A stretch of 64,000 bases of DNA from Mariniflexile sp. TRM1-10 (GTDB taxonomy: Bacteria > Bacteroidota > Bacteroidia > Flavobacteriales > Flavobacteriaceae): the NCBI RefSeq assembly GCF_003425985.1, contig NZ_CP022985.1:2898001-2962000 (forward strand), in the 5' to 3' direction. The position numbers and the translations under genes are program-made. The notes under the pieces are model-generated. The model made no database searches, was not told the origin of the DNA, and saw only the letters and a list, made by a program, of their open reading frames with translations. Of the stretch, positions 1 through 64,000 are shown piece by piece (the stretch's first letter is position 1; each line of letters starts with the position of its first letter).

Positions 1-1066
1 ACGATGTTTCATTAATTTTAAAAGTAGAAACTATTCCCGTTGTTTCACCTGTTGGGTACGCCATTAAATTAGGGTAGGTGGTCGTTGGTATATATTGGTC
101 ATTATTAGGATCAAGAACTTTTTTAGAATAGGGATCGGCTACTTTTAAAGTGTAATCAATAACATATTGATAGGCGTATTCTGTATCTGGGTTCAGTCCA
201 TTTACCGTTAACCAAAAATGATCCCCATCTTTTTTCATTTGGTAAGTTTCATTGAGCATCCAGTTATTAAAACCTCCAACCAAGAATACATCGGTTTTAA
301 AAGGTGCTTCTAAAACAAACGTTACAGTACCGTCGCCATTGTTGTTATAACCATTTTTTAAACCTGTGGGCATGGTTTGGTTTTGGGTCGTTGTTTTTAC
401 ATAAACCGAAATGGTTTCTTGTTTGGTTTCGTCGTTTTGAGATGCCAATGCATCAATAGTATAACTTCCTGTTGACGTAAACGTATATGAGGTTGAAATT
501 GAAGTCGTGTTTGAAGCTGTTTGTATGGAAGTCGTATTAACTTTCAATTCTAAATTGGCATTAATGCTGGATTCTGCACTGATGGTAATGTTATCGTTTA
601 AATTATAAACGGCACTGTTTGTGGGGTTTGTTATAGTAACGTTCAAGCCTTCAGCATAGATAGGAATGAAAATATCGGGTCTGGATTGGGCGTTTCCTGC
701 ACTGTTTCTAAACACAACAGCAATATGGGTAACAACCTCACCAACAGATGTACTGTAAAAAGTTGGGATATCGGGAGTTATGGTTAGTTGATACGTATTT
801 GTGCCGGTTCGGGTTAACTTTGGTTGTGTAGTATTATTTCCCCAGCTTCCTATAACATGTTTCCAGTCTGAATTACTTGTTGAAGCTGTAGTTATGACTC
901 CGGTATGTGCATAGACATCGCCAGCATAGCCTTCTAATTCGGTTCCGGTAGCATTAAATGTTATTGTAATAGCATCTGTAGCAGTTGGTATGGTAGGTAT
1001 GGTGGTAACTACTTGACCATAAATTACAGATGTAAATAATAAAAAAAGTGCGTATAATTTTTTCAT
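1..1066 (-). CDS. Secreted GH13-type alpha-amylase, N-terminal part (cut by window edge)
   Basis: The reading frame opens at an ATG at 1066 and stays open to the left edge, so only about 355 N-terminal residues are visible. It begins with a signal peptide (MKKLYALFLLFTSVIYGQ), followed by beta-rich modules. From about residue 240 it shows a CBM48/E-set-like domain (FKTDVFLVGGFNNW and ADPYSKKVLDPNNDQY) of the kind that precedes GH13 barrels. The catalytic barrel itself lies outside the window. In flavobacterial starch loci a secreted, often T9SS-sorted, alpha-amylase commonly follows susE/susF, which fits its position here. It would act outside the cell on starch. An IS element now separates it from the susF-like gene, so it may no longer be co-transcribed with the locus. 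The enzyme class is inferred from the accessory domain and context. Confidence 0.75.
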   Translation of the reverse strand, partial: MKKLYALFLLFTSVIYGQVVTTIPTIPTATDAITITFNATGTELEGYAGDVYAHTGVITTASTSNSDWKHVIGSWGNNTTQPKLTRTGTNTYQLTITPDIPTFYSTSVGEVVTHIAVVFRNSAGNAQSRPDIFIPIYAEGLNVTITNPTNSAVYNLNDNITISAESSINANLELKVNTTSIQTASNTTSISTSYTFTSTGSYTIDALASQNDETKQETISVYVKTTTQNQTMPTGLKNGYNNNGDGTVTFVLEAPFKTDVFLVGGFNNWMLNETYQMKKDGDHFWLTVNGLNPDTEYAYQYVIDYTLKVADPYSKKVLDPNNDQYIPTTTYPNLMAYPTGETTGIVSTFKINETS

Positions 1067-1113
1067 AGTCTATTTTGTTATTTGTAAAAAAAGAGGCTGT
1101 CTAAAAAGTCTAG

Positions 1114-1195
1114 TTCTATGTCATATTGAGCTTGTCGAAATGTTTTAACTTACTGGTAATCAATATCGGTTTCGACAAGCTACCATTGACGTATT
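1114..1195. repeat. REP-like inverted pair at the end of IS copy 1
   Basis: Two arms sharing TTGTCGAAA and a TGTCA/CGTCA outer word face each other (about 1118-1141 and 1170-1193) around a 28-bp centre. The sequence belongs to the common Bacteroidota repeat class around TGAGC-n-GTCGAA. Copy 2 carries the same pair with one arm lengthened by 24 bp and interrupted by the nested IS. Confidence 0.5.
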
Positions 1196-1197
1196 TG

Positions 1198-2505
1198 CTA
1201 AACCGCTGTTTTATAGCTAATTGACAAACCAAGTTCTCTTGCCATTTTCATAATGTTCTTTTGTTTATTAAACAAGATCTTCTCCTCATAATCTTTGATT
1301 CCCTTCTCTACATATGACAGTCCTTTAACAAATAGCTTCCAATAGAGCTCTGCCAGTTTTCTTGCCATTGCCTTTATTGCCGGTGATGCCCCTTTCTTTG
1401 CCCTTATCTTTCTGCCAAAAGCACCCAATGCAATTTTCTTGCTGTTGAGCAGGCTCGTGGCCGCTTGCTTAAATATCAGGCCGGCCTTTGGTTGTCCTTT
1501 AGCCTTATAGTTTTTTTTCATCTTGCCCGAATGGTGCTGTTTTGGCGCCAGTCCCAACCAGGAAGTAAAATGCTTTTCTGTTTTCCATTTATGTAAATCA
1601 GTCCCTATTTCCGATAGGAGCTGCATCCAATTATAATCTGTTATACCGGGTAGGACCGTAGCATCTTTGCCTTCAAATATTTGCAATAGATAACGGTCCA
1701 TTCCTTCTATATTTGGTTTGTGGTGCCTCACGTTTTTTCGTGGAGTTGCCTTATTTGATACTTTAGGCCGGTTTGCCCCCATCTTTTTAAGGACTTCTTC
1801 CATTTTCAGATCACAACCGGCAATTTGTTGTTGATAAAAATCATAGCACACCACTGCTTGGCCCAAAGCAAATAGCCCTGCTTCATTGTAGTGCCCTTTC
1901 AAGGATTTAAGGATCAGTTCCTTTTTTGTTTTCAACACACTCCCATGGCATAGCTTTACCAAAACCCCGGGATCCCTTTCGCCCTTTAAGATCGCCCTGA
2001 TTATTTTCAATCCACTTACCCCGTGAACTTGGTCCAGAACTTCTTTTAGCCGAACGTTCATCAGGGTCAGTGCTTTTTGCATATGGTTAATATGCATAGC
2101 AGCACTACGGATGTGATCTTCGCGCAGGCGTTGATAGCTCCTTAGTTCATGTACCAGTTCATCTGCAACAAAACAACGGTTCAACAAACCATAGCTGTGC
2201 AATTGCTGTATCCATTGACAGTCCTTTACATCGGTCTTTCTGCCTGGAACTTGTTTTGTGCTCCTGCCATCCACCAACCATACATCGATGCCTCTTGCCT
2301 TCAATATATCATAGAGGATGACCCAATACACTCCCGTGGCTTCCATGGCCACTGAGGTTACATTGTTTTCCTCTAAGTAAGATACCGCCTGTTCCAGATC
2401 TGATGTGAAGGTATCAAAACTGCGAACCTCCTTATCTTCAAGACCTATGAAGATTTTTTTGGCTCCGATATCGATCCCTCCTGCGTTTTTCCTGATTTTT
2501 TTCAT
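1198..2505 (-). CDS. IS110-family transposase (copy 1)
   Basis: The 435-residue protein has the two-domain plan of IS110 transposases. The N-terminal RuvC-like DEDD domain shows D12 (GIDIG), E55 (MEATG) and D92/D95 (KTDVKD). The C-terminal Transposase_20 domain begins near the LPGI motif and contains the serine-bearing segment AATSLLNSKK expected of the family. Such enzymes catalyse recombination directed by a structured bridge RNA encoded in the element. The start is an ATG preceded by GTAGG. The protein is identical in sequence to the one at 32106-33413 and appears intact. Confidence 0.95.
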   Translation of the reverse strand: MKKIRKNAGGIDIGAKKIFIGLEDKEVRSFDTFTSDLEQAVSYLEENNVTSVAMEATGVYWVILYDILKARGIDVWLVDGRSTKQVPGRKTDVKDCQWIQQLHSYGLLNRCFVADELVHELRSYQRLREDHIRSAAMHINHMQKALTLMNVRLKEVLDQVHGVSGLKIIRAILKGERDPGVLVKLCHGSVLKTKKELILKSLKGHYNEAGLFALGQAVVCYDFYQQQIAGCDLKMEEVLKKMGANRPKVSNKATPRKNVRHHKPNIEGMDRYLLQIFEGKDATVLPGITDYNWMQLLSEIGTDLHKWKTEKHFTSWLGLAPKQHHSGKMKKNYKAKGQPKAGLIFKQAATSLLNSKKIALGAFGRKIRAKKGASPAIKAMARKLAELYWKLFVKGLSYVEKGIKDYEEKILFNKQKNIMKMARELGLSISYKTAV

Positions 2506-2757
2506 CCTACATTATTTTTTAAAATCACACCCAGAAAATTTTTATGCTTGCTAGACTACCATTCGGGCATTATTATAAATAAGCACCATAATCGCTACCC
2601 CTATTTTCTGAAAACCATACTCAACCACAGGTATATAAACACTACGCTGTGCCTCGGAAATATTGTGACTTTTTGTTAAACTTGCACAAAATACGTCATC
2701 GCATTCGCTAGTTAAAAACTTTAACAAAAGTCTCAACCTGACAAATTAAGTTTGAAG
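2506..2757 (-). ncRNA. Candidate bridge-RNA region of IS110 element, copy 1
   Basis: There are 252 bp between the transposase start and the inner edge of the terminal repeat. In the IS110 subgroup the non-coding end upstream of the transposase encodes the bridge RNA that pairs with target and donor. The region is conserved in the second copy at 31854-32105, differing only in a few bases at the outer edge. A 61-codon frame here (2551-2736) has no family resemblance and is more likely chance coding within a structured RNA. I could not fold it; the call rests on position and conservation only. Confidence 0.35.
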
Positions 2758-2797
2758 GACTTTTTAGACAGCCTCTTTTAATATGTTTAAAAAAAAT

Positions 2798-4258
2798 CTA
2801 ATTTGGAATAATTAGGTAACTGCCATCTAAATCATTAAACCATACATCGTAACTGCCAGATGGTTCTGTAAACGGGAAGTTGTTTCCGTCGCCTAAAAAT
2901 GCTTTACCATAAAGCTCTGTGGAGCCTGTGTATCTCCAAACGTTCGTCCACATATCATTGGCTCTTATTAGAAACTCTTCACCATTAGTAAAGTTAACAG
3001 CTAATGAATACCATAAATGAGGATTGTTTGGATCTTGAGTGAAGTTAATTTCATCACCATCTCCCCAACCACCAATAGCTTGTCCTATAAGACCCATCGT
3101 TGTATAAGTAGCAGCAGCAGATGCATCATAAGGTGTTACCGTATAGCTGCCTGATTCGCCAACTGTCGTCATATTATAGGTGTAGTAGCCAGCAGAAGCG
3201 ACATTAAATGTGCCAGGGTCTGAACCACCGCCAGGATTTACGGCTAGTGAAGAACCATCATTTGTGCCCCATTGTGGTTGCCATTGTCCTTTAGTTTCTA
3301 ATAATTTGAATGCTCCAGCCTTGAAGTAACCAGTAAATACATAAGCATTCGGAACATCTTGATTTCTGAACATGGGTGTGTTATTATTATTGTTATCCCA
3401 ACCAGGTGTCGTAGCATCACCAACCATATATAAATTAGGGAAACTTGCGAGGTAAGGCGTTACAGAAATAGTTAAAACTTCAGAAACTCTTTCTAGAACA
3501 TTGCCATTAGAATTCGTGTTTTTTGCGACAATTCTAATGTCCATATTTCCTGAAATTTCTGGAGTCAATCCAATTCCAATGGCAACGGCATTTAAATCGG
3601 CATGGGTCGAAGATACTTTCGTATCGTTTTCAATTGTGCCTAAAGAAACTGGAACCGCAAAGTCTGTTCCTTCTAAGGCAGCTTCTACTATATAGTTTAT
3701 ATCAACTCCAAGAGTAGAAGATAATGCAAGATCTGTCCATTCAACTGTAATAACCGTTTCGTTTGAAGTACTTAAAGATAGTACGAAAGCGTCATTTGCT
3801 GACGGACTGGTTATTTGAGGTGTTTCAGTAGGGTAGGTAGTCACTAAATATTGTATCACGTTACTGTATATTCCACTTCCTTTAACTCTTAAATAAATAG
3901 CAACATCTCTGTAGTTTGTAGCGCCAGCACTTCTTATAGCTGCATTTAAATCTTCAACATTTATTGTATAAGATTTAGCACTTACACTCCCTAAATTAAC
4001 TATGGTTGTTAATTCGGGATCTAATGACATTTCAATATCATAAGAAGAACTCTCTGTTAAATCATCGTTCCAAGAGATTGTTATTGCCGCATTGGTTGGT
4101 GTTCCAAAATTTAAAAACACATTACTAATGCCTGGTTCTTGTAATACCAATGCTGGATCTGGAGATGTAATCTCAATACTTTCTTGAGTTTCACAAGCTG
4201 TAAAAATAAAAGCAAGAAAAAGAAAAAGGATGCCTAACTTTTTTATATATAAATTCAT
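2798..4258 (-). CDS. SusE/SusF-like starch-binding surface lipoprotein
   Basis: This 486-residue protein begins with a lipoprotein signal ending FLAFIFTAC, so it should be lipid-anchored and, by family, exposed on the outer membrane. Two SusE-type N-terminal beta domains (about residues 28-140 and 145-270) are followed by two tandem CBM-like modules (about 273-380 and 385-486). The modules contain aromatic-rich segments (WQPQWG, WRYTG, VWFNDLDG) suited to stacking on glucan chains. It is the last gene of the susCDE(F) run, 19 bp after the susE-like gene, whose C-terminal half it resembles. Expected role: binding starch to raise local substrate for the SusC/SusD importer. Whether to call it SusE or SusF is convention; the four-domain plan is closer to SusF. 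Confidence 0.88.
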   Translation of the reverse strand: MNLYIKKLGILFLFLAFIFTACETQESIEITSPDPALVLQEPGISNVFLNFGTPTNAAITISWNDDLTESSSYDIEMSLDPELTTIVNLGSVSAKSYTINVEDLNAAIRSAGATNYRDVAIYLRVKGSGIYSNVIQYLVTTYPTETPQITSPSANDAFVLSLSTSNETVITVEWTDLALSSTLGVDINYIVEAALEGTDFAVPVSLGTIENDTKVSSTHADLNAVAIGIGLTPEISGNMDIRIVAKNTNSNGNVLERVSEVLTISVTPYLASFPNLYMVGDATTPGWDNNNNNTPMFRNQDVPNAYVFTGYFKAGAFKLLETKGQWQPQWGTNDGSSLAVNPGGGSDPGTFNVASAGYYTYNMTTVGESGSYTVTPYDASAAATYTTMGLIGQAIGGWGDGDEINFTQDPNNPHLWYSLAVNFTNGEEFLIRANDMWTNVWRYTGSTELYGKAFLGDGNNFPFTEPSGSYDVWFNDLDGSYLIIPN

Positions 4259-4277
4259 GTCTATATTCTTTTAATAA

Positions 4278-5408
4278 TTATAAATTCAACGGAATTAGTA
4301 TATAACGACCATCTAAATCGTTGAACCAAACTTCGTAATCGTCCTCTACAACAACTGGAATGTTTTCTCCGTTTTCTGTAGCTTGACCAGAGAATGCCGT
4401 TGTTCCTGCCCAAACAGATCCTGTATTGGTTAGAAATTGTAAATCTCCAGGTATCAATCGAACACTATTTAAATACCAAATATGTCCGTTAAAACTTGAC
4501 TGGTTCATAGCTGTTGTAGTTGTCGCAGTCCCTTGAATACTCATACTAGTAAAATTGGTTGCTGCTGAGGCATCATAAGGGATGATAGTATATGTTTTTG
4601 AAGAAAAGTTGATAGTAAACATATAATATCCATCAACAGGAACTCCAAAACGGCCAGGATCGCCACTTTGTGTGCCCGGGTTTCCAGCAATGTCACCGGC
4701 TTCTTTAAGAACATCATCACCCTCATTATCGGTAACACCCCATTGTGGCTGCCATAAGCCTCTAGATTCTAATATTTTGAATCTGCCATCATCAAAGCCA
4801 CCGCCTCCTTTTGTAAAAAAGCCTGTGTAATGATATAAATTAGCATTTCCTTGATCTCTGAATAAAGGATGGTTATTACTATTATTATTCCAACCGGACG
4901 AGACACCGTTTCCTACTAAATAAAAATCATTAAAAGGATAATTAAAATAGGGATAGACGCTAAAACTGATACTGTTTGATGCCACTGGCAAACCGTTTTG
5001 TGTACCAAGAGAAGATGTTACTCTTGTATATAAAGTATTCCATGCAAATGGCGGTAAACCGATTGTTCCAGCTGCCGAATTTAATTCGCTAACCGATAAC
5101 GTCACAGTGTTTTTTCCATTTACAGTGGCTGCTTTTACTGGATTAGTAAACGATTCGTCTGCAGAAATTTCAATACTGTAATTTACAGATGCTGGTTGTT
5201 TATAATCGGCTTCAGTCCAATTAAGCGTTAACGCTGCATTATTTGTGTTTACAGGATCTAGCTCAATGGTATTTATTGTTAAATCTGCCAAAGTAATTGG
5301 GGCTGTAACCGCAACTTCAAAAGTATCTGTGGTGTCCTCGCATGAATTAAGCAGCGAAAACATAGATACCACAAATGCTAAAATTGATATGTTTTTCAAA
5401 TTTTTCAT
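4278..5408 (-). CDS. susE: SusE-like starch-binding lipoprotein
   Basis: This 376-residue lipoprotein (signal ending SMFSLLNSC, then acidic EDTTD) has one SusE-type N-terminal beta domain (about residues 30-155). Two CBM-like modules follow, each with the GLWQPQWG or VWFNDLDGRY signatures also seen in the downstream protein. The acidic residues after the lipidated cysteine fit the lipoprotein export signal used for surface display in Bacteroidota. It lies 17 bp after susD and should be co-transcribed. Inferred role: starch or maltodextrin capture at the cell surface. Confidence 0.9.
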   Translation of the reverse strand: MKNLKNISILAFVVSMFSLLNSCEDTTDTFEVAVTAPITLADLTINTIELDPVNTNNAALTLNWTEADYKQPASVNYSIEISADESFTNPVKAATVNGKNTVTLSVSELNSAAGTIGLPPFAWNTLYTRVTSSLGTQNGLPVASNSISFSVYPYFNYPFNDFYLVGNGVSSGWNNNSNNHPLFRDQGNANLYHYTGFFTKGGGGFDDGRFKILESRGLWQPQWGVTDNEGDDVLKEAGDIAGNPGTQSGDPGRFGVPVDGYYMFTINFSSKTYTIIPYDASAATNFTSMSIQGTATTTTAMNQSSFNGHIWYLNSVRLIPGDLQFLTNTGSVWAGTTAFSGQATENGENIPVVVEDDYEVWFNDLDGRYILIPLNL

Positions 5409-5425
5409 TTTAATACATTTTTTTA

Positions 5426-7027
5426 TTAGTACCCAAGGTTTTGGGTAAGATTAGGGTTAGCACCAATACTCGCCGTTGGTATAGGATATATATTGAAATA
5501 AGAAGGAATCGAAATACCATTACTACCATTACCTTTCCATGCCCAATTATAATTACCACCTGTAAATCGTCCAAATCGAATTAAATCTTGTCTTCTATGT
5601 GCTTCCCAGTGAAGTTCTCTTGCTCTTTCGTCCAAAATAAAATCTAAGGTTAATTCCCCAGATGTTATAGTGTTTGAGTTGTTCGCTCTTGTTCTTAAAG
5701 CATTTATATAACCTACAGCAGTAGTTAAGCTTCCGCCTCCACCTCTTAAATGAGCTTCGGCGTACATTAAATACACATCGGCCAATCTGAATAAAGGAAA
5801 ATCTGTGTCAACAAATGTTTTGTCGGTACCAAAGCTTCCTGTAGATGTTGCATTAGAATATTTTTGAATAATATATCCAGTATCTTTGTCAGAAATATCA
5901 ATAATATCAATAGGTCTGTTTTCCGAAATGATAGTATTGCGATCATCATTTGCAAAACTCGATCCAAACAAATCTGCAAGCTGCTTTCTTACTCTAAGAG
6001 CGCCTCCCCAGCCAGCAGCGCCAACACCAACTTCTTCACCATTAACCTCAAGACTTCCTACAGATCCATTAATCATCACGGTTGTTGGGCCATAATTCTG
6101 TGTAGAAACACCATCTGATATAATGGGGAAAATAATTTCATTCATAGCTGAATTTGTATTATTATCTGCCATAAAGTTGTGAAGATAATTTGTTGCTAAT
6201 GAATAACCACCATCAATTATTTTTTCACAATAAGTAATACAATCACTGTATCTGTTTTCCCCTATATAAACCTCAGCGTTCAAGTAAATTTTTGCTAAAA
6301 TCATATAGGCAACGCCTTTATCAGCTCTTCCATATTCATTTTGTCTAGGTGCTATCAAGTCTGTGTCAATAGCTTTTAGCTCACTTTCTATAAAAGCGAA
6401 TAATTCGTCTCTGTCTGCTACTGCTGGCTGTGAATTAATGGCATCATCTTCGGTAGCAAAATTTGCTTTTCCGAAAATATCCATCATGTAATAGTATGCC
6501 ATTGCTCTCATCAATCGTGCTTCGGCTCTATAAGCTACTATGTCACTTCTTACAGATGTCGACACGCCTCTTTCGTCCAGTTTGGCATCCGTAGTTTCTC
6601 TTAAAAAATTATTTGCTAAAGCAATTGATAAATGAGCTCTACTGAACATTCCTAATAGTAAAGGGTTTTGAGCGGTCCATAGGTTTCTTTGAATTTCCCT
6701 GGTGCCAGGGTCGTTTTCATAAGACCAAATCATTTCATCGGCAGATAGCGATTGTACGTACAAAAGTACACGTCCAAATTGGCTGGTTCCCGCATCAATA
6801 TTTTTAAGGTTAGAGCTTCCAGCGCCATCCGTTCCTGTTAAGGCTAAATTGGCATAAATACCTGCTAAAACCTGTTTATAAGCCGTTTCATTTTTAAAAA
6901 GTTCATCACTTAATATGGTCTGGTCGTCATTGGGTATGATGTTCAAGTCATCGGTACAAGAGGTGATCGTAGCAAGAAAAAGGCTTAAAACCCCAATTGT
7001 TTTGTATATTTTAAATCTTGTTTTCAT
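5426..7027 (-). CDS. susD: SusD/RagB-family glycan-binding lipoprotein
   Basis: This 533-residue protein has a lipoprotein signal ending FLATITSC followed by TDDLN. It shows the SusD/RagB helical (TPR-like) body and the family C-terminal features: LADVYLMYAEAHLRGG, the LDERARELHWEAHRRQDLIRF motif, and a terminal NPNLTQNLGY. SusD proteins sit as a lid on the SusC barrel and deliver bound oligosaccharide. The gene lies 11 bp downstream of susC, the usual order. Starch specificity is inferred from the neighbouring amylase, GH97 and GH65 genes. Confidence 0.96.
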   Translation of the reverse strand: MKTRFKIYKTIGVLSLFLATITSCTDDLNIIPNDDQTILSDELFKNETAYKQVLAGIYANLALTGTDGAGSSNLKNIDAGTSQFGRVLLYVQSLSADEMIWSYENDPGTREIQRNLWTAQNPLLLGMFSRAHLSIALANNFLRETTDAKLDERGVSTSVRSDIVAYRAEARLMRAMAYYYMMDIFGKANFATEDDAINSQPAVADRDELFAFIESELKAIDTDLIAPRQNEYGRADKGVAYMILAKIYLNAEVYIGENRYSDCITYCEKIIDGGYSLATNYLHNFMADNNTNSAMNEIIFPIISDGVSTQNYGPTTVMINGSVGSLEVNGEEVGVGAAGWGGALRVRKQLADLFGSSFANDDRNTIISENRPIDIIDISDKDTGYIIQKYSNATSTGSFGTDKTFVDTDFPLFRLADVYLMYAEAHLRGGGGSLTTAVGYINALRTRANNSNTITSGELTLDFILDERARELHWEAHRRQDLIRFGRFTGGNYNWAWKGNGSNGISIPSYFNIYPIPTASIGANPNLTQNLGY

Positions 7028-7038
7028 GGTTGTTTTTA

Positions 7039-9984
7039 TTAAAATTTAAAATTAGCTCCAACTAAAATGGTTCTAGGTCTGGGATACACGACGTTATCAA
7101 TTCCTATTGATAATGAAGCTTCTGAATCATTATCTGTTACCTCTGGATCTAATCCACTATAATTTGTTAAAGTGAAGACATTTTGTAGTCCACCCCATAT
7201 GCGTATACTTTTTAAGGAATTTGATATCTCATTAAAAGTATAGCCCAAAGTAATATTGTCCATTCTTAAAAAAGAGGCATCCTTAATGTATATATCTGAA
7301 GTGATAACATCCGACGTTCTTTGGAAATTGGTCTCTAATATGGATGTTGGAAGATTGCCAAGTACGGCATTATCGAGCAGTTTTTCGTATTGTGTTTTAG
7401 ATGAGTTTACGTTGTCATAAACATAGTTCCCTATATTGGCTCTCAAGTTGAAAGCTAAATCAATATTTTTATAGTTAATGTTGGATTGGAATCCCAATAT
7501 AACATCAGCTCCTGGGTTTTCTTTTATGTAGCGATCGTTGTCATTAATAATGTTATCACCGTTTAAGTCTGCGTAAGCACCTTCAATTGGATTTCCAGAA
7601 GGATCATATAATTGTTTGAATACATAAAAGGAATTGGGAGCTTCGCCCTCTCTGTGTATCTGGATGTTATTTCCAGTTCCTCCAGAGATTCCACCAGTTC
7701 TGACATCTTGTCCAAGTGCTAAATCTTTAATTTCTCTGTCTAAAAAGGTGGCGTTAAAGTTTAAATTAACATTAAAATCCTCTTTTTTAACCACATCAGC
7801 ATTTAAAGAAAACTCTAAACCTTGAATTTGTAATTCTCCAATATTTTGAATGATGCTATTTGAAAAGTTAGAAGCATCAGCTACCGGTGCTACGAATAAT
7901 AAGTCTTTGGAACTTTTCTTAAAGACATTTAATGACCCCGAGATTCTATCATCAAATAAACCATAATCAATACCGAATTCAATAGTCGTTGTTTCTTCCC
8001 ATTTCAAGTCTGGATTAATTTCTGAGGGAATTAAAGATTCAATTATAGAATTCCCAAATTGATATTGGGAGTCCGATCTTCCGCCTCTATATCTACTTAA
8101 GAATATATCCTTTTCAGATACCTCTTGTTGTCCAGTAATCCCGTAACTGGCTCTTAATTTTAAGTTCGAAATGGTGTTGGAGTTTTTTAGAAAGTCTTCA
8201 TCACTAATATTCCAAGCGATAGCACCAGCAGGAAAGTCACCCCATTGATTTTCTTTGCTAAAGCGAGAAGAACCATCACGTCTGTATGTAAAAGTTAATA
8301 AATATTTATCTAGTAAAGTAACATTCGCTCTACCAAAGAAACCTATTAAAACAATATTTGGATCAGAGTAAAAGTCATCAACACTTAAAGGGTCTGTTAA
8401 ATTTCTACCATTTTTTCCACTGTTAGTAAATTTTTGATATGAATAACCTGCAGTTAATTCAGTTCGAAAATCATCAAACTCTTTATCATATGCTAAGTAT
8501 CCATCAAGTAACTTATTAGTTCTCTTTTGGAAATTTTGCTTGTACGAACCTTTAAAAAGTTGATCAGCATCTGTCGTTGCTACTAGCGCATCCGATATAT
8601 CTAATCCTTTAGATTCCGTTTCATCATAACCTATATTCACTACTGCTTTTAATTCTGGGAAGAAATGGAATTTATAATCAAAATTTAAATTACCATACGA
8701 TCTATTGGCATCTCCAGTATTGGTTCTTTGCAGTAAAGAGGCAACGGGGTTTGTCGTTCCGTTCGCTACAAGTGTTCCACTTCTATGTTGGTAATAGCCT
8801 CCAAAAGGAGACGATGGATCGTAAACTGGTTGTGATGGATCATACACTAGTGCTGCATTTATTTGCGAAGCATCGGCAAATCGGTTATCTTCAAAAGCAA
8901 GGTTAGCATTTAAGTTTACTTTTAAGTGGTTATCAAAAAAAGTTGGGTTTAATGCTAAGCTTAAATTTCGTCTATCAAACTTTGAAGTTTCTAAAGTACC
9001 TTCTTGATTGGTTGTTCCAAATGAAAATCTTGCTGGCAAAACTTTAAATAGAGCTCCTTGCATAGAAACATTGTGCTGCGATGACATGGTATTTCTAAAT
9101 ATTTCGTCCTGCCAATTTGTACTGGCACTTCCCAATAAATCAGTATTTATTGTTGTCCCATTAATGGGTTGGGAATTTATTAGTTGTCTAAATTCATCTC
9201 CAGTAAAGACATTTATATGGTCAGACACCTCTGAAAAACTGAATTGTGTATCATAAGTCGCACTAAAAGTAGACTTCCCTTTTTTGGTAACAATAATGAT
9301 AACACCATTTGATGCCCGTGAACCATAAATAGCGGTTGCTGAGGCATCTTTTAAAACAGTAAACGAGTCAATGTCATTTGGGTTTATACTGGCCAAAACA
9401 CCTCTAGATCCGCTCACACCATCATTGGTAATAGGCAAGCCGTCAATAATAATAAGAGGGTTATTGGACGCGTTTATAGACGAACCACCTCTAATTCTAA
9501 TTTCAGAGCCCGAACCAGGTGCGCCACTGGTAGTAACCGTGACGCCAGATACCCGACCATTTAGTAAGTTTTCTGCGGTTACAATGTTACCTTTCGTAAA
9601 ATCTTCAGATGTCACCGATTCTACAGAGCCAGTAGCATCCTTTTTAGTAGTGGAGCCATAACCAATCACTACAACTTCAGATAATTGAGCAGTATCTTCT
9701 TCTAATACGACATTCAAAACGGTTTGCCCTGAGTAAATAATTTCTTGTGATTTATAACCTATAAAAGAAAACAATAGCACATCACCGTTATTTACTTCAA
9801 TTTGATATTCACCATCAAAATCTGTAGCTGTTCCTGTGTACGTGCCTTTAATAAGCACGTTAACACCTGGGATAGGTAAAGATGTTGATTGTTCTGTTAC
9901 TGTTCCTTTTAAATTTGTTTGTGCTTCTAAGATGGTGGGCACAAAAAGCAGAGAAAACAGTATAGCATTAATAATTGTCTTCAT
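7039..9984 (-). CDS. susC: SusC/RagA-family TonB-dependent oligosaccharide transporter
   Basis: From the ATG at 9984 the protein has 981 residues and a signal peptide ending LEAQ. It then has a carboxypeptidase-regulatory-like domain (TNLKGTVTEQSTSLPIPGVN onward), a TonB-box-like stretch (LSEVVVIGYG), a plug domain (NGRVSGVTVTTSGAPG, LIIIDGLPI, ATAIYGSRASNGVIII) and a long C-terminal barrel ending GANFKF. It imports glucans through the outer membrane together with SusD. The open frame extends upstream to a TTG at 10038, but that adds a hydrophilic stretch before the signal peptide, so 9984 is preferred. It is the first gene of the minus-strand sus operon, with an operator-like palindrome upstream. 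Confidence 0.96.
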   Translation of the reverse strand: MKTIINAILFSLLFVPTILEAQTNLKGTVTEQSTSLPIPGVNVLIKGTYTGTATDFDGEYQIEVNNGDVLLFSFIGYKSQEIIYSGQTVLNVVLEEDTAQLSEVVVIGYGSTTKKDATGSVESVTSEDFTKGNIVTAENLLNGRVSGVTVTTSGAPGSGSEIRIRGGSSINASNNPLIIIDGLPITNDGVSGSRGVLASINPNDIDSFTVLKDASATAIYGSRASNGVIIIVTKKGKSTFSATYDTQFSFSEVSDHINVFTGDEFRQLINSQPINGTTINTDLLGSASTNWQDEIFRNTMSSQHNVSMQGALFKVLPARFSFGTTNQEGTLETSKFDRRNLSLALNPTFFDNHLKVNLNANLAFEDNRFADASQINAALVYDPSQPVYDPSSPFGGYYQHRSGTLVANGTTNPVASLLQRTNTGDANRSYGNLNFDYKFHFFPELKAVVNIGYDETESKGLDISDALVATTDADQLFKGSYKQNFQKRTNKLLDGYLAYDKEFDDFRTELTAGYSYQKFTNSGKNGRNLTDPLSVDDFYSDPNIVLIGFFGRANVTLLDKYLLTFTYRRDGSSRFSKENQWGDFPAGAIAWNISDEDFLKNSNTISNLKLRASYGITGQQEVSEKDIFLSRYRGGRSDSQYQFGNSIIESLIPSEINPDLKWEETTTIEFGIDYGLFDDRISGSLNVFKKSSKDLLFVAPVADASNFSNSIIQNIGELQIQGLEFSLNADVVKKEDFNVNLNFNATFLDREIKDLALGQDVRTGGISGGTGNNIQIHREGEAPNSFYVFKQLYDPSGNPIEGAYADLNGDNIINDNDRYIKENPGADVILGFQSNINYKNIDLAFNLRANIGNYVYDNVNSSKTQYEKLLDNAVLGNLPTSILETNFQRTSDVITSDIYIKDASFLRMDNITLGYTFNEISNSLKSIRIWGGLQNVFTLTNYSGLDPEVTDNDSEASLSIGIDNVVYPRPRTILVGANFKF

Positions 9985-10040
9985 ACATTTTTTAGTTAAA
10001 GTCTTAATTTTTAGTTTAGTTATATTTTCACTTCTCAAAT

Positions 10041-10048
10041 CAAAACTA
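10041..10048 (-). promoter_or_regulatory. Candidate -7 box of the susC promoter
   Basis: On the minus strand this reads TAGTTTTG, matching the Bacteroidota -7 consensus TAnnTTTG, about 57 bp upstream of the susC ATG. I see no clear -33 TTTG at the right distance, which would suit a promoter that needs an activator. Confidence 0.4.
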
Positions 10049-10093
10049 TGTAAACAAATTGTTAAGAAATAATTATAAGTTACGAAATATTTA

Positions 10094-10109
10094 ACGAAAA
10101 CGTTTTCGT
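10094..10109. promoter_or_regulatory. LacI-type operator palindrome upstream of susC
   Basis: ACGAAAACGTTTTCGT is a perfect 16-bp palindrome with the central CG and A/T-rich half-sites typical of LacI-family operators. It sits between susC and the divergent LacI-type regulator gene, about 46 bp upstream of the candidate susC -7 box. That position would allow either activation of susC or control of the regulator gene. I did not see a second copy upstream of the importer gene. Confidence 0.7.
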
Positions 10110-10160
10110 GTTGACAACTTTTTAATTTAAATGGATTATTCTAATAAAGTCGTAATTCTT

Positions 10161-10190
10161 TTTGTTAAAATAATTAAGATGGTATCTTTA
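10161..10190 (+). promoter_or_regulatory. Candidate promoter of the LacI-type regulator gene
   Basis: TTTG at 10161-10164 and TATCTTTA at 10183-10190, 18 bp apart, resemble the Bacteroidota -33/-7 pair with one mismatch. The resulting leader would be about 200 nt. Confidence 0.35.
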
Positions 10191-10279
10191 CATAACCATA
10201 TAAAATTGTTATTTTAGTAAGAATTCAATACCAATAAAATGCGAGGCATTAGCTTGATGTTTTTACTAGCTCTCGGCAT

Positions 10280-10390
10280 ATGACAGATAAAATAATTAAG
10301 ATTCCAACTAATGAAATCGCCATAAACAAGAAGTTTGCTTGCAACACCAATGAAGATAAGCGATTCCGTATGACCTATACAAATAAATGA
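10280..10390 (+). CDS. Possible 36-residue upstream ORF before the regulator gene
   Basis: An ATG at 10280 opens a 36-codon frame that ends with TGA 10 bp before the regulator ATG. The product would be small, basic and without a membrane segment (it begins MTDKIIKIPT). I do not recognise it. It could be a leader peptide that couples translation to the regulator, the remnant of a lost gene, or chance. No good ribosome-binding sequence was seen before it. Confidence 0.2.
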   Translation: MTDKIIKIPTNEIAINKKFACNTNEDKRFRMTYTNK

Positions 10391-10400
10391 TTTATTGCAT

Positions 10401-11474
10401 ATGAAAAGAAAGATCACATTAAAGCAAATTGCGAGAGAACTAGACGTCTCCATTTCTACAGTTTCAAAAGCATTGAGCAATAGCAAAGAGATTAGTGAGG
10501 ATACTACAAAAAAGATACAGGCCTTTGCTAAACTTTATAGCTACAAGCCTAACAATATAGCGCTCAGTTTAAAAAACAGAAAGACAAAAACCATTGGTAT
10601 TTTAATTCCAGAGATTGTACACCATTTTTTTTCAACGGTAATTCGAGGTATAGAAAGGGTTGCCAATCGTAGAGGTTATAATGTTATTGTGGGATTGTCC
10701 AATGAATCATTTACCAAGGAGGTTATAAATATGGAAATGCTTGCCAATGGCAGTATTGATGGGTTTATTCTATCCATTTCCAAGGAAACGTTATTGAAAC
10801 AAGATTATCATCATTTTAACGCCGCCATAAGCCAAGGAATCCCCATTGTCATGTTTGATAGGGTTGTTAATGAGGTAAATTGCGACAAAGTTATTGTTGA
10901 TGATTTAAATGGAGCAGTTAAGGCGGTTAAGAAACTCATTGAAAATGACTGTAAAAATATTGCCTTAATAACAACAATGGATTACATCAGTGTAGGTAGA
11001 TTAAGGACCCAAGGGTATTTAGAAGCATTACAATATAGTGGAATAGTTGCTGATTCAAATCTGATTTTGAAAATTGATGATAGTTTGGATGTTGAAAATA
11101 ATTTGGAAGTTTTAGAAGCAGAGATAGCCCAATTTTTTAAGTCGAACCCTAGTATTGATGGGGTGTTTGCTGTAAACGAACTTTATGCGGTCTCCGCTAT
11201 GAAAGTTGCTAGAAAATTAGGGTTGAAAATCCCAGACGATATCCAAGTTATAGGTTTTACAGATGGCGTGCTCTCAAAACATGCAACACCTAGCTTAACA
11301 ACGGTGAGCCAACATGGGCAAAAAATGGGTGAACAATCGGCTAATTTATTGATTGATAGATTAGAGGCAGAAGACGCCGAAAACGAACAATATTTTACCA
11401 ATAATGATACTAAAAAAGAATTTATTAAGGTCGTTATAGAGACCGATATTATTGAAAGAGAATCTACTAAATAA
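10401..11474 (+). CDS. LacI-family transcriptional regulator of the starch locus
   Basis: From the ATG at 10401 the protein has 357 residues; an in-frame TTG at 10395 is a poorer start. The N-terminal helix-turn-helix reads TLKQIARELDVSISTVSKAL with the hinge segment YKPNNIALSLKNRKTKTIG. A periplasmic-binding-protein-like effector domain fills the rest (IGILIPEIVHHFFS, GVFAVNELYAVSAM, IQVIGFTDG). It lies between the divergent sus operon and the importer/enzyme genes, so it very likely controls both, with a maltooligosaccharide or a derivative as effector. In Bacteroidota such LacI-type proteins regulate starch loci in place of the SusR sensor. Effector and direction of control are inferred. 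Confidence 0.92.
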   Translation: MKRKITLKQIARELDVSISTVSKALSNSKEISEDTTKKIQAFAKLYSYKPNNIALSLKNRKTKTIGILIPEIVHHFFSTVIRGIERVANRRGYNVIVGLSNESFTKEVINMEMLANGSIDGFILSISKETLLKQDYHHFNAAISQGIPIVMFDRVVNEVNCDKVIVDDLNGAVKAVKKLIENDCKNIALITTMDYISVGRLRTQGYLEALQYSGIVADSNLILKIDDSLDVENNLEVLEAEIAQFFKSNPSIDGVFAVNELYAVSAMKVARKLGLKIPDDIQVIGFTDGVLSKHATPSLTTVSQHGQKMGEQSANLLIDRLEAEDAENEQYFTNNDTKKEFIKVVIETDIIERESTK

Positions 11475-11481
11475 AAATTTA

Positions 11482-11514
11482 TTTGGAGGAATAAATTTTT
11501 ATTATATATATTTG
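11482..11514 (+). promoter_or_regulatory. Candidate promoter for the importer-phosphorylase operon
   Basis: TTTG at 11482-11485 and TATATTTG at 11507-11514, separated by 21 bp, match the Bacteroidota -33 and -7 (TAnnTTTG) boxes. The promoter lies just after the regulator stop codon, so the importer genes can be transcribed independently of it. Confidence 0.5.
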
Positions 11515-11521
11515 TAACCGA

Positions 11522-11579
11522 ATCAAAACTTATATTTTCACTTCTCACAATAAGTTTTGATAAGTAAGTCGCTTATCAA
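11522..11579 (+). promoter_or_regulatory. Overlapping hairpins in the importer leader
   Basis: ATCAAAACTTAT (11522-11533) pairs perfectly with 11550-11561 across a 16-nt loop. TTGATAAG (11557-11564) pairs with CTTATCAA (11572-11579). The two stems share bases 11557-11561, so they exclude each other, as in an attenuator or a double operator. An 18-bp stretch inside the first loop (11530-11547) recurs at 10020-10037 near susC. Confidence 0.4.
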
Positions 11580-11605
11580 ATAGTATTAATTTAACATACT
11601 ATTTA

Positions 11606-12964
11606 ATGGAAAAGCGTAGATTAAGTTTCCTGCAAATTTGGAACATGAGTTTCGGATTTCTGGGGATCCAGATGGGTTTTGCCCTTCAAAATGCCAACGC
11701 CAGTAGAATACTTCAAATTTTCGGAGCCGATGTTCACGAACTATCATGGTTTTGGATAATTGCACCCCTTATGGGCTTAATTGTTCAACCCATAGTGGGT
11801 CATTATAGCGATAAAACATGGGGACGCTTTGGCAGAAGAAAACCCTATTTCTTGGTTGGAGCTATTTTAGCATCTATAGGTTTGGTGTTAATGCCACAAG
11901 CCGATATGTTTATCGCGTTTTTGCCCGCACTTTGGGTAGGAGCAGGAATGCTCATGATTATGGATGCCTCTTTTAATATTGCCATGGAGCCTTTTCGCGC
12001 TTTAGTTGGTGACAATTTAAGAACAGACCAACGTACTTTAGGATTTAGTGTTCAAACAGCTTTAATTGGGTTTGGTGCGGTGATTGGTTCGTGGCTACCT
12101 TACGCACTTACTAATTGGTTTGGCATATCAAATGAAACATCAGCAGGTGTTGTTCCAACAAACTTAATCTTATCATTCATTATTGGCGCTGTCATATTGG
12201 TCATTTCTATTTTAGTGACGGTTTTAACGACTAAAGAATATTCCCCAGAAGAACTAGCAAGTTTTGAAGATGAGCAAGTGCATTCTGAGACCATCGTAAG
12301 AGATGGTCCAGAAGAAAAATCTAGCTTGCTCGATATTTTTGATGACTTCAAAAAAATGCCAACAACCATGCGCCAACTAAGTTGGGTGCAGTTCTTTTCT
12401 TGGTTTGGGCTTTTTGGAATGTGGGTTTTTGCAACCCCAGCTATCGCACAACATATTTATGGGTTGCCGTACACAGACAGTAGTAGTGTCATGTATCAGG
12501 ATGCGGGTGATTGGATAGGAATTCTATTTGGTGTTTACAATTTAGTATCTGCGTTCTATGCCTTTGCCTTGCCATATATAGCTAAAAAAATAGGAAGAAA
12601 ACGTACCCATTCCATCTCTTTAATTATAGGTGGCTTGGGCTTGCTGTCCATTTATATGATGCCAGACAAAAATTGGCTTATTGTTTCCATGATAGGGATC
12701 GGTATTGCTTGGGCAAGTATCCTGGCCATGCCCTATGCCATCTTAGCAGGTTCTATATCACCTAAAAAAATGGGTGTTTATATGGGGATTTTTAATTTTT
12801 TCATAGTCCTTCCACAAATAATCAATGCGCTAATTGGTGGCCCTCTTGTAAAATACGCTTACGGAAATCAAGCCATATTTGCTTTGATGATGAGTGGCAT
12901 CAGTTTTTTAATAGCAGCATCATTAGTCTATAAAGTGAAAGACGTTGATGATGTTGTACAATAA
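11606..12964 (+). CDS. MFS sugar importer (SLC45/GPH-like), probable maltose/maltodextrin permease
   Basis: The 452-residue protein has about twelve hydrophobic segments. The loop motif GHYSDKTWGRFGRRKPYF after the second helix is characteristic of the GPH/SLC45 branch of sugar symporters. The hydrophilic central loop is near residues 210-245. It would carry maltose or short maltodextrins across the inner membrane. The genes that follow (pgmB and maltose phosphorylase) use the imported sugar, the same arrangement as in other flavobacterial starch loci. Substrate is inferred from context. Confidence 0.88.
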   Translation: MEKRRLSFLQIWNMSFGFLGIQMGFALQNANASRILQIFGADVHELSWFWIIAPLMGLIVQPIVGHYSDKTWGRFGRRKPYFLVGAILASIGLVLMPQADMFIAFLPALWVGAGMLMIMDASFNIAMEPFRALVGDNLRTDQRTLGFSVQTALIGFGAVIGSWLPYALTNWFGISNETSAGVVPTNLILSFIIGAVILVISILVTVLTTKEYSPEELASFEDEQVHSETIVRDGPEEKSSLLDIFDDFKKMPTTMRQLSWVQFFSWFGLFGMWVFATPAIAQHIYGLPYTDSSSVMYQDAGDWIGILFGVYNLVSAFYAFALPYIAKKIGRKRTHSISLIIGGLGLLSIYMMPDKNWLIVSMIGIGIAWASILAMPYAILAGSISPKKMGVYMGIFNFFIVLPQIINALIGGPLVKYAYGNQAIFALMMSGISFLIAASLVYKVKDVDDVVQ

Positions 12965-13015
12965 AATAATAAATAACAAATAAGCCCTCTCTTTAGGAGA
13001 AGGCTAGAAAGATAA

Positions 13016-13684
13016 ATGAGTAAAATAGGAGTTATATTCGATTTAGATGGTGTTATTGTGGACACCGCAAAATACCATTATTTGGCTTGGAAAAGCCTGG
13101 CAGATAATTTGGATTTTGAATTTACCGAAACGCATAACGAGTTGTTAAAAGGCGTGAGTCGCGTCAGGTCGTTGGAAATTTTGTTAGATATCGGGGAAGT
13201 TCAATTACCCGAACAACGAAAGCAAGAGATATTAATCAGTAAAAACGAAGAATATCTTGGGTATATAATGAAAATGAATGCCGATGAAATTCTTCCTGGT
13301 GCAGAAAAACTACTAAACACTTTAGACGATTTAGGTATCAACTATGTACTAGGTTCCGCAAGTAAGAATGCCGAATTAATTTTAAAGCAAGTTGGGCTAT
13401 ACCATCGTTTTTATGGTATTGTAGATGGCAATGCAGTTTCAAAAGCAAAGCCAGATCCCGAAGTGTTTTTAATTGGAGCAAAAAAATTAAACATGCCTCC
13501 AAAAAGCTGTATTGTTTTTGAAGATGCCATTGCGGGTATAGAAGCCGCTAATATAGCAAATATGACTTCCGTAGGAATTGGAGATAAGGAAATCCTTAAA
13601 GAAGCCGATTTTAATTTTAATAGTTTAACAGAAATACCTGAAGATTTTTTCAGCAGATTTCTTTCAGAAAAAAATAGTACATGA
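13016..13684 (+). CDS. pgmB: Beta-phosphoglucomutase
   Basis: This 222-residue HAD-superfamily protein has the nucleophile motif FDLDGVIVDT (D9 and D11), the conserved GVSR segment of beta-PGM cap domains, the SASKNA motif, and the acidic loop VFEDAIAGIEAA. It converts beta-glucose 1-phosphate, released by maltose phosphorylase, to glucose 6-phosphate. It lies 51 bp after the importer and before the GH65 phosphorylase, a standard pairing. Its last codons lie inside the terminal inverted repeat of a small palindromic element (13675-13847), so its C-terminus may have been altered by that insertion. Confidence 0.94.
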   Translation: MSKIGVIFDLDGVIVDTAKYHYLAWKSLADNLDFEFTETHNELLKGVSRVRSLEILLDIGEVQLPEQRKQEILISKNEEYLGYIMKMNADEILPGAEKLLNTLDDLGINYVLGSASKNAELILKQVGLYHRFYGIVDGNAVSKAKPDPEVFLIGAKKLNMPPKSCIVFEDAIAGIEAANIANMTSVGIGDKEILKEADFNFNSLTEIPEDFFSRFLSEKNST

Positions 13685-13847
13685 CAAAAATCCAAATATG
13701 TTCAGATGTCAGTCTGAGCGCAGTCGAAGACATTGGAAATATTGTTTTAATAGCATTTCGCAAGCTGCGCTTTTATCTTCAAATAAAAATATATTTTCAT
13801 TTTCGATAGTGCTCAATGTGACATTCTTCAATTTTTGTCATGTACTA
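13675..13847. repeat. REPIN/MITE-like palindromic element
   Basis: A 173-bp unit has perfect 17-bp terminal inverted repeats (13675-13691 and 13831-13847). Inside are two REP-like words facing each other (ATGTCA-n3-TGAGC, ending TCGAA). It overlaps the last ten bases of pgmB and ends 21 bp before the phosphorylase ATG. It could fold into a long hairpin and modulate expression between the two genes. Related half-elements lie at 48893-48951 and 53498-53532. Confidence 0.6.
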
Positions 13848-13868
13848 ATCAGAAAAAATTAAAAAATA

Positions 13869-16178
13869 ATGAATCAAGATTATATCATACCAAGAGATTG
13901 GTCAATCATAGAAGAAGGGTTTGACGCCTCTCGCGTTAAGTCCTCAGAAAGTCTTTTCAGTATTGGCAATGGTGCCATGGGGCAGCGTGCCAATTTTGAA
14001 GAGCAGTATTCTGGTCATACCTTTCAAGGGAGTTACATCGCAGGTGTTTATTACCCAGATAAAACCAGAGTGGGGTGGTGGAAAAATGGCTATCCAGAAT
14101 ATTTTGCCAAGGTACTTAATGCCCCAAGTTGGATTGGGATCGATGTTATTGTAAATGGAGAGCAACTCGATTTATATACGTGTAAAAAAGTAGAAAACTT
14201 TAAGAGGGAACTCAACATGAAAGAAGGTTGGCTGTCCAGAAGTTTTAACGCAACACTTCAAAATAATACGGTCATTCAAGTGGAGGCAAAGCGCTTTTTA
14301 AGTTTGGAATTTGACGAACTTGGAGCCATTCAATACTGTGTAAAACCTATAAATAAAGATGCAGAAATTATATTTCAGCCTTATTTAAGTAGTGGTATTA
14401 CCAATAAGGACACAAATTGGGATGATAAGTTTTGGGATACATTACACGTAAATCACAAAAACCAGCAAGCTTTTATTCAGGCCAAAACCATGAAAACAGA
14501 TTTCCATACATGCACATTTATGGAATCCCAATTATTTTTAAACGAAAAAGAAGTTGCTTTACAGCCAAGTGTTAAAACCACCGAAACATCCATTTCTTTT
14601 AGTTACAAACAGCAAGTAAAAGCAAATGAAACAGTTGCCATTCATAAGTTTGGGGGCTATACAGTAGATAGAAATCATGAAAAAGAAGCATTGATTTCAG
14701 CAGCAAAAAACGTATTAAAAACTGCTGTGGATTTAGGGTTTAATGCCCTGTTAGAAACCCAAAAACAGGCTTGGGAAAATATTTGGGACATGGCCGATAT
14801 TACCATTCAAGGCGATGTAAAGGCACAACAAGGGATCCGTTTTAATATTTTCCAATTAAATCAAACCTATTTAGGTAAAGATTCACGTTTAAATATCGGA
14901 CCCAAAGGCTTTACAGGTGAAAAATATGGGGGCAGTACCTATTGGGATACCGAAGCCTATTGCATCCCGTTTTACATGGCAACAAAAAACCAGCAGGTGG
15001 CAAAAACCTTATTGGAATACCGCTACAATCATTTAGGAAAAGCCATTGAAAATGCAGAAAAGTTAGGCTTTAAAAACGGTGCAGCTTTATACCCTATGGT
15101 AACCATGAACGGAGAAGAATGCCATAACGAATGGGAAATTACGTTTGAAGAAATACACAGAAATGGCGCCATTGCTTTTGCTATTTATAACTACCACCGC
15201 TACACGGGAGATTACAGTTATATACCAGAAAAAGGCTTAGAGGTTTTAATAGGGATTGCTCGTTTTTGGCAACAGCGTGCTACGTTTTCAACAGACAAAA
15301 ACAAATATGTTATTTTAGGTGTTACGGGACCTAATGAATACGAAAACAACGTCAATAATAATTTTTATACCAATTATTTAGCACAGTGGTGTATTAATTA
15401 TACTTTAGAAAACATTAGTAAGATTGAAGCAGAATATCCTTCAGATTATACCCGTATAATGAATAAGGTACGCTTATCTGAAAGTGAATTAATAGATTGG
15501 AAAACAGTGGCAGAGACTATGTATTTTCCCTATTCTGAAAAACATCAAGTCTATTTACAGCAAGATGGTTTTTTAGATAAAGAATTAATTACGGTGACCG
15601 ATTTAGATAAGTCGCATCGTCCCATCAACCAGAAATGGAGTTGGGATAGAATCTTGCGCTCGCCTTATATAAAACAAGCCGATACCTTACAAGGATTCTA
15701 TTTTTTTGAAGAACATTTTTCTATGGAAGAATTAGAACGTCATTTCGATTTTTACGAGCCATTTACCGTTCATGAAAGTTCGTTATCACCTTGTGTACAC
15801 AGTATACAAGCGGCTAAGTTAGATAGAATGGAACAAGCTTACACCTTTTATCTAAGAACATCGCGTTTAGATTTAGACGATTATAACCACGAAGTTCACG
15901 AAGGATTGCACACAACGTCTATGGCTGGAACTTGGATGAGTATTGTAGAAGGTTTTGGTGGTATGCGTGTTAAAAATAACATGTTGTCATTTACACCAAA
16001 AATACCAAAACAATGGGAAGGGTATTCGTTCAAAGTGAATTTTAGAAACCATATTTTGAAAGTAAGTGTGAATCAAAATCAAACAAATTTTGAATTAATA
16101 AACGGTGAAGTACTGGAGATCTTAGTGAACAATAAATCTCTAATACTTCAAAAGAAACAATTACAAACATTAAATTAG
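13869..16178 (+). CDS. GH65 maltose phosphorylase
   Basis: The 769-residue length and layout fit GH65: an N-terminal beta-sandwich (residues 1 to about 270), then the (alpha/alpha)6 barrel with TYWDTEAYCIPFYM, GEECHNEWEITFEEIHRNG and the general-acid motif VTGPNEYENN, with E490 the likely catalytic acid. The phosphate-binding region is HEGLHTTSMAG. It has no signal peptide, so it is cytoplasmic. Reaction: maltose plus phosphate gives glucose and beta-glucose 1-phosphate, which fits the adjacent pgmB. Kojibiose or trehalose phosphorylase activity is possible within GH65, but starch context favours maltose. Confidence 0.94.
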   Translation: MNQDYIIPRDWSIIEEGFDASRVKSSESLFSIGNGAMGQRANFEEQYSGHTFQGSYIAGVYYPDKTRVGWWKNGYPEYFAKVLNAPSWIGIDVIVNGEQLDLYTCKKVENFKRELNMKEGWLSRSFNATLQNNTVIQVEAKRFLSLEFDELGAIQYCVKPINKDAEIIFQPYLSSGITNKDTNWDDKFWDTLHVNHKNQQAFIQAKTMKTDFHTCTFMESQLFLNEKEVALQPSVKTTETSISFSYKQQVKANETVAIHKFGGYTVDRNHEKEALISAAKNVLKTAVDLGFNALLETQKQAWENIWDMADITIQGDVKAQQGIRFNIFQLNQTYLGKDSRLNIGPKGFTGEKYGGSTYWDTEAYCIPFYMATKNQQVAKTLLEYRYNHLGKAIENAEKLGFKNGAALYPMVTMNGEECHNEWEITFEEIHRNGAIAFAIYNYHRYTGDYSYIPEKGLEVLIGIARFWQQRATFSTDKNKYVILGVTGPNEYENNVNNNFYTNYLAQWCINYTLENISKIEAEYPSDYTRIMNKVRLSESELIDWKTVAETMYFPYSEKHQVYLQQDGFLDKELITVTDLDKSHRPINQKWSWDRILRSPYIKQADTLQGFYFFEEHFSMEELERHFDFYEPFTVHESSLSPCVHSIQAAKLDRMEQAYTFYLRTSRLDLDDYNHEVHEGLHTTSMAGTWMSIVEGFGGMRVKNNMLSFTPKIPKQWEGYSFKVNFRNHILKVSVNQNQTNFELINGEVLEILVNNKSLILQKKQLQTLN

Positions 16179-18589
<2,411 letters not shown>

Positions 18590-18610
18590 TCAAATTAAAA
18601 AAATAGACTT

Positions 18611-20527
18611 ATGAATTACCATCTAAAAAAGAAACAAAGCGGTAAGCAATTAATTTTTATTGTTTTAATGCTTCTATTTATGGACATGTTAGGACATGCC
18701 CAATTAGAACGGGTTGAGCCATTAAATTGGTGGGTTGGCTTTAACAATACCCAATTGCAATTGTTGGTAAAACATCCAAATATTTCTGAAGCAATACCTA
18801 GCATATTGTATAAAGGTGTTACTGTTAAAAAAGTTCATAAAGCCGATAGTCCTAATTATTTATTTATCGATTTAGAAATAGATAAAACTACTAAAGCAGG
18901 AACATTTGATATCGTATTTAAGTTTAAAAATGGCAATGAAATAAAACAGCCTTACCAATTTAAAGCAAGACCAAAACCCGCAGAAAATTATGTTGGATTT
19001 AATAGTTCGGATGCTGTTTATTTAATGACGCCCGACAGGTTTGCAAATGGAGACCCATCTAATGATATAAACCAAAGTTTACTGGAAAAAAACATCGATA
19101 GAACCAATGATTATGCAAGGCACGGTGGTGACATTAAAGGCATTACAAATCATTTAGATTATATTGAAGATTTGGGCTTTACGGCTATATGGCCATGCCC
19201 ATTACTAATTAATGATATGCCTCAAAGCTCATATCATGGTTATGCCATGACTGATTTTTATGAAATAGACCCACGTTTTGGAACACTGACTGACTATATA
19301 GAATTATCTCATGCTGCAGAAAAAAAGGGGATTAAATTAATTATGGATCAAGTGGCAAATCATTGTGGTATAGAACATTGGTGGATGAAAGATTTACCTT
19401 TTAAAGACTGGGTAAATTATCAAAAAAACTATGAAGATAATAAAGCTAATTGGAATGATAAAGTAACCATTACATCCAATCACAGGCGAACCACAAACCA
19501 AGATAGATACGCTTCAAAAAATGACCATAAAGAAATGGTTAATGGTTGGTTTGTTTCTGGAATGCCCGATTTAAACCAACGCAATCCATTTATGGCCACA
19601 TACATTATTCAAAATAGTATTTGGTGGATAGAAACGGCTGGTTTAGGTGGTATTCGTCAAGATACCTATCCATATCCAGATAAAGATTTTATGAGCCAAT
19701 GGGCAGGAGCTATTATGAATGAATATCCAAAATTCAGTATTGTCGGTGAAGAATGGAGCACAAACCCACTACTCATTGGTTATTGGCAAAAGGGCGCTGA
19801 CAACAAGGATGGGTATCAGTCCAATTTAAAATCACCTATGGATTTCGCCATGCAACACCAAATAGTGAATGGGTTGAATGAAAGAGAAAGTTGGGATACC
19901 GGCTTAATTAAAATGTATGAAGGGTTGGCAAACGATTTTTATTATGCAACTCCTAAAGACATTATGATTTTTCCAGATAACCATGATATGAGTCGCATTT
20001 TTACCCAATTGAAAGAAGATGTAACCAATACCAAAATGGCACTGAGTTACATCTTAACATTACCTAGAATTCCACAAATATATTACGGTACCGAAATTTT
20101 AATGAATGATACTGCAAAACCAGGTGATCACGGCTTAATACGTACCGATTTTCCTGGAGGATGGCAAGGAGATGCCGTAAATGCATTTACTGGCGAAGGC
20201 TTAAACGATGCCCAAAAGGACATGCAGTCGTTTATGAAAAAAGTGTTGAACTATCGTAAAACCAGCAAAGCCATCCATGATGGAAAAACCATTCATTTTG
20301 CACCGTTTATAGGGACTTATTTATTGTTTAGAATTATTGATGGAGAAACAGTTGCTGTAATAATAAATAAAAACGATAGTCCGATAACAATCAATTTGAA
20401 ACGTTATGATGAAATTGGTTTAAAAGGTAAAACTTTAAAAAATATTGTAACTAACGAAACTTTTGTTTGGAAAGATGACATGGTATTAAACTCAAAAGGA
20501 ATCACCATTTTATCAACTAAAATTTAA
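18611..20527 (+). CDS. Periplasmic GH13 alpha-amylase (cyclomaltodextrinase/neopullulanase type)
   Basis: This 638-residue protein has a signal peptide ending LGHAQ. Its N-terminal domain (about residues 30-125, VEPLNWWVGFNNTQLQLL) resembles the Cyc-maltodext_N module. The GH13 barrel carries the family motifs MDQVANH, nucleophile D351 (GIRQDTY), acid/base E380 (VGEEW) and D459 (PDNHD). A C-terminal beta domain ends ITILSTKI. It should hydrolyse imported maltodextrins or cyclodextrins in the periplasm, before GH97 action. The gene starts 21 bp after GH97 and ends 2 bp before the next amylase gene, so the three are surely one operon. Confidence 0.93.
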   Translation: MNYHLKKKQSGKQLIFIVLMLLFMDMLGHAQLERVEPLNWWVGFNNTQLQLLVKHPNISEAIPSILYKGVTVKKVHKADSPNYLFIDLEIDKTTKAGTFDIVFKFKNGNEIKQPYQFKARPKPAENYVGFNSSDAVYLMTPDRFANGDPSNDINQSLLEKNIDRTNDYARHGGDIKGITNHLDYIEDLGFTAIWPCPLLINDMPQSSYHGYAMTDFYEIDPRFGTLTDYIELSHAAEKKGIKLIMDQVANHCGIEHWWMKDLPFKDWVNYQKNYEDNKANWNDKVTITSNHRRTTNQDRYASKNDHKEMVNGWFVSGMPDLNQRNPFMATYIIQNSIWWIETAGLGGIRQDTYPYPDKDFMSQWAGAIMNEYPKFSIVGEEWSTNPLLIGYWQKGADNKDGYQSNLKSPMDFAMQHQIVNGLNERESWDTGLIKMYEGLANDFYYATPKDIMIFPDNHDMSRIFTQLKEDVTNTKMALSYILTLPRIPQIYYGTEILMNDTAKPGDHGLIRTDFPGGWQGDAVNAFTGEGLNDAQKDMQSFMKKVLNYRKTSKAIHDGKTIHFAPFIGTYLLFRIIDGETVAVIINKNDSPITINLKRYDEIGLKGKTLKNIVTNETFVWKDDMVLNSKGITILSTKI

Positions 20528-20529
20528 TA

Positions 20530-22419
20530 ATGAATCAATCTTTAACTTACATCTCACGTCTTGTTTTTATTGTATTTTTAGGATTACTTGGCTGTAATGG
20601 TGAAAAGAAAGCTGATATATCCCAAGAACCATCAGTTTCAGATAACCAAAAGAAGCAAGTGGTTTATCAGGTATTTACACGTTTATTTGGTAATACAAAT
20701 ACAAACAATAAACCTTGGGGCACCATAGAAGAAAATGGTGTGGGTAAGTTTAACGACTTTACAGACAAGGCATTAAAGGAAATTAAGGATTTAGGTGTAA
20801 CGTATATTTGGTACACAGGTGTACCACACCACGATGTCATTACAGATTATAGTAAATATGGCATTTCTAACGACGACCCCGATGTGGTAAAAGGACGTGC
20901 AGGGTCGCCTTACGCCGTAAAAGATTATTACAATGTAAATCCAGATTTAGCTGTAAATGTTGAAAACAGATTGCAAGAGTTTCGAGATTTAATTGGTAGA
21001 ACCCACACAGCAGGATTAAAAGTGATTATTGATATGGTGCCAAATCATGTAGCCCGAAATTACCAAGGTTTAACCAACCCAAAAGGGGTGGATGATTTTG
21101 GTGCTTCAGACGATAAATCGAAGGTTTATCATGTAAATAACAACTTTTATTACAATCCGAATGACGCTTTTAAAGTGCCAGTATGGGAACAAGGTTATAC
21201 ACCTTTAGGGGATGAAAAACATCCGTTAGAAGATCATGCATTTTATGAAAATCCTGCAAAATGGACAGGTAATGGTTCGCGATTAGCTCAACCCAATCCA
21301 AACGATTGGTACGAAACCGTTAAAATTAATTACGGTGTTTCGCCAGAAGGCAAAAAAGACTTTGACGAATTACCAGCAGGTTTTGAAAATAAGGATTATA
21401 AAAAGCATGTTGAATTTTGGAAAGATAAAACGGTTCCAAATTCTTGGAAAAAATTCAGGGATATTGCACTGTATTGGATAGATTTTGGTGTCGATGGTTT
21501 CCGTTACGACATGGCAGAAATGGTGCCTGTTGAGTTTTGGAGCTATATGAATTCCAGTATCAAAATGAAAAACCCAAACGCTTTTTTAATGGCAGAAGTG
21601 TACAACCCAAGTTTATACAGAGATTACATTAAAAAAGGAAAAATGGATTATTTGTATGATAAAGTACAGTTGTATGACACCATAAAACATATTATGCAAG
21701 GTTATGGAAAAACCGATCATATTCCGGCTATTCAAAATGAATTAAAAGATATTGAGCATCACATGTTGCACTTTTTAGAGAACCATGACGAGCAGCGTAT
21801 TGCAAGTCCCGAATTTGCGGGAAGTGCAGAAAAAGGAAAACCGGCCATGGTGGTTTCTGCTACAATAAGCACTTCGCCAACTATGGTCTATTTTGGACAG
21901 GAATTGGGCGAGCCAGGTGCCGAAAATGCCGGTTTTGGGCAGCCTTCCAGAACGTCTATTTTTGATTATATTGGAGTGCCCCATTTACAGCGTTGGGTTA
22001 ATAACAAACAGTTTGACGGCGGACAATCAACCGAAGCCGAAAAATCATTGCGGGATTTTTACAAACGCCTGTTAAATTTCACGATTAATAGTTCGGCATT
22101 AACGGGAAACTATCGAGATATTCATCTATTCAATAGAAAAAATACTGAAGATTATAGTGATAAGGTATTGTCTTTTATACGTTGGAGTCCTGATGAAAAA
22201 TTAATCATTGTTTCAAATTTTGATGCCGATAACAGTCAGGAATTCCAATTAAAAATACCTCAGGATATTATTAAAGCATGGGATTTAGTAGATGGAAATT
22301 ATAAAGTTAAGGACGAATTATATAAAGCGTTTTCGTCCGCTATTGTAGTTAAAAATGGTGTTGGAAGCATCAAAATAAAATTGGAAAGCTTAGAATCTTT
22401 TATTTTAAAAGTATATTAA
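20530..22419 (+). CDS. GH13 alpha-amylase lipoprotein (SusG-like role)
   Basis: This 629-residue protein has a lipoprotein signal ending FLGLLGC followed by NGEKKADISQ. The GH13 motifs are DMVPNHVARN, nucleophile D327 (GFRYDMAEM), acid/base E356 (MAEVYN) and D420 (ENHDEQR). Its domain plan (barrel plus small C-terminal domain, large insertion around residues 200-300) differs from the preceding amylase, so the two are not a recent duplication. As a lipoprotein it may be displayed on the outer membrane like SusG, or face the periplasm; the sequence does not decide this. It is the last gene of the plus-strand operon, followed by a strong terminator. Confidence 0.92.
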   Translation: MNQSLTYISRLVFIVFLGLLGCNGEKKADISQEPSVSDNQKKQVVYQVFTRLFGNTNTNNKPWGTIEENGVGKFNDFTDKALKEIKDLGVTYIWYTGVPHHDVITDYSKYGISNDDPDVVKGRAGSPYAVKDYYNVNPDLAVNVENRLQEFRDLIGRTHTAGLKVIIDMVPNHVARNYQGLTNPKGVDDFGASDDKSKVYHVNNNFYYNPNDAFKVPVWEQGYTPLGDEKHPLEDHAFYENPAKWTGNGSRLAQPNPNDWYETVKINYGVSPEGKKDFDELPAGFENKDYKKHVEFWKDKTVPNSWKKFRDIALYWIDFGVDGFRYDMAEMVPVEFWSYMNSSIKMKNPNAFLMAEVYNPSLYRDYIKKGKMDYLYDKVQLYDTIKHIMQGYGKTDHIPAIQNELKDIEHHMLHFLENHDEQRIASPEFAGSAEKGKPAMVVSATISTSPTMVYFGQELGEPGAENAGFGQPSRTSIFDYIGVPHLQRWVNNKQFDGGQSTEAEKSLRDFYKRLLNFTINSSALTGNYRDIHLFNRKNTEDYSDKVLSFIRWSPDEKLIIVSNFDADNSQEFQLKIPQDIIKAWDLVDGNYKVKDELYKAFSSAIVVKNGVGSIKIKLESLESFILKVY

Positions 22420-22472
22420 ATAGTATAACAGTCAGTTGTTTATGTGATTTTTTCAGAACGAGATACCAGTTT

Positions 22473-22514
22473 AAAAAAAGAGGACTTCAAAAAAAATGAA
22501 GTCCTCTTTTTTTT
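22473..22514 (+). terminator. Rho-independent terminator of the amylase operon
   Basis: The stem GAGGACTTCA (22480-22489) pairs perfectly with TGAAGTCCTC (22497-22506), flanked by a run of A on the left and eight T on the right. The symmetric A/T tracts would also let it work on the other strand. Confidence 0.9.
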
Positions 22515-22635
22515 GTTAAAAATTGGAGATGTTATAACAGTTAGACAGTCTCTTAAACTTCGATATGACAAAAATCATATTTTAATACTTGGTTTCGGAT
22601 GAACTTTGTACCATAATTAAAAAACAATAGAACTT

Positions 22636-23220
22636 ATGAATTCAAATAAAAAAACATACAAAAGAGTTTTAAGCTTGATGGCTCTTTTTATTTTAACATG
22701 TCATTTAATTCAAGCGCAACAATTCAATTTAATAAACAAAGAATCTTCATTAACCGTTTTAGGAACTTCAAGTTTACATGATTGGCACATTACTGCCGAA
22801 CAACAAAGCGGAAAAATAATTTTTAAAAACCTTGAAACAGGCGATGTTGATAAATGCACAGTTGATATAGCTGTAGAAAGCTTAAAAAGTGGCAAATCTT
22901 CTATGGATAAAAATACTTATAAAGCTTTAAACTCAAGTTCTTATAAAACAATTTCTTTTCAATTGATCGAGGTTAAAGAAACTTTAAACAAAGGAAACGG
23001 CAAGTTTACAGTAAAAGCAGATGGCGACTTAACCATTTCGGGTGTTAAGAAACGCATTCCTTTAGAGTTTACTTTAAACATTGTGGGAAATAAAATAACG
23101 CTTACTGGTGAAAAAAAAATTAAGATGACCGACTTTAAGATTGATCCACCAAAGGCATTATTAGGTACCATAACAACAGGCGATGATATAACAATCAAAT
23201 TTTCAACCATATTTAAATAA
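22636..23220 (+). CDS. YceI-family periplasmic protein
   Basis: This 194-residue protein has a signal peptide ending LIQAQ and the YceI beta-barrel pattern (SLTVLGTSSLHDWHI near the start; ADGDLTISGVKKRIPLEF and a TDFKIDPP segment later). YceI proteins bind isoprenoid-type lipids in a lipocalin-like barrel; in Bacteroidota the physiological ligand is usually unknown. It lies 42 bp before a porin-like gene, with which it is probably co-expressed, and a second YceI gene follows. Confidence 0.88.
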   Translation: MNSNKKTYKRVLSLMALFILTCHLIQAQQFNLINKESSLTVLGTSSLHDWHITAEQQSGKIIFKNLETGDVDKCTVDIAVESLKSGKSSMDKNTYKALNSSSYKTISFQLIEVKETLNKGNGKFTVKADGDLTISGVKKRIPLEFTLNIVGNKITLTGEKKIKMTDFKIDPPKALLGTITTGDDITIKFSTIFK

Positions 23221-23261
23221 ACCAAACAATTTAATAAACCAAACAACAAAAATTAAAAATT

Positions 23262-24530
23262 ATGAAAACAATATTAAAAAAATCAATATTATTAGGAATC
23301 ATATTAATAGGATTCAGTTTTTATGCTCAAAATAGACACTTGGATAATTTTAAACCACAAGATCAAGATGGGATAGGTGTTTTTGAAGTACAAAAAGATA
23401 CCGTGTCAACCTTTGATGGCGTGAAAGTTAGAGTAGGAGGTGCTTCTACACTCCAATTCCAAGCTTTGGATAATGAAAACTCTGGAGCCGTTCCATTAGG
23501 GAAAATAGGAAGTAACTTTAACTTAGCTACTGCCAATTTAGATTTAGACGTGGCACTTTATGATGGTGTAAGAATGCATTTAAGAACGTATTTATCTTCA
23601 AGACATCACCCAGAACCTTATGTTAAAGGGGGCTATTTTCAAATTGATAAATTAGATTTTATTAGTGAAGGGTTTTTAGAAGATTTCATGAGCCATGCTA
23701 CCATTAAAATTGGTCATATGGAAAATAATTATGGTGACGCCCACTTTAGAAGAAGTGATAACGCCCAAACGCTTTTCAATCCGTTTGTAGGAAACCTGAT
23801 TATGGATTCATTTACAACTGAAGTTGGAGCTGAATTACTTTACCAATGTGATAGTGGCTTTTTAGGAATGGTAGGTTTCTCTAATGGTAAATTAAATCAA
23901 AGCGTTAAAGAGTCTAATGGTACGACTGGAGGCGCAGCTTTCTTAGCAAAAGTAGGTTACGATAAACAAATTGCCGATGATTTCAGATTTAGATTAACTG
24001 GGTCTTTATATAACACAGGGTACGCACCATCTGTATATTTATATACTGCAGATAGAGCTGGTTCTAGATATTATAGTGTTATGCTACCTGCAACAGCTAC
24101 TAGCGATAACTTTAGATCAGGACGTTTCGATCCAGGGTTTAAAAACAAAATCACTGCTATAATGATCAACCCATTCATAAAGTATGGTGGTTTGGAAATG
24201 TTTGGAACTGTTGAGTTAACTTCTGGAAGATCTTTAACTGAAGCTGATAGAAGAAAAGCAACACAATACGCTGGTGAACTTATCTATAGATTTGGTAACA
24301 GTGAAAACTTCTACTTAGGTGGTCGATACAATACAGTAAGTGCTGAATTGGCAAGTGGTGATGATATAAATATTGATAGATTCCAATTAGGTGCTGGCTG
24401 GTTTATGACCAAAAATGTCTTAATGAAAGCTGAGTATGTTGTTCAAAAATATAAAGATTATCCAACAGGGGACCTTTTAGAGGATGGCAAGTTTAATGGT
24501 CTTATGTTAGAAGCAGCTATAAGTTTCTAA
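23262..24530 (+). CDS. Outer-membrane porin-like beta-barrel protein
   Basis: This 422-residue protein has a signal peptide ending SFYAQ and alternating amphipathic strands, ending with the aromatic-terminated strand LMLEAAISF expected of an outer-membrane barrel. Segments such as FISEGFLEDFMSHATIKIGHMENNYGD and NPFVGNLIMDSF resemble the phosphate-selective porin/alginate-porin class. Substrate unknown. Its place between two YceI genes suggests a shared, unidentified role. Confidence 0.75.
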   Translation: MKTILKKSILLGIILIGFSFYAQNRHLDNFKPQDQDGIGVFEVQKDTVSTFDGVKVRVGGASTLQFQALDNENSGAVPLGKIGSNFNLATANLDLDVALYDGVRMHLRTYLSSRHHPEPYVKGGYFQIDKLDFISEGFLEDFMSHATIKIGHMENNYGDAHFRRSDNAQTLFNPFVGNLIMDSFTTEVGAELLYQCDSGFLGMVGFSNGKLNQSVKESNGTTGGAAFLAKVGYDKQIADDFRFRLTGSLYNTGYAPSVYLYTADRAGSRYYSVMLPATATSDNFRSGRFDPGFKNKITAIMINPFIKYGGLEMFGTVELTSGRSLTEADRRKATQYAGELIYRFGNSENFYLGGRYNTVSAELASGDDINIDRFQLGAGWFMTKNVLMKAEYVVQKYKDYPTGDLLEDGKFNGLMLEAAISF

Positions 24531-24868
24531 GTGTTTCATAATTAAGTGCAACAAGTCTCAAGAGTACAAAGTCAAAATTATTTACAAAAATATTTTTAAA
24601 TTGGCATTTACTTTGAGACTTGTTTTTATATCATTGGTTTTGATTAAAGACTCAAGACCGCTTTGCTGAAAGAATAAAGAATAAAGAATATAGAAAAATA
24701 GATAAAATTGTAATGCGTTGATATTCAAATATATATTTACATTTCTATTTTAATAATCGCTAAGCAACTAATTATTACAAAAAGCGAGCGCAAAAGGGCA
24801 ATTTTTAGCCAATTGTTAAAAGTTTAAACAAGTTTATAATAAGGTTCCAGAAATTAAGTTTTAATGTT
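24531..24868. other. Spacer with one long-loop inverted repeat
   Basis: ACAAGTCTCAA (24551-24561) is complementary to TTGAGACTTGT (24613-24623), which is followed by a T-rich tract and could terminate transcription despite its 51-nt loop. Around 24668-24700 there is a short run of GAATAAA words. Nothing else is evident up to the next gene. Confidence 0.5.
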
Positions 24869-25456
24869 ATGATTATCAAGAGGATTATATTTTTAATCTC
24901 TATAGTGACCGCATTGGCTTTTACAACTAGAGATTCAACAATTAAAAGTACATCGGTTATTATAACTACTGAGAGTTCTTTGGTAGTTAGAGGAACAACC
25001 AATGTTAATACCTTTTCTTGTGTATTTAATATTAATAAATTTAAAAATCCCATTCACGTAAACTATTGTGTTGAAGGTGCTAAAATGGTTTTCAAAAAAA
25101 CTGCTTTAGTTTTAGATAATAATTGTTTTGATTGTGGGGGTAAGGGAATAAATAGTGATTTTCAAAAAATTTTAAAAACAGATAAGTATCCTCAAATAAC
25201 ATTGTTTCTAAAGGAGATTACGCCATTAGAAAACACATTGGATGTTCAAGCATCCATAAATATAGAAATTGCAGGGATTGTTAAAGCCTATAAAATTCCT
25301 GTAAAAGTCAAAAAAAATAATGACATGCTTATCACGGGAGACTTGGCAATAAGCTTGGACGATTATGGCTTAGAAGCACCAAAAAAAATGTTCGGGCTTA
25401 TTTCTGTAGATGATACAATTGAAATTTTTTTTCAATTAGCAGTTCGAGAAAAATAG
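24869..25456 (+). CDS. YceI-like protein, second copy
   Basis: This 195-residue protein has an N-terminal hydrophobic signal (FLISIVTALAFT) and a divergent YceI pattern: SSLVVRGTTNVNTFSCVF, then repeated beta strands and LEAPKKMFGLISVDD near the end. It keeps the PP/APKKMFG-type C-terminal motif of the first YceI protein but is otherwise only distantly similar. It ends 107 bp from a convergent GIN-domain gene, with a terminator between them. Function unknown beyond the fold. Confidence 0.72.
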   Translation: MIIKRIIFLISIVTALAFTTRDSTIKSTSVIITTESSLVVRGTTNVNTFSCVFNINKFKNPIHVNYCVEGAKMVFKKTALVLDNNCFDCGGKGINSDFQKILKTDKYPQITLFLKEITPLENTLDVQASINIEIAGIVKAYKIPVKVKKNNDMLITGDLAISLDDYGLEAPKKMFGLISVDDTIEIFFQLAVREK

Positions 25457-25493
25457 TTTAGGTTGGGCTAGTTCGGATTCAAATTTTTTAAAG

Positions 25494-25525
25494 GAATGAT
25501 GTTAAATATAATATCATTCTTTTTT
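25494..25525. terminator. Terminator between convergent genes
   Basis: GAATGAT (25494-25500) pairs with ATCATTC (25513-25519), followed by TTTTTTG on the plus strand. It would end transcription of the YceI-like gene; there is a matching A-rich side for the opposite strand. Confidence 0.6.
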
Positions 25526-25563
25526 GTTTTTTGGATTGTCCGTAATGAACTCATCTTGACTTT

Positions 25564-26397
25564 TTATTTTTCCTTTTTTTGAAGCTTAGAAGTATCACTA
25601 AGTTTATTTACTATAATTTTTGGGTTGCCATATAGGTACACGCTACTACTACCCGAAGCATCTATGGTTACTGTATCGGTTACTTCCAAATAGGCATCGC
25701 TGGATATTTCATTTAACGTGCTACAGATATGGGCAGTAAAATTTTTACCATTAAATTGTGAGTAATTATCGGTTCTTAGCCTAAATTCATTGGTTTCTCC
25801 TTCAATTGTTGCGTGAGCACGTTGGTATAAATCTATGTTTGTAATTGGTGAATAAATTAATGCCTCTAATTTACTGTTATCAGATAATGACAGTTTAGCG
25901 TTTTCGCAGGTTAAATTAAGTCTTACTTTGGACTTACCTTGGCATTGAAACTCAAAATCGGTCGTTTTTATAGTTAATCCTGCTCTTGATGCCCCTTCCG
26001 TTATAAGTATAGCGTTAGCCAAATTCATGGTTGTTAATGATAGAATTTCACCAGAATCGGTGACTTTAATAGTGTTTAAACTATCATCGTGATTCACAGT
26101 AATATTCAAGCGTTTTTTTGTGACTATTCTTGTCGTTTTATTAAAGGATAAAACACCGTTAACAACATCAAACTTTATAAATTCATGTAGGTTTTCATCG
26201 GTTTCAATAGTTACGGAAGGCACCTTGTTATAAATGATTTCAATGTCAAAATCTTCATCAACTATAATAGTGTGAAACGGATTGATTTCGGTTTGTATAA
26301 TGGTAACAATTTTATTTCCTCTTACTTTTTCAGGATTTTGTGCCGCGGTAGCGAAACAAAACAGCAAAACAAGGGTGGTAATATATGGTTTAATCAT
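25564..26397 (-). CDS. GIN-domain (DUF2807) exported protein
   Basis: This 277-residue protein has a signal peptide (LLFCFATAAQ) and the repeating short beta-helix strands of the head GIN domain: FHTIIVDEDFDIEI, VTIETDENLHEFI, then ladders of similar strands. Proteins of this class are exported, often to the outer surface; their molecular task is not settled, though an adhesin-like head has been proposed from structure. It is followed upstream by a second GIN-domain gene and a PspC/PadR pair, a combination seen repeatedly in Bacteroidota. Confidence 0.8.
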   Translation of the reverse strand: MIKPYITTLVLLFCFATAAQNPEKVRGNKIVTIIQTEINPFHTIIVDEDFDIEIIYNKVPSVTIETDENLHEFIKFDVVNGVLSFNKTTRIVTKKRLNITVNHDDSLNTIKVTDSGEILSLTTMNLANAILITEGASRAGLTIKTTDFEFQCQGKSKVRLNLTCENAKLSLSDNSKLEALIYSPITNIDLYQRAHATIEGETNEFRLRTDNYSQFNGKNFTAHICSTLNEISSDAYLEVTDTVTIDASGSSSVYLYGNPKIIVNKLSDTSKLQKKEK

Positions 26398-26480
26398 TGA
26401 TTTGAAGAAAGTTGTTGCGTAACAAATATAAGCAAAACCACCTTAAACTTTATTTTTTAGCTTAAGATGGTTTTAAGATT

Positions 26481-27209
26481 TTATTGTTTCGTTATACTAC
26501 CAGAAACACTATCGGTTTTAGTTACTTTTTCAGGATTTCCCAAATAGGTAATATGGCCTCCACTGCTTGCTTTCGCTGTTAATTCTTTTGAAGTGTTTAC
26601 CGTAATATTGGCTCCACTTGAGGCTTTTGCATAACTGGATTGGGCTTCCATATCTTTAGCTTTTATAGTGCTGCCGCTTGAGGCTTCGGCAGTAAGCTTA
26701 ATGGTTTTTCCAGATAGTTTTAAACTGCTACCACTGGAAGATTTACAGTTTAGATTGGCGGCGTTAATACTTAAATCGACATTACTGCCACTGCTAGTTT
26801 CTAAATCTAAATGTTTTATAGCAAGGGTGTTTGTGGATTTTACATTGCTGCCACTTGTAGCTTTAATGTTGGAAATAGTTTTAAAGCTTACCAATACTTT
26901 TTTTGAGGTGCATTTGCCTATATTTTTTTTGGTGTGAATTTTCAAAACATTATCGACAACTTCGGTTATAATAATGTCCTGTAGATTTTCATCGGCTTCA
27001 ACGCTGATGTCTTCGTTGTCGCTTTGTGTTACATATACATTTAAACCTTCGGTAGCTTTTATGGCACTAAAAGGTTGGTTAATGTTTCTTTTTTTAATGG
27101 TTACATTACCGTTTCCTTCAATGCCTGAGTTTATGTTTATATCAAAATTGCAAGAAAATAAACTTAAACTAATGAGGGTAGCTACTATAATTTTTGCTAA
27201 AGTTGTCAT
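26481..27209 (-). CDS. GIN-domain (DUF2807) lipoprotein
   Basis: From the ATG at 27209 the protein has 242 residues with a lipoprotein signal SLSLFSC. The GIN beta-helix is plainly repetitive: TSSGSNV, KSSSGSSL, EASSGSTI, KASSGANI and KASSGGHI recur at about one per helical turn. It ends with a short polar tail. The frame extends further upstream to 27260, but that start lies inside a 23-bp tandem repeat and adds residues before the signal, so the later ATG is preferred. The neighbouring PspC/PadR genes suggest an envelope-stress role. Confidence 0.85.
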   Translation of the reverse strand: MTTLAKIIVATLISLSLFSCNFDININSGIEGNGNVTIKKRNINQPFSAIKATEGLNVYVTQSDNEDISVEADENLQDIIITEVVDNVLKIHTKKNIGKCTSKKVLVSFKTISNIKATSGSNVKSTNTLAIKHLDLETSSGSNVDLSINAANLNCKSSSGSSLKLSGKTIKLTAEASSGSTIKAKDMEAQSSYAKASSGANITVNTSKELTAKASSGGHITYLGNPEKVTKTDSVSGSITKQ

Positions 27210-27216
27210 AATTGTT

Positions 27217-27308
27217 CGTTTTTTGATTGATGGTTTTATTTCAGTATGTATGCTGAACATGTTTCAGTATGTATGCTGAATTTATTTCAGTATGATTGAT
27301 GGTTTTAT
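27217..27308. repeat. Four 23-bp tandem units upstream of the GIN lipoprotein gene
   Basis: Units start at 27217, 27240, 27263 and 27286. The middle two share TTCAGTATGTATGCTGAA, an imperfect palindrome. The outer two share GATTGATGGTTTTAT. The array covers the expected promoter region of the GIN gene and may be a multi-site operator. Confidence 0.7.
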
Positions 27309-27383
27309 TATTCAAATATCTAGTTTTTTGTTATTGATTAGTAACTTAAATATCTGAACTGTTGTTTTTTAATGATGAATTGT

Positions 27384-29174
27384 TTAGTTTTCTGATTTAA
27401 CACTAACGCCTTCCGAATTAATATTTACCTTAACGTCTTCCGATTCGGCATTAATGCCTTTGTTGTCAATTTTTAAACTGCTTTTGTCGCCCTTAATTTC
27501 AATACCACTTTCATCAATTTTCACGTTGGGCGTATCCACGTCTATTTCAAATTCATCATCACAATCATTACATACTAGACCGTCTTCAGTAATATTTAAG
27601 TATTGATTTACATAATTTGAATCTATGTCATAGCTTAAATAGCGTCTGGTATTGTTACTGAATTTCACCACGGAACCTTCTGGTAAATAAAGAATCACAA
27701 CGATCTCTTGGTCACTGAATCTGTTTTTTGCATCCGTTGATAAATAAGAATCCAATTCGAGCATATTTCCTTTTAAAACGTAATTATAATGTATGTTTTT
27801 AGCACGTTCTATGGCTTTGTCATAATTTCTGCCATCGGCACTTTTTTCTATACTAATCGTGGCTAAAGAATCGGTTGTAGATTTAACAGTGATGCTAATA
27901 TCTGAATTGTAAATAGTTTTTTCACCGTTTTCATTATTTGCTACTTTAAACGAATCGTGCCTGTGGTGGCGGTTTCTTAATAAATCATTTTCAGCCATTT
28001 TAATTTCTAAGGTATCATTGGCAGTAATAAAAAGCGCTTGTTTTTCTATAACATGCTCGTTAAATGCATGTTCGCTTGCTTCTCTTAACCCAATGACTAT
28101 TAATCCGATGATTGAGAATAACCACAAGCCTAAAAGGGTGAATTTTGCAATGTTTCCAATAGATTTTAAGTTGTTCACAAGAATTTTCAAACCTAAATAG
28201 AAAAGGAAAAAGAAAGGAATTCCGATAGCGAAAAAGGCTAATAAAGAAGCCAACCAAACCGGTGAGTTTCCTGCAATGGCAATATTTACAAAATCCATTC
28301 CTGGTATGTGTACAATATCGGCAACGCCTAATGAAAGCCAACTAATTATTAATGATATTAGGGCAAAGGCACCCACTAATATTAAGATGATTCCTATAAA
28401 CTTTGCAAATATTTTAAGGAAAAACATGATGACATCTGCTAACGTGTCAAAAAATGATTTTGAGTTCGATTTAATTCTGCTTCCTTGCTTTTGAAGATCG
28501 ACTTTTTTTGCTGCGTCCGATACATTCTTAGCAGCACCAGAAACAGAGTCTGTGACATTTTTAGCGACGTCCGATACCGTTTCTGAAACAGTATCAAAAC
28601 CATCTTTAATTTTTTTTTCTATGTTGCTAATGTTTACAGGTTCGCCTGTCATCATTATTTTTTCGGCAGTTGTTTTAGCTTCGGGAACTAAAATCCAGAA
28701 CAGAATATAAATAAGTATGAAAGTACCACCCGAACCAATGGTGAGCAAAATCCAAAGTAAACGTACCCATACGGCGTCAATACCTAAGTAATGCCCCAGT
28801 CCTGAAGCAACACCGCCAATATATGAGTTGTCGGTATCTCTAAATAGTTTTTTTGAACTTGATGATTTTCTTTGATACGATGGTTGTGGTTCGTCCTCGA
28901 AAATTTCATCATCAACCAAATAATCTTCTGGTTGCCCCATGATGGATATAACTTCATCAACTTCCTTAATGCGAATGACTTGTTTATCGTTTTGAACGCG
29001 TTCACTAAAAAGTTCGGCGATACGTGCTTCGATATCTGCAATAATTTCAGTACGACCTTGAGAGTCTGTAAATGAACGTTTTATAGCCTCAAGATAGCGT
29101 TGCAGTTTTAAGTACGCATCTTCATCAATGTGGAAGAATGTACCTGCTAAATTTATGTTGACTGTTTTATTCAT
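27384..29174 (-). CDS. PspC-domain membrane protein
   Basis: This 596-residue protein has an N-terminal cytoplasmic part (HIDEDAYLKLQRYLEAI, with a helical segment ending EVISIMGQPEDYL). The PspC domain is at about residues 105-175 (LFRDTDNSYIGGVASGLGHY, IYILFWILVPEA). An amphipathic stretch with repeated TVSDVAKNVTDSVSGAAKNV follows, then four or so membrane helices (residues 250-390) and a C-terminal beta region ending in repeated acidic strands. PspC proteins sense or relay envelope stress. The gene is 1 bp from its PadR regulator gene, so they are translationally linked. Confidence 0.9.
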   Translation of the reverse strand: MNKTVNINLAGTFFHIDEDAYLKLQRYLEAIKRSFTDSQGRTEIIADIEARIAELFSERVQNDKQVIRIKEVDEVISIMGQPEDYLVDDEIFEDEPQPSYQRKSSSSKKLFRDTDNSYIGGVASGLGHYLGIDAVWVRLLWILLTIGSGGTFILIYILFWILVPEAKTTAEKIMMTGEPVNISNIEKKIKDGFDTVSETVSDVAKNVTDSVSGAAKNVSDAAKKVDLQKQGSRIKSNSKSFFDTLADVIMFFLKIFAKFIGIILILVGAFALISLIISWLSLGVADIVHIPGMDFVNIAIAGNSPVWLASLLAFFAIGIPFFFLFYLGLKILVNNLKSIGNIAKFTLLGLWLFSIIGLIVIGLREASEHAFNEHVIEKQALFITANDTLEIKMAENDLLRNRHHRHDSFKVANNENGEKTIYNSDISITVKSTTDSLATISIEKSADGRNYDKAIERAKNIHYNYVLKGNMLELDSYLSTDAKNRFSDQEIVVILYLPEGSVVKFSNNTRRYLSYDIDSNYVNQYLNITEDGLVCNDCDDEFEIDVDTPNVKIDESGIEIKGDKSSLKIDNKGINAESEDVKVNINSEGVSVKSEN

Positions 29175-29175
29175 T

Positions 29176-29514
29176 TTAATGTTGTTTTTTTTGAATGGTT
29201 ACTAGGTTCACAGCGTTTTGTAATTCGCTCCACGTGGTGTTTAATTCCTTTAAAAATAATTTGCCAGTTTCGGTCAGTCCGTAATATTTTCTTGGTGGTC
29301 CAGAAGTAGACTCTTCCCAACGGTAATTAAGAAGTCCGGCATTTTTCAATCGTGTAAGTAGTGGGTAAATGGTACCTTCCACTACGAGCAGTTTAGCGTC
29401 TTTTAAGGTATCTAAAATTTCTGCTACATAAGCATCGTCGTCTTTTAAGACCGATAGTATGCAGAATTCCAAAACCCCTTTGCGCATTTGTGCTTTTGTG
29501 TTTTCTATTTTCAT
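29176..29514 (-). CDS. PadR-family transcriptional regulator
   Basis: This 112-residue winged-helix protein has the typical PadR sequence: RKGVLEFCILSVL, VEGTIYPLLTRLKNAGLL, RKYYGLTETGKLFL. It is the first gene of the PadR-PspC unit and very likely represses it; PadR-PspC pairs with GIN proteins are common in Bacteroidota. The inducing signal cannot be read from the sequence. Confidence 0.93.
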   Translation of the reverse strand: MKIENTKAQMRKGVLEFCILSVLKDDDAYVAEILDTLKDAKLLVVEGTIYPLLTRLKNAGLLNYRWEESTSGPPRKYYGLTETGKLFLKELNTTWSELQNAVNLVTIQKKQH

Positions 29515-29675
29515 AAGTCCTTTAATATTGTTTTTTTAAAGTCTTCTGCAGTGCGCATTCGAGACATTTAAATTGATTGATGATTTTACCCATGCTTGCG
29601 TCATGTTCTAAAACATTTTGATAATGTGAAACTGTTCATTTTTTGATTGATTTGATGATGATTTATTGATGAAAT

Positions 29676-30122
29676 TTATTTTAAGAAATTGATTGTTAGT
29701 GGGTATTTATAATATGCGCCATCTCGTGCTTTTAAACTTGCTATAACTATTAAAACAAGTTCAATAATAAAACCTATAATAGCCAAAACACCTAAGCCAC
29801 CACCAATATATAAAAGAGGGGAAGGCTTGCCGATGTTGATATGAAAATCGTGAAAACCATGAAAGTCTATAAAGTCTAAACCACTAAACATTTTAAATAT
29901 GAAAAATGGAACCGTTATAGCACCAAGGATAATGGCATAAAGCAAAATACTTACTTGAAAATTAATGGCTTGTTTTCCATGGGCATCTATAAATTCAGAC
30001 TTCTCTTTATTGGCAACCCATAATATTATAGGTCCGATAAAATTTCCAAACGGAATAATAAACCTACTAAAGGTTGATAAATGAATGAATGTGGCGATGT
30101 TTTTTTGGTGGTTATCTAACAT
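29676..30122 (-). CDS. DUF4870 membrane protein
   Basis: This 148-residue protein has about three hydrophobic segments and the DUF4870 pattern (FGNFIGPIILWVANK, FIDAHGKQAINFQVS, LKARDGAYYKYPLTI). Function unknown; such proteins often accompany PspC/PadR genes, as here, 161 bp upstream of PadR. Confidence 0.88.
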   Translation of the reverse strand: MLDNHQKNIATFIHLSTFSRFIIPFGNFIGPIILWVANKEKSEFIDAHGKQAINFQVSILLYAIILGAITVPFFIFKMFSGLDFIDFHGFHDFHINIGKPSPLLYIGGGLGVLAIIGFIIELVLIVIASLKARDGAYYKYPLTINFLK

Positions 30123-30280
30123 GATTTAAAAGCATATAATAGTTTCTTATGCAAATATATGTCTTTAAACAGGTATTATGTTACGCATAGTACTGATAAT
30201 TAACATAAATTTAACATTTATAGGAATGGATTATTTTCATAACTTAGTGAAAAATTCAGACGGTCTCTAAATCATTACAT

Positions 30281-30733
30281 ATGAATATAACTCCCAGAAA
30301 ACTAAATGTTTTCACTTTGTTTAAGCTGCCTTCAGCCTTTTTTTGTGGTGTTCGCACACAGTATATAGATGCTGAAAAATGCATTGTTAGAGTCACCCAT
30401 CGATGGATAAACCAAAATCCTTTTAAGTCCATGTTTTGGGCGGTACAAGGTATGGCGGCAGAGTTTTCAACTGGGGCTTTAATGATGGCGAAAATTAAAG
30501 AATCTGGAAAACAGGTTTCCATGTTAGTAACATCAAATTCGGCAACATTTTCAAAAAAAGCAACGGGTAAAATTACCTTTACTTGTAACGATGGAAGTTT
30601 AATAGATGAAGCATTACAAAAAACAATTGAAACAGGCGAGGGACAAACCGTTCGTATGAAATCTGTTGGGATCAATGAAGAAGGTGTTGAGGTTTCTGCC
30701 TTTGTTTTTGAATGGAGTGTGAAGGTTAGGTAG
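30281..30733 (+). CDS. DUF4442 hotdog-fold thioesterase-like protein
   Basis: This 150-residue protein matches the DUF4442 pattern, with RWINQNPFKSMFWAVQGMAAEF as the conserved segment, which contains the helix of the hotdog fold. The family is related to PaaI-type acyl-CoA thioesterases, but the substrate is unknown. No signal peptide, so it is cytoplasmic. The stop codon lies at the start of a word-like tandem repeat (GTTAGA...), which may therefore have altered the last codons. Confidence 0.8.
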   Translation: MNITPRKLNVFTLFKLPSAFFCGVRTQYIDAEKCIVRVTHRWINQNPFKSMFWAVQGMAAEFSTGALMMAKIKESGKQVSMLVTSNSATFSKKATGKITFTCNDGSLIDEALQKTIETGEGQTVRMKSVGINEEGVEVSAFVFEWSVKVR

Positions 30734-30928
30734 TTAGATGGTTAGACTGGTTAGACTGGTTAGATTGTTAGACTGGTTAGATTGTTAGACGGTTAGAAAG
30801 TTAGACGGTTAGAAAGAAGTTTTTAAACGACAAGACGCACCTTTCACCTTTCACCTTTTCACGTTTTACCAAACCCAGCACCCAACACCCATCACCCAGA
30901 ACCTAGTGTCCAGCACCCAACACCCAGC
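30723..30928. repeat. Composite word-like repeat
   Basis: The first 90 bases are tandem GTTAGA(T/C)(T/G) words. Then come the AGAAAGAAGTTTTTAAACGA spacer module, CACCTTTCACCTTT words, and CACCCAACACCCA words. The same modules recur at 48.0-48.9, 50.7, 53.2 and 55.3 kb. No coding potential. Confidence 0.8.
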
Positions 30929-31008
30929 TATATGTAACATTATGAGTGTTTTTAAGACATACAAATTAACGAATCAATAAATCAACAAATTAACAAATCA
31001 AAAATAAC

Positions 31009-31809
31009 ATGACAGCACACGAAATTGACTATAGAATCTACGGCGAAGAAATGCAATATGTAGAAATAGAACTCGACCCGCAAGAAGGGGTGATTGCCGA
31101 AGCAGGTAGTTTTATGATGATGGACGATGGCATTAAAATGGAGACTATTTTTGGTGATGGGTCTCAAAACGATTCTGGATTTTTAGGAAAAATTTTAGGC
31201 GCGGGAAAACGCATACTAACAGGTGAAAGTTTGTTTATGACGGCTTTCTATAATAATTTAACGGGAAAACGAAATGTAAGTTTTGCATCGCCATATCCCG
31301 GAAAAATCATTCCTATTGATTTAACAGAGTTTAGAGGCAAGTTTATTTGCCAAAAAGATGCGTTTTTATGCGCAGCTAAAGGTGTGAGCGTTGGAATAGA
31401 ATTCAGTAAAAGATTAGGTCGCGGACTTTTTGGTGGCGAGGGTTTCATCATGCAAAAGCTAGAAGGTGATGGTATGGCGTTTGTACATGCAGGCGGTACT
31501 ATGGCAAAAAAGGTATTGCAACGTGGGGAAATCTTGCGTGTGGATACGGGTTGTATTGTCGGGTTTACCCAAGATATCGATTATGATATTGAATTTGTGG
31601 GTGGTATTAAAAACACCATTTTTGGTGGTGAAGGGTTGTTTTTTGCCAAATTGCAAGGTCCCGGAATTGTTTATATCCAATCCTTGCCATTTAGCAGATT
31701 AGCTGGTCGCGTATTGGCATCGGCACCTCAAGGTGGTGGCAAAGATAAAGGCGAAGGGAGTATTTTAGGTGGTTTGGGTAATATTTTAGATGGCGATAAT
31801 AGATTTTAA
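31009..31809 (+). CDS. AIM24/TIGR00266-family protein
   Basis: This 266-residue protein has the family signatures: [20 protein letters not shown] near the start, then GGGLF-type glycine-rich turns ([49 protein letters not shown]). The fold is a beta-sandwich of Mal d 1-like repeats; bacterial function is unknown, and the yeast homologue AIM24 acts at mitochondrial membranes. It ends with a glycine-rich tail. The second IS copy is inserted 27 bp after its stop. Confidence 0.9.
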
Positions 31810-31853
31810 AAGGTCTTGTTCTTAAACAATTTAACAAGGCTGTCTAAAAAGTC

Positions 31854-32105
31854 CTTTACATTTAATTTGTCAGGTTGAGACTTTTGTTAAAGTTTTTAAC
31901 TAGCGAATGCGATGACGTATTTTGTGCAAGTTTAACAAAAAGTCACAATATTTCCGAGGCACAGCGTAGTGTTTATATACCTGTGGTTGAGTATGGTTTT
32001 CAGAAAATAGGGGTAGCGATTATGGTGCTTATTTATAATAATGCCCGAATGGTAGTCTAGCAAGCATAAAAATTTTCTGGGTGTGATTTTAAAAAATAAT
32101 GTAGG
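31854..32105 (+). ncRNA. Candidate bridge-RNA region of IS110 element, copy 2
   Basis: Same position and nearly the same sequence as 2506-2757 in copy 1, with differences only at the outer edge. Called by position in the IS110 architecture; no folding was done. Confidence 0.35.
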
Positions 32106-33413
32106 ATGAAAAAAATCAGGAAAAACGCAGGAGGGATCGATATCGGAGCCAAAAAAATCTTCATAGGTCTTGAAGATAAGGAGGTTCGCAGTTTTGATAC
32201 CTTCACATCAGATCTGGAACAGGCGGTATCTTACTTAGAGGAAAACAATGTAACCTCAGTGGCCATGGAAGCCACGGGAGTGTATTGGGTCATCCTCTAT
32301 GATATATTGAAGGCAAGAGGCATCGATGTATGGTTGGTGGATGGCAGGAGCACAAAACAAGTTCCAGGCAGAAAGACCGATGTAAAGGACTGTCAATGGA
32401 TACAGCAATTGCACAGCTATGGTTTGTTGAACCGTTGTTTTGTTGCAGATGAACTGGTACATGAACTAAGGAGCTATCAACGCCTGCGCGAAGATCACAT
32501 CCGTAGTGCTGCTATGCATATTAACCATATGCAAAAAGCACTGACCCTGATGAACGTTCGGCTAAAAGAAGTTCTGGACCAAGTTCACGGGGTAAGTGGA
32601 TTGAAAATAATCAGGGCGATCTTAAAGGGCGAAAGGGATCCCGGGGTTTTGGTAAAGCTATGCCATGGGAGTGTGTTGAAAACAAAAAAGGAACTGATCC
32701 TTAAATCCTTGAAAGGGCACTACAATGAAGCAGGGCTATTTGCTTTGGGCCAAGCAGTGGTGTGCTATGATTTTTATCAACAACAAATTGCCGGTTGTGA
32801 TCTGAAAATGGAAGAAGTCCTTAAAAAGATGGGGGCAAACCGGCCTAAAGTATCAAATAAGGCAACTCCACGAAAAAACGTGAGGCACCACAAACCAAAT
32901 ATAGAAGGAATGGACCGTTATCTATTGCAAATATTTGAAGGCAAAGATGCTACGGTCCTACCCGGTATAACAGATTATAATTGGATGCAGCTCCTATCGG
33001 AAATAGGGACTGATTTACATAAATGGAAAACAGAAAAGCATTTTACTTCCTGGTTGGGACTGGCGCCAAAACAGCACCATTCGGGCAAGATGAAAAAAAA
33101 CTATAAGGCTAAAGGACAACCAAAGGCCGGCCTGATATTTAAGCAAGCGGCCACGAGCCTGCTCAACAGCAAGAAAATTGCATTGGGTGCTTTTGGCAGA
33201 AAGATAAGGGCAAAGAAAGGGGCATCACCGGCAATAAAGGCAATGGCAAGAAAACTGGCAGAGCTCTATTGGAAGCTATTTGTTAAAGGACTGTCATATG
33301 TAGAGAAGGGAATCAAAGATTATGAGGAGAAGATCTTGTTTAATAAACAAAAGAACATTATGAAAATGGCAAGAGAACTTGGTTTGTCAATTAGCTATAA
33401 AACAGCGGTTTAG
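32106..33413 (+). CDS. IS110-family transposase (copy 2)
   Basis: This 435-residue protein is identical to the transposase at 1198-2505: D12, E55, D92 and D95 of the DEDD domain and the serine-containing C-terminal domain are all present. The frame is intact although the element is interrupted downstream of it. The first 269 bp of the element lie before its ATG and are the candidate bridge-RNA region. Confidence 0.95.
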   Translation: MKKIRKNAGGIDIGAKKIFIGLEDKEVRSFDTFTSDLEQAVSYLEENNVTSVAMEATGVYWVILYDILKARGIDVWLVDGRSTKQVPGRKTDVKDCQWIQQLHSYGLLNRCFVADELVHELRSYQRLREDHIRSAAMHINHMQKALTLMNVRLKEVLDQVHGVSGLKIIRAILKGERDPGVLVKLCHGSVLKTKKELILKSLKGHYNEAGLFALGQAVVCYDFYQQQIAGCDLKMEEVLKKMGANRPKVSNKATPRKNVRHHKPNIEGMDRYLLQIFEGKDATVLPGITDYNWMQLLSEIGTDLHKWKTEKHFTSWLGLAPKQHHSGKMKKNYKAKGQPKAGLIFKQAATSLLNSKKIALGAFGRKIRAKKGASPAIKAMARKLAELYWKLFVKGLSYVEKGIKDYEEKILFNKQKNIMKMARELGLSISYKTAV

Positions 33414-33538
33414 CAAATACGTCAATGGTAGCTTGTCGAAACCGATATTGATTACCAGTAAGTTAAAATATTTCGACAAAGCCTGTGCTGAGCTTGTCGA
33501 AGTGCTCAATATGAACTGTGTTTATTTCCAAATTTATT

Positions 33539-34507
33539 TTAGTTAATTTTTACTGAATAATATTCTTTTTTTGTTGCAATAGCAAAAGCTTGTTTTAATA
33601 GTTTGTTTACAACTGCAATTAATGCAAGCTTTTTTGATTTCCCTTTTTCTACTAACCTGTCATATAATTCTTTACAGGTTTTGTTACATTTTTTTGCTGA
33701 CCATGCACAAACATACAGCATAGCTCTTATTTTACTCATTCCCATTTTACAAATTTTCGATCTACCCTTTACACTTGTTCCAGATTCAAATATTCTTGGT
33801 GATATTCCAACATAAGAAGCAAGTTGTTTATGATTCTTAAACTTGCTAAATCCTCCTGATATTACAATCAAAAACAAAGATGTTTTAGCTCCCATTCCTG
33901 GAATGCTTTTTAGTTGATTAAACATTTCTTGATGATGGGTTTTTATTATTAACTCCATTCTTTTTTCAATTTGTTTAATCTCTTGTTCTATTGTTTCTAA
34001 AACAGAATTAATACTTTTTTCAAGGGTTTTACTTTTTATAGGGTTTTGATTAAAAGCTTCTCTTTGAACTATATATCCTGTTCTATTTTTATTCAATTGT
34101 TCTAGATATGCCTGCATTTGCTTAAGCTCTAAAACATAATCTGCTTCTGGTTGCCAGAGATTTGGTCGTTCGGTTTTTCCATATTCTGCAATTAGCATAG
34201 CATCTTTTCTATCTGTTTTTGCCCGACTCATTCGCATTTGAGAAAACCTCCTGACTATCAATGGATTTACAACACAAACACCAATCCCACTCTCTGATAA
34301 AAAAGTAGCTAACTTTAGATAGTATGGACCGCTAGCTTCCATTATGCAAATAGATTCTGATGCATTTAAAAGTTCTGAAAACAAAATAAAACCTTCATGA
34401 TTATTAGCAAATTTAAAATACTTATACTTGCTTTCAGAATTACAAATAGCAACATCAAAAGTTAATTTTGAAATATCAATTCCAACATAATTTTTGCTTT
34501 TTTTCAT
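33539..34507 (-). CDS. IS110-family transposase of the nested element
   Basis: From the ATG at 34507 the protein has 322 residues; an upstream TTG extension to 34564 is unlikely. The DEDD domain reads GIDISKLTFDV (D11), MEASGPYY and KTDRKDAMLIAEYG. The C-terminal domain has IPGMGAKTSLFLIV, ASYVGISPRIFESG and GMSKIRAML, as in IS110 enzymes. It is unrelated in detail to the 435-residue transposase around it. Intact. Confidence 0.93.
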   Translation of the reverse strand: MKKSKNYVGIDISKLTFDVAICNSESKYKYFKFANNHEGFILFSELLNASESICIMEASGPYYLKLATFLSESGIGVCVVNPLIVRRFSQMRMSRAKTDRKDAMLIAEYGKTERPNLWQPEADYVLELKQMQAYLEQLNKNRTGYIVQREAFNQNPIKSKTLEKSINSVLETIEQEIKQIEKRMELIIKTHHQEMFNQLKSIPGMGAKTSLFLIVISGGFSKFKNHKQLASYVGISPRIFESGTSVKGRSKICKMGMSKIRAMLYVCAWSAKKCNKTCKELYDRLVEKGKSKKLALIAVVNKLLKQAFAIATKKEYYSVKIN

Positions 34508-34742
34508 ACATTTGCTTTTAAGGAAATTAAAGTAAACGGAAGAAATCTGCTTGAGACTTATCAATCCTAAATACGGTCTTTATGACCAATGAACTGTCCA
34601 AGTTCAAAAGCAGAGAGAGAAAGGAACTAGCATATTGAACAGTCTTAATTGACCAATGACAAGATTTAGCTTTTATCTTTCTCTTTCTTCTGTTGAAATA
34701 AATTTATAAAATATTAAAAGAACTTCCTTTTGCAAACATAGG
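34508..34742 (-). ncRNA. Candidate bridge-RNA region of the nested IS
   Basis: The 235 bp between the transposase ATG and the element end have no gene. Short words such as ATTGACCAATGAC and ATGACCAATGAACTG recur, as could be expected in paired guide loops. In the IS110 subgroup this end encodes the bridge RNA. Call based on position. Confidence 0.35.
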
Positions 34743-34796
34743 ATGACATAGAACTAGACTTTTTAGACAGCCTCATTAAAAACACACTTATATTAT

Positions 34797-37700
34797 CTAA
34801 TACTTAACAAATTTAATGCTTTTGGCATTTTCTATAGTTTTAGAAATAGCTTTAAGAACATAAACACCATCGTTAAGTTGAGATAGATTAATTAAATAAG
34901 ATTGAGGGGCATGTATGGATAAAACTTCTTGACCAACCAGGTTGAAAATTTTTAGACTTTGAACATTTTCTAAAGATTCTTCTGTGTGTAATGCCAATAT
35001 TTTATTGTTGTTATTGTATGATGTGAAAAAGTTTTTATGTTCAAAGGAAATAGTTCCTAATGAATTTTCATTTTTGAACGCCATTGAAAACTGATTGCTT
35101 TTTGTTCCGGAATTTAAGAATAGTTGCACATCGCCATCTCTCAAGTTGTAATAGTTGTTTTGGATATTGTCAACTAAATAAATGTTTAAATCATCGGGAA
35201 CATTTTCCATGTTGCTAATCGAAAATTTATATAGACCAGCATCCGAAACTTTAATACCTAGGGGCAATTGGTCTTCAATATGTATTTCTGGTAACGCTTG
35301 AATTACCAAGCGTTCATTATTTAATACCCAATATAGGTCATTTTTAAAGCTGTCATACGATTTGGCATCGTAGCCTCTATCATAGCCGTTAGTAGTTTTT
35401 TCATCGTAGCCAAGCCCAATTATTTTTGTATAGCCTTTTGGTTCAGTAAACGAAAACCAAATTTTAGGTCTGTTGTCTTCATTTATAGTTTGTTTGTTTT
35501 TAGTGCTGGTTTTAAAATAAATGGTTTCGTTTGCAGATTCACGGGCAAAACCGCGTTGGGCATTATTAAACACCAAAGAACCTGAATTTAAAATGGTTGT
35601 AAAAAAGCCTTGTCCCATATTTATATATTGTGTGGGTGCGGGCTTTGATGAAGTACCATTGCCACTTGTTAATCCGGAGGCATCGGCAACTGCAGGTAAG
35701 GGCATCATTAAATTGTAAGTGGCATAACCTCCCTCGTAATTAGCTAAATAATGACTATTATTGGTTGCGAACGATTCCCAAAAATATAACGAGCCATCAA
35801 TAACTGATAAATTATCTGTAATAAATTGATTGGCATCTAAAGTAGAAGGGTATGGGTTTCCTATTAAAAATTCGGTATTTTCGGTAACAGAAATTGTATA
35901 ATCTCCATCATTAGGGATGCCCCTAAAAACAAATTCTTGTTCGGTGGTCGAGGCTCCAGAACCTTTCATTGTAAAACCAACCCCTGGCGATAAATTAGCT
36001 GTTGGAGATAGTTTTTCCCAAGCATTATAATCTCCAATGGGACCTTTAAAACCATAAAGCCACCTACTGCTTAAGGTAATTGGTGATGTTGAAGGGTTAG
36101 GGTTTAATGCACTCGTAAAATTCACGGTTCCAGTAGCATCTTCTAAATAACCAATTCTCCAAAAACCATCTCTATTTACGGGAGCACTCCAGTAATTATA
36201 ATTATATAGATTGGTAGTGCCTTGTTGCTTAATTCTAAAACTTCCACTGCCAGAGTTAGCAGTAGTTCCCGTATGGTTTTGTATAAGTTGTGCTTCACCC
36301 AGCAAATCTAAAGTGCCATTTATAACAACTCGGTCTTCTGTTTCCAATAACACGCCGTCGGCAACATTTAAAATGGCTCCAGTTTCAACTTCAACTTCCC
36401 TTACATGGGCATCAAAAGTTAAGGTTGCGGCTCCTCCAGATTTTACAGTTAATTTTAAACATAAATTAGTACTGTTTGGAGCATTTCCAGAGCCAACACC
36501 ATTGTGAAAATTTGAGCCATCCCAAACAATTTGATCTATATAGCGGAGTGTAAAATAATTATTGTTGTTAAAAGAAACTCCGGTCGCTGTAGCTGTTGAG
36601 CCTGAAATAGTTAAAGGGTAAATAGTTGGTGATGAGAAATTGTTATTGTTGTCAACAATCAACTGTAAAGGCGAACAACTTTGTTTGTCAGTTAAGTTGA
36701 TGCCGCTAATATCAAAAGATACGGTTACGGTTTCTATATGGCCTCCAGTTTTGCTTACACGCCATTTGGAGTTTAACTGTTCTGTGTAATTGCTGGTATT
36801 TGTGGAAAAAGTATAAGTAGGGTTTTTAGTTTCTTCACCCCAAAATAAAAAGCTTCCATTGGCTAATGAAGACGGATCGCTTATTCTTACAATGCCAGTA
36901 CCCTTTGATTCTGTATGGTTTGAGCCATCGGATGCTTGCCCAATACCCGCTACATGATGGTCAAAATCACCATTACCAGGGTTGTCTCTGGTGTAAAAAT
37001 CATTACTTGCTAATGATTGTCCATATTTTGCGGCTAGATAATTTTCAATAATTGTACGTTTTGCTTGATTTAAGTGCTCTTTAAAAACAATAACCTCTGC
37101 AATATTACCATTCATATTTTTATCTCCTTGTTCACCTATCCCAAAATCAGTCCAACTTTGCAATGTATTATTATATGATATGTTAGAAGATAATGTAGAG
37201 TTTACATATTGTCCAATAGTACTCCCATCAAAGTCTTGGGTTATAATATAGCATTGTCCTGGAGTTAGTGTTGTGCTCTGTGGGAGACTTCTTTGGTTTC
37301 CACTGGATTCAACACCTCTTCCCCATAGTTTACCACTTGCTTTGTTTACCCACATTCCAACCGATTTCATATTTGTAGTTGCAGTAAAGGCTTGTCCAGA
37401 AGGAGAGCCTTGAATAACACCATCATTATCATTTATGTAAGAGTTGAATTTGGCAACAACAAATATGGTTAATTGTGAGCTTGTTCCATTTGTTAAACTA
37501 GAAAGCATACGATCGTCAATACCATCGAAGTTTAAAGTTGCATACCCATTTAAATTATTAGTGTTTAGTATTGGTCTCCTTGAGCTTGTTGTTGTAGCAT
37601 TATTAGCATTACCGGAATTGTCATTCCATTGCAATATTAAATCGCCATCAGCTCCAGAAAGCGTTCCAGCATCCGTAAATACATTTTTTTCAGCTATAAG

Positions 37701-37811
37701 CCATAACTCATTATTGGTAGCACTTCCAATACCACCAGGACCTGTTTGCGAATACGTATTATTAAAAAAAAGGACAATAAGGAAAATGGAAAATAATTTA
37801 AAAATATTCAT
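34797..37811 (-). CDS. Large T9SS-sorted surface protein with LamG-like domain
   Basis: This 1004-residue protein has a signal peptide (FFNNTYSQ). A LamG/concanavalin-like domain occupies about residues 30-255 (NNELWLIAEKN, LNFDGIDDRML, GNIAEVIVFKEHLNQAKRTI). It continues with the ENYLAAKYGQSL-type linker and DHHVAGIGQ region found in Bacteroidota surface proteins. The type IX sorting domain forms the last 80 residues (IFNLVGQEVLSIHAP, LNDGVYVLKA, KSIKFVKY). It should be secreted through the T9SS and attached to, or released from, the cell surface. Ligand unknown. The nested IS pair ends 24 bp beyond its stop codon. Confidence 0.85.
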   Translation of the reverse strand: MNIFKLFSIFLIVLFFNNTYSQTGPGGIGSATNNELWLIAEKNVFTDAGTLSGADGDLILQWNDNSGNANNATTTSSRRPILNTNNLNGYATLNFDGIDDRMLSSLTNGTSSQLTIFVVAKFNSYINDNDGVIQGSPSGQAFTATTNMKSVGMWVNKASGKLWGRGVESSGNQRSLPQSTTLTPGQCYIITQDFDGSTIGQYVNSTLSSNISYNNTLQSWTDFGIGEQGDKNMNGNIAEVIVFKEHLNQAKRTIIENYLAAKYGQSLASNDFYTRDNPGNGDFDHHVAGIGQASDGSNHTESKGTGIVRISDPSSLANGSFLFWGEETKNPTYTFSTNTSNYTEQLNSKWRVSKTGGHIETVTVSFDISGINLTDKQSCSPLQLIVDNNNNFSSPTIYPLTISGSTATATGVSFNNNNYFTLRYIDQIVWDGSNFHNGVGSGNAPNSTNLCLKLTVKSGGAATLTFDAHVREVEVETGAILNVADGVLLETEDRVVINGTLDLLGEAQLIQNHTGTTANSGSGSFRIKQQGTTNLYNYNYWSAPVNRDGFWRIGYLEDATGTVNFTSALNPNPSTSPITLSSRWLYGFKGPIGDYNAWEKLSPTANLSPGVGFTMKGSGASTTEQEFVFRGIPNDGDYTISVTENTEFLIGNPYPSTLDANQFITDNLSVIDGSLYFWESFATNNSHYLANYEGGYATYNLMMPLPAVADASGLTSGNGTSSKPAPTQYINMGQGFFTTILNSGSLVFNNAQRGFARESANETIYFKTSTKNKQTINEDNRPKIWFSFTEPKGYTKIIGLGYDEKTTNGYDRGYDAKSYDSFKNDLYWVLNNERLVIQALPEIHIEDQLPLGIKVSDAGLYKFSISNMENVPDDLNIYLVDNIQNNYYNLRDGDVQLFLNSGTKSNQFSMAFKNENSLGTISFEHKNFFTSYNNNNKILALHTEESLENVQSLKIFNLVGQEVLSIHAPQSYLINLSQLNDGVYVLKAISKTIENAKSIKFVKY

Positions 37812-38156
37812 TGTGTGAGAGACATTGAAAGTTGAGAGACAATACTGTTATGTTAGCAATTTATAAATTAGAGAAACTTAACGCTGCTAAATTACAAGTT
37901 TAGTGCTATTCTTTAAAATATTTACTTACTAAAATGATTAAATTACTTACTAAAAGCCTTAAATTTTTTAAATAGCATTACAAACTGGTTTTGTTGGATT
38001 TGAATATAGTCAAGCTTTTTTAAAAATATTAAAACGTTAATTTTAATTAAAACTTAAAAAAACTTATTTTTTTTTACTAAATTTAAAAGTTGAATTAAAA
38101 ATAGGAGCTTATTAAAAAAATCTACTTTTATCACAAACCTAAACCTTAATAAAACT
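37812..38156. other. Divergent spacer with a 21-bp-spaced direct repeat
   Basis: TTACTTACTAAAA occurs at 37922-37934 and 37943-37955, with starts 21 bp apart, that is, two helical turns. The spacer lies between the T9SS protein gene and a divergent small gene, so it should contain both promoters. No other structure was found. Confidence 0.5.
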
Positions 38157-38372
38157 ATGGCAAGAGCAATGCTTGATTATACCAAAACTGTACTTAAAAA
38201 AGTTAGTTTTGATGCATCATTGTTTTGCAAAGAAGTACAAAAGGCAGTACAACGATTATTGCCTCATGAGTTGGAAGAGCTTAAATTATTTATTCTTTCT
38301 CTTGTACAGCAAAACCCAGAACTAAATCAATGTTTAATTTATTTAAAACCACAAAAAAGGGTCGCTATATAG
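38157..38372 (+). CDS. Conserved small protein of unknown function (71 aa)
   Basis: The protein is mostly helical and polar, with a motif of alternating leucines (RLLPHELEELKLFILSLVQQ), no signal peptide and two cysteines. I recall similar short proteins in flavobacteria but know no function. Its stop codon lies in the loop of a terminator hairpin shared with the convergent oxyR gene, and the two coding sequences overlap by 8 bp. Confidence 0.75.
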   Translation: MARAMLDYTKTVLKKVSFDASLFCKEVQKAVQRLLPHELEELKLFILSLVQQNPELNQCLIYLKPQKRVAI

Positions 38373-38384
38373 TGACCCTTTTTT
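38353..38384. terminator. Bidirectional terminator shared by two convergent genes
   Basis: AAAAAAGGGTCGCT (38353-38366) pairs with AGTGACCCTTTTTT (38371-38384), with one G-T pair, across a 4-nt loop. The A and T runs let it act in both directions. Both stop codons fall inside it. Confidence 0.85.
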
Positions 38385-39324
38385 GTTTTTGGGCTAACGG
38401 ACTTATAATTTTTACATCTTGAAAAGCAATAGCACCACGCACGACGCCCGATATAACATCTTGTAGGGCTTCAATAATTTGCATTTTTAATTCACTTTTA
38501 TGATAAATTAAACTCACTTCTCTAGCTGGTGAAGGCTCATTAAAATAATGCAGGTTTTCTTTTTCCCTATCATTAATATCCAAAGTGTGCAAATAGGGAA
38601 GTAGCGTCATACCCAAACCTTCGTTCGATAATTTTATCAATGTTTCAATACTGCCACTTTCTAGTTGAAATACTTCGTCCGAATTATCTTTAAAGGCTTT
38701 GCATAGATTAAGCACACCGTCTCTAAAACAATGCCCGTCTTCAAGTAGTAGCATGTCGTTTATATCTAAATCGGCCACATCAATTTTTTTATTCGAATGA
38801 AGTCTATGACCTTTAGGAATATAACTTACAAAAGGTTCAAAATAAAGAACGCGCTCTTTTATGTTTTCGTCCTCTAAAGGTGTTGCAGCAATGGCTGCGT
38901 CCAAATGACCGTCTTTTAGGCGATCAATAATTTCTTCGGTTGTTAATTCTTCTATTTTAAGCTTTATCTTGGGGTGTTTTTTTATGAAATTCTTTAAAAA
39001 CATGGGGAGTAATGTTGGCATGATGGTTGGAATAATGCCCAATTTAAATTCACCACCTATAAAACCTTTTTGTTGATCTACAATGTCTTGTATTCTATAC
39101 GATTCGTTTACAATATTTCTGGCTTGGGTTACTATTTTTCTACCAACATCTGTTAATTCTATGGGTTTTTTACTTCTGTCAAAAATTTGAATATCAAGTT
39201 CCTCTTCCAGCTTTTGTATTTGCATGCTTAGAGTCGGTTGGGTAACAAAACATTTTTCTGCTGCTTTTGTGAAGTTTTGATTTTCGGCTACAGCCAAAAC
39301 ATAGTATAATTGTGTAATTGTCAT
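38365..39324 (-). CDS. oxyR: OxyR-type hydrogen-peroxide-sensing LysR regulator
   Basis: This 319-residue LysR protein has an N-terminal helix-turn-helix (NFTKAAEKCFVTQPTLSMQI) and an effector domain in which EDGHCFRDGVLNLC places cysteines at residues 199 and 208. These are the numbers and spacing of the redox pair in E. coli OxyR. Oxidation of this pair by peroxide would switch on target genes. It is divergent from dps, a classical OxyR target, with a 19-bp inverted repeat between them. Confidence 0.95.
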   Translation of the reverse strand: MTITQLYYVLAVAENQNFTKAAEKCFVTQPTLSMQIQKLEEELDIQIFDRSKKPIELTDVGRKIVTQARNIVNESYRIQDIVDQQKGFIGGEFKLGIIPTIMPTLLPMFLKNFIKKHPKIKLKIEELTTEEIIDRLKDGHLDAAIAATPLEDENIKERVLYFEPFVSYIPKGHRLHSNKKIDVADLDINDMLLLEDGHCFRDGVLNLCKAFKDNSDEVFQLESGSIETLIKLSNEGLGMTLLPYLHTLDINDREKENLHYFNEPSPAREVSLIYHKSELKMQIIEALQDVISGVVRGAIAFQDVKIISPLAQKQKRVTI

Positions 39325-39358
39325 GGATATAAATTTAGCCTATAAAAATATAAAAACT

Positions 39359-39377
39359 ATCAATAAAACTTATTGAT
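39359..39377. promoter_or_regulatory. Candidate OxyR operator between oxyR and dps
   Basis: ATCAATAA-n3-TTATTGAT is a perfect 8-bp inverted repeat, with the T-n11-A layout typical of LysR sites. It overlaps the presumed -33 region of the dps promoter. Confidence 0.55.
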
Positions 39378-39404
39378 CTGACTGTTAATTATAGATTAAA
39401 TTTG
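39373..39404 (+). promoter_or_regulatory. Candidate dps promoter
   Basis: TTG at 39373-39375 and TAAATTTG at 39397-39404 are separated by 21 bp and match the Bacteroidota -33/-7 pair. The ATG is 23 bp after the -7 box. Confidence 0.55.
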
Positions 39405-39427
39405 TAGTATAATAAAACGAGATAGTT

Positions 39428-39907
39428 ATGATATTGAATAGTATTGGATTAGATATTGAAAAGACCAAAGATTTAGCAAAGGATCTAAATAATTTGTTAG
39501 CGAATTTTCAAATATATTATCAAAATTTGCGCGGGATACATTGGAACATCAAAGGGAAGCGATTTTTTGATTTGCACGTGAAGTTTGAAGAATTATACAC
39601 TGATGCGAATATGAAAGTAGATTTAATTGCGGAACGCATATTAACATTGGGGGAAACGCCGCTTCATACCTTTAAGGATTATATTGAAAACGCACAAGTG
39701 CCAGTTGGAAAAAACATATCGCAAGATGAAAAGGCGGTAACTCTTATAGTTGATTCTTTGACGGAATTATTGAAAATTGAGCGTGCCATTTTAGATAAAT
39801 CGAATGATGCTAACGATGAAGGAACAAACTCTATGATGAGTGATTTTATAACGGAACAGGAAAAAACCATTTGGATGATGAAAGCTTGGTTAAGCGAAAC
39901 GGTATAA
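39428..39907 (+). CDS. dps: Dps-family DNA-protecting ferritin-like protein
   Basis: This 159-residue four-helix protein has the Dps ferroxidase signature: IHWNIKGKRFFDLHVKFEEL, then DLIAERILTLG in helix B. It stores iron using peroxide as oxidant and protects DNA. It lies 103 bp from the divergent oxyR start and very likely belongs to its regulon. The gene is followed by an extended inverted word-like repeat that may act as its terminator. Confidence 0.95.
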   Translation: MILNSIGLDIEKTKDLAKDLNNLLANFQIYYQNLRGIHWNIKGKRFFDLHVKFEELYTDANMKVDLIAERILTLGETPLHTFKDYIENAQVPVGKNISQDEKAVTLIVDSLTELLKIERAILDKSNDANDEGTNSMMSDFITEQEKTIWMMKAWLSETV

Positions 39908-39993
39908 AAAAAGTTATGAGTTATGAGTTAAAGAGTTTGTTCTTTAGTTACATAACTCTGAACTCATAACTCATAACTCATAACTCTGAACTT
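39906..39993. repeat. Inverted word repeat between dps and the DUF58 gene
   Basis: The left arm is repeats of GTTATGAGTTATGAG, the right arm repeats of AACTCATAACTCAT. The arms can pair into a long hairpin flanked by A and T runs, so it probably terminates both convergent genes while belonging to the word-like repeat class of this genome. Confidence 0.7.
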
Positions 39994-39995
39994 TT

Positions 39996-41327
39996 TTAAA
40001 GAAGCCCTCTTGCTTTTATTTCTAAATATTTGTTGATGGTATTGATGGTTAAATGTTCTGGTGCCGTTAATATACTTTGGATACCATGTTTTTGGAGTTC
40101 GTTTACAATTATTTTTTTCTCGTAAATAAACTTTTCAGCAATGGTTTTTTCAAATATTTCAAAAGTATTTGTCGTACTCTTTTGGGTGAGTTTTTGCAAC
40201 TCGGTGTTTTCAAAAAATATGACTACCAATAAATGACTTTTAGCAATGGCTTTTAAATAGGGCAGTTGCCTATACAGAGCATCTAAGGTTTCAAAATTGG
40301 TGTATAATAACAGTAAACTTCGCTGATTCAAATTCCGTTTTACATCAATATATAGCCTTGAAAAATCCGATTCCACAAAATCGGTATTTAAATTATACAG
40401 CATCTCGAGAATGGTATTCATTTGCGATGGTCTGCGTTCGGCAACTACGCGATTTTCAACTTTTCTGGAAAACGAAAAAATGCCTGCTTTATCCTGTTTT
40501 TTTAAAGCCACATTGCTAATAACCAGAGATGCGTTAATGGCATAATCTAACAAACTCAAGCCTTCAAAAGGCATTTTCATCACCCTGCCTTTATCAATTA
40601 CACTGTAAACAGGTTGTGAGCGTTCGTCTTGGTACTGGTTCACCATCAACATGTTGCTTTTTGCGGTGGCTTTCCAGTTAATGTTTCTTAAATCGTCACC
40701 TTGCACATAGTCTTTGATTTGCTCAAATTCCATGGTATGGCCAATGCGACGTATCTTTTTCAAACCGTATTCAAAAATCTTGTTCGAAAAAGCCAAAAGC
40801 ATGTATTTTTTTAATTGTAAAAACGATGGGTAATTAGGAACCATGGCATCTTTACCAAATTGAAAACGTCTTGAAATTAAACTAATTGGGCTGCAAGCGT
40901 ACAGGTTTAAATTACCGAAATAGTACTCACCACGCTCTAAAGGACGTAAGGTGTAGGTTATTTTTTTATGGGTTTGTTTTGCTAATTTGGTGTCAATCTC
41001 AAAGTCGCGCTTTTGGTATTGAAATGGCAATTCATCAATAAGTTTTATGCTACATGTAAAATTGTAGTTGTTTTTTAATGTAATTTCAATAGGATTGTCA
41101 TCACCATTGCTCAGTTTTTCGGGTAAGAGTCGTGAAGCTGAAATCCCCTTTTGTTTGAATAGTAAGATGAAGTCAACAATTAATAAGCCTACAAAAACAA
41201 AAAACAGCATTTGGGCAATAACCAATAACCCCGAAAAAATATAGGACATAATGAACAGAAAAACAAGCACACCAATGCCTGTGAAAAAGCGTGCATTTAA
41301 GTAGCTGTTTTTAAAAAGTTGTTTCAT
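39996..41327 (-). CDS. DUF58 protein (MoxR-linked)
   Basis: This 443-residue protein has two N-terminal membrane helices (FFTGIGVLVFLFIMSYIFSG and the next) and the DUF58 core with RRIGHTMEFEQIKDYVQGDD, followed by a von Willebrand A-like domain (YSVIDKGRVM). MoxR ATPase and DUF58 proteins form a conserved chaperone-like pair acting on membrane or redox proteins. Here the pair is separated by a toxin-antitoxin module at 41502-42169. The word-like repeat before its ATG recurs, with the same start-codon context, before the GH97 gene. Confidence 0.88.
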   Translation of the reverse strand: MKQLFKNSYLNARFFTGIGVLVFLFIMSYIFSGLLVIAQMLFFVFVGLLIVDFILLFKQKGISASRLLPEKLSNGDDNPIEITLKNNYNFTCSIKLIDELPFQYQKRDFEIDTKLAKQTHKKITYTLRPLERGEYYFGNLNLYACSPISLISRRFQFGKDAMVPNYPSFLQLKKYMLLAFSNKIFEYGLKKIRRIGHTMEFEQIKDYVQGDDLRNINWKATAKSNMLMVNQYQDERSQPVYSVIDKGRVMKMPFEGLSLLDYAINASLVISNVALKKQDKAGIFSFSRKVENRVVAERRPSQMNTILEMLYNLNTDFVESDFSRLYIDVKRNLNQRSLLLLYTNFETLDALYRQLPYLKAIAKSHLLVVIFFENTELQKLTQKSTTNTFEIFEKTIAEKFIYEKKIIVNELQKHGIQSILTAPEHLTINTINKYLEIKARGLL

Positions 41328-41340
41328 CTGTTTGTATTTG

Positions 41341-41442
41341 TTTTTAAAGTTTCAAAGTTTCAAAGTTGCAAAGTTGCAAAGCTTCAAGGCTCTTGATTCT
41401 TGGCTCTTGATTCTATTCTCTATTTCTCTATTCCATAACCCC
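41341..41442. repeat. Composite word-like repeat, inverted copy of module order A
   Basis: Tandem TTTCAAAG words are followed by CTTGATTCTTGGCTCTTGA, CTATTCTCTATTTCTC and CCATAACCCC. This is the reverse complement of the order at 16352-16464. It lies directly upstream of the DUF58 start codon. Confidence 0.75.
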
Positions 41443-41501
41443 CTGAATAATCATCCTCGTGTGTATGAATGTGGTTCTCATGGATGTTTCATCTATTTGG
41501 C

Positions 41502-41924
41502 TCATTTTTTAGTCAAACTTTTTAAGAATTCATCTGCTGTCATTACTGGGATTAATGATTTTTTAAAATCCTTTCCATTCCTTGTTATTATAATCTCGCA
41601 GTCCGATTCGGTAGCACTAAAATACTGTAAAGCATCTTCAAAATCTTTCATTGATGCATTCAGCCCCTTTTCAACCGTTTGTTCATCAAGAGAACATATT
41701 TCGCTTATTATTTTGAACTTGCGTAGTTTTTCTCTTGAAATTTCTGGGCTCTCAAATTTTGAAAGGAAATAGTTTACTGTTGCGAATGAAAGCGGGGAAA
41801 CGACCATGGTTAATTTTTCCTTTTCTGCCAAAGTGGCGATTTTCGCAATCGGTTCATAAAAAGGTTTTCGTTCCCCTAAAAAGTCCAGCATGACATTGGT
41901 GTCTATAAAAATCCTTTTAATCAT
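41502..41924 (-). CDS. PIN-domain ribonuclease toxin
   Basis: This 140-residue PIN-domain protein has the acidic residues expected for metal-dependent RNA cleavage: D8 (FIDTN), D97 (DFEDALQY) and D119 (RNGKDF). Its start codon overlaps the antitoxin stop by 4 bp, typical of toxin-antitoxin pairs. The target RNA is unknown. The pair interrupts the usual MoxR-DUF58 order. Confidence 0.85.
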   Translation of the reverse strand: MIKRIFIDTNVMLDFLGERKPFYEPIAKIATLAEKEKLTMVVSPLSFATVNYFLSKFESPEISREKLRKFKIISEICSLDEQTVEKGLNASMKDFEDALQYFSATESDCEIIITRNGKDFKKSLIPVMTADEFLKSLTKK

Positions 41925-42169
41925 TTATGTTTTTTTATTAAATAATCGGCATACTCTTTTTTATAGTCCAAATCTGTTGGGATTTCAGTTCCTGTAGCAA
42001 TACTTTTTACAAAAGGTGAAATCTGAAACTCCGAAGTGTCATTTTCCGATGTCAGGGATTGTAAATAGGCTTCTACAATGCGAGAAAGGCTTACTTTTTT
42101 ATTGGAAGCATATTCTTTTGCTTTCTCAATAACCCTTTGATTAAGTTTTAAAGTCAATTTAGTGTCCAT
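41921..42169 (-). CDS. Antitoxin of the PIN module (ribbon-helix-helix type)
   Basis: This 82-residue protein resembles DUF6364-type antitoxins: KLTLKLNQRVIEKAKEYA followed by VSLSRIVEAYLQSL, a ribbon-helix-helix pattern, and a C-terminal tail that would bind the toxin. It is translated just before the toxin with a 4-bp overlap and probably represses its own operon. Confidence 0.82.
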   Translation of the reverse strand: MDTKLTLKLNQRVIEKAKEYASNKKVSLSRIVEAYLQSLTSENDTSEFQISPFVKSIATGTEIPTDLDYKKEYADYLIKKHK

Positions 42170-42335
42170 AATAAATAATATATTGTACGTACAAATATAT
42201 AAAAATAACCCGTACAGCGTGCTTTTATGATGACTTTTCTTGGTGTGGATTGATTATATTCAACTATCATCTAACCCCAAAACCCACACCTTTTCAATCA
42301 AGTAAATCCGTGTATCAGTGGCTATTCAAAATCAA

Positions 42336-43334
42336 TTATCGAGGAACTTCAATGGTTTCTAAAATTTGATTGACTACTTTTTCAACCGTAAAACCTTCCA
42401 TTTCGCGTTCTGGGGTTAATACCAAACGGTGCTTTAAAACAGCTTTGGTACAGCGTTTAATATCGTCGGGCGTTACAAAATCCCTTCCATAAATAGCAGC
42501 ATTCGATTTGGCAGCATTTAGTATGGCAATAGAAGCACGTGGTGAAGCACCCAAATATAAATTAGCATTGGTGCGTGTGTTGTTTATTATGGAAGCGATG
42601 TAGGTTATTAAATGGTTTTCAACTATAATCTGTTTGATTAGGCTTTGATAGTGTGCAATTTGCTGCGCGTTTAAAACAGGAACAACGGCATTAAAATCCA
42701 ATACATCTTGTCGTTGGTGGTTTTCCATTAAAATTTGAATCTCGTTTTCAAGCGTTGGATAATCCACATCTATTTTAAAAAGAAAACGGTCCAGTTGTGC
42801 TTCGGGCAATCGGTAGGTGCCTTCTTGTTCAATAGGGTTTTGGGTAGCAAATACTAAAAAAGGCGGTTCCATGATGTATTTGGTGCCATCCATAGTAATT
42901 TGACGTTCAGCCATAACCTCAAAAAGCGCTGCTTGTGTTTTTGCAGGGGCACGGTTTATTTCATCAATTAAAATGATATTCGAAAAAATAGGCCCTTTTT
43001 TATATTCAAACTCATTGGTTTTTACATTAAAAATGGAGGTTCCTAAAATATCGCTTGGCATTAAATCGGGGGTGAATTGGATGCGACTAAAATTGACCGA
43101 CAAGGTTTTTGCCAATAGTTTTGCGGTAATGGTTTTGGCAACCCCAGGCACACCTTCAATGAGGGTATGTCCGTTTGAAAGCAGTGAAATTATGAGCAAT
43201 TCAATCATATCGTTTTGCCCAACTATTATTTTACCGATTTCTTTTTTTATAGCTTCTACATGTTCTTGTAGCGGTTTTAAATCGAGTCTGCTTTCAAAAT
43301 TTACATCTTGGCTTTCAGGGGTGTGTTCTTCCAT
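42336..43334 (-). CDS. MoxR-family AAA ATPase
   Basis: This 332-residue protein has Walker A EGVPGVAKT, Walker B IILIDEINRA, sensor 1 FATQNP and the sensor 2/lid region RASIAILNAAK. MoxR ATPases act with DUF58 proteins in assembling or activating membrane-linked complexes. Its ATG coincides with the stop codon of the upstream DUF4350 gene, so translation is coupled. Confidence 0.95.
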   Translation of the reverse strand: MEEHTPESQDVNFESRLDLKPLQEHVEAIKKEIGKIIVGQNDMIELLIISLLSNGHTLIEGVPGVAKTITAKLLAKTLSVNFSRIQFTPDLMPSDILGTSIFNVKTNEFEYKKGPIFSNIILIDEINRAPAKTQAALFEVMAERQITMDGTKYIMEPPFLVFATQNPIEQEGTYRLPEAQLDRFLFKIDVDYPTLENEIQILMENHQRQDVLDFNAVVPVLNAQQIAHYQSLIKQIIVENHLITYIASIINNTRTNANLYLGASPRASIAILNAAKSNAAIYGRDFVTPDDIKRCTKAVLKHRLVLTPEREMEGFTVEKVVNQILETIEVPR

Positions 43335-44554
43335 TATATCTTGCTTTTTGTGAATGATTCTATGAGTTTGTTAAGTTGAATTAAATCGGCTTCTGTGTGA
43401 TTGGGTTTCGATTTTAAATACACAATATAGTTTATTAAGGCCTTGGTATCTTCTTTTTTGTTGGACGATTTAATGGCCAGTTTCGAAATAAAACCTTCGT
43501 TTAATTCATTCGTGTCTAAGTAATATTTAGAGCGTATTTGTTCTAGGAAATACTGAATTTTGTTAGTGATGATATTGGTGAAATCGCCATGTTGGTAATA
43601 CAAATCGCCAATAGTCCTGGTGAAATCCAATGTGGCATTTTTTAAAGGTTCTACAACCGGAATAATACGTTGGGTACGTTTTCCTCTAAAAATAACAAAT
43701 AAAATTAACGATATCATAGTGATATAAAATGCCCATTTTAATGCTTGGTTTTGGAGAATGAAGCGCAACGGACTTGTAATAACCTTGCGACCGCTTTTAT
43801 AATAGTTGTCCCAAATAATTTGGTGCTTAGGTAAAAAGGATAGCACGGTGGCAGCATAGGCTTCGTTGCCGTTTAACATGTGGTAATTGCTAAACGCAAA
43901 CGGATTGGTGTGCACGTAAAAGGCACCGTTATTGCTTCCAAAAGGTACTTTTATATAGTTGATATTGGTATCTGGAATGGTATCGTTAATGATTTTTTCG
44001 GTTTTTTCAACTTTGGTGGTGCCTAAAGCGATCGCATTTAAAGTGTCTAGGCTAATGAAAAAGCTGTTTTCAATGACGTCTTTAAAGTGGCGTTCGTTGG
44101 TTTTTAAATGGGGACTGGTAAAACTATTTAGAGAGGGTTTTTTGAAGAAATTATAATAATCTGTTCCTATTCTAATATTCAACGTATCACTTAAAACACC
44201 ATACATATGGGTGGTGCTTATAAATACTGAATTGCCGTTTTCTACATATTTAATGAGTGATTCGGCGTCTTGCTTATCGAACGAAACCCCATTGTTTATA
44301 TATAGGCTGACCGTTTTTTTATCAGCTTCAATATCTTTTAAGGCTTCAAAGACGGTTTTGGTTGAAACTTTTATAGGTTTGTTGGAGACCTCCTTTAATT
44401 CATTAAAAAACACATAACAGCCTAAAGGAATTTTATCGGCAGCAGTATAAGAGTCGCGCCAGTTTAATGCTTTAGGTTTGGTTACTTCTGCAATCATCAT
44501 CAACACGATAACAGCTCCAATGGCATATAATGCTATTTTAGATCGTTTATCCAT
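43334..44554 (-). CDS. DUF4350 membrane protein
   Basis: This 406-residue protein has an N-terminal helix (SKIALYAIGAVIVLMMIAEV), a soluble domain with a GYN-like glutamine-amidotransferase-related fold (SFDKQDAESLIKYVENGNSVFIST), and a second helix at about residues 270-290. The order SpoIIM, membrane protein, DUF4129, DUF4350, MoxR, DUF58 is conserved in many Bacteroidota. Function unknown. It overlaps the DUF4129 gene by 8 bp and touches the MoxR gene. Confidence 0.82.
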   Translation of the reverse strand: MDKRSKIALYAIGAVIVLMMIAEVTKPKALNWRDSYTAADKIPLGCYVFFNELKEVSNKPIKVSTKTVFEALKDIEADKKTVSLYINNGVSFDKQDAESLIKYVENGNSVFISTTHMYGVLSDTLNIRIGTDYYNFFKKPSLNSFTSPHLKTNERHFKDVIENSFFISLDTLNAIALGTTKVEKTEKIINDTIPDTNINYIKVPFGSNNGAFYVHTNPFAFSNYHMLNGNEAYAATVLSFLPKHQIIWDNYYKSGRKVITSPLRFILQNQALKWAFYITMISLILFVIFRGKRTQRIIPVVEPLKNATLDFTRTIGDLYYQHGDFTNIITNKIQYFLEQIRSKYYLDTNELNEGFISKLAIKSSNKKEDTKALINYIVYLKSKPNHTEADLIQLNKLIESFTKSKI

Positions 44555-45269
44555 GTTGCAGGGTGTTTAGTTTATCAAAATCAGATTGGTTTTTTGAGTA
44601 AATAGCTTCATCTATAGGGAATTCACCGTACCAAACATAATCGTATAAATAGGAAATACGCTTAAAAACCAACTTGGTCTTTTCGTCTTTAATTTCGTTG
44701 ATGTAATCGCTGTTCGTTTTATCGTAATGCCATTCAATAATGTTTTTATTGGTAAGCAATTTTAAGGATTTTAGATACAAATAGCGGGTTGCCAAACGGT
44801 AGTTGTTGTCTTTTAAAGCGGCTTCAATTAAATGGTCGAAATTAACATCTTTAATGTTTTCTTCAATATATTGAAAGTCGTTAATGTCTTGCGATTCAGT
44901 CTTAAAAACCGAATTTATAGGTGACTGCATTAAAAACTTAATGATTAAATAGAGTACGGCCACGCCCAAAAACCCATACACAATGTACTCTAAGGTTTTG
45001 TAGTTGATGAAATCGATATCAACGCCAAAAATATCACTTAGCCAGCCAAAAAATTTCTGTAAGATGCGTTGTAACAAATTGACACCCCCCGTATCATTTA
45101 TCGAATAGTTGAAATCATCACCTTTATAGCGTTCCTTTATGGCGTCTTTAAAGTAAGTGACTTTAATGTTTGAAGCATCTTTTTGAATGCTATCCTGCGA
45201 AAAACAGGAGCCATAGCTAAGAAGCAAGCCAAAAGACACTAACGAATGCTGGTATTTCTTTTTATTCAT
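44547..45269 (-). CDS. DUF4129 membrane protein
   Basis: From the ATG at 45269 this 240-residue protein has a signal peptide (GLLLSYGSCFSQ), one membrane helix (residues 90-115) and the C-terminal DUF4129 helix bundle (FDHLIEAALKDNNYRLATRYLYLKSLKLL is split here by residue use, with KNIIEWHYDKTN following). An upstream TTG at 45278 is less likely. It overlaps the neighbours on both sides by 8 bp. It belongs to the MoxR cluster; function unknown, though DUF4129 resembles transglutaminase-linked tails. Confidence 0.82.
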   Translation of the reverse strand: MNKKKYQHSLVSFGLLLSYGSCFSQDSIQKDASNIKVTYFKDAIKERYKGDDFNYSINDTGGVNLLQRILQKFFGWLSDIFGVDIDFINYKTLEYIVYGFLGVAVLYLIIKFLMQSPINSVFKTESQDINDFQYIEENIKDVNFDHLIEAALKDNNYRLATRYLYLKSLKLLTNKNIIEWHYDKTNSDYINEIKDEKTKLVFKRISYLYDYVWYGEFPIDEAIYSKNQSDFDKLNTLQHG

Positions 45270-46182
45270 TAACACCAATTTGTTCGATTTTGTTTCTTAA
45301 AAACACATTGTTTTTTTCTTCAAATATATTGTAATACAATACGCTGTAAGCTACTTGTGATAAGGCTTGCGAATAAATAAATGCCAATAAAAACATGGCA
45401 AAGCCCAAAGTGAATACCACATTTGCAAAAACGCTCGTGACTAAATCGACATGGCTTTCTATTGAAAAGTAAACGTAAATCCCGATTATAAAACCAGGAA
45501 TGGAAATGATTAACATGGTAATCATCATATTTAAAATACCTATTACCAATCCGTAAAGAATCACTTTTCCAAAGCTGGAAAATGTAAACGACCAACCTTC
45601 GGATAGGGCATGGCCCAAGCCTTTGTTTTCTGAAAAAATAGCCATAAATGTCAACCCGAAAAAAGCAGTCAATAGAAAACTAAGTCCGTATTGAATTAAC
45701 ATCCCTATCAAGGGAATGAAAGCGAAAATAACGGATACTATCAAATAGCCAATATAAAGGCCAATGCCTAATAAGATAAACAATATAATAGGCCCTAAAT
45801 TTCTTTGAATGTTTTGCCACACATTTTTTGATTCCACATGGCCTGTGCTATTCACATATTCAGCCATATACGAACTTGAAAAACTATAATTTATAAGTGC
45901 TGTAACAAATAAAATGAGTGCCAAAACAATGGCACCGGCAATTAAATACATGGTATGGTCGCCATCGTTGTTCATTCCAAATCTAAAATCCCTACTGGCA
46001 AATCCCATAAAGCCTGTAACCAATAAATAAGACGCAATAATAACAAGGATGATGCTTATGGCGTTATAGCGTAAGTACAAACTGGTATATTCTTTAAAGT
46101 TGTATTTAAGAAACAGAAAATAGGTGTTTATGGTATCGCCAAAGTCGTTTCGGTTACGTAATTCTATATAGGGTTTGTTCAT
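45262..46182 (-). CDS. Polytopic membrane protein of the MoxR cluster
   Basis: This 306-residue protein has about six hydrophobic segments, some glycine-rich (IIAGAIVLALILF-like). I assign no named family with confidence; DUF4013-like proteins occupy this place in related clusters. It overlaps both neighbours by a few bases and is surely part of the operon. Confidence 0.75.
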   Translation of the reverse strand: MNKPYIELRNRNDFGDTINTYFLFLKYNFKEYTSLYLRYNAISIILVIIASYLLVTGFMGFASRDFRFGMNNDGDHTMYLIAGAIVLALILFVTALINYSFSSSYMAEYVNSTGHVESKNVWQNIQRNLGPIILFILLGIGLYIGYLIVSVIFAFIPLIGMLIQYGLSFLLTAFFGLTFMAIFSENKGLGHALSEGWSFTFSSFGKVILYGLVIGILNMMITMLIISIPGFIIGIYVYFSIESHVDLVTSVFANVVFTLGFAMFLLAFIYSQALSQVAYSVLYYNIFEEKNNVFLRNKIEQIGVNE

Positions 46183-47150
46183 TTTTTTAACTCAGATTGA
46201 TAAGCGTTGTTCAGCTTTATGGGGTAAATAATATAATAAAATACAATTAAAAATAACGAGCACGCTATAATGCCGTACGATAAAAAGGCGGGCATTTGTT
46301 CGCCATATCGGGTAATAAACCCTTCAATAAAACCTGCAATTATAAAAAACGGTATGGTGCTTACCACAATCTTTAATCCGTCTTTAGCGCCTTTGGTAAA
46401 TGCCACACGTCTGGAATAGGTTTTCGGGAACAAAAAGCTGTTTCCCATTACCAAACCGGCACAACCGGCAATCACAATCACCGAAATCTCAATAGTGCCA
46501 TGTAACCAAATGGTCGATGTTTTTTCTAAAATACCATAATTGTAAAAGAAGGTAATAAAAGCGCCCAACATAATACCATTGCTAAAAAGAATGTAAATAG
46601 TACCCACACTAAACAGGACCCCAAACGCAAACGCAATAATAGCAACGCGGATATTGTTTATGGTAATGCCTAAAAACGACCCAATATTGCTGCCACTTTT
46701 ATAAACCGCCATGGGTTCGCCCTTTTCAATGTTTTCAATAGTCATGTTGACGTAACCATCACCTAATATTAGTCGCACAAACGAATCGTCATTTAGAGTT
46801 GAAATAGTACCAATACCAACGGCAGCCATAAATATTAAAAAGGTGTACAGTAATGTTTTTTGATAGTTTATGAAGAAGAGCGGAAACTCATATTTCCAAA
46901 AAGAAACAATCTTGTTTTTCGATTCTCTTTTGGTAATATAAATTTTTTGATGTGCTTCTGATGCCAGTGAGTTTAAGTACAGCAAGGTCTTACTTTCTGG
47001 GTAATATGTTTGTGCATAAGCCAGATCGTTAGTGAGGTGAATGTAGTAAGAGGCCAAGTCGTCCGGATTTATTTTTGCATTATTGTGTAATGCGTTTTCA
47101 AAAACCAGCCATTTTTCCTTATTTTGCTTTACGAAAGATGCTTCGCGCAT
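46179..47150 (-). CDS. SpoIIM-family (stage II sporulation protein M-like) membrane protein
   Basis: This 323-residue protein starts with a soluble helical segment (EASFVKQNKEKW) and has about five hydrophobic helices with the SpoIIM pattern (FGVLFSVGTIYILFSNGIMLGAFITFF; LWLHGTIEISVIVIAGCAGLVMGNS). In non-sporulating Bacteroidota it belongs to the MoxR cluster and has no known role. It starts the minus-strand operon, 35 bp from the divergent RDD gene. Confidence 0.9.
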   Translation of the reverse strand: MREASFVKQNKEKWLVFENALHNNAKINPDDLASYYIHLTNDLAYAQTYYPESKTLLYLNSLASEAHQKIYITKRESKNKIVSFWKYEFPLFFINYQKTLLYTFLIFMAAVGIGTISTLNDDSFVRLILGDGYVNMTIENIEKGEPMAVYKSGSNIGSFLGITINNIRVAIIAFAFGVLFSVGTIYILFSNGIMLGAFITFFYNYGILEKTSTIWLHGTIEISVIVIAGCAGLVMGNSFLFPKTYSRRVAFTKGAKDGLKIVVSTIPFFIIAGFIEGFITRYGEQMPAFLSYGIIACSLFLIVFYYIIYPIKLNNAYQSELKK

Positions 47151-47185
47151 AAAACTATTTTAATTAGAAACGAATATACATTTCA

Positions 47186-47911
47186 ATGAGCAATTTAGCA
47201 ATTAACACAGCACAAAATGTTAATTTAGATTACAAATTAATTGGTTTAGGTGAGCGTTTGGTAGCTTTCTTAATTGATGGTCTTATTTTATTGACCTATA
47301 TAACCATCATGGAAAACTTGGTAACACTTTCTGAGATATTCGATACGGACGATTGGACCAGACGGGGTTTTCTAGGGTTGTTCATGTTGCCGGCACTTTT
47401 TTACTCGTTGTTATGCCACATTCTTTTTAGCGGACAAACCATTGGTAAGATGATACTAAAAATAAAAGTGGTTCGTCTGGATGGCGCACCGACCCAATGG
47501 TATAATTTGCTTGTTAGGTGGATGTTACGTATTGTGGATATTTGGATGTTTTTTGCTTCCATTGGTGTTTTAAGCATTCTATTATCAGATAAAAAACAGC
47601 GTGTTGGTGATGCCGCAGCAGGAACCGTTGTGATTAGCGTCAAGAAGAAACATAAAATTACCAGTACCATTTTAGAGGATATTGAAGTAGATTACCAACC
47701 TGTTTTTACGAATGTGACCCAGCTTACGGATAAAGATGTACGCATTATAAAGGAGGCATTTACCATTTCGAAAAAGAACAATGATTTTAAAACGCTTACC
47801 TTATTAAGGAATAAAGTAGCCAGCGTACTCAACATTGAATCTAGTTTATACGATATCGATTTTTTGAACACTATTTTAAAGGATTATAATTATTATACGC
47901 AGAATATGTAA
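47186..47911 (+). CDS. RDD-family membrane protein
   Basis: This 241-residue protein has three helices with the family motifs GERLVAFLIDGLILL, GQTIGKMILKIKVVRLDG and LLSDKKQRVGDAAAGTVVI, plus a soluble C-terminal tail. RDD proteins next to SpoIIM and MoxR genes are a conserved set in Bacteroidota. Divergent from the SpoIIM gene. Confidence 0.92.
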   Translation: MSNLAINTAQNVNLDYKLIGLGERLVAFLIDGLILLTYITIMENLVTLSEIFDTDDWTRRGFLGLFMLPALFYSLLCHILFSGQTIGKMILKIKVVRLDGAPTQWYNLLVRWMLRIVDIWMFFASIGVLSILLSDKKQRVGDAAAGTVVISVKKKHKITSTILEDIEVDYQPVFTNVTQLTDKDVRIIKEAFTISKKNNDFKTLTLLRNKVASVLNIESSLYDIDFLNTILKDYNYYTQNM

Positions 47912-48997
47912 GCAGAGAACCACTTTTTGCCTAAGCAAAAAGTGTGTGAATCGCTTACCCTGAGCGCAGTCGAAGGGTCTTTAAATTAAATTACTTTTAC
48001 CCAAAACCCAAAACCTTGAATCAAGAACCTTAACGATTTACGATTGACGATTGATGATTCAGAATTCAGAATAGAGAAAATAGAATAATAGAAGGTTAGA
48101 TAGTTAGATTGTTAGAAAGTTAGAAAGTTGGAAAGTTGGAAAGTTGGAAAGTTGGAAAGTTGGAAAGTTGGAATGTTGGAATGTTGGAAGGATGTTTTTG
48201 TAAAAATGACAAGCCCCTTCTTTTACGCTTCACCTTTCACAATTCACCAGAACCCAAAACCTTGACGATTAACGATTGATGATTCAGAATTCAGAATAGA
48301 GAAAATAGAATAGAGAAAATAGAACATTGAAGGTTAGATTGTTAGAAGGTTAGATAGTTAGATTGTTAGATTGTTAGACAGGTTAGAAAGATGTTTAAAA
48401 ATGATAAGATGCCTCTTTCTTGATTAACGATTTACGATTAACGATTGACGATTGATGATTCAGAATAGAGAAAATAGAATTCAGAAAATAGAATTCAGAA
48501 AATAGAATAGAGAAAATAGAATAATAGAAGGTTAGACAGTTAGATTGTTAGAAAGTTAGAAAGTTGGAAAGTTGGAAAGTTGGAAGGATGTTTTTGTAAA
48601 AATGACAAGCCCCTTCTTTTACGCTTCACCTTTCACAATTCACCAGAACCCAAAACCTTGACGATTAACGATTGATGATTTAGAATTCAGAATTCAGAAT
48701 TATGGATTAAGAATGTGGAATTGAAAAACCCAAAACCCAGAACCTTGAACCCAAGAGGTTAGATTGTTAGACTGGTTAGATAGTTAGATAGTTAGAAGGT
48801 TAGAAAGTTAGAAGGTTAGAAAGTTGCTGATTCAGAATTCAGAATTTTACCAGAACCTTGAATCCAACCCCATGATATTTTAAAATTAGGACTTCGACAA
48901 GCTCAGCCTGACATCTGAATATATTTGAATTTTTGTAATATACTAAAACCAAAAACCAAAAACCAACAACCAACAACCATCAACCAACACCTAAATC
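47912..48997. repeat. 1.1-kb block of composite word-like tandem repeats
   Basis: After a REP-like word (CTGAGCGCAGTCGAAGG at 47960-47976) the block consists of tandem words: ACCCAAAACC, ACGATTAACG/ACGATTGATGATT, CAGAATTCAGAAT, AGAAAATAGAAT, GTTAGATTGTTAGA, AAGTTGGAAAGTTGG, plus GGATGTTTTTGTAAAAATGA. The order is repeated about four times with variations. A stretch of about 100 bp is identical at 48183-48281 and 48583-48681. The block ends with a half-REPIN (48893-48951) and ACCAACAACC words running up to the TRIC gene. No gene is evident. Confidence 0.85.
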
Positions 48998-49606
48998 ATG
49001 ATGTTTTTTCAAATTATAGAAGTACTCGGAACCTTTGCTTTTTCCATTTCCGGGGTATTAGTGGCACTGGAAAAAAGAATGGACGTATTTGGCGTATTTA
49101 TCATAGCTTTTGTAACGTCGGTTGGCGGCGGAACTTTAAGGGATGTTCTTATAGGGCAAACGCCGGTAACATGGATGGAAAACATGATTTATGTTTATGT
49201 CATTATAGCAGCCACCATTTTTTCCATCATATTCAGAAAACGCCTTGATTATTTAAGGGTTTCCTTGTTTTTGTTTGATACCATTGGTATTGGCTTATAT
49301 ACCGTTGTGGGTATAGAAAAAGGCTTGGCCATTGGTTTGCATCCCATTCTTTGTATTGCTTTAGGCACTATTACCGCTTGTTTTGGTGGGGTTATTAGGG
49401 ATATTCTTTGTAATGAAATCCCCGTTATCTTTAGAAAAGAAGTGTACGCCACCGCCTGTATTTTAGGAGGGGTAACCTATTTTTTACTTAGGGAATTGCC
49501 TATAGATAATAATATCGTGTTCGTCATTTCCGGTTCGGTCGTTATTGCGGTGCGCTTGATAGCTGTTAAGTTTAAAATTAGTTTGCCTAGTTTGTATAAG
49601 GATTAG
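48998..49606 (+). CDS. TRIC-type (UPF0126/YadS) cation-channel-like membrane protein
   Basis: This 202-residue protein shows the two-fold repeat of bacterial TRIC channels: about seven hydrophobic segments with the glycine-rich GGGTLRDVLIG in the first half and CFGGVIRDILC in the second. Homologues form trimeric potassium or cation channels; the exact ion is unknown here. It ends 2 bp before the convergent dehydrogenase gene. Confidence 0.92.
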   Translation: MMFFQIIEVLGTFAFSISGVLVALEKRMDVFGVFIIAFVTSVGGGTLRDVLIGQTPVTWMENMIYVYVIIAATIFSIIFRKRLDYLRVSLFLFDTIGIGLYTVVGIEKGLAIGLHPILCIALGTITACFGGVIRDILCNEIPVIFRKEVYATACILGGVTYFLLRELPIDNNIVFVISGSVVIAVRLIAVKFKISLPSLYKD

Positions 49607-49608
49607 CA

Positions 49609-50613
49609 TTATATAGACAGGGCTATTATTTTTTGCCAAATACCCTCGTTTACAGGGATGCCCAATTTTAAGTTCTTAGCTTTGGTTAAGCTGCTCCGTT
49701 CCCCGGGATAGTAAGTTCTATCTCCAGGAGTCATAGGTTCCACATCATGGGTATAATCAATAATTTCACTAATGAGTTTTTGCTGTAAATTTTTATCGTT
49801 AAAAATTTCTGGGTAAATACAGAGATATACTTGCGAAATTCCCGTTTCAAATTCTTTTAAACCTATTTTATAGGTTGAGTTTCCTGCCGATAATAAAGTA
49901 GCCAACATATCCAAAATTATTGAAAGCGCAGAACCTTTCCAATACCCAATAGGTAATCCTCGTTCCTTCAATAATATTTTTTCAGGATCATTAGAAAGTT
50001 CGTTGTTATCATCCCAGCCACCAAAATAAGGGAGCTTTTCGCCTTTTAGTTTGTAGTCGTTAATCTTTCCAAATGCAAATTGTGAAATCGCCATATCCAA
50101 TACAATATGTCCTTGTTCCCTAGGTATTGATACAATAAATGGGTTATTGCCAATCCGACTGTCTTTCCCGCCCCAAGGAGGCATATTGGGTTGTGTATTT
50201 GTAAATAGAATAGAAATACAATTGGCATCAGCTGCTTGGGCTCCATAAGTTCCACCCCTCATCCAGTGGTTTGTATTTCGTAATGCTACAAGTCCCATTC
50301 CATTGTGTTTTGCCAATTCTACTGCTCTATTTGTACATTTTGTGGCATTGATAATGCCAGGTCCAAAATGACCATCCCAACGTTCAATACTGCCAAAACT
50401 TTCCACCTTTTCGGCCTCAGCATCCACTTTTACCAGACCATTTTCTATATATTCAATAAAGGAAGGGATCCGATTTATTCCATGGGAATTTACACCAGAT
50501 AGCGTGCTTTCAGCATATACCTTAGCCATTAATTTAGCTTTATCTTCGGTAAACTTATATTTTACGAACAGTTTGTATAATACATCCTGCATTTGATTGA
50601 ATGGAATCCGCAT
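49609..50613 (-). CDS. Ldh2/YiaK-family NAD(P)-dependent oxidoreductase
   Basis: This 334-residue protein has the malate/L-sulfolactate/2,3-diketo-L-gulonate dehydrogenase fold, with the catalytic histidine at H44 in LSGVNSHGINRIP, and NHWMRGGTYGAQAA and DMAISQFAFGKI segments. Within the family it looks closest to 3-dehydro-L-gulonate 2-dehydrogenase (YiaK-like) by the DMLATLLSAGNSTYKIG and PGERS-type ends. Cytoplasmic. It has no obvious operon partner. Substrate is inferred only from family. Confidence 0.85.
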   Translation of the reverse strand: MRIPFNQMQDVLYKLFVKYKFTEDKAKLMAKVYAESTLSGVNSHGINRIPSFIEYIENGLVKVDAEAEKVESFGSIERWDGHFGPGIINATKCTNRAVELAKHNGMGLVALRNTNHWMRGGTYGAQAADANCISILFTNTQPNMPPWGGKDSRIGNNPFIVSIPREQGHIVLDMAISQFAFGKINDYKLKGEKLPYFGGWDDNNELSNDPEKILLKERGLPIGYWKGSALSIILDMLATLLSAGNSTYKIGLKEFETGISQVYLCIYPEIFNDKNLQQKLISEIIDYTHDVEPMTPGDRTYYPGERSSLTKAKNLKLGIPVNEGIWQKIIALSI

Positions 50614-50987
50614 GTTTTTAGTTATTTAATGAGTGATATATGCAATGAATATAATTTAAATATTGAACTGTACTTGAGTTGAGTAAAATTAAGTTTTTTT
50701 TGATAAAATTAAGCTGTTGGTTAGAAGGTTGGAAAGTTGGAAAGTTGGAAGGTTAGATTGTTGGAAGGTTAGATTGTTAGACTGGTTAGAAAGATGTTTT
50801 AAAACGATAAGCTGCCTATTTTTTGATTAACGATTAACGATTAACGATTAACGATTGATGATTTAGAATTCAGAATTGAGCTGAACCCTGAACCCTGAAC
50901 ACTGAACACCGAATACTGAACACCGAATACTGAACACTGAACCCAAAACCCAACCCCCATCAACCAACACCCAGCACCCATCACCCA
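50614..50987. repeat. Spacer with composite word-like repeats
   Basis: The first 100 bp are plain AT-rich sequence. From 50714 come GTTGGAAAG and GTTAGATTGTTAGA words, the AGAAAGATGTTTTAAAACGA spacer module, five ACGATTA words, ATTCAGAATT, nine variants of TGAACACTGAAC and then CACCCATCACCCA words running to the cyclophilin stop codon. Confidence 0.8.
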
Positions 50988-51701
50988 TCACTCAACAATC
51001 TCCACCTTCCTAATATAAACATTGCGTAGGGGCCAATCGGCGTCATCGGTTTCAACGGCTGCGATTTTATCTACGACGTCCATCCCACTGGTTACTTTTC
51101 CGAAAATAGTGTAATCACCATCTAAAAAGTGGGCGCCACCTTGTTGCTGCACTATAAAAAACTCATAGGGTGATGCCAGTTTATGCGGATTGTCTATGTC
51201 GCTACTGGGCATCGATACAACGCCTCTGTCGTGTTTAAACCCACGTTTGGTGTCTGGTGGCAATAAATATTTGCCTATATAGGTACGTTTGTTGGAGGTT
51301 TTTCTATCATCGCTATTTCCTGCCTGTACCATAAAATTATCAATGACTCTATAAAATTGGGTGCCGTTAAAGTACTTCTGCTTGGTTAAAAAGATAAAGT
51401 TCGAACGGTGGAACTTGGTTTCATTAAACAACAAAATATCAATAGTCCCAAAGTCGGTTGTTAAACGCACTTTGTTTTCTTTATGCACTTTGTCGTATTG
51501 CAGAAAGAACTCCATGGCATTTTTAGAGTTTAGCTTGGGGAAGGCACGGTTTGTAATATCGGTCGTGTCTTCATCGCCAGTAAGCCCTTCCTCTTTAGCA
51601 ACGGTTGTTATTTCTTTTTCAGGATTTATTTTCTTTTTACTTTGCTTATCTTCACAATTTAGAAATAAAACGAAAACAGATAATAGCAATACAAGTTTCA
51701 T
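50988..51701 (-). CDS. Cyclophilin-type peptidyl-prolyl isomerase lipoprotein
   Basis: This 237-residue protein has a lipoprotein signal ending FVLFLNC (EDKQSKK follows). A cyclophilin domain begins near residue 75 (VRLTTDFGTIDILLFNE), with KQKYFNGTQFYRVIDNFMVQ, GDYTIFGKVTSGMDVVDKI and the FFIVQQQGGAHFLDG segment. It would assist protein folding in the periplasm or at the membrane. Its start codon is only 3 bp from that of the divergent Nudix gene. Confidence 0.93.
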   Translation of the reverse strand: MKLVLLLSVFVLFLNCEDKQSKKKINPEKEITTVAKEEGLTGDEDTTDITNRAFPKLNSKNAMEFFLQYDKVHKENKVRLTTDFGTIDILLFNETKFHRSNFIFLTKQKYFNGTQFYRVIDNFMVQAGNSDDRKTSNKRTYIGKYLLPPDTKRGFKHDRGVVSMPSSDIDNPHKLASPYEFFIVQQQGGAHFLDGDYTIFGKVTSGMDVVDKIAAVETDDADWPLRNVYIRKVEIVE

Positions 51702-51704
51702 AGA

Positions 51705-52346
51705 ATGAATTTTGATGATTTTTTAATAGCGCTTTCAAAAATAAAAAATATACCGCTACCAGCCCAAGCATCTCAGTTTAAAATGGTGCCTCCTTTTAGG
51801 CAGGAACTGTTAAAACAACAAGAGGAGGCTATAAAAACAGCGAGAAGGGCAGGGGTATTGGCTTTATTTTACCCTAATACCAATCAGGAGGCGCACTTGG
51901 TTTTAATTCTTAGGAAAACCTACCATGGCGTCCATTCGGCACAGGTTGGGTTTCCTGGCGGGAAATTGGAAGCACACGACGTGTCATTGGAAGCTGCCGC
52001 CATAAGGGAAACTTATGAGGAAGTAGGCGTCCCCATACAACAGGTGGAAGTGTTAAGAGGATTATCTGAAGTTTACATTCCGCCGAGTAACTTTTATGTG
52101 CACCCCTTTATAGGGATTTCAAAGGAAACACCGCAGTTTGTTAAGCAAGACGATGAGGTGGAAGCCATTATTGAAGTCGCTTTGAGTCATTTTTTGGACG
52201 ATGCCAATATCATTACCCAAAGAGTGAACACATCGTATAGTGTTGATGTAGAGGTGCCTGCGTTCAAGCTCAATAATTATGTGGTTTGGGGTGCAACTGC
52301 CATGATGTTAAGCGAGATAAAAGACTTGTTAAAACAACTTATGTAG
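51705..52346 (+). CDS. Nudix hydrolase, coenzyme A pyrophosphatase type
   Basis: This 213-residue protein contains HSAQVGFPGGK (the NudL/CoA-pyrophosphatase segment) and the Nudix box with AAAIRETYEEVGV. The E of the G-x5-E position is replaced by D (EAHD), as is common in this subgroup. It should hydrolyse CoA or related nucleotides. The start is 3 bp from the divergent cyclophilin start, so each promoter must lie inside the other gene or the start must be controlled another way. Confidence 0.9.
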   Translation: MNFDDFLIALSKIKNIPLPAQASQFKMVPPFRQELLKQQEEAIKTARRAGVLALFYPNTNQEAHLVLILRKTYHGVHSAQVGFPGGKLEAHDVSLEAAAIRETYEEVGVPIQQVEVLRGLSEVYIPPSNFYVHPFIGISKETPQFVKQDDEVEAIIEVALSHFLDDANIITQRVNTSYSVDVEVPAFKLNNYVVWGATAMMLSEIKDLLKQLM

Positions 52347-52397
52347 TTTATAGATTTATTACATTTGTAATATCTAACCAATATTGACGTGTGATTT

Positions 52398-53195
52398 ATG
52401 GGATTGTTTAAAAGAAATCCATTCGGCCATATCCTTTTTATAAAAAAGTGGCTTATTAGAATTTTAGGGGCGCTTACACACAGGCGCTTCCGAGGATTTA
52501 ATGAGCTCCAAATTGAGGGCTCAGAAATTATTAAAAACCTACCGGACAAAAACGTTCTGTTTATTTCCAATCACCAAACTTATTTTGCCGATGTCGTGGC
52601 GATGTTCCATGTGTTTAATGCCAGTTTAAGTGGGCGTACGGATTCCATTAAAAACGTAGGATATTTGTGGAACCCAAAACTGAATATCTATTACGTGGCA
52701 GCCAAAGAAACCATGAAAGCAGGGTTGCTGCCTAAAATTTTAGCCTATGTGGGTTCTATTAGTATTGAGCGTACATGGAGGGCCGAGGGACAGGATGTCA
52801 ACCGCCAAGTAAAGATGAGCGATATTTCCAGTATCGGTAAAGCTTTGGACGATGGTTGGGTTATTACCTTTCCGCAAGGTACCACAACGCCCTTTAAACC
52901 GATTAGAAAAGGAACTGCCCATATTATAAAACGTTACAAACCCGTGGTCGTACCTATTGTTATTGATGGGTTTAGAAGATCGTTTGATAAAAAAGGCTTG
53001 CGTATTAAAAAGAAAAACATTCTGCAATCCATGGAAATAAAAGAGCCATTGGTTATTGATTATGAGAATGAATCTACCGACGATATTGTAAAACGTATTG
53101 AATACTCCATAGAGCAACACCCGTCTTTTTTAAAAGTGATTCCCCAAAAGGAACTGGAAGCGCAAGAGGCTTTGAACAAACTTCGGGAGTGGTGA
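52398..53195 (+). CDS. PlsC-type acyltransferase
   Basis: This 265-residue protein has the acyltransferase motif ISNHQTYFADV, with five residues between the H and D instead of the usual four. It also has FPQGTTTPFKPIRKGTAHI in place of the usual FPEGT block, and VPIVIDGFRRS. It likely transfers acyl chains in phospholipid or lipid A-type synthesis at the inner membrane. The divergent HX5D spacing may define a flavobacterial subgroup. It lies 51 bp after the Nudix gene. Confidence 0.85.
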   Translation: MGLFKRNPFGHILFIKKWLIRILGALTHRRFRGFNELQIEGSEIIKNLPDKNVLFISNHQTYFADVVAMFHVFNASLSGRTDSIKNVGYLWNPKLNIYYVAAKETMKAGLLPKILAYVGSISIERTWRAEGQDVNRQVKMSDISSIGKALDDGWVITFPQGTTTPFKPIRKGTAHIIKRYKPVVVPIVIDGFRRSFDKKGLRIKKKNILQSMEIKEPLVIDYENESTDDIVKRIEYSIEQHPSFLKVIPQKELEAQEALNKLREW

Positions 53196-53532
53196 GACGT
53201 GAGACTTGAGACGTGAGACGGGAGACGGGAGACGTGAAAGGCAAATCGTTGAATTGTTTGTCGTTGAAGCGTTTAAGAGTTGAAGCGTGAGACGTGAGAC
53301 GTGAAAAGTGAAAGGAAGGCTTGTCGTTTAAAAAACATCTTTCTAACCTCTAGTGTACAGTGTTCAGTATTCAGTGTTCAGTGTTCAGTGTTCAGTTCAG
53401 GGACGTACATTCATCACCCATCATTCATCACTAATCATTCATCATCCATCATTCATCACGAATCATTCATCACCCATCATTAATCATTAATCAAACCGAC
53501 CTCTGAATATAGTTGGTTTTTTGTCATGCACT
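53194..53532. repeat. Composite word-like repeats plus a half-REPIN
   Basis: GTGAGACGTGAGACG words, GTTGAAGCG words, AAACATCTTTCTAACCTC, five GTTCAGTGTTCAGT words and eleven ATCATTCATCA-type words follow one another. From 53498 comes a half-REPIN sequence (CTCTGAATATAGTTGG, TTTTTTGTCATGCACTT). Several modules are the reverse complement of those at 50.7-51.0 kb. Confidence 0.8.
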
Positions 53533-53617
53533 TAAAAAAAATAATTAACTTCGTGATTGGCTATTTTAAACTTCAATAATCTGAATATTGCTAGTATTTG
53601 GGTTGTTTTATGACACC

Positions 53618-55264
53618 ATGAAAAAAGAATTTATTCCCAAATTGTTTTCTCTTATAAAAGAAGGCATTTCTAAAGAGACTGTTGTAAGGGATGCACTTTC
53701 TGGGGTTATCGTGGGAATCGTAGCCCTTCCGCTTGCCATTGCTTTTGCCATTGCTTCTGGTGTGTCTCCGGAAAAAGGGATTGTAACGGCTATTATTGCA
53801 GGTATTATCATCTCAAGTTTTGGTGGCAGCCGCGTGCAAATAGGTGGCCCAACAGGGGCTTTTATTGTCATTGTTTATGGCATTGTTCAGGAATTTGGAA
53901 TGAACGGATTGACCATCGCCACTTTTATGGCTGGGTTTATAATCATAGGTCTGGGCTTGGCACGTCTGGGTAACTTGCTAAAATTTATTCCCTATTCGCT
54001 TATTGTTGGTTTTACAAGTGGGATTGCCTTAATTATTTTTTCATCACAAGTCAATGACTTTTTCGGTTTGCATATCGCCAAAGTCCCTGCGGATTTCTTT
54101 GATAAATGGCAGGTCTATTTTGAGCATTTTAATAAAGTGAATTGGTATGCCGTGGCAATTGCTGCCGTAACCGTCCTTATGACTTTATATTTTCAAAAGT
54201 TTATAAAGAAAATACCTGGGTCTATCGTTGCTATTTTATTGTCGACCATTGTTGTTAAGATGTTTGAAATTCCTGTAGATACTATAGAAAGTAATTTTGG
54301 TAACATTCCGAATCATTTTAGTGCGCCATCATTACCGCATGTGGATTTCGAAACCGTAAAATTACTCATCGCACCTGCTTTTGCCATTGCTTTATTGGGT
54401 AGTATCGAATCCCTGCTTTCGGCAGTGGTATCCGATTCTATGATTGGGGGCAAACACCGATCCAATGTCGAATTAATAGCGCAAGGTGCTGCAAACATTG
54501 TATCGTCATTATTTGGTGGTATACCCGCTACAGGGGCTATAGCAAGAACGGCCACCAATGTTAAAAATGGCGGTAGAACGCCGATTGCAGGCATCGTTCA
54601 TGCATTGGTTTTATTGTCCATCATGCTGTTGTTTGCACCGTATGCCAAGTTGATTCCGCTTTCTTGTCTTGCAGGTATTTTAATGGTCGTGGCATACCAC
54701 ATGAGCGAATGGCGCCAATTCAAATCCATTTTAAGGGGGAATAGCATGGATATTATCATTTTATTAACCACGTTTTTCCTTACGGTGATTTTCGACTTGG
54801 TTATCGCCATCGAAATAGGTATTGTGCTTTCCAGCTTTATGTTTATGAAACGCATGAGTGAGTCTGTGCTTGTTGAAAACATCACAACGGATACTGTAAG
54901 CGGCGAACATTTATTTGATGAAGAGCTTCTGGACTTACCCAAGGATGTGTTGCTATATGAAATAAACGGGCCTTTGTTTTTTGGAGCGGCACGCCAATTT
55001 CAGGAAACCATCACCAATACCCATTTTCAGCCTAAAGTGATCATCATCCGGATGCGCTATGTGCCTTTAATAGATGCTACGGGCTATCAAAGTTTAAAGG
55101 AAATCATCAAATCTTACCAAAAGCGAGATGTCAAAGTTATTTTGTCCGGGATACGCGACACATTAAAAAGCGACTTCGAAAAGAATGGGGTGTATGCCGT
55201 TTTGGATGCCCAATTTATAGTGGCTGATATCAAAGAGGCTATTAGAATAGCTGGGGGAGGTTGA
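53618..55264 (+). CDS. SulP-family anion transporter with STAS domain
   Basis: From the ATG at 53618 this 548-residue protein has about twelve membrane segments. The SulP signature is near residues 35-70 (GVIVGIVALPLAIAFAIASG) with GGPTGAFIVIVYGI and a STAS domain at the C-terminus (residues 445-545, LFFGAARQFQE, LIDATGYQSLKEI). It transports an inorganic or small organic anion such as sulfate or bicarbonate. An in-frame TTG at 53588 is less likely. Its stop codon lies at the beginning of another word-like repeat. Confidence 0.94.
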   Translation: MKKEFIPKLFSLIKEGISKETVVRDALSGVIVGIVALPLAIAFAIASGVSPEKGIVTAIIAGIIISSFGGSRVQIGGPTGAFIVIVYGIVQEFGMNGLTIATFMAGFIIIGLGLARLGNLLKFIPYSLIVGFTSGIALIIFSSQVNDFFGLHIAKVPADFFDKWQVYFEHFNKVNWYAVAIAAVTVLMTLYFQKFIKKIPGSIVAILLSTIVVKMFEIPVDTIESNFGNIPNHFSAPSLPHVDFETVKLLIAPAFAIALLGSIESLLSAVVSDSMIGGKHRSNVELIAQGAANIVSSLFGGIPATGAIARTATNVKNGGRTPIAGIVHALVLLSIMLLFAPYAKLIPLSCLAGILMVVAYHMSEWRQFKSILRGNSMDIIILLTTFFLTVIFDLVIAIEIGIVLSSFMFMKRMSESVLVENITTDTVSGEHLFDEELLDLPKDVLLYEINGPLFFGAARQFQETITNTHFQPKVIIIRMRYVPLIDATGYQSLKEIIKSYQKRDVKVILSGIRDTLKSDFEKNGVYAVLDAQFIVADIKEAIRIAGGG

Positions 55265-55533
55265 TTGTTGAAGCGTGAGATGTGAGACGTGAGATGTGAG
55301 ACGTGAAGCGTGAAAGGCAAATCGTGAAGGTAGGGTCTTGCTCACTTCTTGGGTTCGGTTCAGTGTTCAAGGTTCCGGGTTCTGGGTTCAAGGTTTTTGG
55401 GCTCTCAATTCCAAATTCATTATCCATAATTCTGAATTCTGAATTCTGAATCAGCAACTGTCTAACCAGTCTAACCTTCTAACCAGTCTAACAATCTAAC
55501 CAATCTAACAATCTAACCAGTCTAACAATCTAA
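55262..55533. repeat. Composite word-like repeats (inverted relative to 48.0-48.9 kb)
   Basis: GTGAGATGTGAGACG words, GGTTCCGGGTTCTGGGTTC, GAATTCTGAATTCTGAAT and CTAACCAGTCTAACC words follow in order. Read on the other strand, this is the module order (GTTAGA, ATTCAGAATT, GAACCCAGAACC) of other blocks. It starts at the SulP stop codon. Confidence 0.8.
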
Positions 55534-55773
55534 CTTACATGCCTACGACTTCATTAATTTATCATCCATTTTTTTACGAGATATTAAAAGATTTATAGTA
55601 AAAATAGCAATTAGGCAATACTTATAATAGGGTGAACGACTTCAAAAAAAAAGTCATATTTTTATTCTAAAGCCTATTAAAAGCTATAGTTTTGAAGTCC
55701 GTTATAATGACAGTTTGAAGTTTGTTTTTAGGCTTTACATTTTTAATACATACAACTCTCATACCCGAAATAT
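55534..55773. other. Spacer before the GH63-like gene
   Basis: AT-rich sequence with no recognised signal apart from short A/T runs; the promoter of the downstream gene presumably lies here. Confidence 0.4.
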
Positions 55774-58389
55774 ATGATTCAAAAAGGTTCTGAAGCAGAA
55801 AGATTGGCAGTGCCCAACGCCTATAAAAACTGGAAAAAATGGGGGCCATACCTGGCAGAAAGACAATGGGGAACCGTTAGGGAAGATTACAGTATGCATG
55901 GTGAGTCATGGGAGTTTATAGACCATGAAAAAGCGCGTAGCAATGCCTACCGTTGGGGCGAAGAAGGCATAGGTGGTTTTTGCGATTCGCGGGAAATCCT
56001 GTGTTTGGCACCGGCATTCTGGAATGGTAAGGATCCTATTTTAAAGGAACGCCTCTTTGGACTTACCAACAACCAAGGAAATCATGGGGAAGATGTTAAG
56101 GAACTTTATTTTCACCAAGTGTCTTCGCCAACGCATTCCTATTGCAAGTACCTTTATAAGTATCCGCAAAACGAATTCCCGTATGGTGATTTGGTAAACG
56201 GCAATCGGAAAAGCCGTGAGGATTATGAGCATGAATTATTGGATACAGGAGTCTTTAAAAACAATGCCTATTTTGATTGTTATATTGAATACGCCAAAGC
56301 CAATGTCGATGATATCCTTATGAAGGTGACAGTAGTAAATCGGGGAACTAAAGCTGCCGATATCCATGTGTTGCCACATTTGTGGTTTCGTAACTTTTGG
56401 AAACACAACAAGCGTTATGCACGCCCGAGTATGAAATCCATTTCGGGAAACAAGGTGCAATCCAGAAGCATTAGAAATGGCAGGTATTACCTGTATCATG
56501 AGGACGGCGAACAGTTATTCTGTGAAAACGAAACCAATAATGAGCGTATATATAATTTTCCTAATGATGTCGATTATGTAAAAGATGGCATCAACGACCA
56601 CGTGATAAACGGTGAGGCTACGGTCAACCCCGAAAAGACAGGTTCTAAATTCGCCGTTTGGCACCAGTTAAACCTAAAGCCTGGTGAAGAAAAAAGCATC
56701 AGGCTACGTTTAAGCAAAACCAAGATAAAAGACCCTTGGGCAGATTTCGATGCGGTATTCCACCAACGCATCAGCGACTGTGAAGCTTTTTATACCGAAA
56801 CCATTAAAACCGACATTCCCGAAGCCCACCAAGCCATTGCAAAAAGTGCTTTTTCGGGCTTGTTATGGACCAAGCAATTCTATTATAACGATGTGTTTAA
56901 ATGGCTGTTTGGAGGTCCGGGGGAAGCTGCCCCCAATCGGGCGAACATGCGTAATTACAATTGGCAGCACCTTACCAACAGACACGTTATTTCCATGCCC
57001 GACAAGTGGGAATACCCGTGGTATGCCGCTTGGGATTTGGCGTTTCATATGGCGTCGTTTGTAGAAATCGATCCTTTTTTTGCCAAAGAACAGTTGTTGT
57101 TAGTGTTGCAGGAAAACTATATGCACCCCAACGGACAAATTCCAGCTTATGAGTGGAATTTTAGCGACGTGAACCCGCCCGTGCATTCGTATGCCGTTTG
57201 GAACGTGTATGAAAAAGATAAAAACTATACGGGCAGAGGCGACACCGAATTTTTGGAAAAAGCCTTTCAAAAACTGCTGCTCAACTTTACGTGGTGGGTC
57301 AACCAAAAGGATAAGAATGGTACCGATCTGTTTGAAGGAGGCTTTTTAGGTTTGGACAATATTGGGGTGTTCGACCGCAACCACATGCCACCGGGGATTA
57401 CCAGAATGCAGCAAGCGGATGCCACCAGTTGGATGGCGCTATTTACGCTTAATATGCTGCGTATGTCACTGGAACTGGCAAAAACCAACAAAATTTATGA
57501 GGAAGCCGCGGCTAAGTTTTTTAGGCATTTCCTTAATATCGCTTGGGCGATGCACCATATAGGTAAAAAGGACATTTCGCTTTGGGATGATGAAGATAAT
57601 TTTTATTACGATGTGGTAGAAATGGCAAATGGCACGACCAATCGCTTAAGGGTACGCTCTTTAGTAGGTGTGATTCCTATGTTTGCCGTAGAGATAATGC
57701 ATAAGGATTTGTTTGAAGAGTTAAAGGACTTTAGGCTGAGGGCCAACGAAATTATAAGAACCCGACCCGACCTGGCGTCATTAATCTCGAATTTAGACGA
57801 CACCAATGCCGATGGCAACTACCTGTTCTCCATCATGCGTGGGTTTAGATTGGAGCATTTGTTGATACGTTTGTTGGATGAAAACGAGTTCCTCTCCGAT
57901 TACGGGATTCGTTCCCTGTCCAAGTACCACGAAGCGCACCCGTTTGTGTTTGAGCATCACGGACACTACCAAATTCAGTACGAACCGGGTGAGAGCCGTT
58001 CCAATATGTTTGGCGGTAATTCCAATTGGCGTGGCCCTATCTGGATGCCTTTAAATTATATGATCATTCAGTCGCTACGTAAGTATTACACTTTTTATGG
58101 TGATAGTTATCAGTATGAGTTTCCTACGGGCTCGGGTCATAAACTCAACCTCAAACAGATTGCTAACGAACTGACCAAACGCTTAATAAAACTGTTTGAA
58201 GTTAATTCCGATGGTAAGTTTCAATACCACGCCGACGACCCCAACCACGTGTTTTCAAAAGACGAACATTTTAAAAACCTGCACTTGTTTTACGAGTTTT
58301 TTGATGGTGACACGGGTAAAGGCCTGGGTGCGTCACATCAAACGGGGTGGACTGCGTTGATTGCGAATTTGATTATGGAAGTTGAGTGA
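55774..58389 (+). CDS. GH63-like glucosidase (MGH1 type)
   Basis: This 871-residue protein has no signal peptide. It has an N-terminal beta-rich region and, from about residue 380, an (alpha/alpha)6 barrel with the GH63/MGH1 traits: WAAWDLAFHM-like segment (residue 420 region), NEWNFSDVNPP-like PAYEWNFSDVNPP, and EHHGHYQIQYEPGESRSNMFGGNSNWRGPIW. The last contains the acidic residues usual for inverting glycosidases of this clan. Homologues are annotated only as glucosidase or mannosylglycerate hydrolase-like; substrate unknown. Cytoplasmic location would suit release of glucose from a compatible-solute or storage sugar. Confidence 0.85.
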   Translation: MIQKGSEAERLAVPNAYKNWKKWGPYLAERQWGTVREDYSMHGESWEFIDHEKARSNAYRWGEEGIGGFCDSREILCLAPAFWNGKDPILKERLFGLTNNQGNHGEDVKELYFHQVSSPTHSYCKYLYKYPQNEFPYGDLVNGNRKSREDYEHELLDTGVFKNNAYFDCYIEYAKANVDDILMKVTVVNRGTKAADIHVLPHLWFRNFWKHNKRYARPSMKSISGNKVQSRSIRNGRYYLYHEDGEQLFCENETNNERIYNFPNDVDYVKDGINDHVINGEATVNPEKTGSKFAVWHQLNLKPGEEKSIRLRLSKTKIKDPWADFDAVFHQRISDCEAFYTETIKTDIPEAHQAIAKSAFSGLLWTKQFYYNDVFKWLFGGPGEAAPNRANMRNYNWQHLTNRHVISMPDKWEYPWYAAWDLAFHMASFVEIDPFFAKEQLLLVLQENYMHPNGQIPAYEWNFSDVNPPVHSYAVWNVYEKDKNYTGRGDTEFLEKAFQKLLLNFTWWVNQKDKNGTDLFEGGFLGLDNIGVFDRNHMPPGITRMQQADATSWMALFTLNMLRMSLELAKTNKIYEEAAAKFFRHFLNIAWAMHHIGKKDISLWDDEDNFYYDVVEMANGTTNRLRVRSLVGVIPMFAVEIMHKDLFEELKDFRLRANEIIRTRPDLASLISNLDDTNADGNYLFSIMRGFRLEHLLIRLLDENEFLSDYGIRSLSKYHEAHPFVFEHHGHYQIQYEPGESRSNMFGGNSNWRGPIWMPLNYMIIQSLRKYYTFYGDSYQYEFPTGSGHKLNLKQIANELTKRLIKLFEVNSDGKFQYHADDPNHVFSKDEHFKNLHLFYEFFDGDTGKGLGASHQTGWTALIANLIMEVE

Positions 58390-58783
58390 TGAGGTTATGA
58401 GGTTATGGGGTTATGAGGTTAGATAGTTAGATTGCTGTTTTATTAAACCATGACAAACCTAGAACTTAGTGCCTTTCACGATTCCCTTTTCACGATTTTT
58501 GCTCGGCTATGGGTTTGGGGTCTATTTTTTGGATGGGGGTTTGTTCGAACAAAGGGCGAACATGGGTGGGATTAAACTAAATAAACATGGTTTTAAAAAA
58601 GAAATATGTTTTGAAAGTTTTTAAAGCATTTATTTATATATTGCATGGGATAAGAATTTTCATCTTTTTGAAAGAGGAAGAAAGAAGGTGAAAAACTAAT
58701 GATGTTTTACTGTATTTATGTGATATGGATAGTGGATGTTACTTTATAATGAATTGGCATAATATAAAACGACTGAGACAATA
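58386..58783. other. Spacer leading into the cassette region
   Basis: It begins with tandem GAGGTTATG and TTAGATAG words (58386-58440) and the CACGATT words seen elsewhere. TTTGTTCGAACAAA (58540-58553) is a perfect 14-bp palindrome. Near 58635 TATATATTGCATGGGATAAGAA resembles part of the spacers between later cassettes. The 5' limit of the first cassette could not be fixed. Confidence 0.5.
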
Positions 58784-59131
58784 ATGAATATATTAGAAAG
58801 AGCTGAACAAGGACAATCGTTTTTAGTGGCTGACGATGGACAGTTTTTAGGAAAGTTGAGTTTAAACCAGTACGATTCAGAATCTATATCAAACAAATAC
58901 GGATCATATGGAAGTCAATATGCTTCAACTTCTATTAATAATCAGTATAGTAGTTATGGAAGTAGATACTCTTCATTAAGTCCATACAACCAATATACTA
59001 GCACACCTCCGACAATATATTTAAAAGGACGAAAATATGGTTATCTAACAAAAAACAAATACAAATCAGGAGTAACTCTTGATCCTGATAACTTAGTTAA
59101 TTGGATGCGTTCAAATAATTTAAATTACTAA
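58784..59131 (+). CDS. Small YGSYGS-repeat protein (cassette region)
   Basis: This 115-residue protein starts with a short helical segment (MNILERAEQGQSFLVADDGQ), has a middle rich in Ser-Tyr-Gly repeats (NKYGSYGSQY, NQYSSYGSRY), and ends with a conserved-looking tail (GYLTKNKYKSGVTLDPDNLVNWM). I recall similar proteins in environmental bacteria but no function. It is separated by 2 bp from the next gene, so the two are one unit. Confidence 0.75.
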   Translation: MNILERAEQGQSFLVADDGQFLGKLSLNQYDSESISNKYGSYGSQYASTSINNQYSSYGSRYSSLSPYNQYTSTPPTIYLKGRKYGYLTKNKYKSGVTLDPDNLVNWMRSNNLNY

Positions 59132-59133
59132 AT

Positions 59134-59763
59134 ATGGAGTTTAGTGAATATTTAAAGCTCTTAGGTGCAATATTAACTTCAGTAGGCGGAGCTACAGTAG
59201 TAATTATTGCACTATCAAAATGGTTTGGGGATTTTTTGTCTAAAAGGTTATTAGATAATTATAATAACAAGCATAAAACAGAATTAGAAGGTATAAAAAT
59301 TAAATATCAAGGAGAACTTGAAAAAACTAAAACGGACCTAGAAAAAGCAAAGTCACAATTTATACGCTATTCCGAAAAACAATTTGACCTGTATAATGAC
59401 CTTTGGAAAGTGCTTTTATATACCAAACATCAAGCAGATGAATTATGGGCAAGTGCTATTCCAGAAAAAATTCCTGCATTTGGAGAACAGATTAAATTAA
59501 CAAGAGATGCTATTGACGATAATTTATTGCTAATTGAAGAAGAGCATTACGATAAGCTTATCGAATTGATTACTCAATTTGACCAATTTCAGTTTGGTAA
59601 AATTAAGTTAGTTGAAATAAGAAGTAAACCATTAGAAGAGAGAGAAAATATTACAACAGAACAAGCCAAAAGGACTATAAATCAAAATAAAAGAACAAAA
59701 GAAAATTTTGATAATCTTTTAATGGAAATTGGTCAGTCATTTAGAAATCAAATAAAAGGATGA
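59134..59763 (+). CDS. Membrane-anchored coiled-coil protein of unknown function
   Basis: This 209-residue protein has one N-terminal membrane segment (AILTSVGGATVVIIALSKWF), a charged coiled-coil (ELEGIKIKYQGELEKTKTDLEKAKSQF, shortened here in description) and a helical cytoplasmic part. No family is recognised. It ends just before the first cassette spacer. Confidence 0.72.
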   Translation: MEFSEYLKLLGAILTSVGGATVVIIALSKWFGDFLSKRLLDNYNNKHKTELEGIKIKYQGELEKTKTDLEKAKSQFIRYSEKQFDLYNDLWKVLLYTKHQADELWASAIPEKIPAFGEQIKLTRDAIDDNLLLIEEEHYDKLIELITQFDQFQFGKIKLVEIRSKPLEERENITTEQAKRTINQNKRTKENFDNLLMEIGQSFRNQIKG

Positions 59764-59767
59764 ATAC

Positions 59768-60031
59768 AGTGTCCAATATTGGTTGCACAAGCCCATAATT
59801 TTATAAAAAACAAGAAATAAAAGCGCCCTTTTAAGGGCGTTTGTTTTTTATGGAAGTTATGCAATCTAAGTTCAAGACTGTTGTAAGGCCTTAAACATGG
59901 CCTATGATGGCTTTTCAGCAAAAAGCAGAGACCTCGGTAAATCCATAGGCGAAAAAGTAATATATTGCATACATAAACGATATGCTCCGATGGAGTTGCT
60001 GTTTGTTGTGGTTATACGATTGTTGGCACTC
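59768..60031 (+). repeat. Cassette spacer 1 (attC-like)
   Basis: It runs from AGTGTCCAAT to GTTGGCAC. The order is a GTTGCACAAGCCC word, the palindrome CGCCCTTTTAAGGGCG (59824-59839) with a T run, a purine-rich middle, GTAATATATTGCATACATAA, and GCTGTTTGTTGTGGTTATAC. A leader ORF (59990-60037) lies at its end. Confidence 0.7.
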
Positions 60032-60037
60032 ATATAA
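59990..60037 (+). CDS. Leader ORF of spacer 1 (15 aa)
   Basis: Reads MELLFVVVIRLLALI and stops 5 bp before the cassette gene ATG. Equivalent MxLLFVVV frames occur in all five spacers. Hypothetical. Confidence 0.35.
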   Translation: MELLFVVVIRLLALI

Positions 60038-60042
60038 AAAAA

Positions 60043-60834
60043 ATGAAATTTGAAACTTCTAACTCTGAATTTTTACTCCCTTTTTTAATCGTAATTGGAA
60101 TTTCTGTACTTTTTGCGATTTACATCTTAAGACATAAAAAGGAAAAAATTAAGTTTTTCTTATACAGGTCAATTGTTATTTTCTTAATTATATATTTTCC
60201 AATTGTGGAGTATTGGTCGATATGGACTTCGTGGAGTATTTGGCCAAATGATTTCTCTCCCGAAAACCAAAGTATATTATCCAGTTCCAGCGGAATAGCT
60301 TATGGCAATTATCCGATACTAAATGGAGTGTTTAATCTACTAAGTATTATTTCTGAACTATTATTAACATTCTCAATAATTCTATTTATTTCATTAATTA
60401 ATACACACGTTCAAAAAAACAAAATTCTGAATTGGATACCTTTAATAAATATTTTCAGCATTGGAATAATTCTTTCTAAAGTTTATAAATTTAAATGGTC
60501 ATTTAAGATAATTGTTATTTTTTGGGCATTAATCACTTTCATGTGGGTGTATTATAGATTTTTAGCTTTTCCTCTTTATTTATTAGGCATTGATAGTATT
60601 ACCATTCTAGATAAGATTTTGTTTCCTGATTTTAACGAAACGCAACTATTGGAAGACGATTATATAATTGGATATACATATTTAGCTGACATTTTGAAAA
60701 TAATACTACCTGCATTAAAATTTATTAGCGGATTGTTAACTTTAATAATTGTTAAAAAAATACAAGTGCCACCACCGGTAACCGTTGCACAAGCCCATAA
60801 TTTTATAAAACAAGATATAAATGCGCCCTTTTAA
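60043..60834 (+). CDS. Cassette gene 1: polytopic membrane protein
   Basis: This 263-residue protein has about six hydrophobic segments and no recognised family. Its last 22 residues (from VPPPVTVAQAHNF on) are encoded by the following spacer, and its stop codon lies inside the spacer hairpin, so the natural C-terminus may have been extended by cassette joining. Confidence 0.7.
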   Translation: MKFETSNSEFLLPFLIVIGISVLFAIYILRHKKEKIKFFLYRSIVIFLIIYFPIVEYWSIWTSWSIWPNDFSPENQSILSSSSGIAYGNYPILNGVFNLLSIISELLLTFSIILFISLINTHVQKNKILNWIPLINIFSIGIILSKVYKFKWSFKIIVIFWALITFMWVYYRFLAFPLYLLGIDSITILDKILFPDFNETQLLEDDYIIGYTYLADILKIILPALKFISGLLTLIIVKKIQVPPPVTVAQAHNFIKQDINAPF

Positions 60835-61033
60835 GGGCGTTTGTTTTTCATGGAAGTTTATTGTAATCTTAGTTCAAGGCGATTAGAGTGTAGTAAAACA
60901 TGGCCTATGAGGCTTTTAAGTAAAAAGCAAAGACCTTTGTAAATCCATAGGCGAAAAAGTAATATATTGCATACATAAACGATATGACTACGATGAAATT
61001 GCTGTTTGTTGTGGTTATACGATTAATAGATGC
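60765..61033 (+). repeat. Cassette spacer 2 (attC-like)
   Basis: Same plan as spacer 1: AGTGCCACCAC at its start, the CGCCCTTTTAAGGGCG hairpin at 60824-60839, the ATATATTGCATACATAAACG segment, and TTTGTTGTGGTTATACGAT near its end. Its leader frame is in phase with the next gene. It begins inside cassette gene 1. Confidence 0.7.
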
Positions 61034-61046
61034 AATTTGGCAAAAA

Positions 61047-61427
61047 ATGAACAATCGAACTATAGAAATAACATCTCGCTTTGAAAAATCTTGGAGCGAT
61101 ACAGAAAAGATTTTTGATATGCTATTGGAAAATGGATTTGAAAGATTATTTCCAGTTCGTCAATTTATTATAGAATTAAAAGAAAAAGGAGAAAATCAAA
61201 ATTTCAGAATTGGAACTTCAATGTATCGACTTATTTTTTCTCGCTCTATCGAACACGGATTGCGTGACGACCAAAAACAGTTAATGATTGATACTCTTGA
61301 TAAGAATGATTATCAAATAGTTTTAAGAGACGGATTTAAAAAATATAGAGAATACAGAATTATCGACCTGAATGATATCAAACTGACTAAATTATTGGAA
61401 ACTCTAAAAGGAACTTTAGTAGACTAA
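61047..61427 (+). CDS. Cassette gene 2a: unknown protein (126 aa)
   Basis: From the ATG at 61047 the product is a 126-residue soluble mixed alpha/beta protein (NNRTIEITSRFEKSWSDTEK at the start). An upstream in-frame ATG at 60984 would add a hydrophobic leader MTTMKLLFVVVIRL from the spacer. I recognise no family. It is 3 bp from the next gene, giving a two-gene cassette. Confidence 0.6.
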   Translation: MNNRTIEITSRFEKSWSDTEKIFDMLLENGFERLFPVRQFIIELKEKGENQNFRIGTSMYRLIFSRSIEHGLRDDQKQLMIDTLDKNDYQIVLRDGFKKYREYRIIDLNDIKLTKLLETLKGTLVD

Positions 61428-61430
61428 ATT

Positions 61431-61676
61431 ATGGCATGTCAAATCTGTCCGAATTGTAAAACAGATGCTTTCAATTGGAAAGTGGATAAAGAAGAGTCAC
61501 CTCTAACAATTTGGGATTGTGGAAATTGCAATTATCGTGCATTCGAGAATGAATCTGACGAACGGAATTGCACAAAATGCGGAAAGAAAACGGAATCGAA
61601 ATTAAAAGATGACAAAAAAGAATATTGGTGGTGTTCGAATTGTAACACGACTGAAAAAAAAAAACAGCACCTCTAA
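61431..61676 (+). CDS. Cassette gene 2b: small zinc-ribbon-like protein
   Basis: This 81-residue protein has three CxxC pairs (CPNCK, CGNC, CTKCG) and a final CSNC, suggesting two zinc ribbons. Its C-terminal residues lie at the edge of spacer 3. Function unknown; it may bind nucleic acid or partner protein. Confidence 0.7.
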   Translation: MACQICPNCKTDAFNWKVDKEESPLTIWDCGNCNYRAFENESDERNCTKCGKKTESKLKDDKKEYWWCSNCNTTEKKKQHL

Positions 61677-61824
61677 CTACGGTAACTGTTGCACAAGCTC
61701 ATAATTTTATAAGAACAGGACACCTCTTGTAAGTCCATAAGTAAAAAAGTAATATATTGCATGTGTAAAGAATATAATTACAATGGTGCAGCTGTTTGTT
61801 GTGGTTGTTTAATTGTTGTAATGC
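61666..61824 (+). repeat. Cassette spacer 3 (short, hairpin lost)
   Basis: It runs from AGCACCTCTAAC to GTTGTAATGC. The GTTGCACAAGCTC word and the AAGTAATATATTGCATGTG segment are kept, but the region with the terminator palindrome has been deleted. Leader frame at 61783-61812. Confidence 0.7.
61783..61812 (+). CDS. Leader ORF of spacer 3 (9 aa)
   Basis: Reads MVQLFVVVV then stop. The same MxxLFVVV pattern as the other spacers. Hypothetical. Confidence 0.3.
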   Translation: MVQLFVVVV

Positions 61825-61840
61825 ATTTAAAAACAGACCG

Positions 61841-62269
61841 ATGAAACTCATAATAACTACTTTGTTTTTAATTTCTAGCTTGACAATATTCTCACAATCT
61901 AACCAAATAATTGGCGATTATATTCGAACTCTTGGAGATGAAGAAGCGCACATAATTAAATATAAACTGACCTTAAATCAAGATGGGACTTTCTTTTTTC
62001 ATTCATATTCAAATAATAAAAAAGGGATTCCTCCAGAGGTGAATAAATACGGAAAAGGGACATGGAAAGCGGATAAAAATATCATATCGTTTTTCACAGA
62101 TAAAAAAAATGACATTGACGAAAAACATAATTTAGATTTTGAAAATTCCAAAGCGAGGTTTATATCTAAATCCCCAAGAGATAAAACAGACAAAATAATT
62201 AAAACCAGTCTTCGGTTTTTTGAATCAAAAATATTTTGGATTGAAAAGCTGCAGATTTTTAAAGAATAA
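61841..62269 (+). CDS. Cassette gene 3: secreted lipocalin-like protein
   Basis: From the ATG at 61841 this 142-residue protein has a signal peptide (LFLISSLTIFSQ) and a beta-barrel-like pattern (IIGDYIRTL, KLTLNQDGTFFFHSY, GTWKADKNIISFF) found in small lipocalin-type proteins of Bacteroidota. Function unknown. Confidence 0.7.
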   Translation: MKLIITTLFLISSLTIFSQSNQIIGDYIRTLGDEEAHIIKYKLTLNQDGTFFFHSYSNNKKGIPPEVNKYGKGTWKADKNIISFFTDKKNDIDEKHNLDFENSKARFISKSPRDKTDKIIKTSLRFFESKIFWIEKLQIFKE

Positions 62270-62274
62270 AAAAC

Positions 62275-62598
62275 GCATTACAACACCGTTTAAGCGCAAT
62301 AACGGTGAATTTATGTTTGAATAAAAACCAGTTGTCAACACAGTAGCCTTTGCGCAAGCCCATAATTTTATAAAACAAAATATAAATGCGCCCTTTTAAG
62401 GGCGTTTGCTTTTTGTGGAAGTTTTGCAATCTAAGATCAAGGCTGTTATAGCGCAGTAAAACATGTCCTATAATGGCTTTTAAGCAAAAAGCAGAGACCT
62501 TTATAAATCCATAGGTGAAAAAGTAATATATTGCATACATAAACGATATGACTACGATGGGGTTGCTGTTTGTTGTGGTTGTATGGGTGTTGTACGCA
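62275..62598 (+). repeat. Cassette spacer 4 (attC-like)
   Basis: It runs from GCATTACAAC to GTTGTACGCA. After an extra 70-bp piece it has GCGCAAGCCC, the CGCCCTTTTAAGGGCG hairpin (62389-62404), GTAATATATTGCATACATAA and TTTGTTGTGGTTGTATGGG. Its leader frame (from 62548) is in phase with the next gene. Confidence 0.72.
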
Positions 62599-62601
62599 AT
62601 G

Positions 62602-63435
62602 ATGAAAAACCTACTTATAATATTCATTCTTCCATTAATCTTTACAGCTTGTAAAGAAAATTCAAAGGACACTAAACCGATTGAAAAACTGGAATTCTAT
62701 TCTGACAATAGCAATTTGACTTTCAAAAAGAGAGTGATACTTGAGAATTGTGATAGCCTTTTTTATTTCTACAGAAACGGACAAATATTTAAAAGAGGGA
62801 AAATCCAAAAAAACGAAAAGCCATTCGGAATTTGGAATTTATACTCAAATGATGGAAAATTAAGGGAAATTAGAGAATGGTTTGTGATAGACGGACATTC
62901 GAGAATGAATAGAGCTTGGTTTCTTGATAAAAAAGGAGACACACTTGCTTGGAGAGATCAAGATTCGATTTTTAACCAAAAAGAATTTGTAAATGACACT
63001 TTAGGAACACGAGCAACCAACTACAATGTTTTCGACTTTAACAAAGACACTATCGACTTAAATGAACCAATTCGTGGAGTTGCATATTGTAATTCTCGTC
63101 GGATAAGAGATTATGATTCTCAAATCAGAGTCTTTTTCCATAGCGAAAGTGAAAATTTCAATTCACCTTTTCCAAATGACAGTCTGATTAGAACAGACCA
63201 TTTTGACAACTTAAAAACTGATACTATTAATCAAAAATGGTTTACTGATATTAACCCTAAAAGATATGGTCACGTATCAATTTTTGGAAGTTGGTTTAAA
63301 AAGCCAGGGAAAAAACTTTTAAGAGGATATATGGAAGAATACTCTTATGGACCTTTTAAGGATAAAGAAATTGACAGTATGACTGCAAGAGTTTATTTTG
63401 AGAAAACGATTTACGTAAAAGACACGATTAAATGA
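62602..63435 (+). CDS. Cassette gene 4: MORN-repeat-like lipoprotein
   Basis: The preferred start is the ATG at 62602 (an adjacent ATG at 62599 is possible), giving about 278 residues with a lipoprotein signal ending LIFTAC. The middle shows MORN-type repeats (YFYRNGQIFKRGKIQ, KPFGIWNLYSNDGKLREI), as in YwqK-like antitoxin or envelope proteins. An upstream ATG at 62548 would add the spacer-encoded MTTMGLLFVVVVWV. Function unknown. Confidence 0.72.
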   Translation: MKNLLIIFILPLIFTACKENSKDTKPIEKLEFYSDNSNLTFKKRVILENCDSLFYFYRNGQIFKRGKIQKNEKPFGIWNLYSNDGKLREIREWFVIDGHSRMNRAWFLDKKGDTLAWRDQDSIFNQKEFVNDTLGTRATNYNVFDFNKDTIDLNEPIRGVAYCNSRRIRDYDSQIRVFFHSESENFNSPFPNDSLIRTDHFDNLKTDTINQKWFTDINPKRYGHVSIFGSWFKKPGKKLLRGYMEEYSYGPFKDKEIDSMTARVYFEKTIYVKDTIK

Positions 63436-63441
63436 AATCAC

Positions 63442-63660
63442 TGCGTACAACACCGGTAACCAGCTCTACGAAGCCAGCTCAGCATTCTGTGACTTCGTAG
63501 CAATATTATAACTAAAGTAAACATATATAAGAAACTACATTTTGCAATAAGGCGTGTTTTTTTATTTAATAGCTTATTAAAAAGTAATATATTGCATACA
63601 TTATACGATATAACTACGATGGGGTTGCTGTTTGTTGTGGTTATATGATTGTTGTACACA
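63442..63660 (+). repeat. Cassette spacer 5 (diverged)
   Basis: It runs from TGCGTACAAC to GTTGTACACA. The hairpin half is replaced by unrelated sequence, but the last 85 bp (AAAAAGTAATATATTGCATAC to GTTTGTTGTGGTTATATG) match the other spacers. Leader frame at 63619-63648 reads MGLLFVVVI. Confidence 0.68.
63619..63648 (+). CDS. Leader ORF of spacer 5 (9 aa)
   Basis: MGLLFVVVI followed by TGA. Same pattern as leaders in the other spacers. Hypothetical. Confidence 0.3.
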   Translation: MGLLFVVVI

Positions 63661-63681
63661 AGCTAAAAACCGAGAATTGAA

Positions 63682-64000
63682 TTGAATAAAAAGATATTAA
63701 TTGGAACTCTAATCGGAGTAATTTTATTCTCATTTTTCGGATTTTGGATTTCGGGTTTCTTCTTATTTGAAAGTCCGAATGAATTAATAATCAAAAAGGA
63801 ATGTGATTACGAAGGATTACGGAAAGTCGTTATGTATGAACTAAATGGAAATGCAGTAACGAATGGAGCAATTCACATTTCTGCATCTGATTGTTCTGAA
63901 AATAAAATTGAAAACTCTGAATTAATATTTACTGTTAGCTCATCGAATATTAAAATATCGGACGTAAATTTTGAGTGGACAAGCTTTGACACTTTGACAA
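63682..64000 (+). CDS. Cassette gene 5: membrane-anchored protein (cut by window edge)
   Basis: A frame starting at TTG 63682 (no good ATG nearby) runs to the right edge without a stop, about 106 residues. It begins LNKKILIGTLIGVILFSFFG, one hydrophobic segment, followed by a soluble part (FESPNELIIKKECDYEG). Family unknown. Its cassette should end beyond the window with TGTGTACAAC if the pattern holds. Confidence 0.55.
   Translation, partial: MNKKILIGTLIGVILFSFFGFWISGFFLFESPNELIIKKECDYEGLRKVVMYELNGNAVTNGAIHISASDCSENKIENSELIFTVSSSNIKISDVNFEWTSFDTLT

Follow-up and report, generated by a model that had tools for sequence, protein, structure and literature searches.

An integron-like cassette array in Mariniflexile sp. 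TRM1-10 and a non-IntI tyrosine recombinase in its relatives

The window, a 64,000-nucleotide stretch of the Mariniflexile sp. TRM1-10 genome (NZ_CP022985.1, positions 2,898,001–2,962,000), ends in a series of plus-strand genes that are separated by five spacers (sites A1–A5; Table 1). A preliminary description, made from the sequence of the window, had delimited these spacers and likened the region to an integron cassette array. The spacers lie where they had been placed and are related in sequence. A 23-nt core is common to all five and lies inside a longer 3′ part with a terminal GTT (AAT in A2); four of the five also share a 55-nt left part. The GTT trinucleotides of A1, A3, A4 and A5 end at positions 60024, 61817, 62591 and 63653, respectively. 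Terminator-like hairpins are found in three type A sites of the window (A1, A2 and A4), and a scan of both strands returned eight terminator-like sites versus 2.0 expected. Promoters in this phylum are of a type other than the sigma-70 consensus. A sigma-70 promoter scan of the window's array, using a consensus that may not be that of the phylum, stayed at chance level (26 matches versus 28.6 expected). An Rfam scan of the window at gathering scores yielded no match.

Table 1. Features of the array-bearing end of the window (positions of the window; all coordinates 5′ to 3′)
Feature	Position	Strand	Characteristics
Two genes (115 aa and 209 aa) of the unit preceding the first clear site	58784–59763	+	No Pfam match at E 0.01
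Site A1	59768–60031	+	Type A left half; terminator-like hairpin 59821–59842; attI-like 3′ part 59952–60024; GTT 60022–60024
Cassette gene, 263 aa	60043–60834	+	Hydrophobic by eye; no Pfam match at E 0.01; frame extends into A2
Site A2 (type A)	60765–61033	+	AAT replaces GTT at 61025–61027; terminator-like hairpin 60823–60840
Two-gene cassette	61047–61676	+	126 aa (unknown) and 81 aa (Cys-rich, zinc-ribbon matches sub-threshold)
Site A3 (short type A)	61666–61824	+	
Cassette gene, 142 aa	61841–62269	+	NlpE N-terminal domain barely above cut-off (23.5 bits versus 22)
Site A4	62275–62598	+	R″ GCATTACAAC at 62275–62284; terminator-like hairpin 62388–62405
Cassette gene, 277 aa	62602–63435	+	Lipoprotein-like start by eye; no Pfam match at E 0.01
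Site A5	63442–63660	+	Type A-like left end, type B-like right part
Start of the next unit	63661–64000	+	Gene continues beyond the window; array reaches C1:2995937, with 22 more sites

The window's sites are the first five of the 27 sites of array A, a 38-kb array of one direction inside which the window ends. Further spacer copies, which the preliminary description had proposed to seek, were located with a 27-nt site pattern at up to six mismatches. Array A contains 27 sites on a single strand (C1:2,958.0–2,995.9 kb), array B contains 13 sites (4,648.6–4,664.0 kb), and four smaller genomic places contain 1, 1, 1 and 3 sites. The 3′-end pattern has no match in a seventh stretch (up to 6 of 27 mismatches), and the opposite strand of all seven stretches has no match to the 27-nt pattern. 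The first genome-wide spacer search had given at least 43 matches, with 40 of 105 candidates scored. Degenerate members occur among the 27 sites of array A, and A10 and A12 are without a GTT-like end. The open reading frames of at least 60 aa in arrays A and B lie mainly on the same strand (66 on the plus and 10 on the minus strand), in agreement with the one-direction array that had been described. No Pfam match at E 0.01 was obtained for 11 of the 20 proteins scanned, and six of the 20 score above a family's cut-off. A DDE transposase is encoded in one unit of the array. The two-gene cassette downstream of A2 has a second copy with 96% identity after site A7 of array A (C1:2964846-2965626).

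The units carry the R′/R″ signature of integron cassettes, in which the first bases of a cassette after GTT are expected, reverse-complemented, at the left margin of that cassette's site. An earlier 7-nt test in arrays A and B was weakly above chance (8 of 38 intervals exact versus a permuted mean of 1.8 and maximum of 7; 2000 permutations) and was replaced by a 10-nt test (GTT plus seven bases). Exact 10-nt matches are present in 8 of the 38 intervals, versus a permuted mean of 0.37 and a maximum of 3 (3000 permutations). With up to one mismatch, the count rises to 16 of 38 (permuted mean 2.6, maximum 10). Of the four window cassettes that could be assessed, two match exactly. The A4 R″ GCATTACAAC corresponds base for base to the reverse-complemented cassette start GTTGTAATGC at 61815, and the A5 R″ TGCGTACAAC likewise to the cassette start GTTGTACGCA at 62589; at A5, the 18-nt arms are 94% complementary. 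The remaining 30 intervals have no exact R″; some contain a further attC inside, and others may have diverged.

These results bear on whether a single transposable element, copied or decayed between unrelated genes, gave rise to the spacers. The high identity between sites (up to 89% over most of the query) and the transposase gene in one unit would suit such an origin. A copied element, however, would not bear the reverse complement of the first bases of the neighbouring unit, and its copies would have had to settle in a single orientation. A transposon-remnant origin, which the preliminary description had named as an outcome that would refute its view, was rejected on these two grounds and is very improbable.

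The recombinase that would serve such an array is intact in sister genomes. In G003 and G002, a 368-aa recombinase gene ends at the sequence of site C1, which leads to GTT; a second copy in G003 (L089) has a broken start of the recombinase frame. In the TRM1-10 genome, site C1 is directly abutted by a C-terminal recombinase remnant with two stops (C1:2715609-2715821, minus strand), which is 68% identical to residues 295–362 of the sister's recombinase. Two more C-terminal recombinase fragments in this genome are 41% and 46% identical. An intact platform recombinase was not found in the genome, where XerC, XerD and more distant recombinases account for the longer matches, and no protein exceeds the cut-off of TIGR02249. 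Since only remnants were found, the array is integrase-less. It fits a CALIN, defined by at least two attC sites with the integrase absent nearby, through its 27 and 13 sites in A and B, 13 canonical attC matches in the two arrays and recombinase remnants only. The integrase-less cluster, one of the options of the preliminary description, is thereby borne out.

The platform itself is seen in relatives. A tyrosine recombinase gene is followed, after 22–81 nt, by an attI-like site that is largely palindromic and terminates in GTT, and then by the cassettes. An attI-like site adjoins the recombinase gene in relatives; in the window's genome, it lies only beside the remnant. The GTT junction lies 22–69 nt past the stop codon in 35 loci in which it was picked by eye, and up to 81 nt past it by a blind rule. 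At the array heads of the 30 of these 35 loci with at least 600 nt downstream, the 10-nt R″ is exact in 16 (permuted mean 0.04, maximum 1; 5000 permutations), and R″ with up to one mismatch in 24 (2.2, maximum 8). The blind rule was applied to 40 further loci, from which 14 were dropped by a filter (no clean intact ORF); 26 were kept, 25 of them with enough sequence. Exact R″ is present in 13 of the 25 (swapped mean 0.37, maximum 3; 2000 swaps) and missing from 12, and with up to one mismatch, 17 of 25 loci match (mean 6.1, maximum 15). A Xer-like gene thus stands at the array head of 29 exact-R″ loci (16 and 13). The 45 nt before GTT contain an inverted repeat with a median of 10 pairs versus 6 in shuffled sequences, as measured in 33 loci chosen for having R″; it exceeds all 50 own shuffles in 19 of the 33 loci and does not in the other 14. 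The repeat mostly ends 2–6 nt before GTT.

The cassettes of relatives end in attC-like sites of ∼131 nt. Among 14 first attCs, 13 measure 125–135 nt and one measures 53 nt, and this near-constant length is accompanied by a 16-bp L stem. In every one of the 14, the bottom strand is the more stable of the two, and the L region is paired in 12, the shuffles for these folds preserving dinucleotide blocks only; in the attCs of L141 and L102, L pairing is absent from the lowest-energy fold. An alignment of 25 rows was built from 13 first attCs (without the 53-nt one) and 12 of 14 further candidates (L211 and L212 excluded). Its structure pairs in 96.4% of cells (79.0% when shuffled and 29.7–53.0% when slid). 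Double changes occur in 13 of 21 pairs, with a covariation of 0.467 versus 0.144. The attCs of relatives thus combine R″/R′ complementarity with a folded bottom strand.

A model derived from this alignment (R1) gave 98 matches across 20 sources (E up to 0.1), including the training loci L088, L135, L141 and L148, and all lie on the strand that the direction of the arrays predicts. R1 matches 13 places elsewhere in arrays A and B (E up to 0.026). It detects none of the five window sites and nothing in the window at E 0.1; its best hit with filters off has an E value of 0.17 (60684–60790). The five window sites are therefore attC-like only by R′/R″ and the shared 3′ hairpin. The integron-like character claimed in the preliminary description is carried by R′/R″ complementarity and by the canonical hairpins of attC type that occur in relatives and in other parts of arrays A and B. 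Conserved order and content of the units, which that description had named as a refuting outcome, were not seen at the nucleotide level: in a comparison of A and B with a sister genome (blastn, E 1e-10, at least 150 nt), units match only where R1 finds an attC. Within the genus, R1 matches six of six genomes, with at least 20 to at least 79 matches each at E 0.01 (at most 150 candidates per genome scored). At least 171 of 199 Flavobacteriaceae genomes contain matches at E 1e-8 (at most 17 candidates per genome scored). In a sample of the phylum, at least 61 of 247 genomes do so, 18 of the 61 being Flavobacteriaceae (at most 13 candidates per genome scored).

The platform recombinase contains PF13495 and PF00589. 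Residues R218, K243, H307, R310, H333 and Y342, which we take to be catalytic, are invariant across 20 recombinases. Relatives at E 1e-50 or better are encoded in 168 of 299 Flavobacteriaceae genomes. Among 120 proteins listed out of 3,841, those that bear a descriptive name are called XerD, tyrosine-type recombinase/integrase or site-specific integrase and come from Galbibacter, Tamlana, Algibacter and others. The spacing from KGxDR to LRHS is 65 residues in all 30 rows from L088 to L128, versus 107 residues in ten rows, all of which exceed the TIGR02249 cut-off (314–509 bits). The L088 protein scores 186.9 bits in two stretches against TIGR02249 (cut-off 265), its best NCBIfam match. IntI4 (2a3v) aligns in two stretches, with 65 residues where the recombinase family profile has 22. 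In a quickly built tree with 69 rows (13 ids excluded beforehand, SH-aLRT support only, some long branches), the ten 107-residue rows form a clade of their own (SH-aLRT 99), and 18 rows labelled as cassette-linked lie outside it, interspersed with unlabelled relatives, many of them from outside the R″ comparison. The recombinase lacks the IntI-specific additional domain, and an identity as IntI was rejected on domain length (65 versus 107), TIGR02249 score and tree position.

A classical integron would require that an IntI with the additional domain built the array and has since been lost or lies elsewhere, the neighbouring Xer-like recombinase being incidental. The attC architecture (R″, L″, L′, R′ and the bottom-strand fold) is indeed of the integron type, and TIGR02249 is the closest NCBIfam family of the recombinase. 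However, the Xer-like gene occupies the array head in the 29 exact-R″ loci, and TIGR02249 at E 1e-40 matches none of 299 Flavobacteriaceae genomes, a weak negative because control genomes also gave none. A classical integron is therefore unlikely here. The earlier suggestion of a different cassette-shuffling system is partly right as well, since the array-head recombinase of relatives is not IntI.

Many sites of this genome, among them all five of the window, and those of one sister's array (15 sites) are fused, in that the left part of an attC (the R″ side) is joined to a copy of attI. Their 3′ part matches the attI of the sister genes and that of the remnant at site C1, so an attI fragment replaces part of the attC as in delta-attI cassettes. 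In all but one of these 15, the attI copy begins with some ten codons from the end of the recombinase gene. By eye, an R″-type left end persists in roughly 11–13 of them, but their GTT belongs to the attI copy. Several of the sister's fused sites are matched by R1 only without their R boxes (model positions ∼19–116; L082:10020, L083:2903, L083:13226 and L084:1115). The 3′ part of the fused sites is found in four of six genus genomes and is numerous in two (40 and 22 matches). Of 34 named loci, 30 were scored, and none has a copy of the attI 3′ end downstream of its recombinase; fused sites were thus not seen outside this genus. Our guess is that they arose from a recombinase–attI unit that acted as a cassette and then lost its gene.

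Long fused sites could also be substrates of homologous recombination, by which a genuine cassette array might now mainly change in this species, rather than by site-specific recombination. Such a course is compatible with the origin proposed below, and it gains from the failure to find an intact platform recombinase in this genome, from units duplicated together with their sites (A2/A7 with 96% and B3/B12 with 97% identity) and from site lengths of up to ∼320 nt. Duplicates are nevertheless few among the units, and part of the units keep an R″ matching their own start, which makes this a possible but less favoured account of the present array.

Judged from sequence, the window probably (about 85%) represents the start of an integron-like array that is served in relatives by a non-IntI recombinase and whose own recombinase has been lost from this genome. 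In relatives, the gene for a tyrosine recombinase that lacks the IntI-specific domain lies directly upstream of an attI-like site, in the same direction. In the proposed mechanism, circular cassettes, each of one or two short genes and an attC-type site, would be inserted at GTT beside attI and stack into arrays. The bottom strand of the attC-type site is predicted to fold into an R/L-box hairpin, through which this recombinase would, by analogy with integrons, insert and excise cassettes. In arrays of fused sites, each unit would end in an attI-like site, as in the delta-attI cassettes of mobile integrons. The documented part of this proposal comes from anatomy, R′/R″ pairing, covariation, co-location with the recombinase and the remnants in this genome; the sequences compared contained no recombination event, cassette circle or empty site.

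The system resembles an integron by anatomy and lies outside the survey definition of an integron; it is termed integron-like here. On balance, these data suggest, with modest confidence, a second kind of integron, in which a non-IntI recombinase lineage uses folded attCs without the IntI domain in most Flavobacteriaceae and also in some other Bacteroidota. Its attI was perhaps the 'attC' of a founding cassette, and fused sites are perhaps cassette sites made on the spot from the host attI. If this is true, a large bacterial family would have a near-universal cassette system, as the spread of the attC model indicates, and the domain described as needed for integron recombination would be dispensable. 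The origin of cassettes and the likeness of sites within an array would become testable, because the sites visibly contain host attI sequence. As the enzyme appears to differ from that of known integrons, flavobacteria may shuffle genes more than has been recognized.

IntegronFinder recognizes the integrase by its extra domain (available text of PMC9668308). According to the available text of the IntegronFinder 2.0 survey, Bacteroidetes proper contain one complete integron, that of Salinibacter ruber (PMC9024848), and a review names Bacteroidota among the integron-bearing phyla (PMC8618304, in part). Among the open PMC papers returned by literature searches, a scope outside which preprints and subscription journals fall, no title or abstract describes a cassette system of this type in flavobacteria. 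Chromosomal integrons and CALINs resemble the present arrays in their one-direction series of short, often unknown genes, GTT junctions, R″/R′ pairing across the cassette, covarying bottom-strand attC hairpin and integrase-less arrays. They differ in the IntI domain (107 versus 65 residues). The flavobacterial recombinase falls outside the IntI clade, and the near-constant first-attC length, the 16-bp L stem and an attI inverted repeat mostly 2–6 nt before GTT are particular to the arrays described here. In Treponema integrons, intI is transcribed towards attI (PMC3607928, available text), so that the recombinase gene is oriented with the cassettes, as here; the Treponema recombinase is named intI in that text, whereas the flavobacterial one is not IntI.

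Group IIC-attC introns insert at attC, opposite to the cassettes (PMC7923331, available text). Similarly, and in favour of the integron-like reading, G003 contains three group II introns, 99.7–99.8% identical, in the R″ of three different sites and opposite to the cassettes. They interrupt R″ between NNAA and C, which corresponds to TGT/T on the bottom strand (boundaries by eye). The RT of one of them was checked. Their host sites, unlike those of group IIC-attC introns, are not attCs of IntI, and the introns are called only group II here.

In class 1 and class 2 integrons, delta-attI cassettes, as reported in the available text of PMC12901181, have the terminal site replaced by 14–244 nt of attI; they number 96 and 14 in 1,685 and 57 integrons, and all three that were tested were excised by IntI1. 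The fused sites share with them the replacement of the cassette-end site by a piece of the platform attI. They differ in forming long arrays on the chromosome (with 27 and 13 sites, and 15 in the sister) and in the recombinase codons copied into most of the sister sites. The solved structures closest by sequence to the platform recombinase are XerA and Xer-like recombinases (4a8e and 5hxy), which share PF13495 and PF00589, whereas the platform recombinase has ∼90 extra N-terminal residues and an adjoining cassette array.

Array A, the 27-site cassette array in which the window ends, contains a 1-kb segment that is present twice together with its degenerate site (98% identity; kilobases 2968.4-2969.4 and 2971.6-2972.6 of C1 in G000, the genome that holds the window). 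Inspection by eye of the sequence 5' of the first clear site shows a degenerate attI-like copy (TTTATATATTGCATGGGATAAG), which may be the array's left end.

In three attC-type sites, the left end, R'', is occupied by a group II intron, and the three introns are nearly identical to one another. The R'' signature was not found in the blind, fixed-rule search for one recombinase subgroup (loci L219, L221, L225, L230 and L234), which is marked by the C-terminus ..MIYTHVS/T..NPFD or NPLD. AAACCATCGTTAT is present downstream in some loci of this subgroup.

In G000, paired strong matches to the attC model are also located outside both large arrays. Three contigs (L090, L139 and L140) stop either at the attI-like site or within it, which would be expected if assemblies break at arrays.

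Coordinates of features of the arrays and attC-type sites
Feature	Location	Strand
Degenerate attI-like copy	window 58590-58745	
Group II intron 1, at R''	L088 ~8194-10054	
Group II intron 2, at R''	L089 ~7843-9700	
Group II intron 3, at R''	G003 (sister genome) C1 ~3,669.0-3,670.9 kb	
DDE transposase gene, in one array A unit	L031:9428-10612	
RNA 2'-phosphotransferase (Tpt1/KptA) gene, within a cassette	L032:9920-10477	
Strong attC-model matches, pairs	G000 C1:2169844-2172185	-
Strong attC-model matches, pairs	G000 C1:3770603-3772039	+
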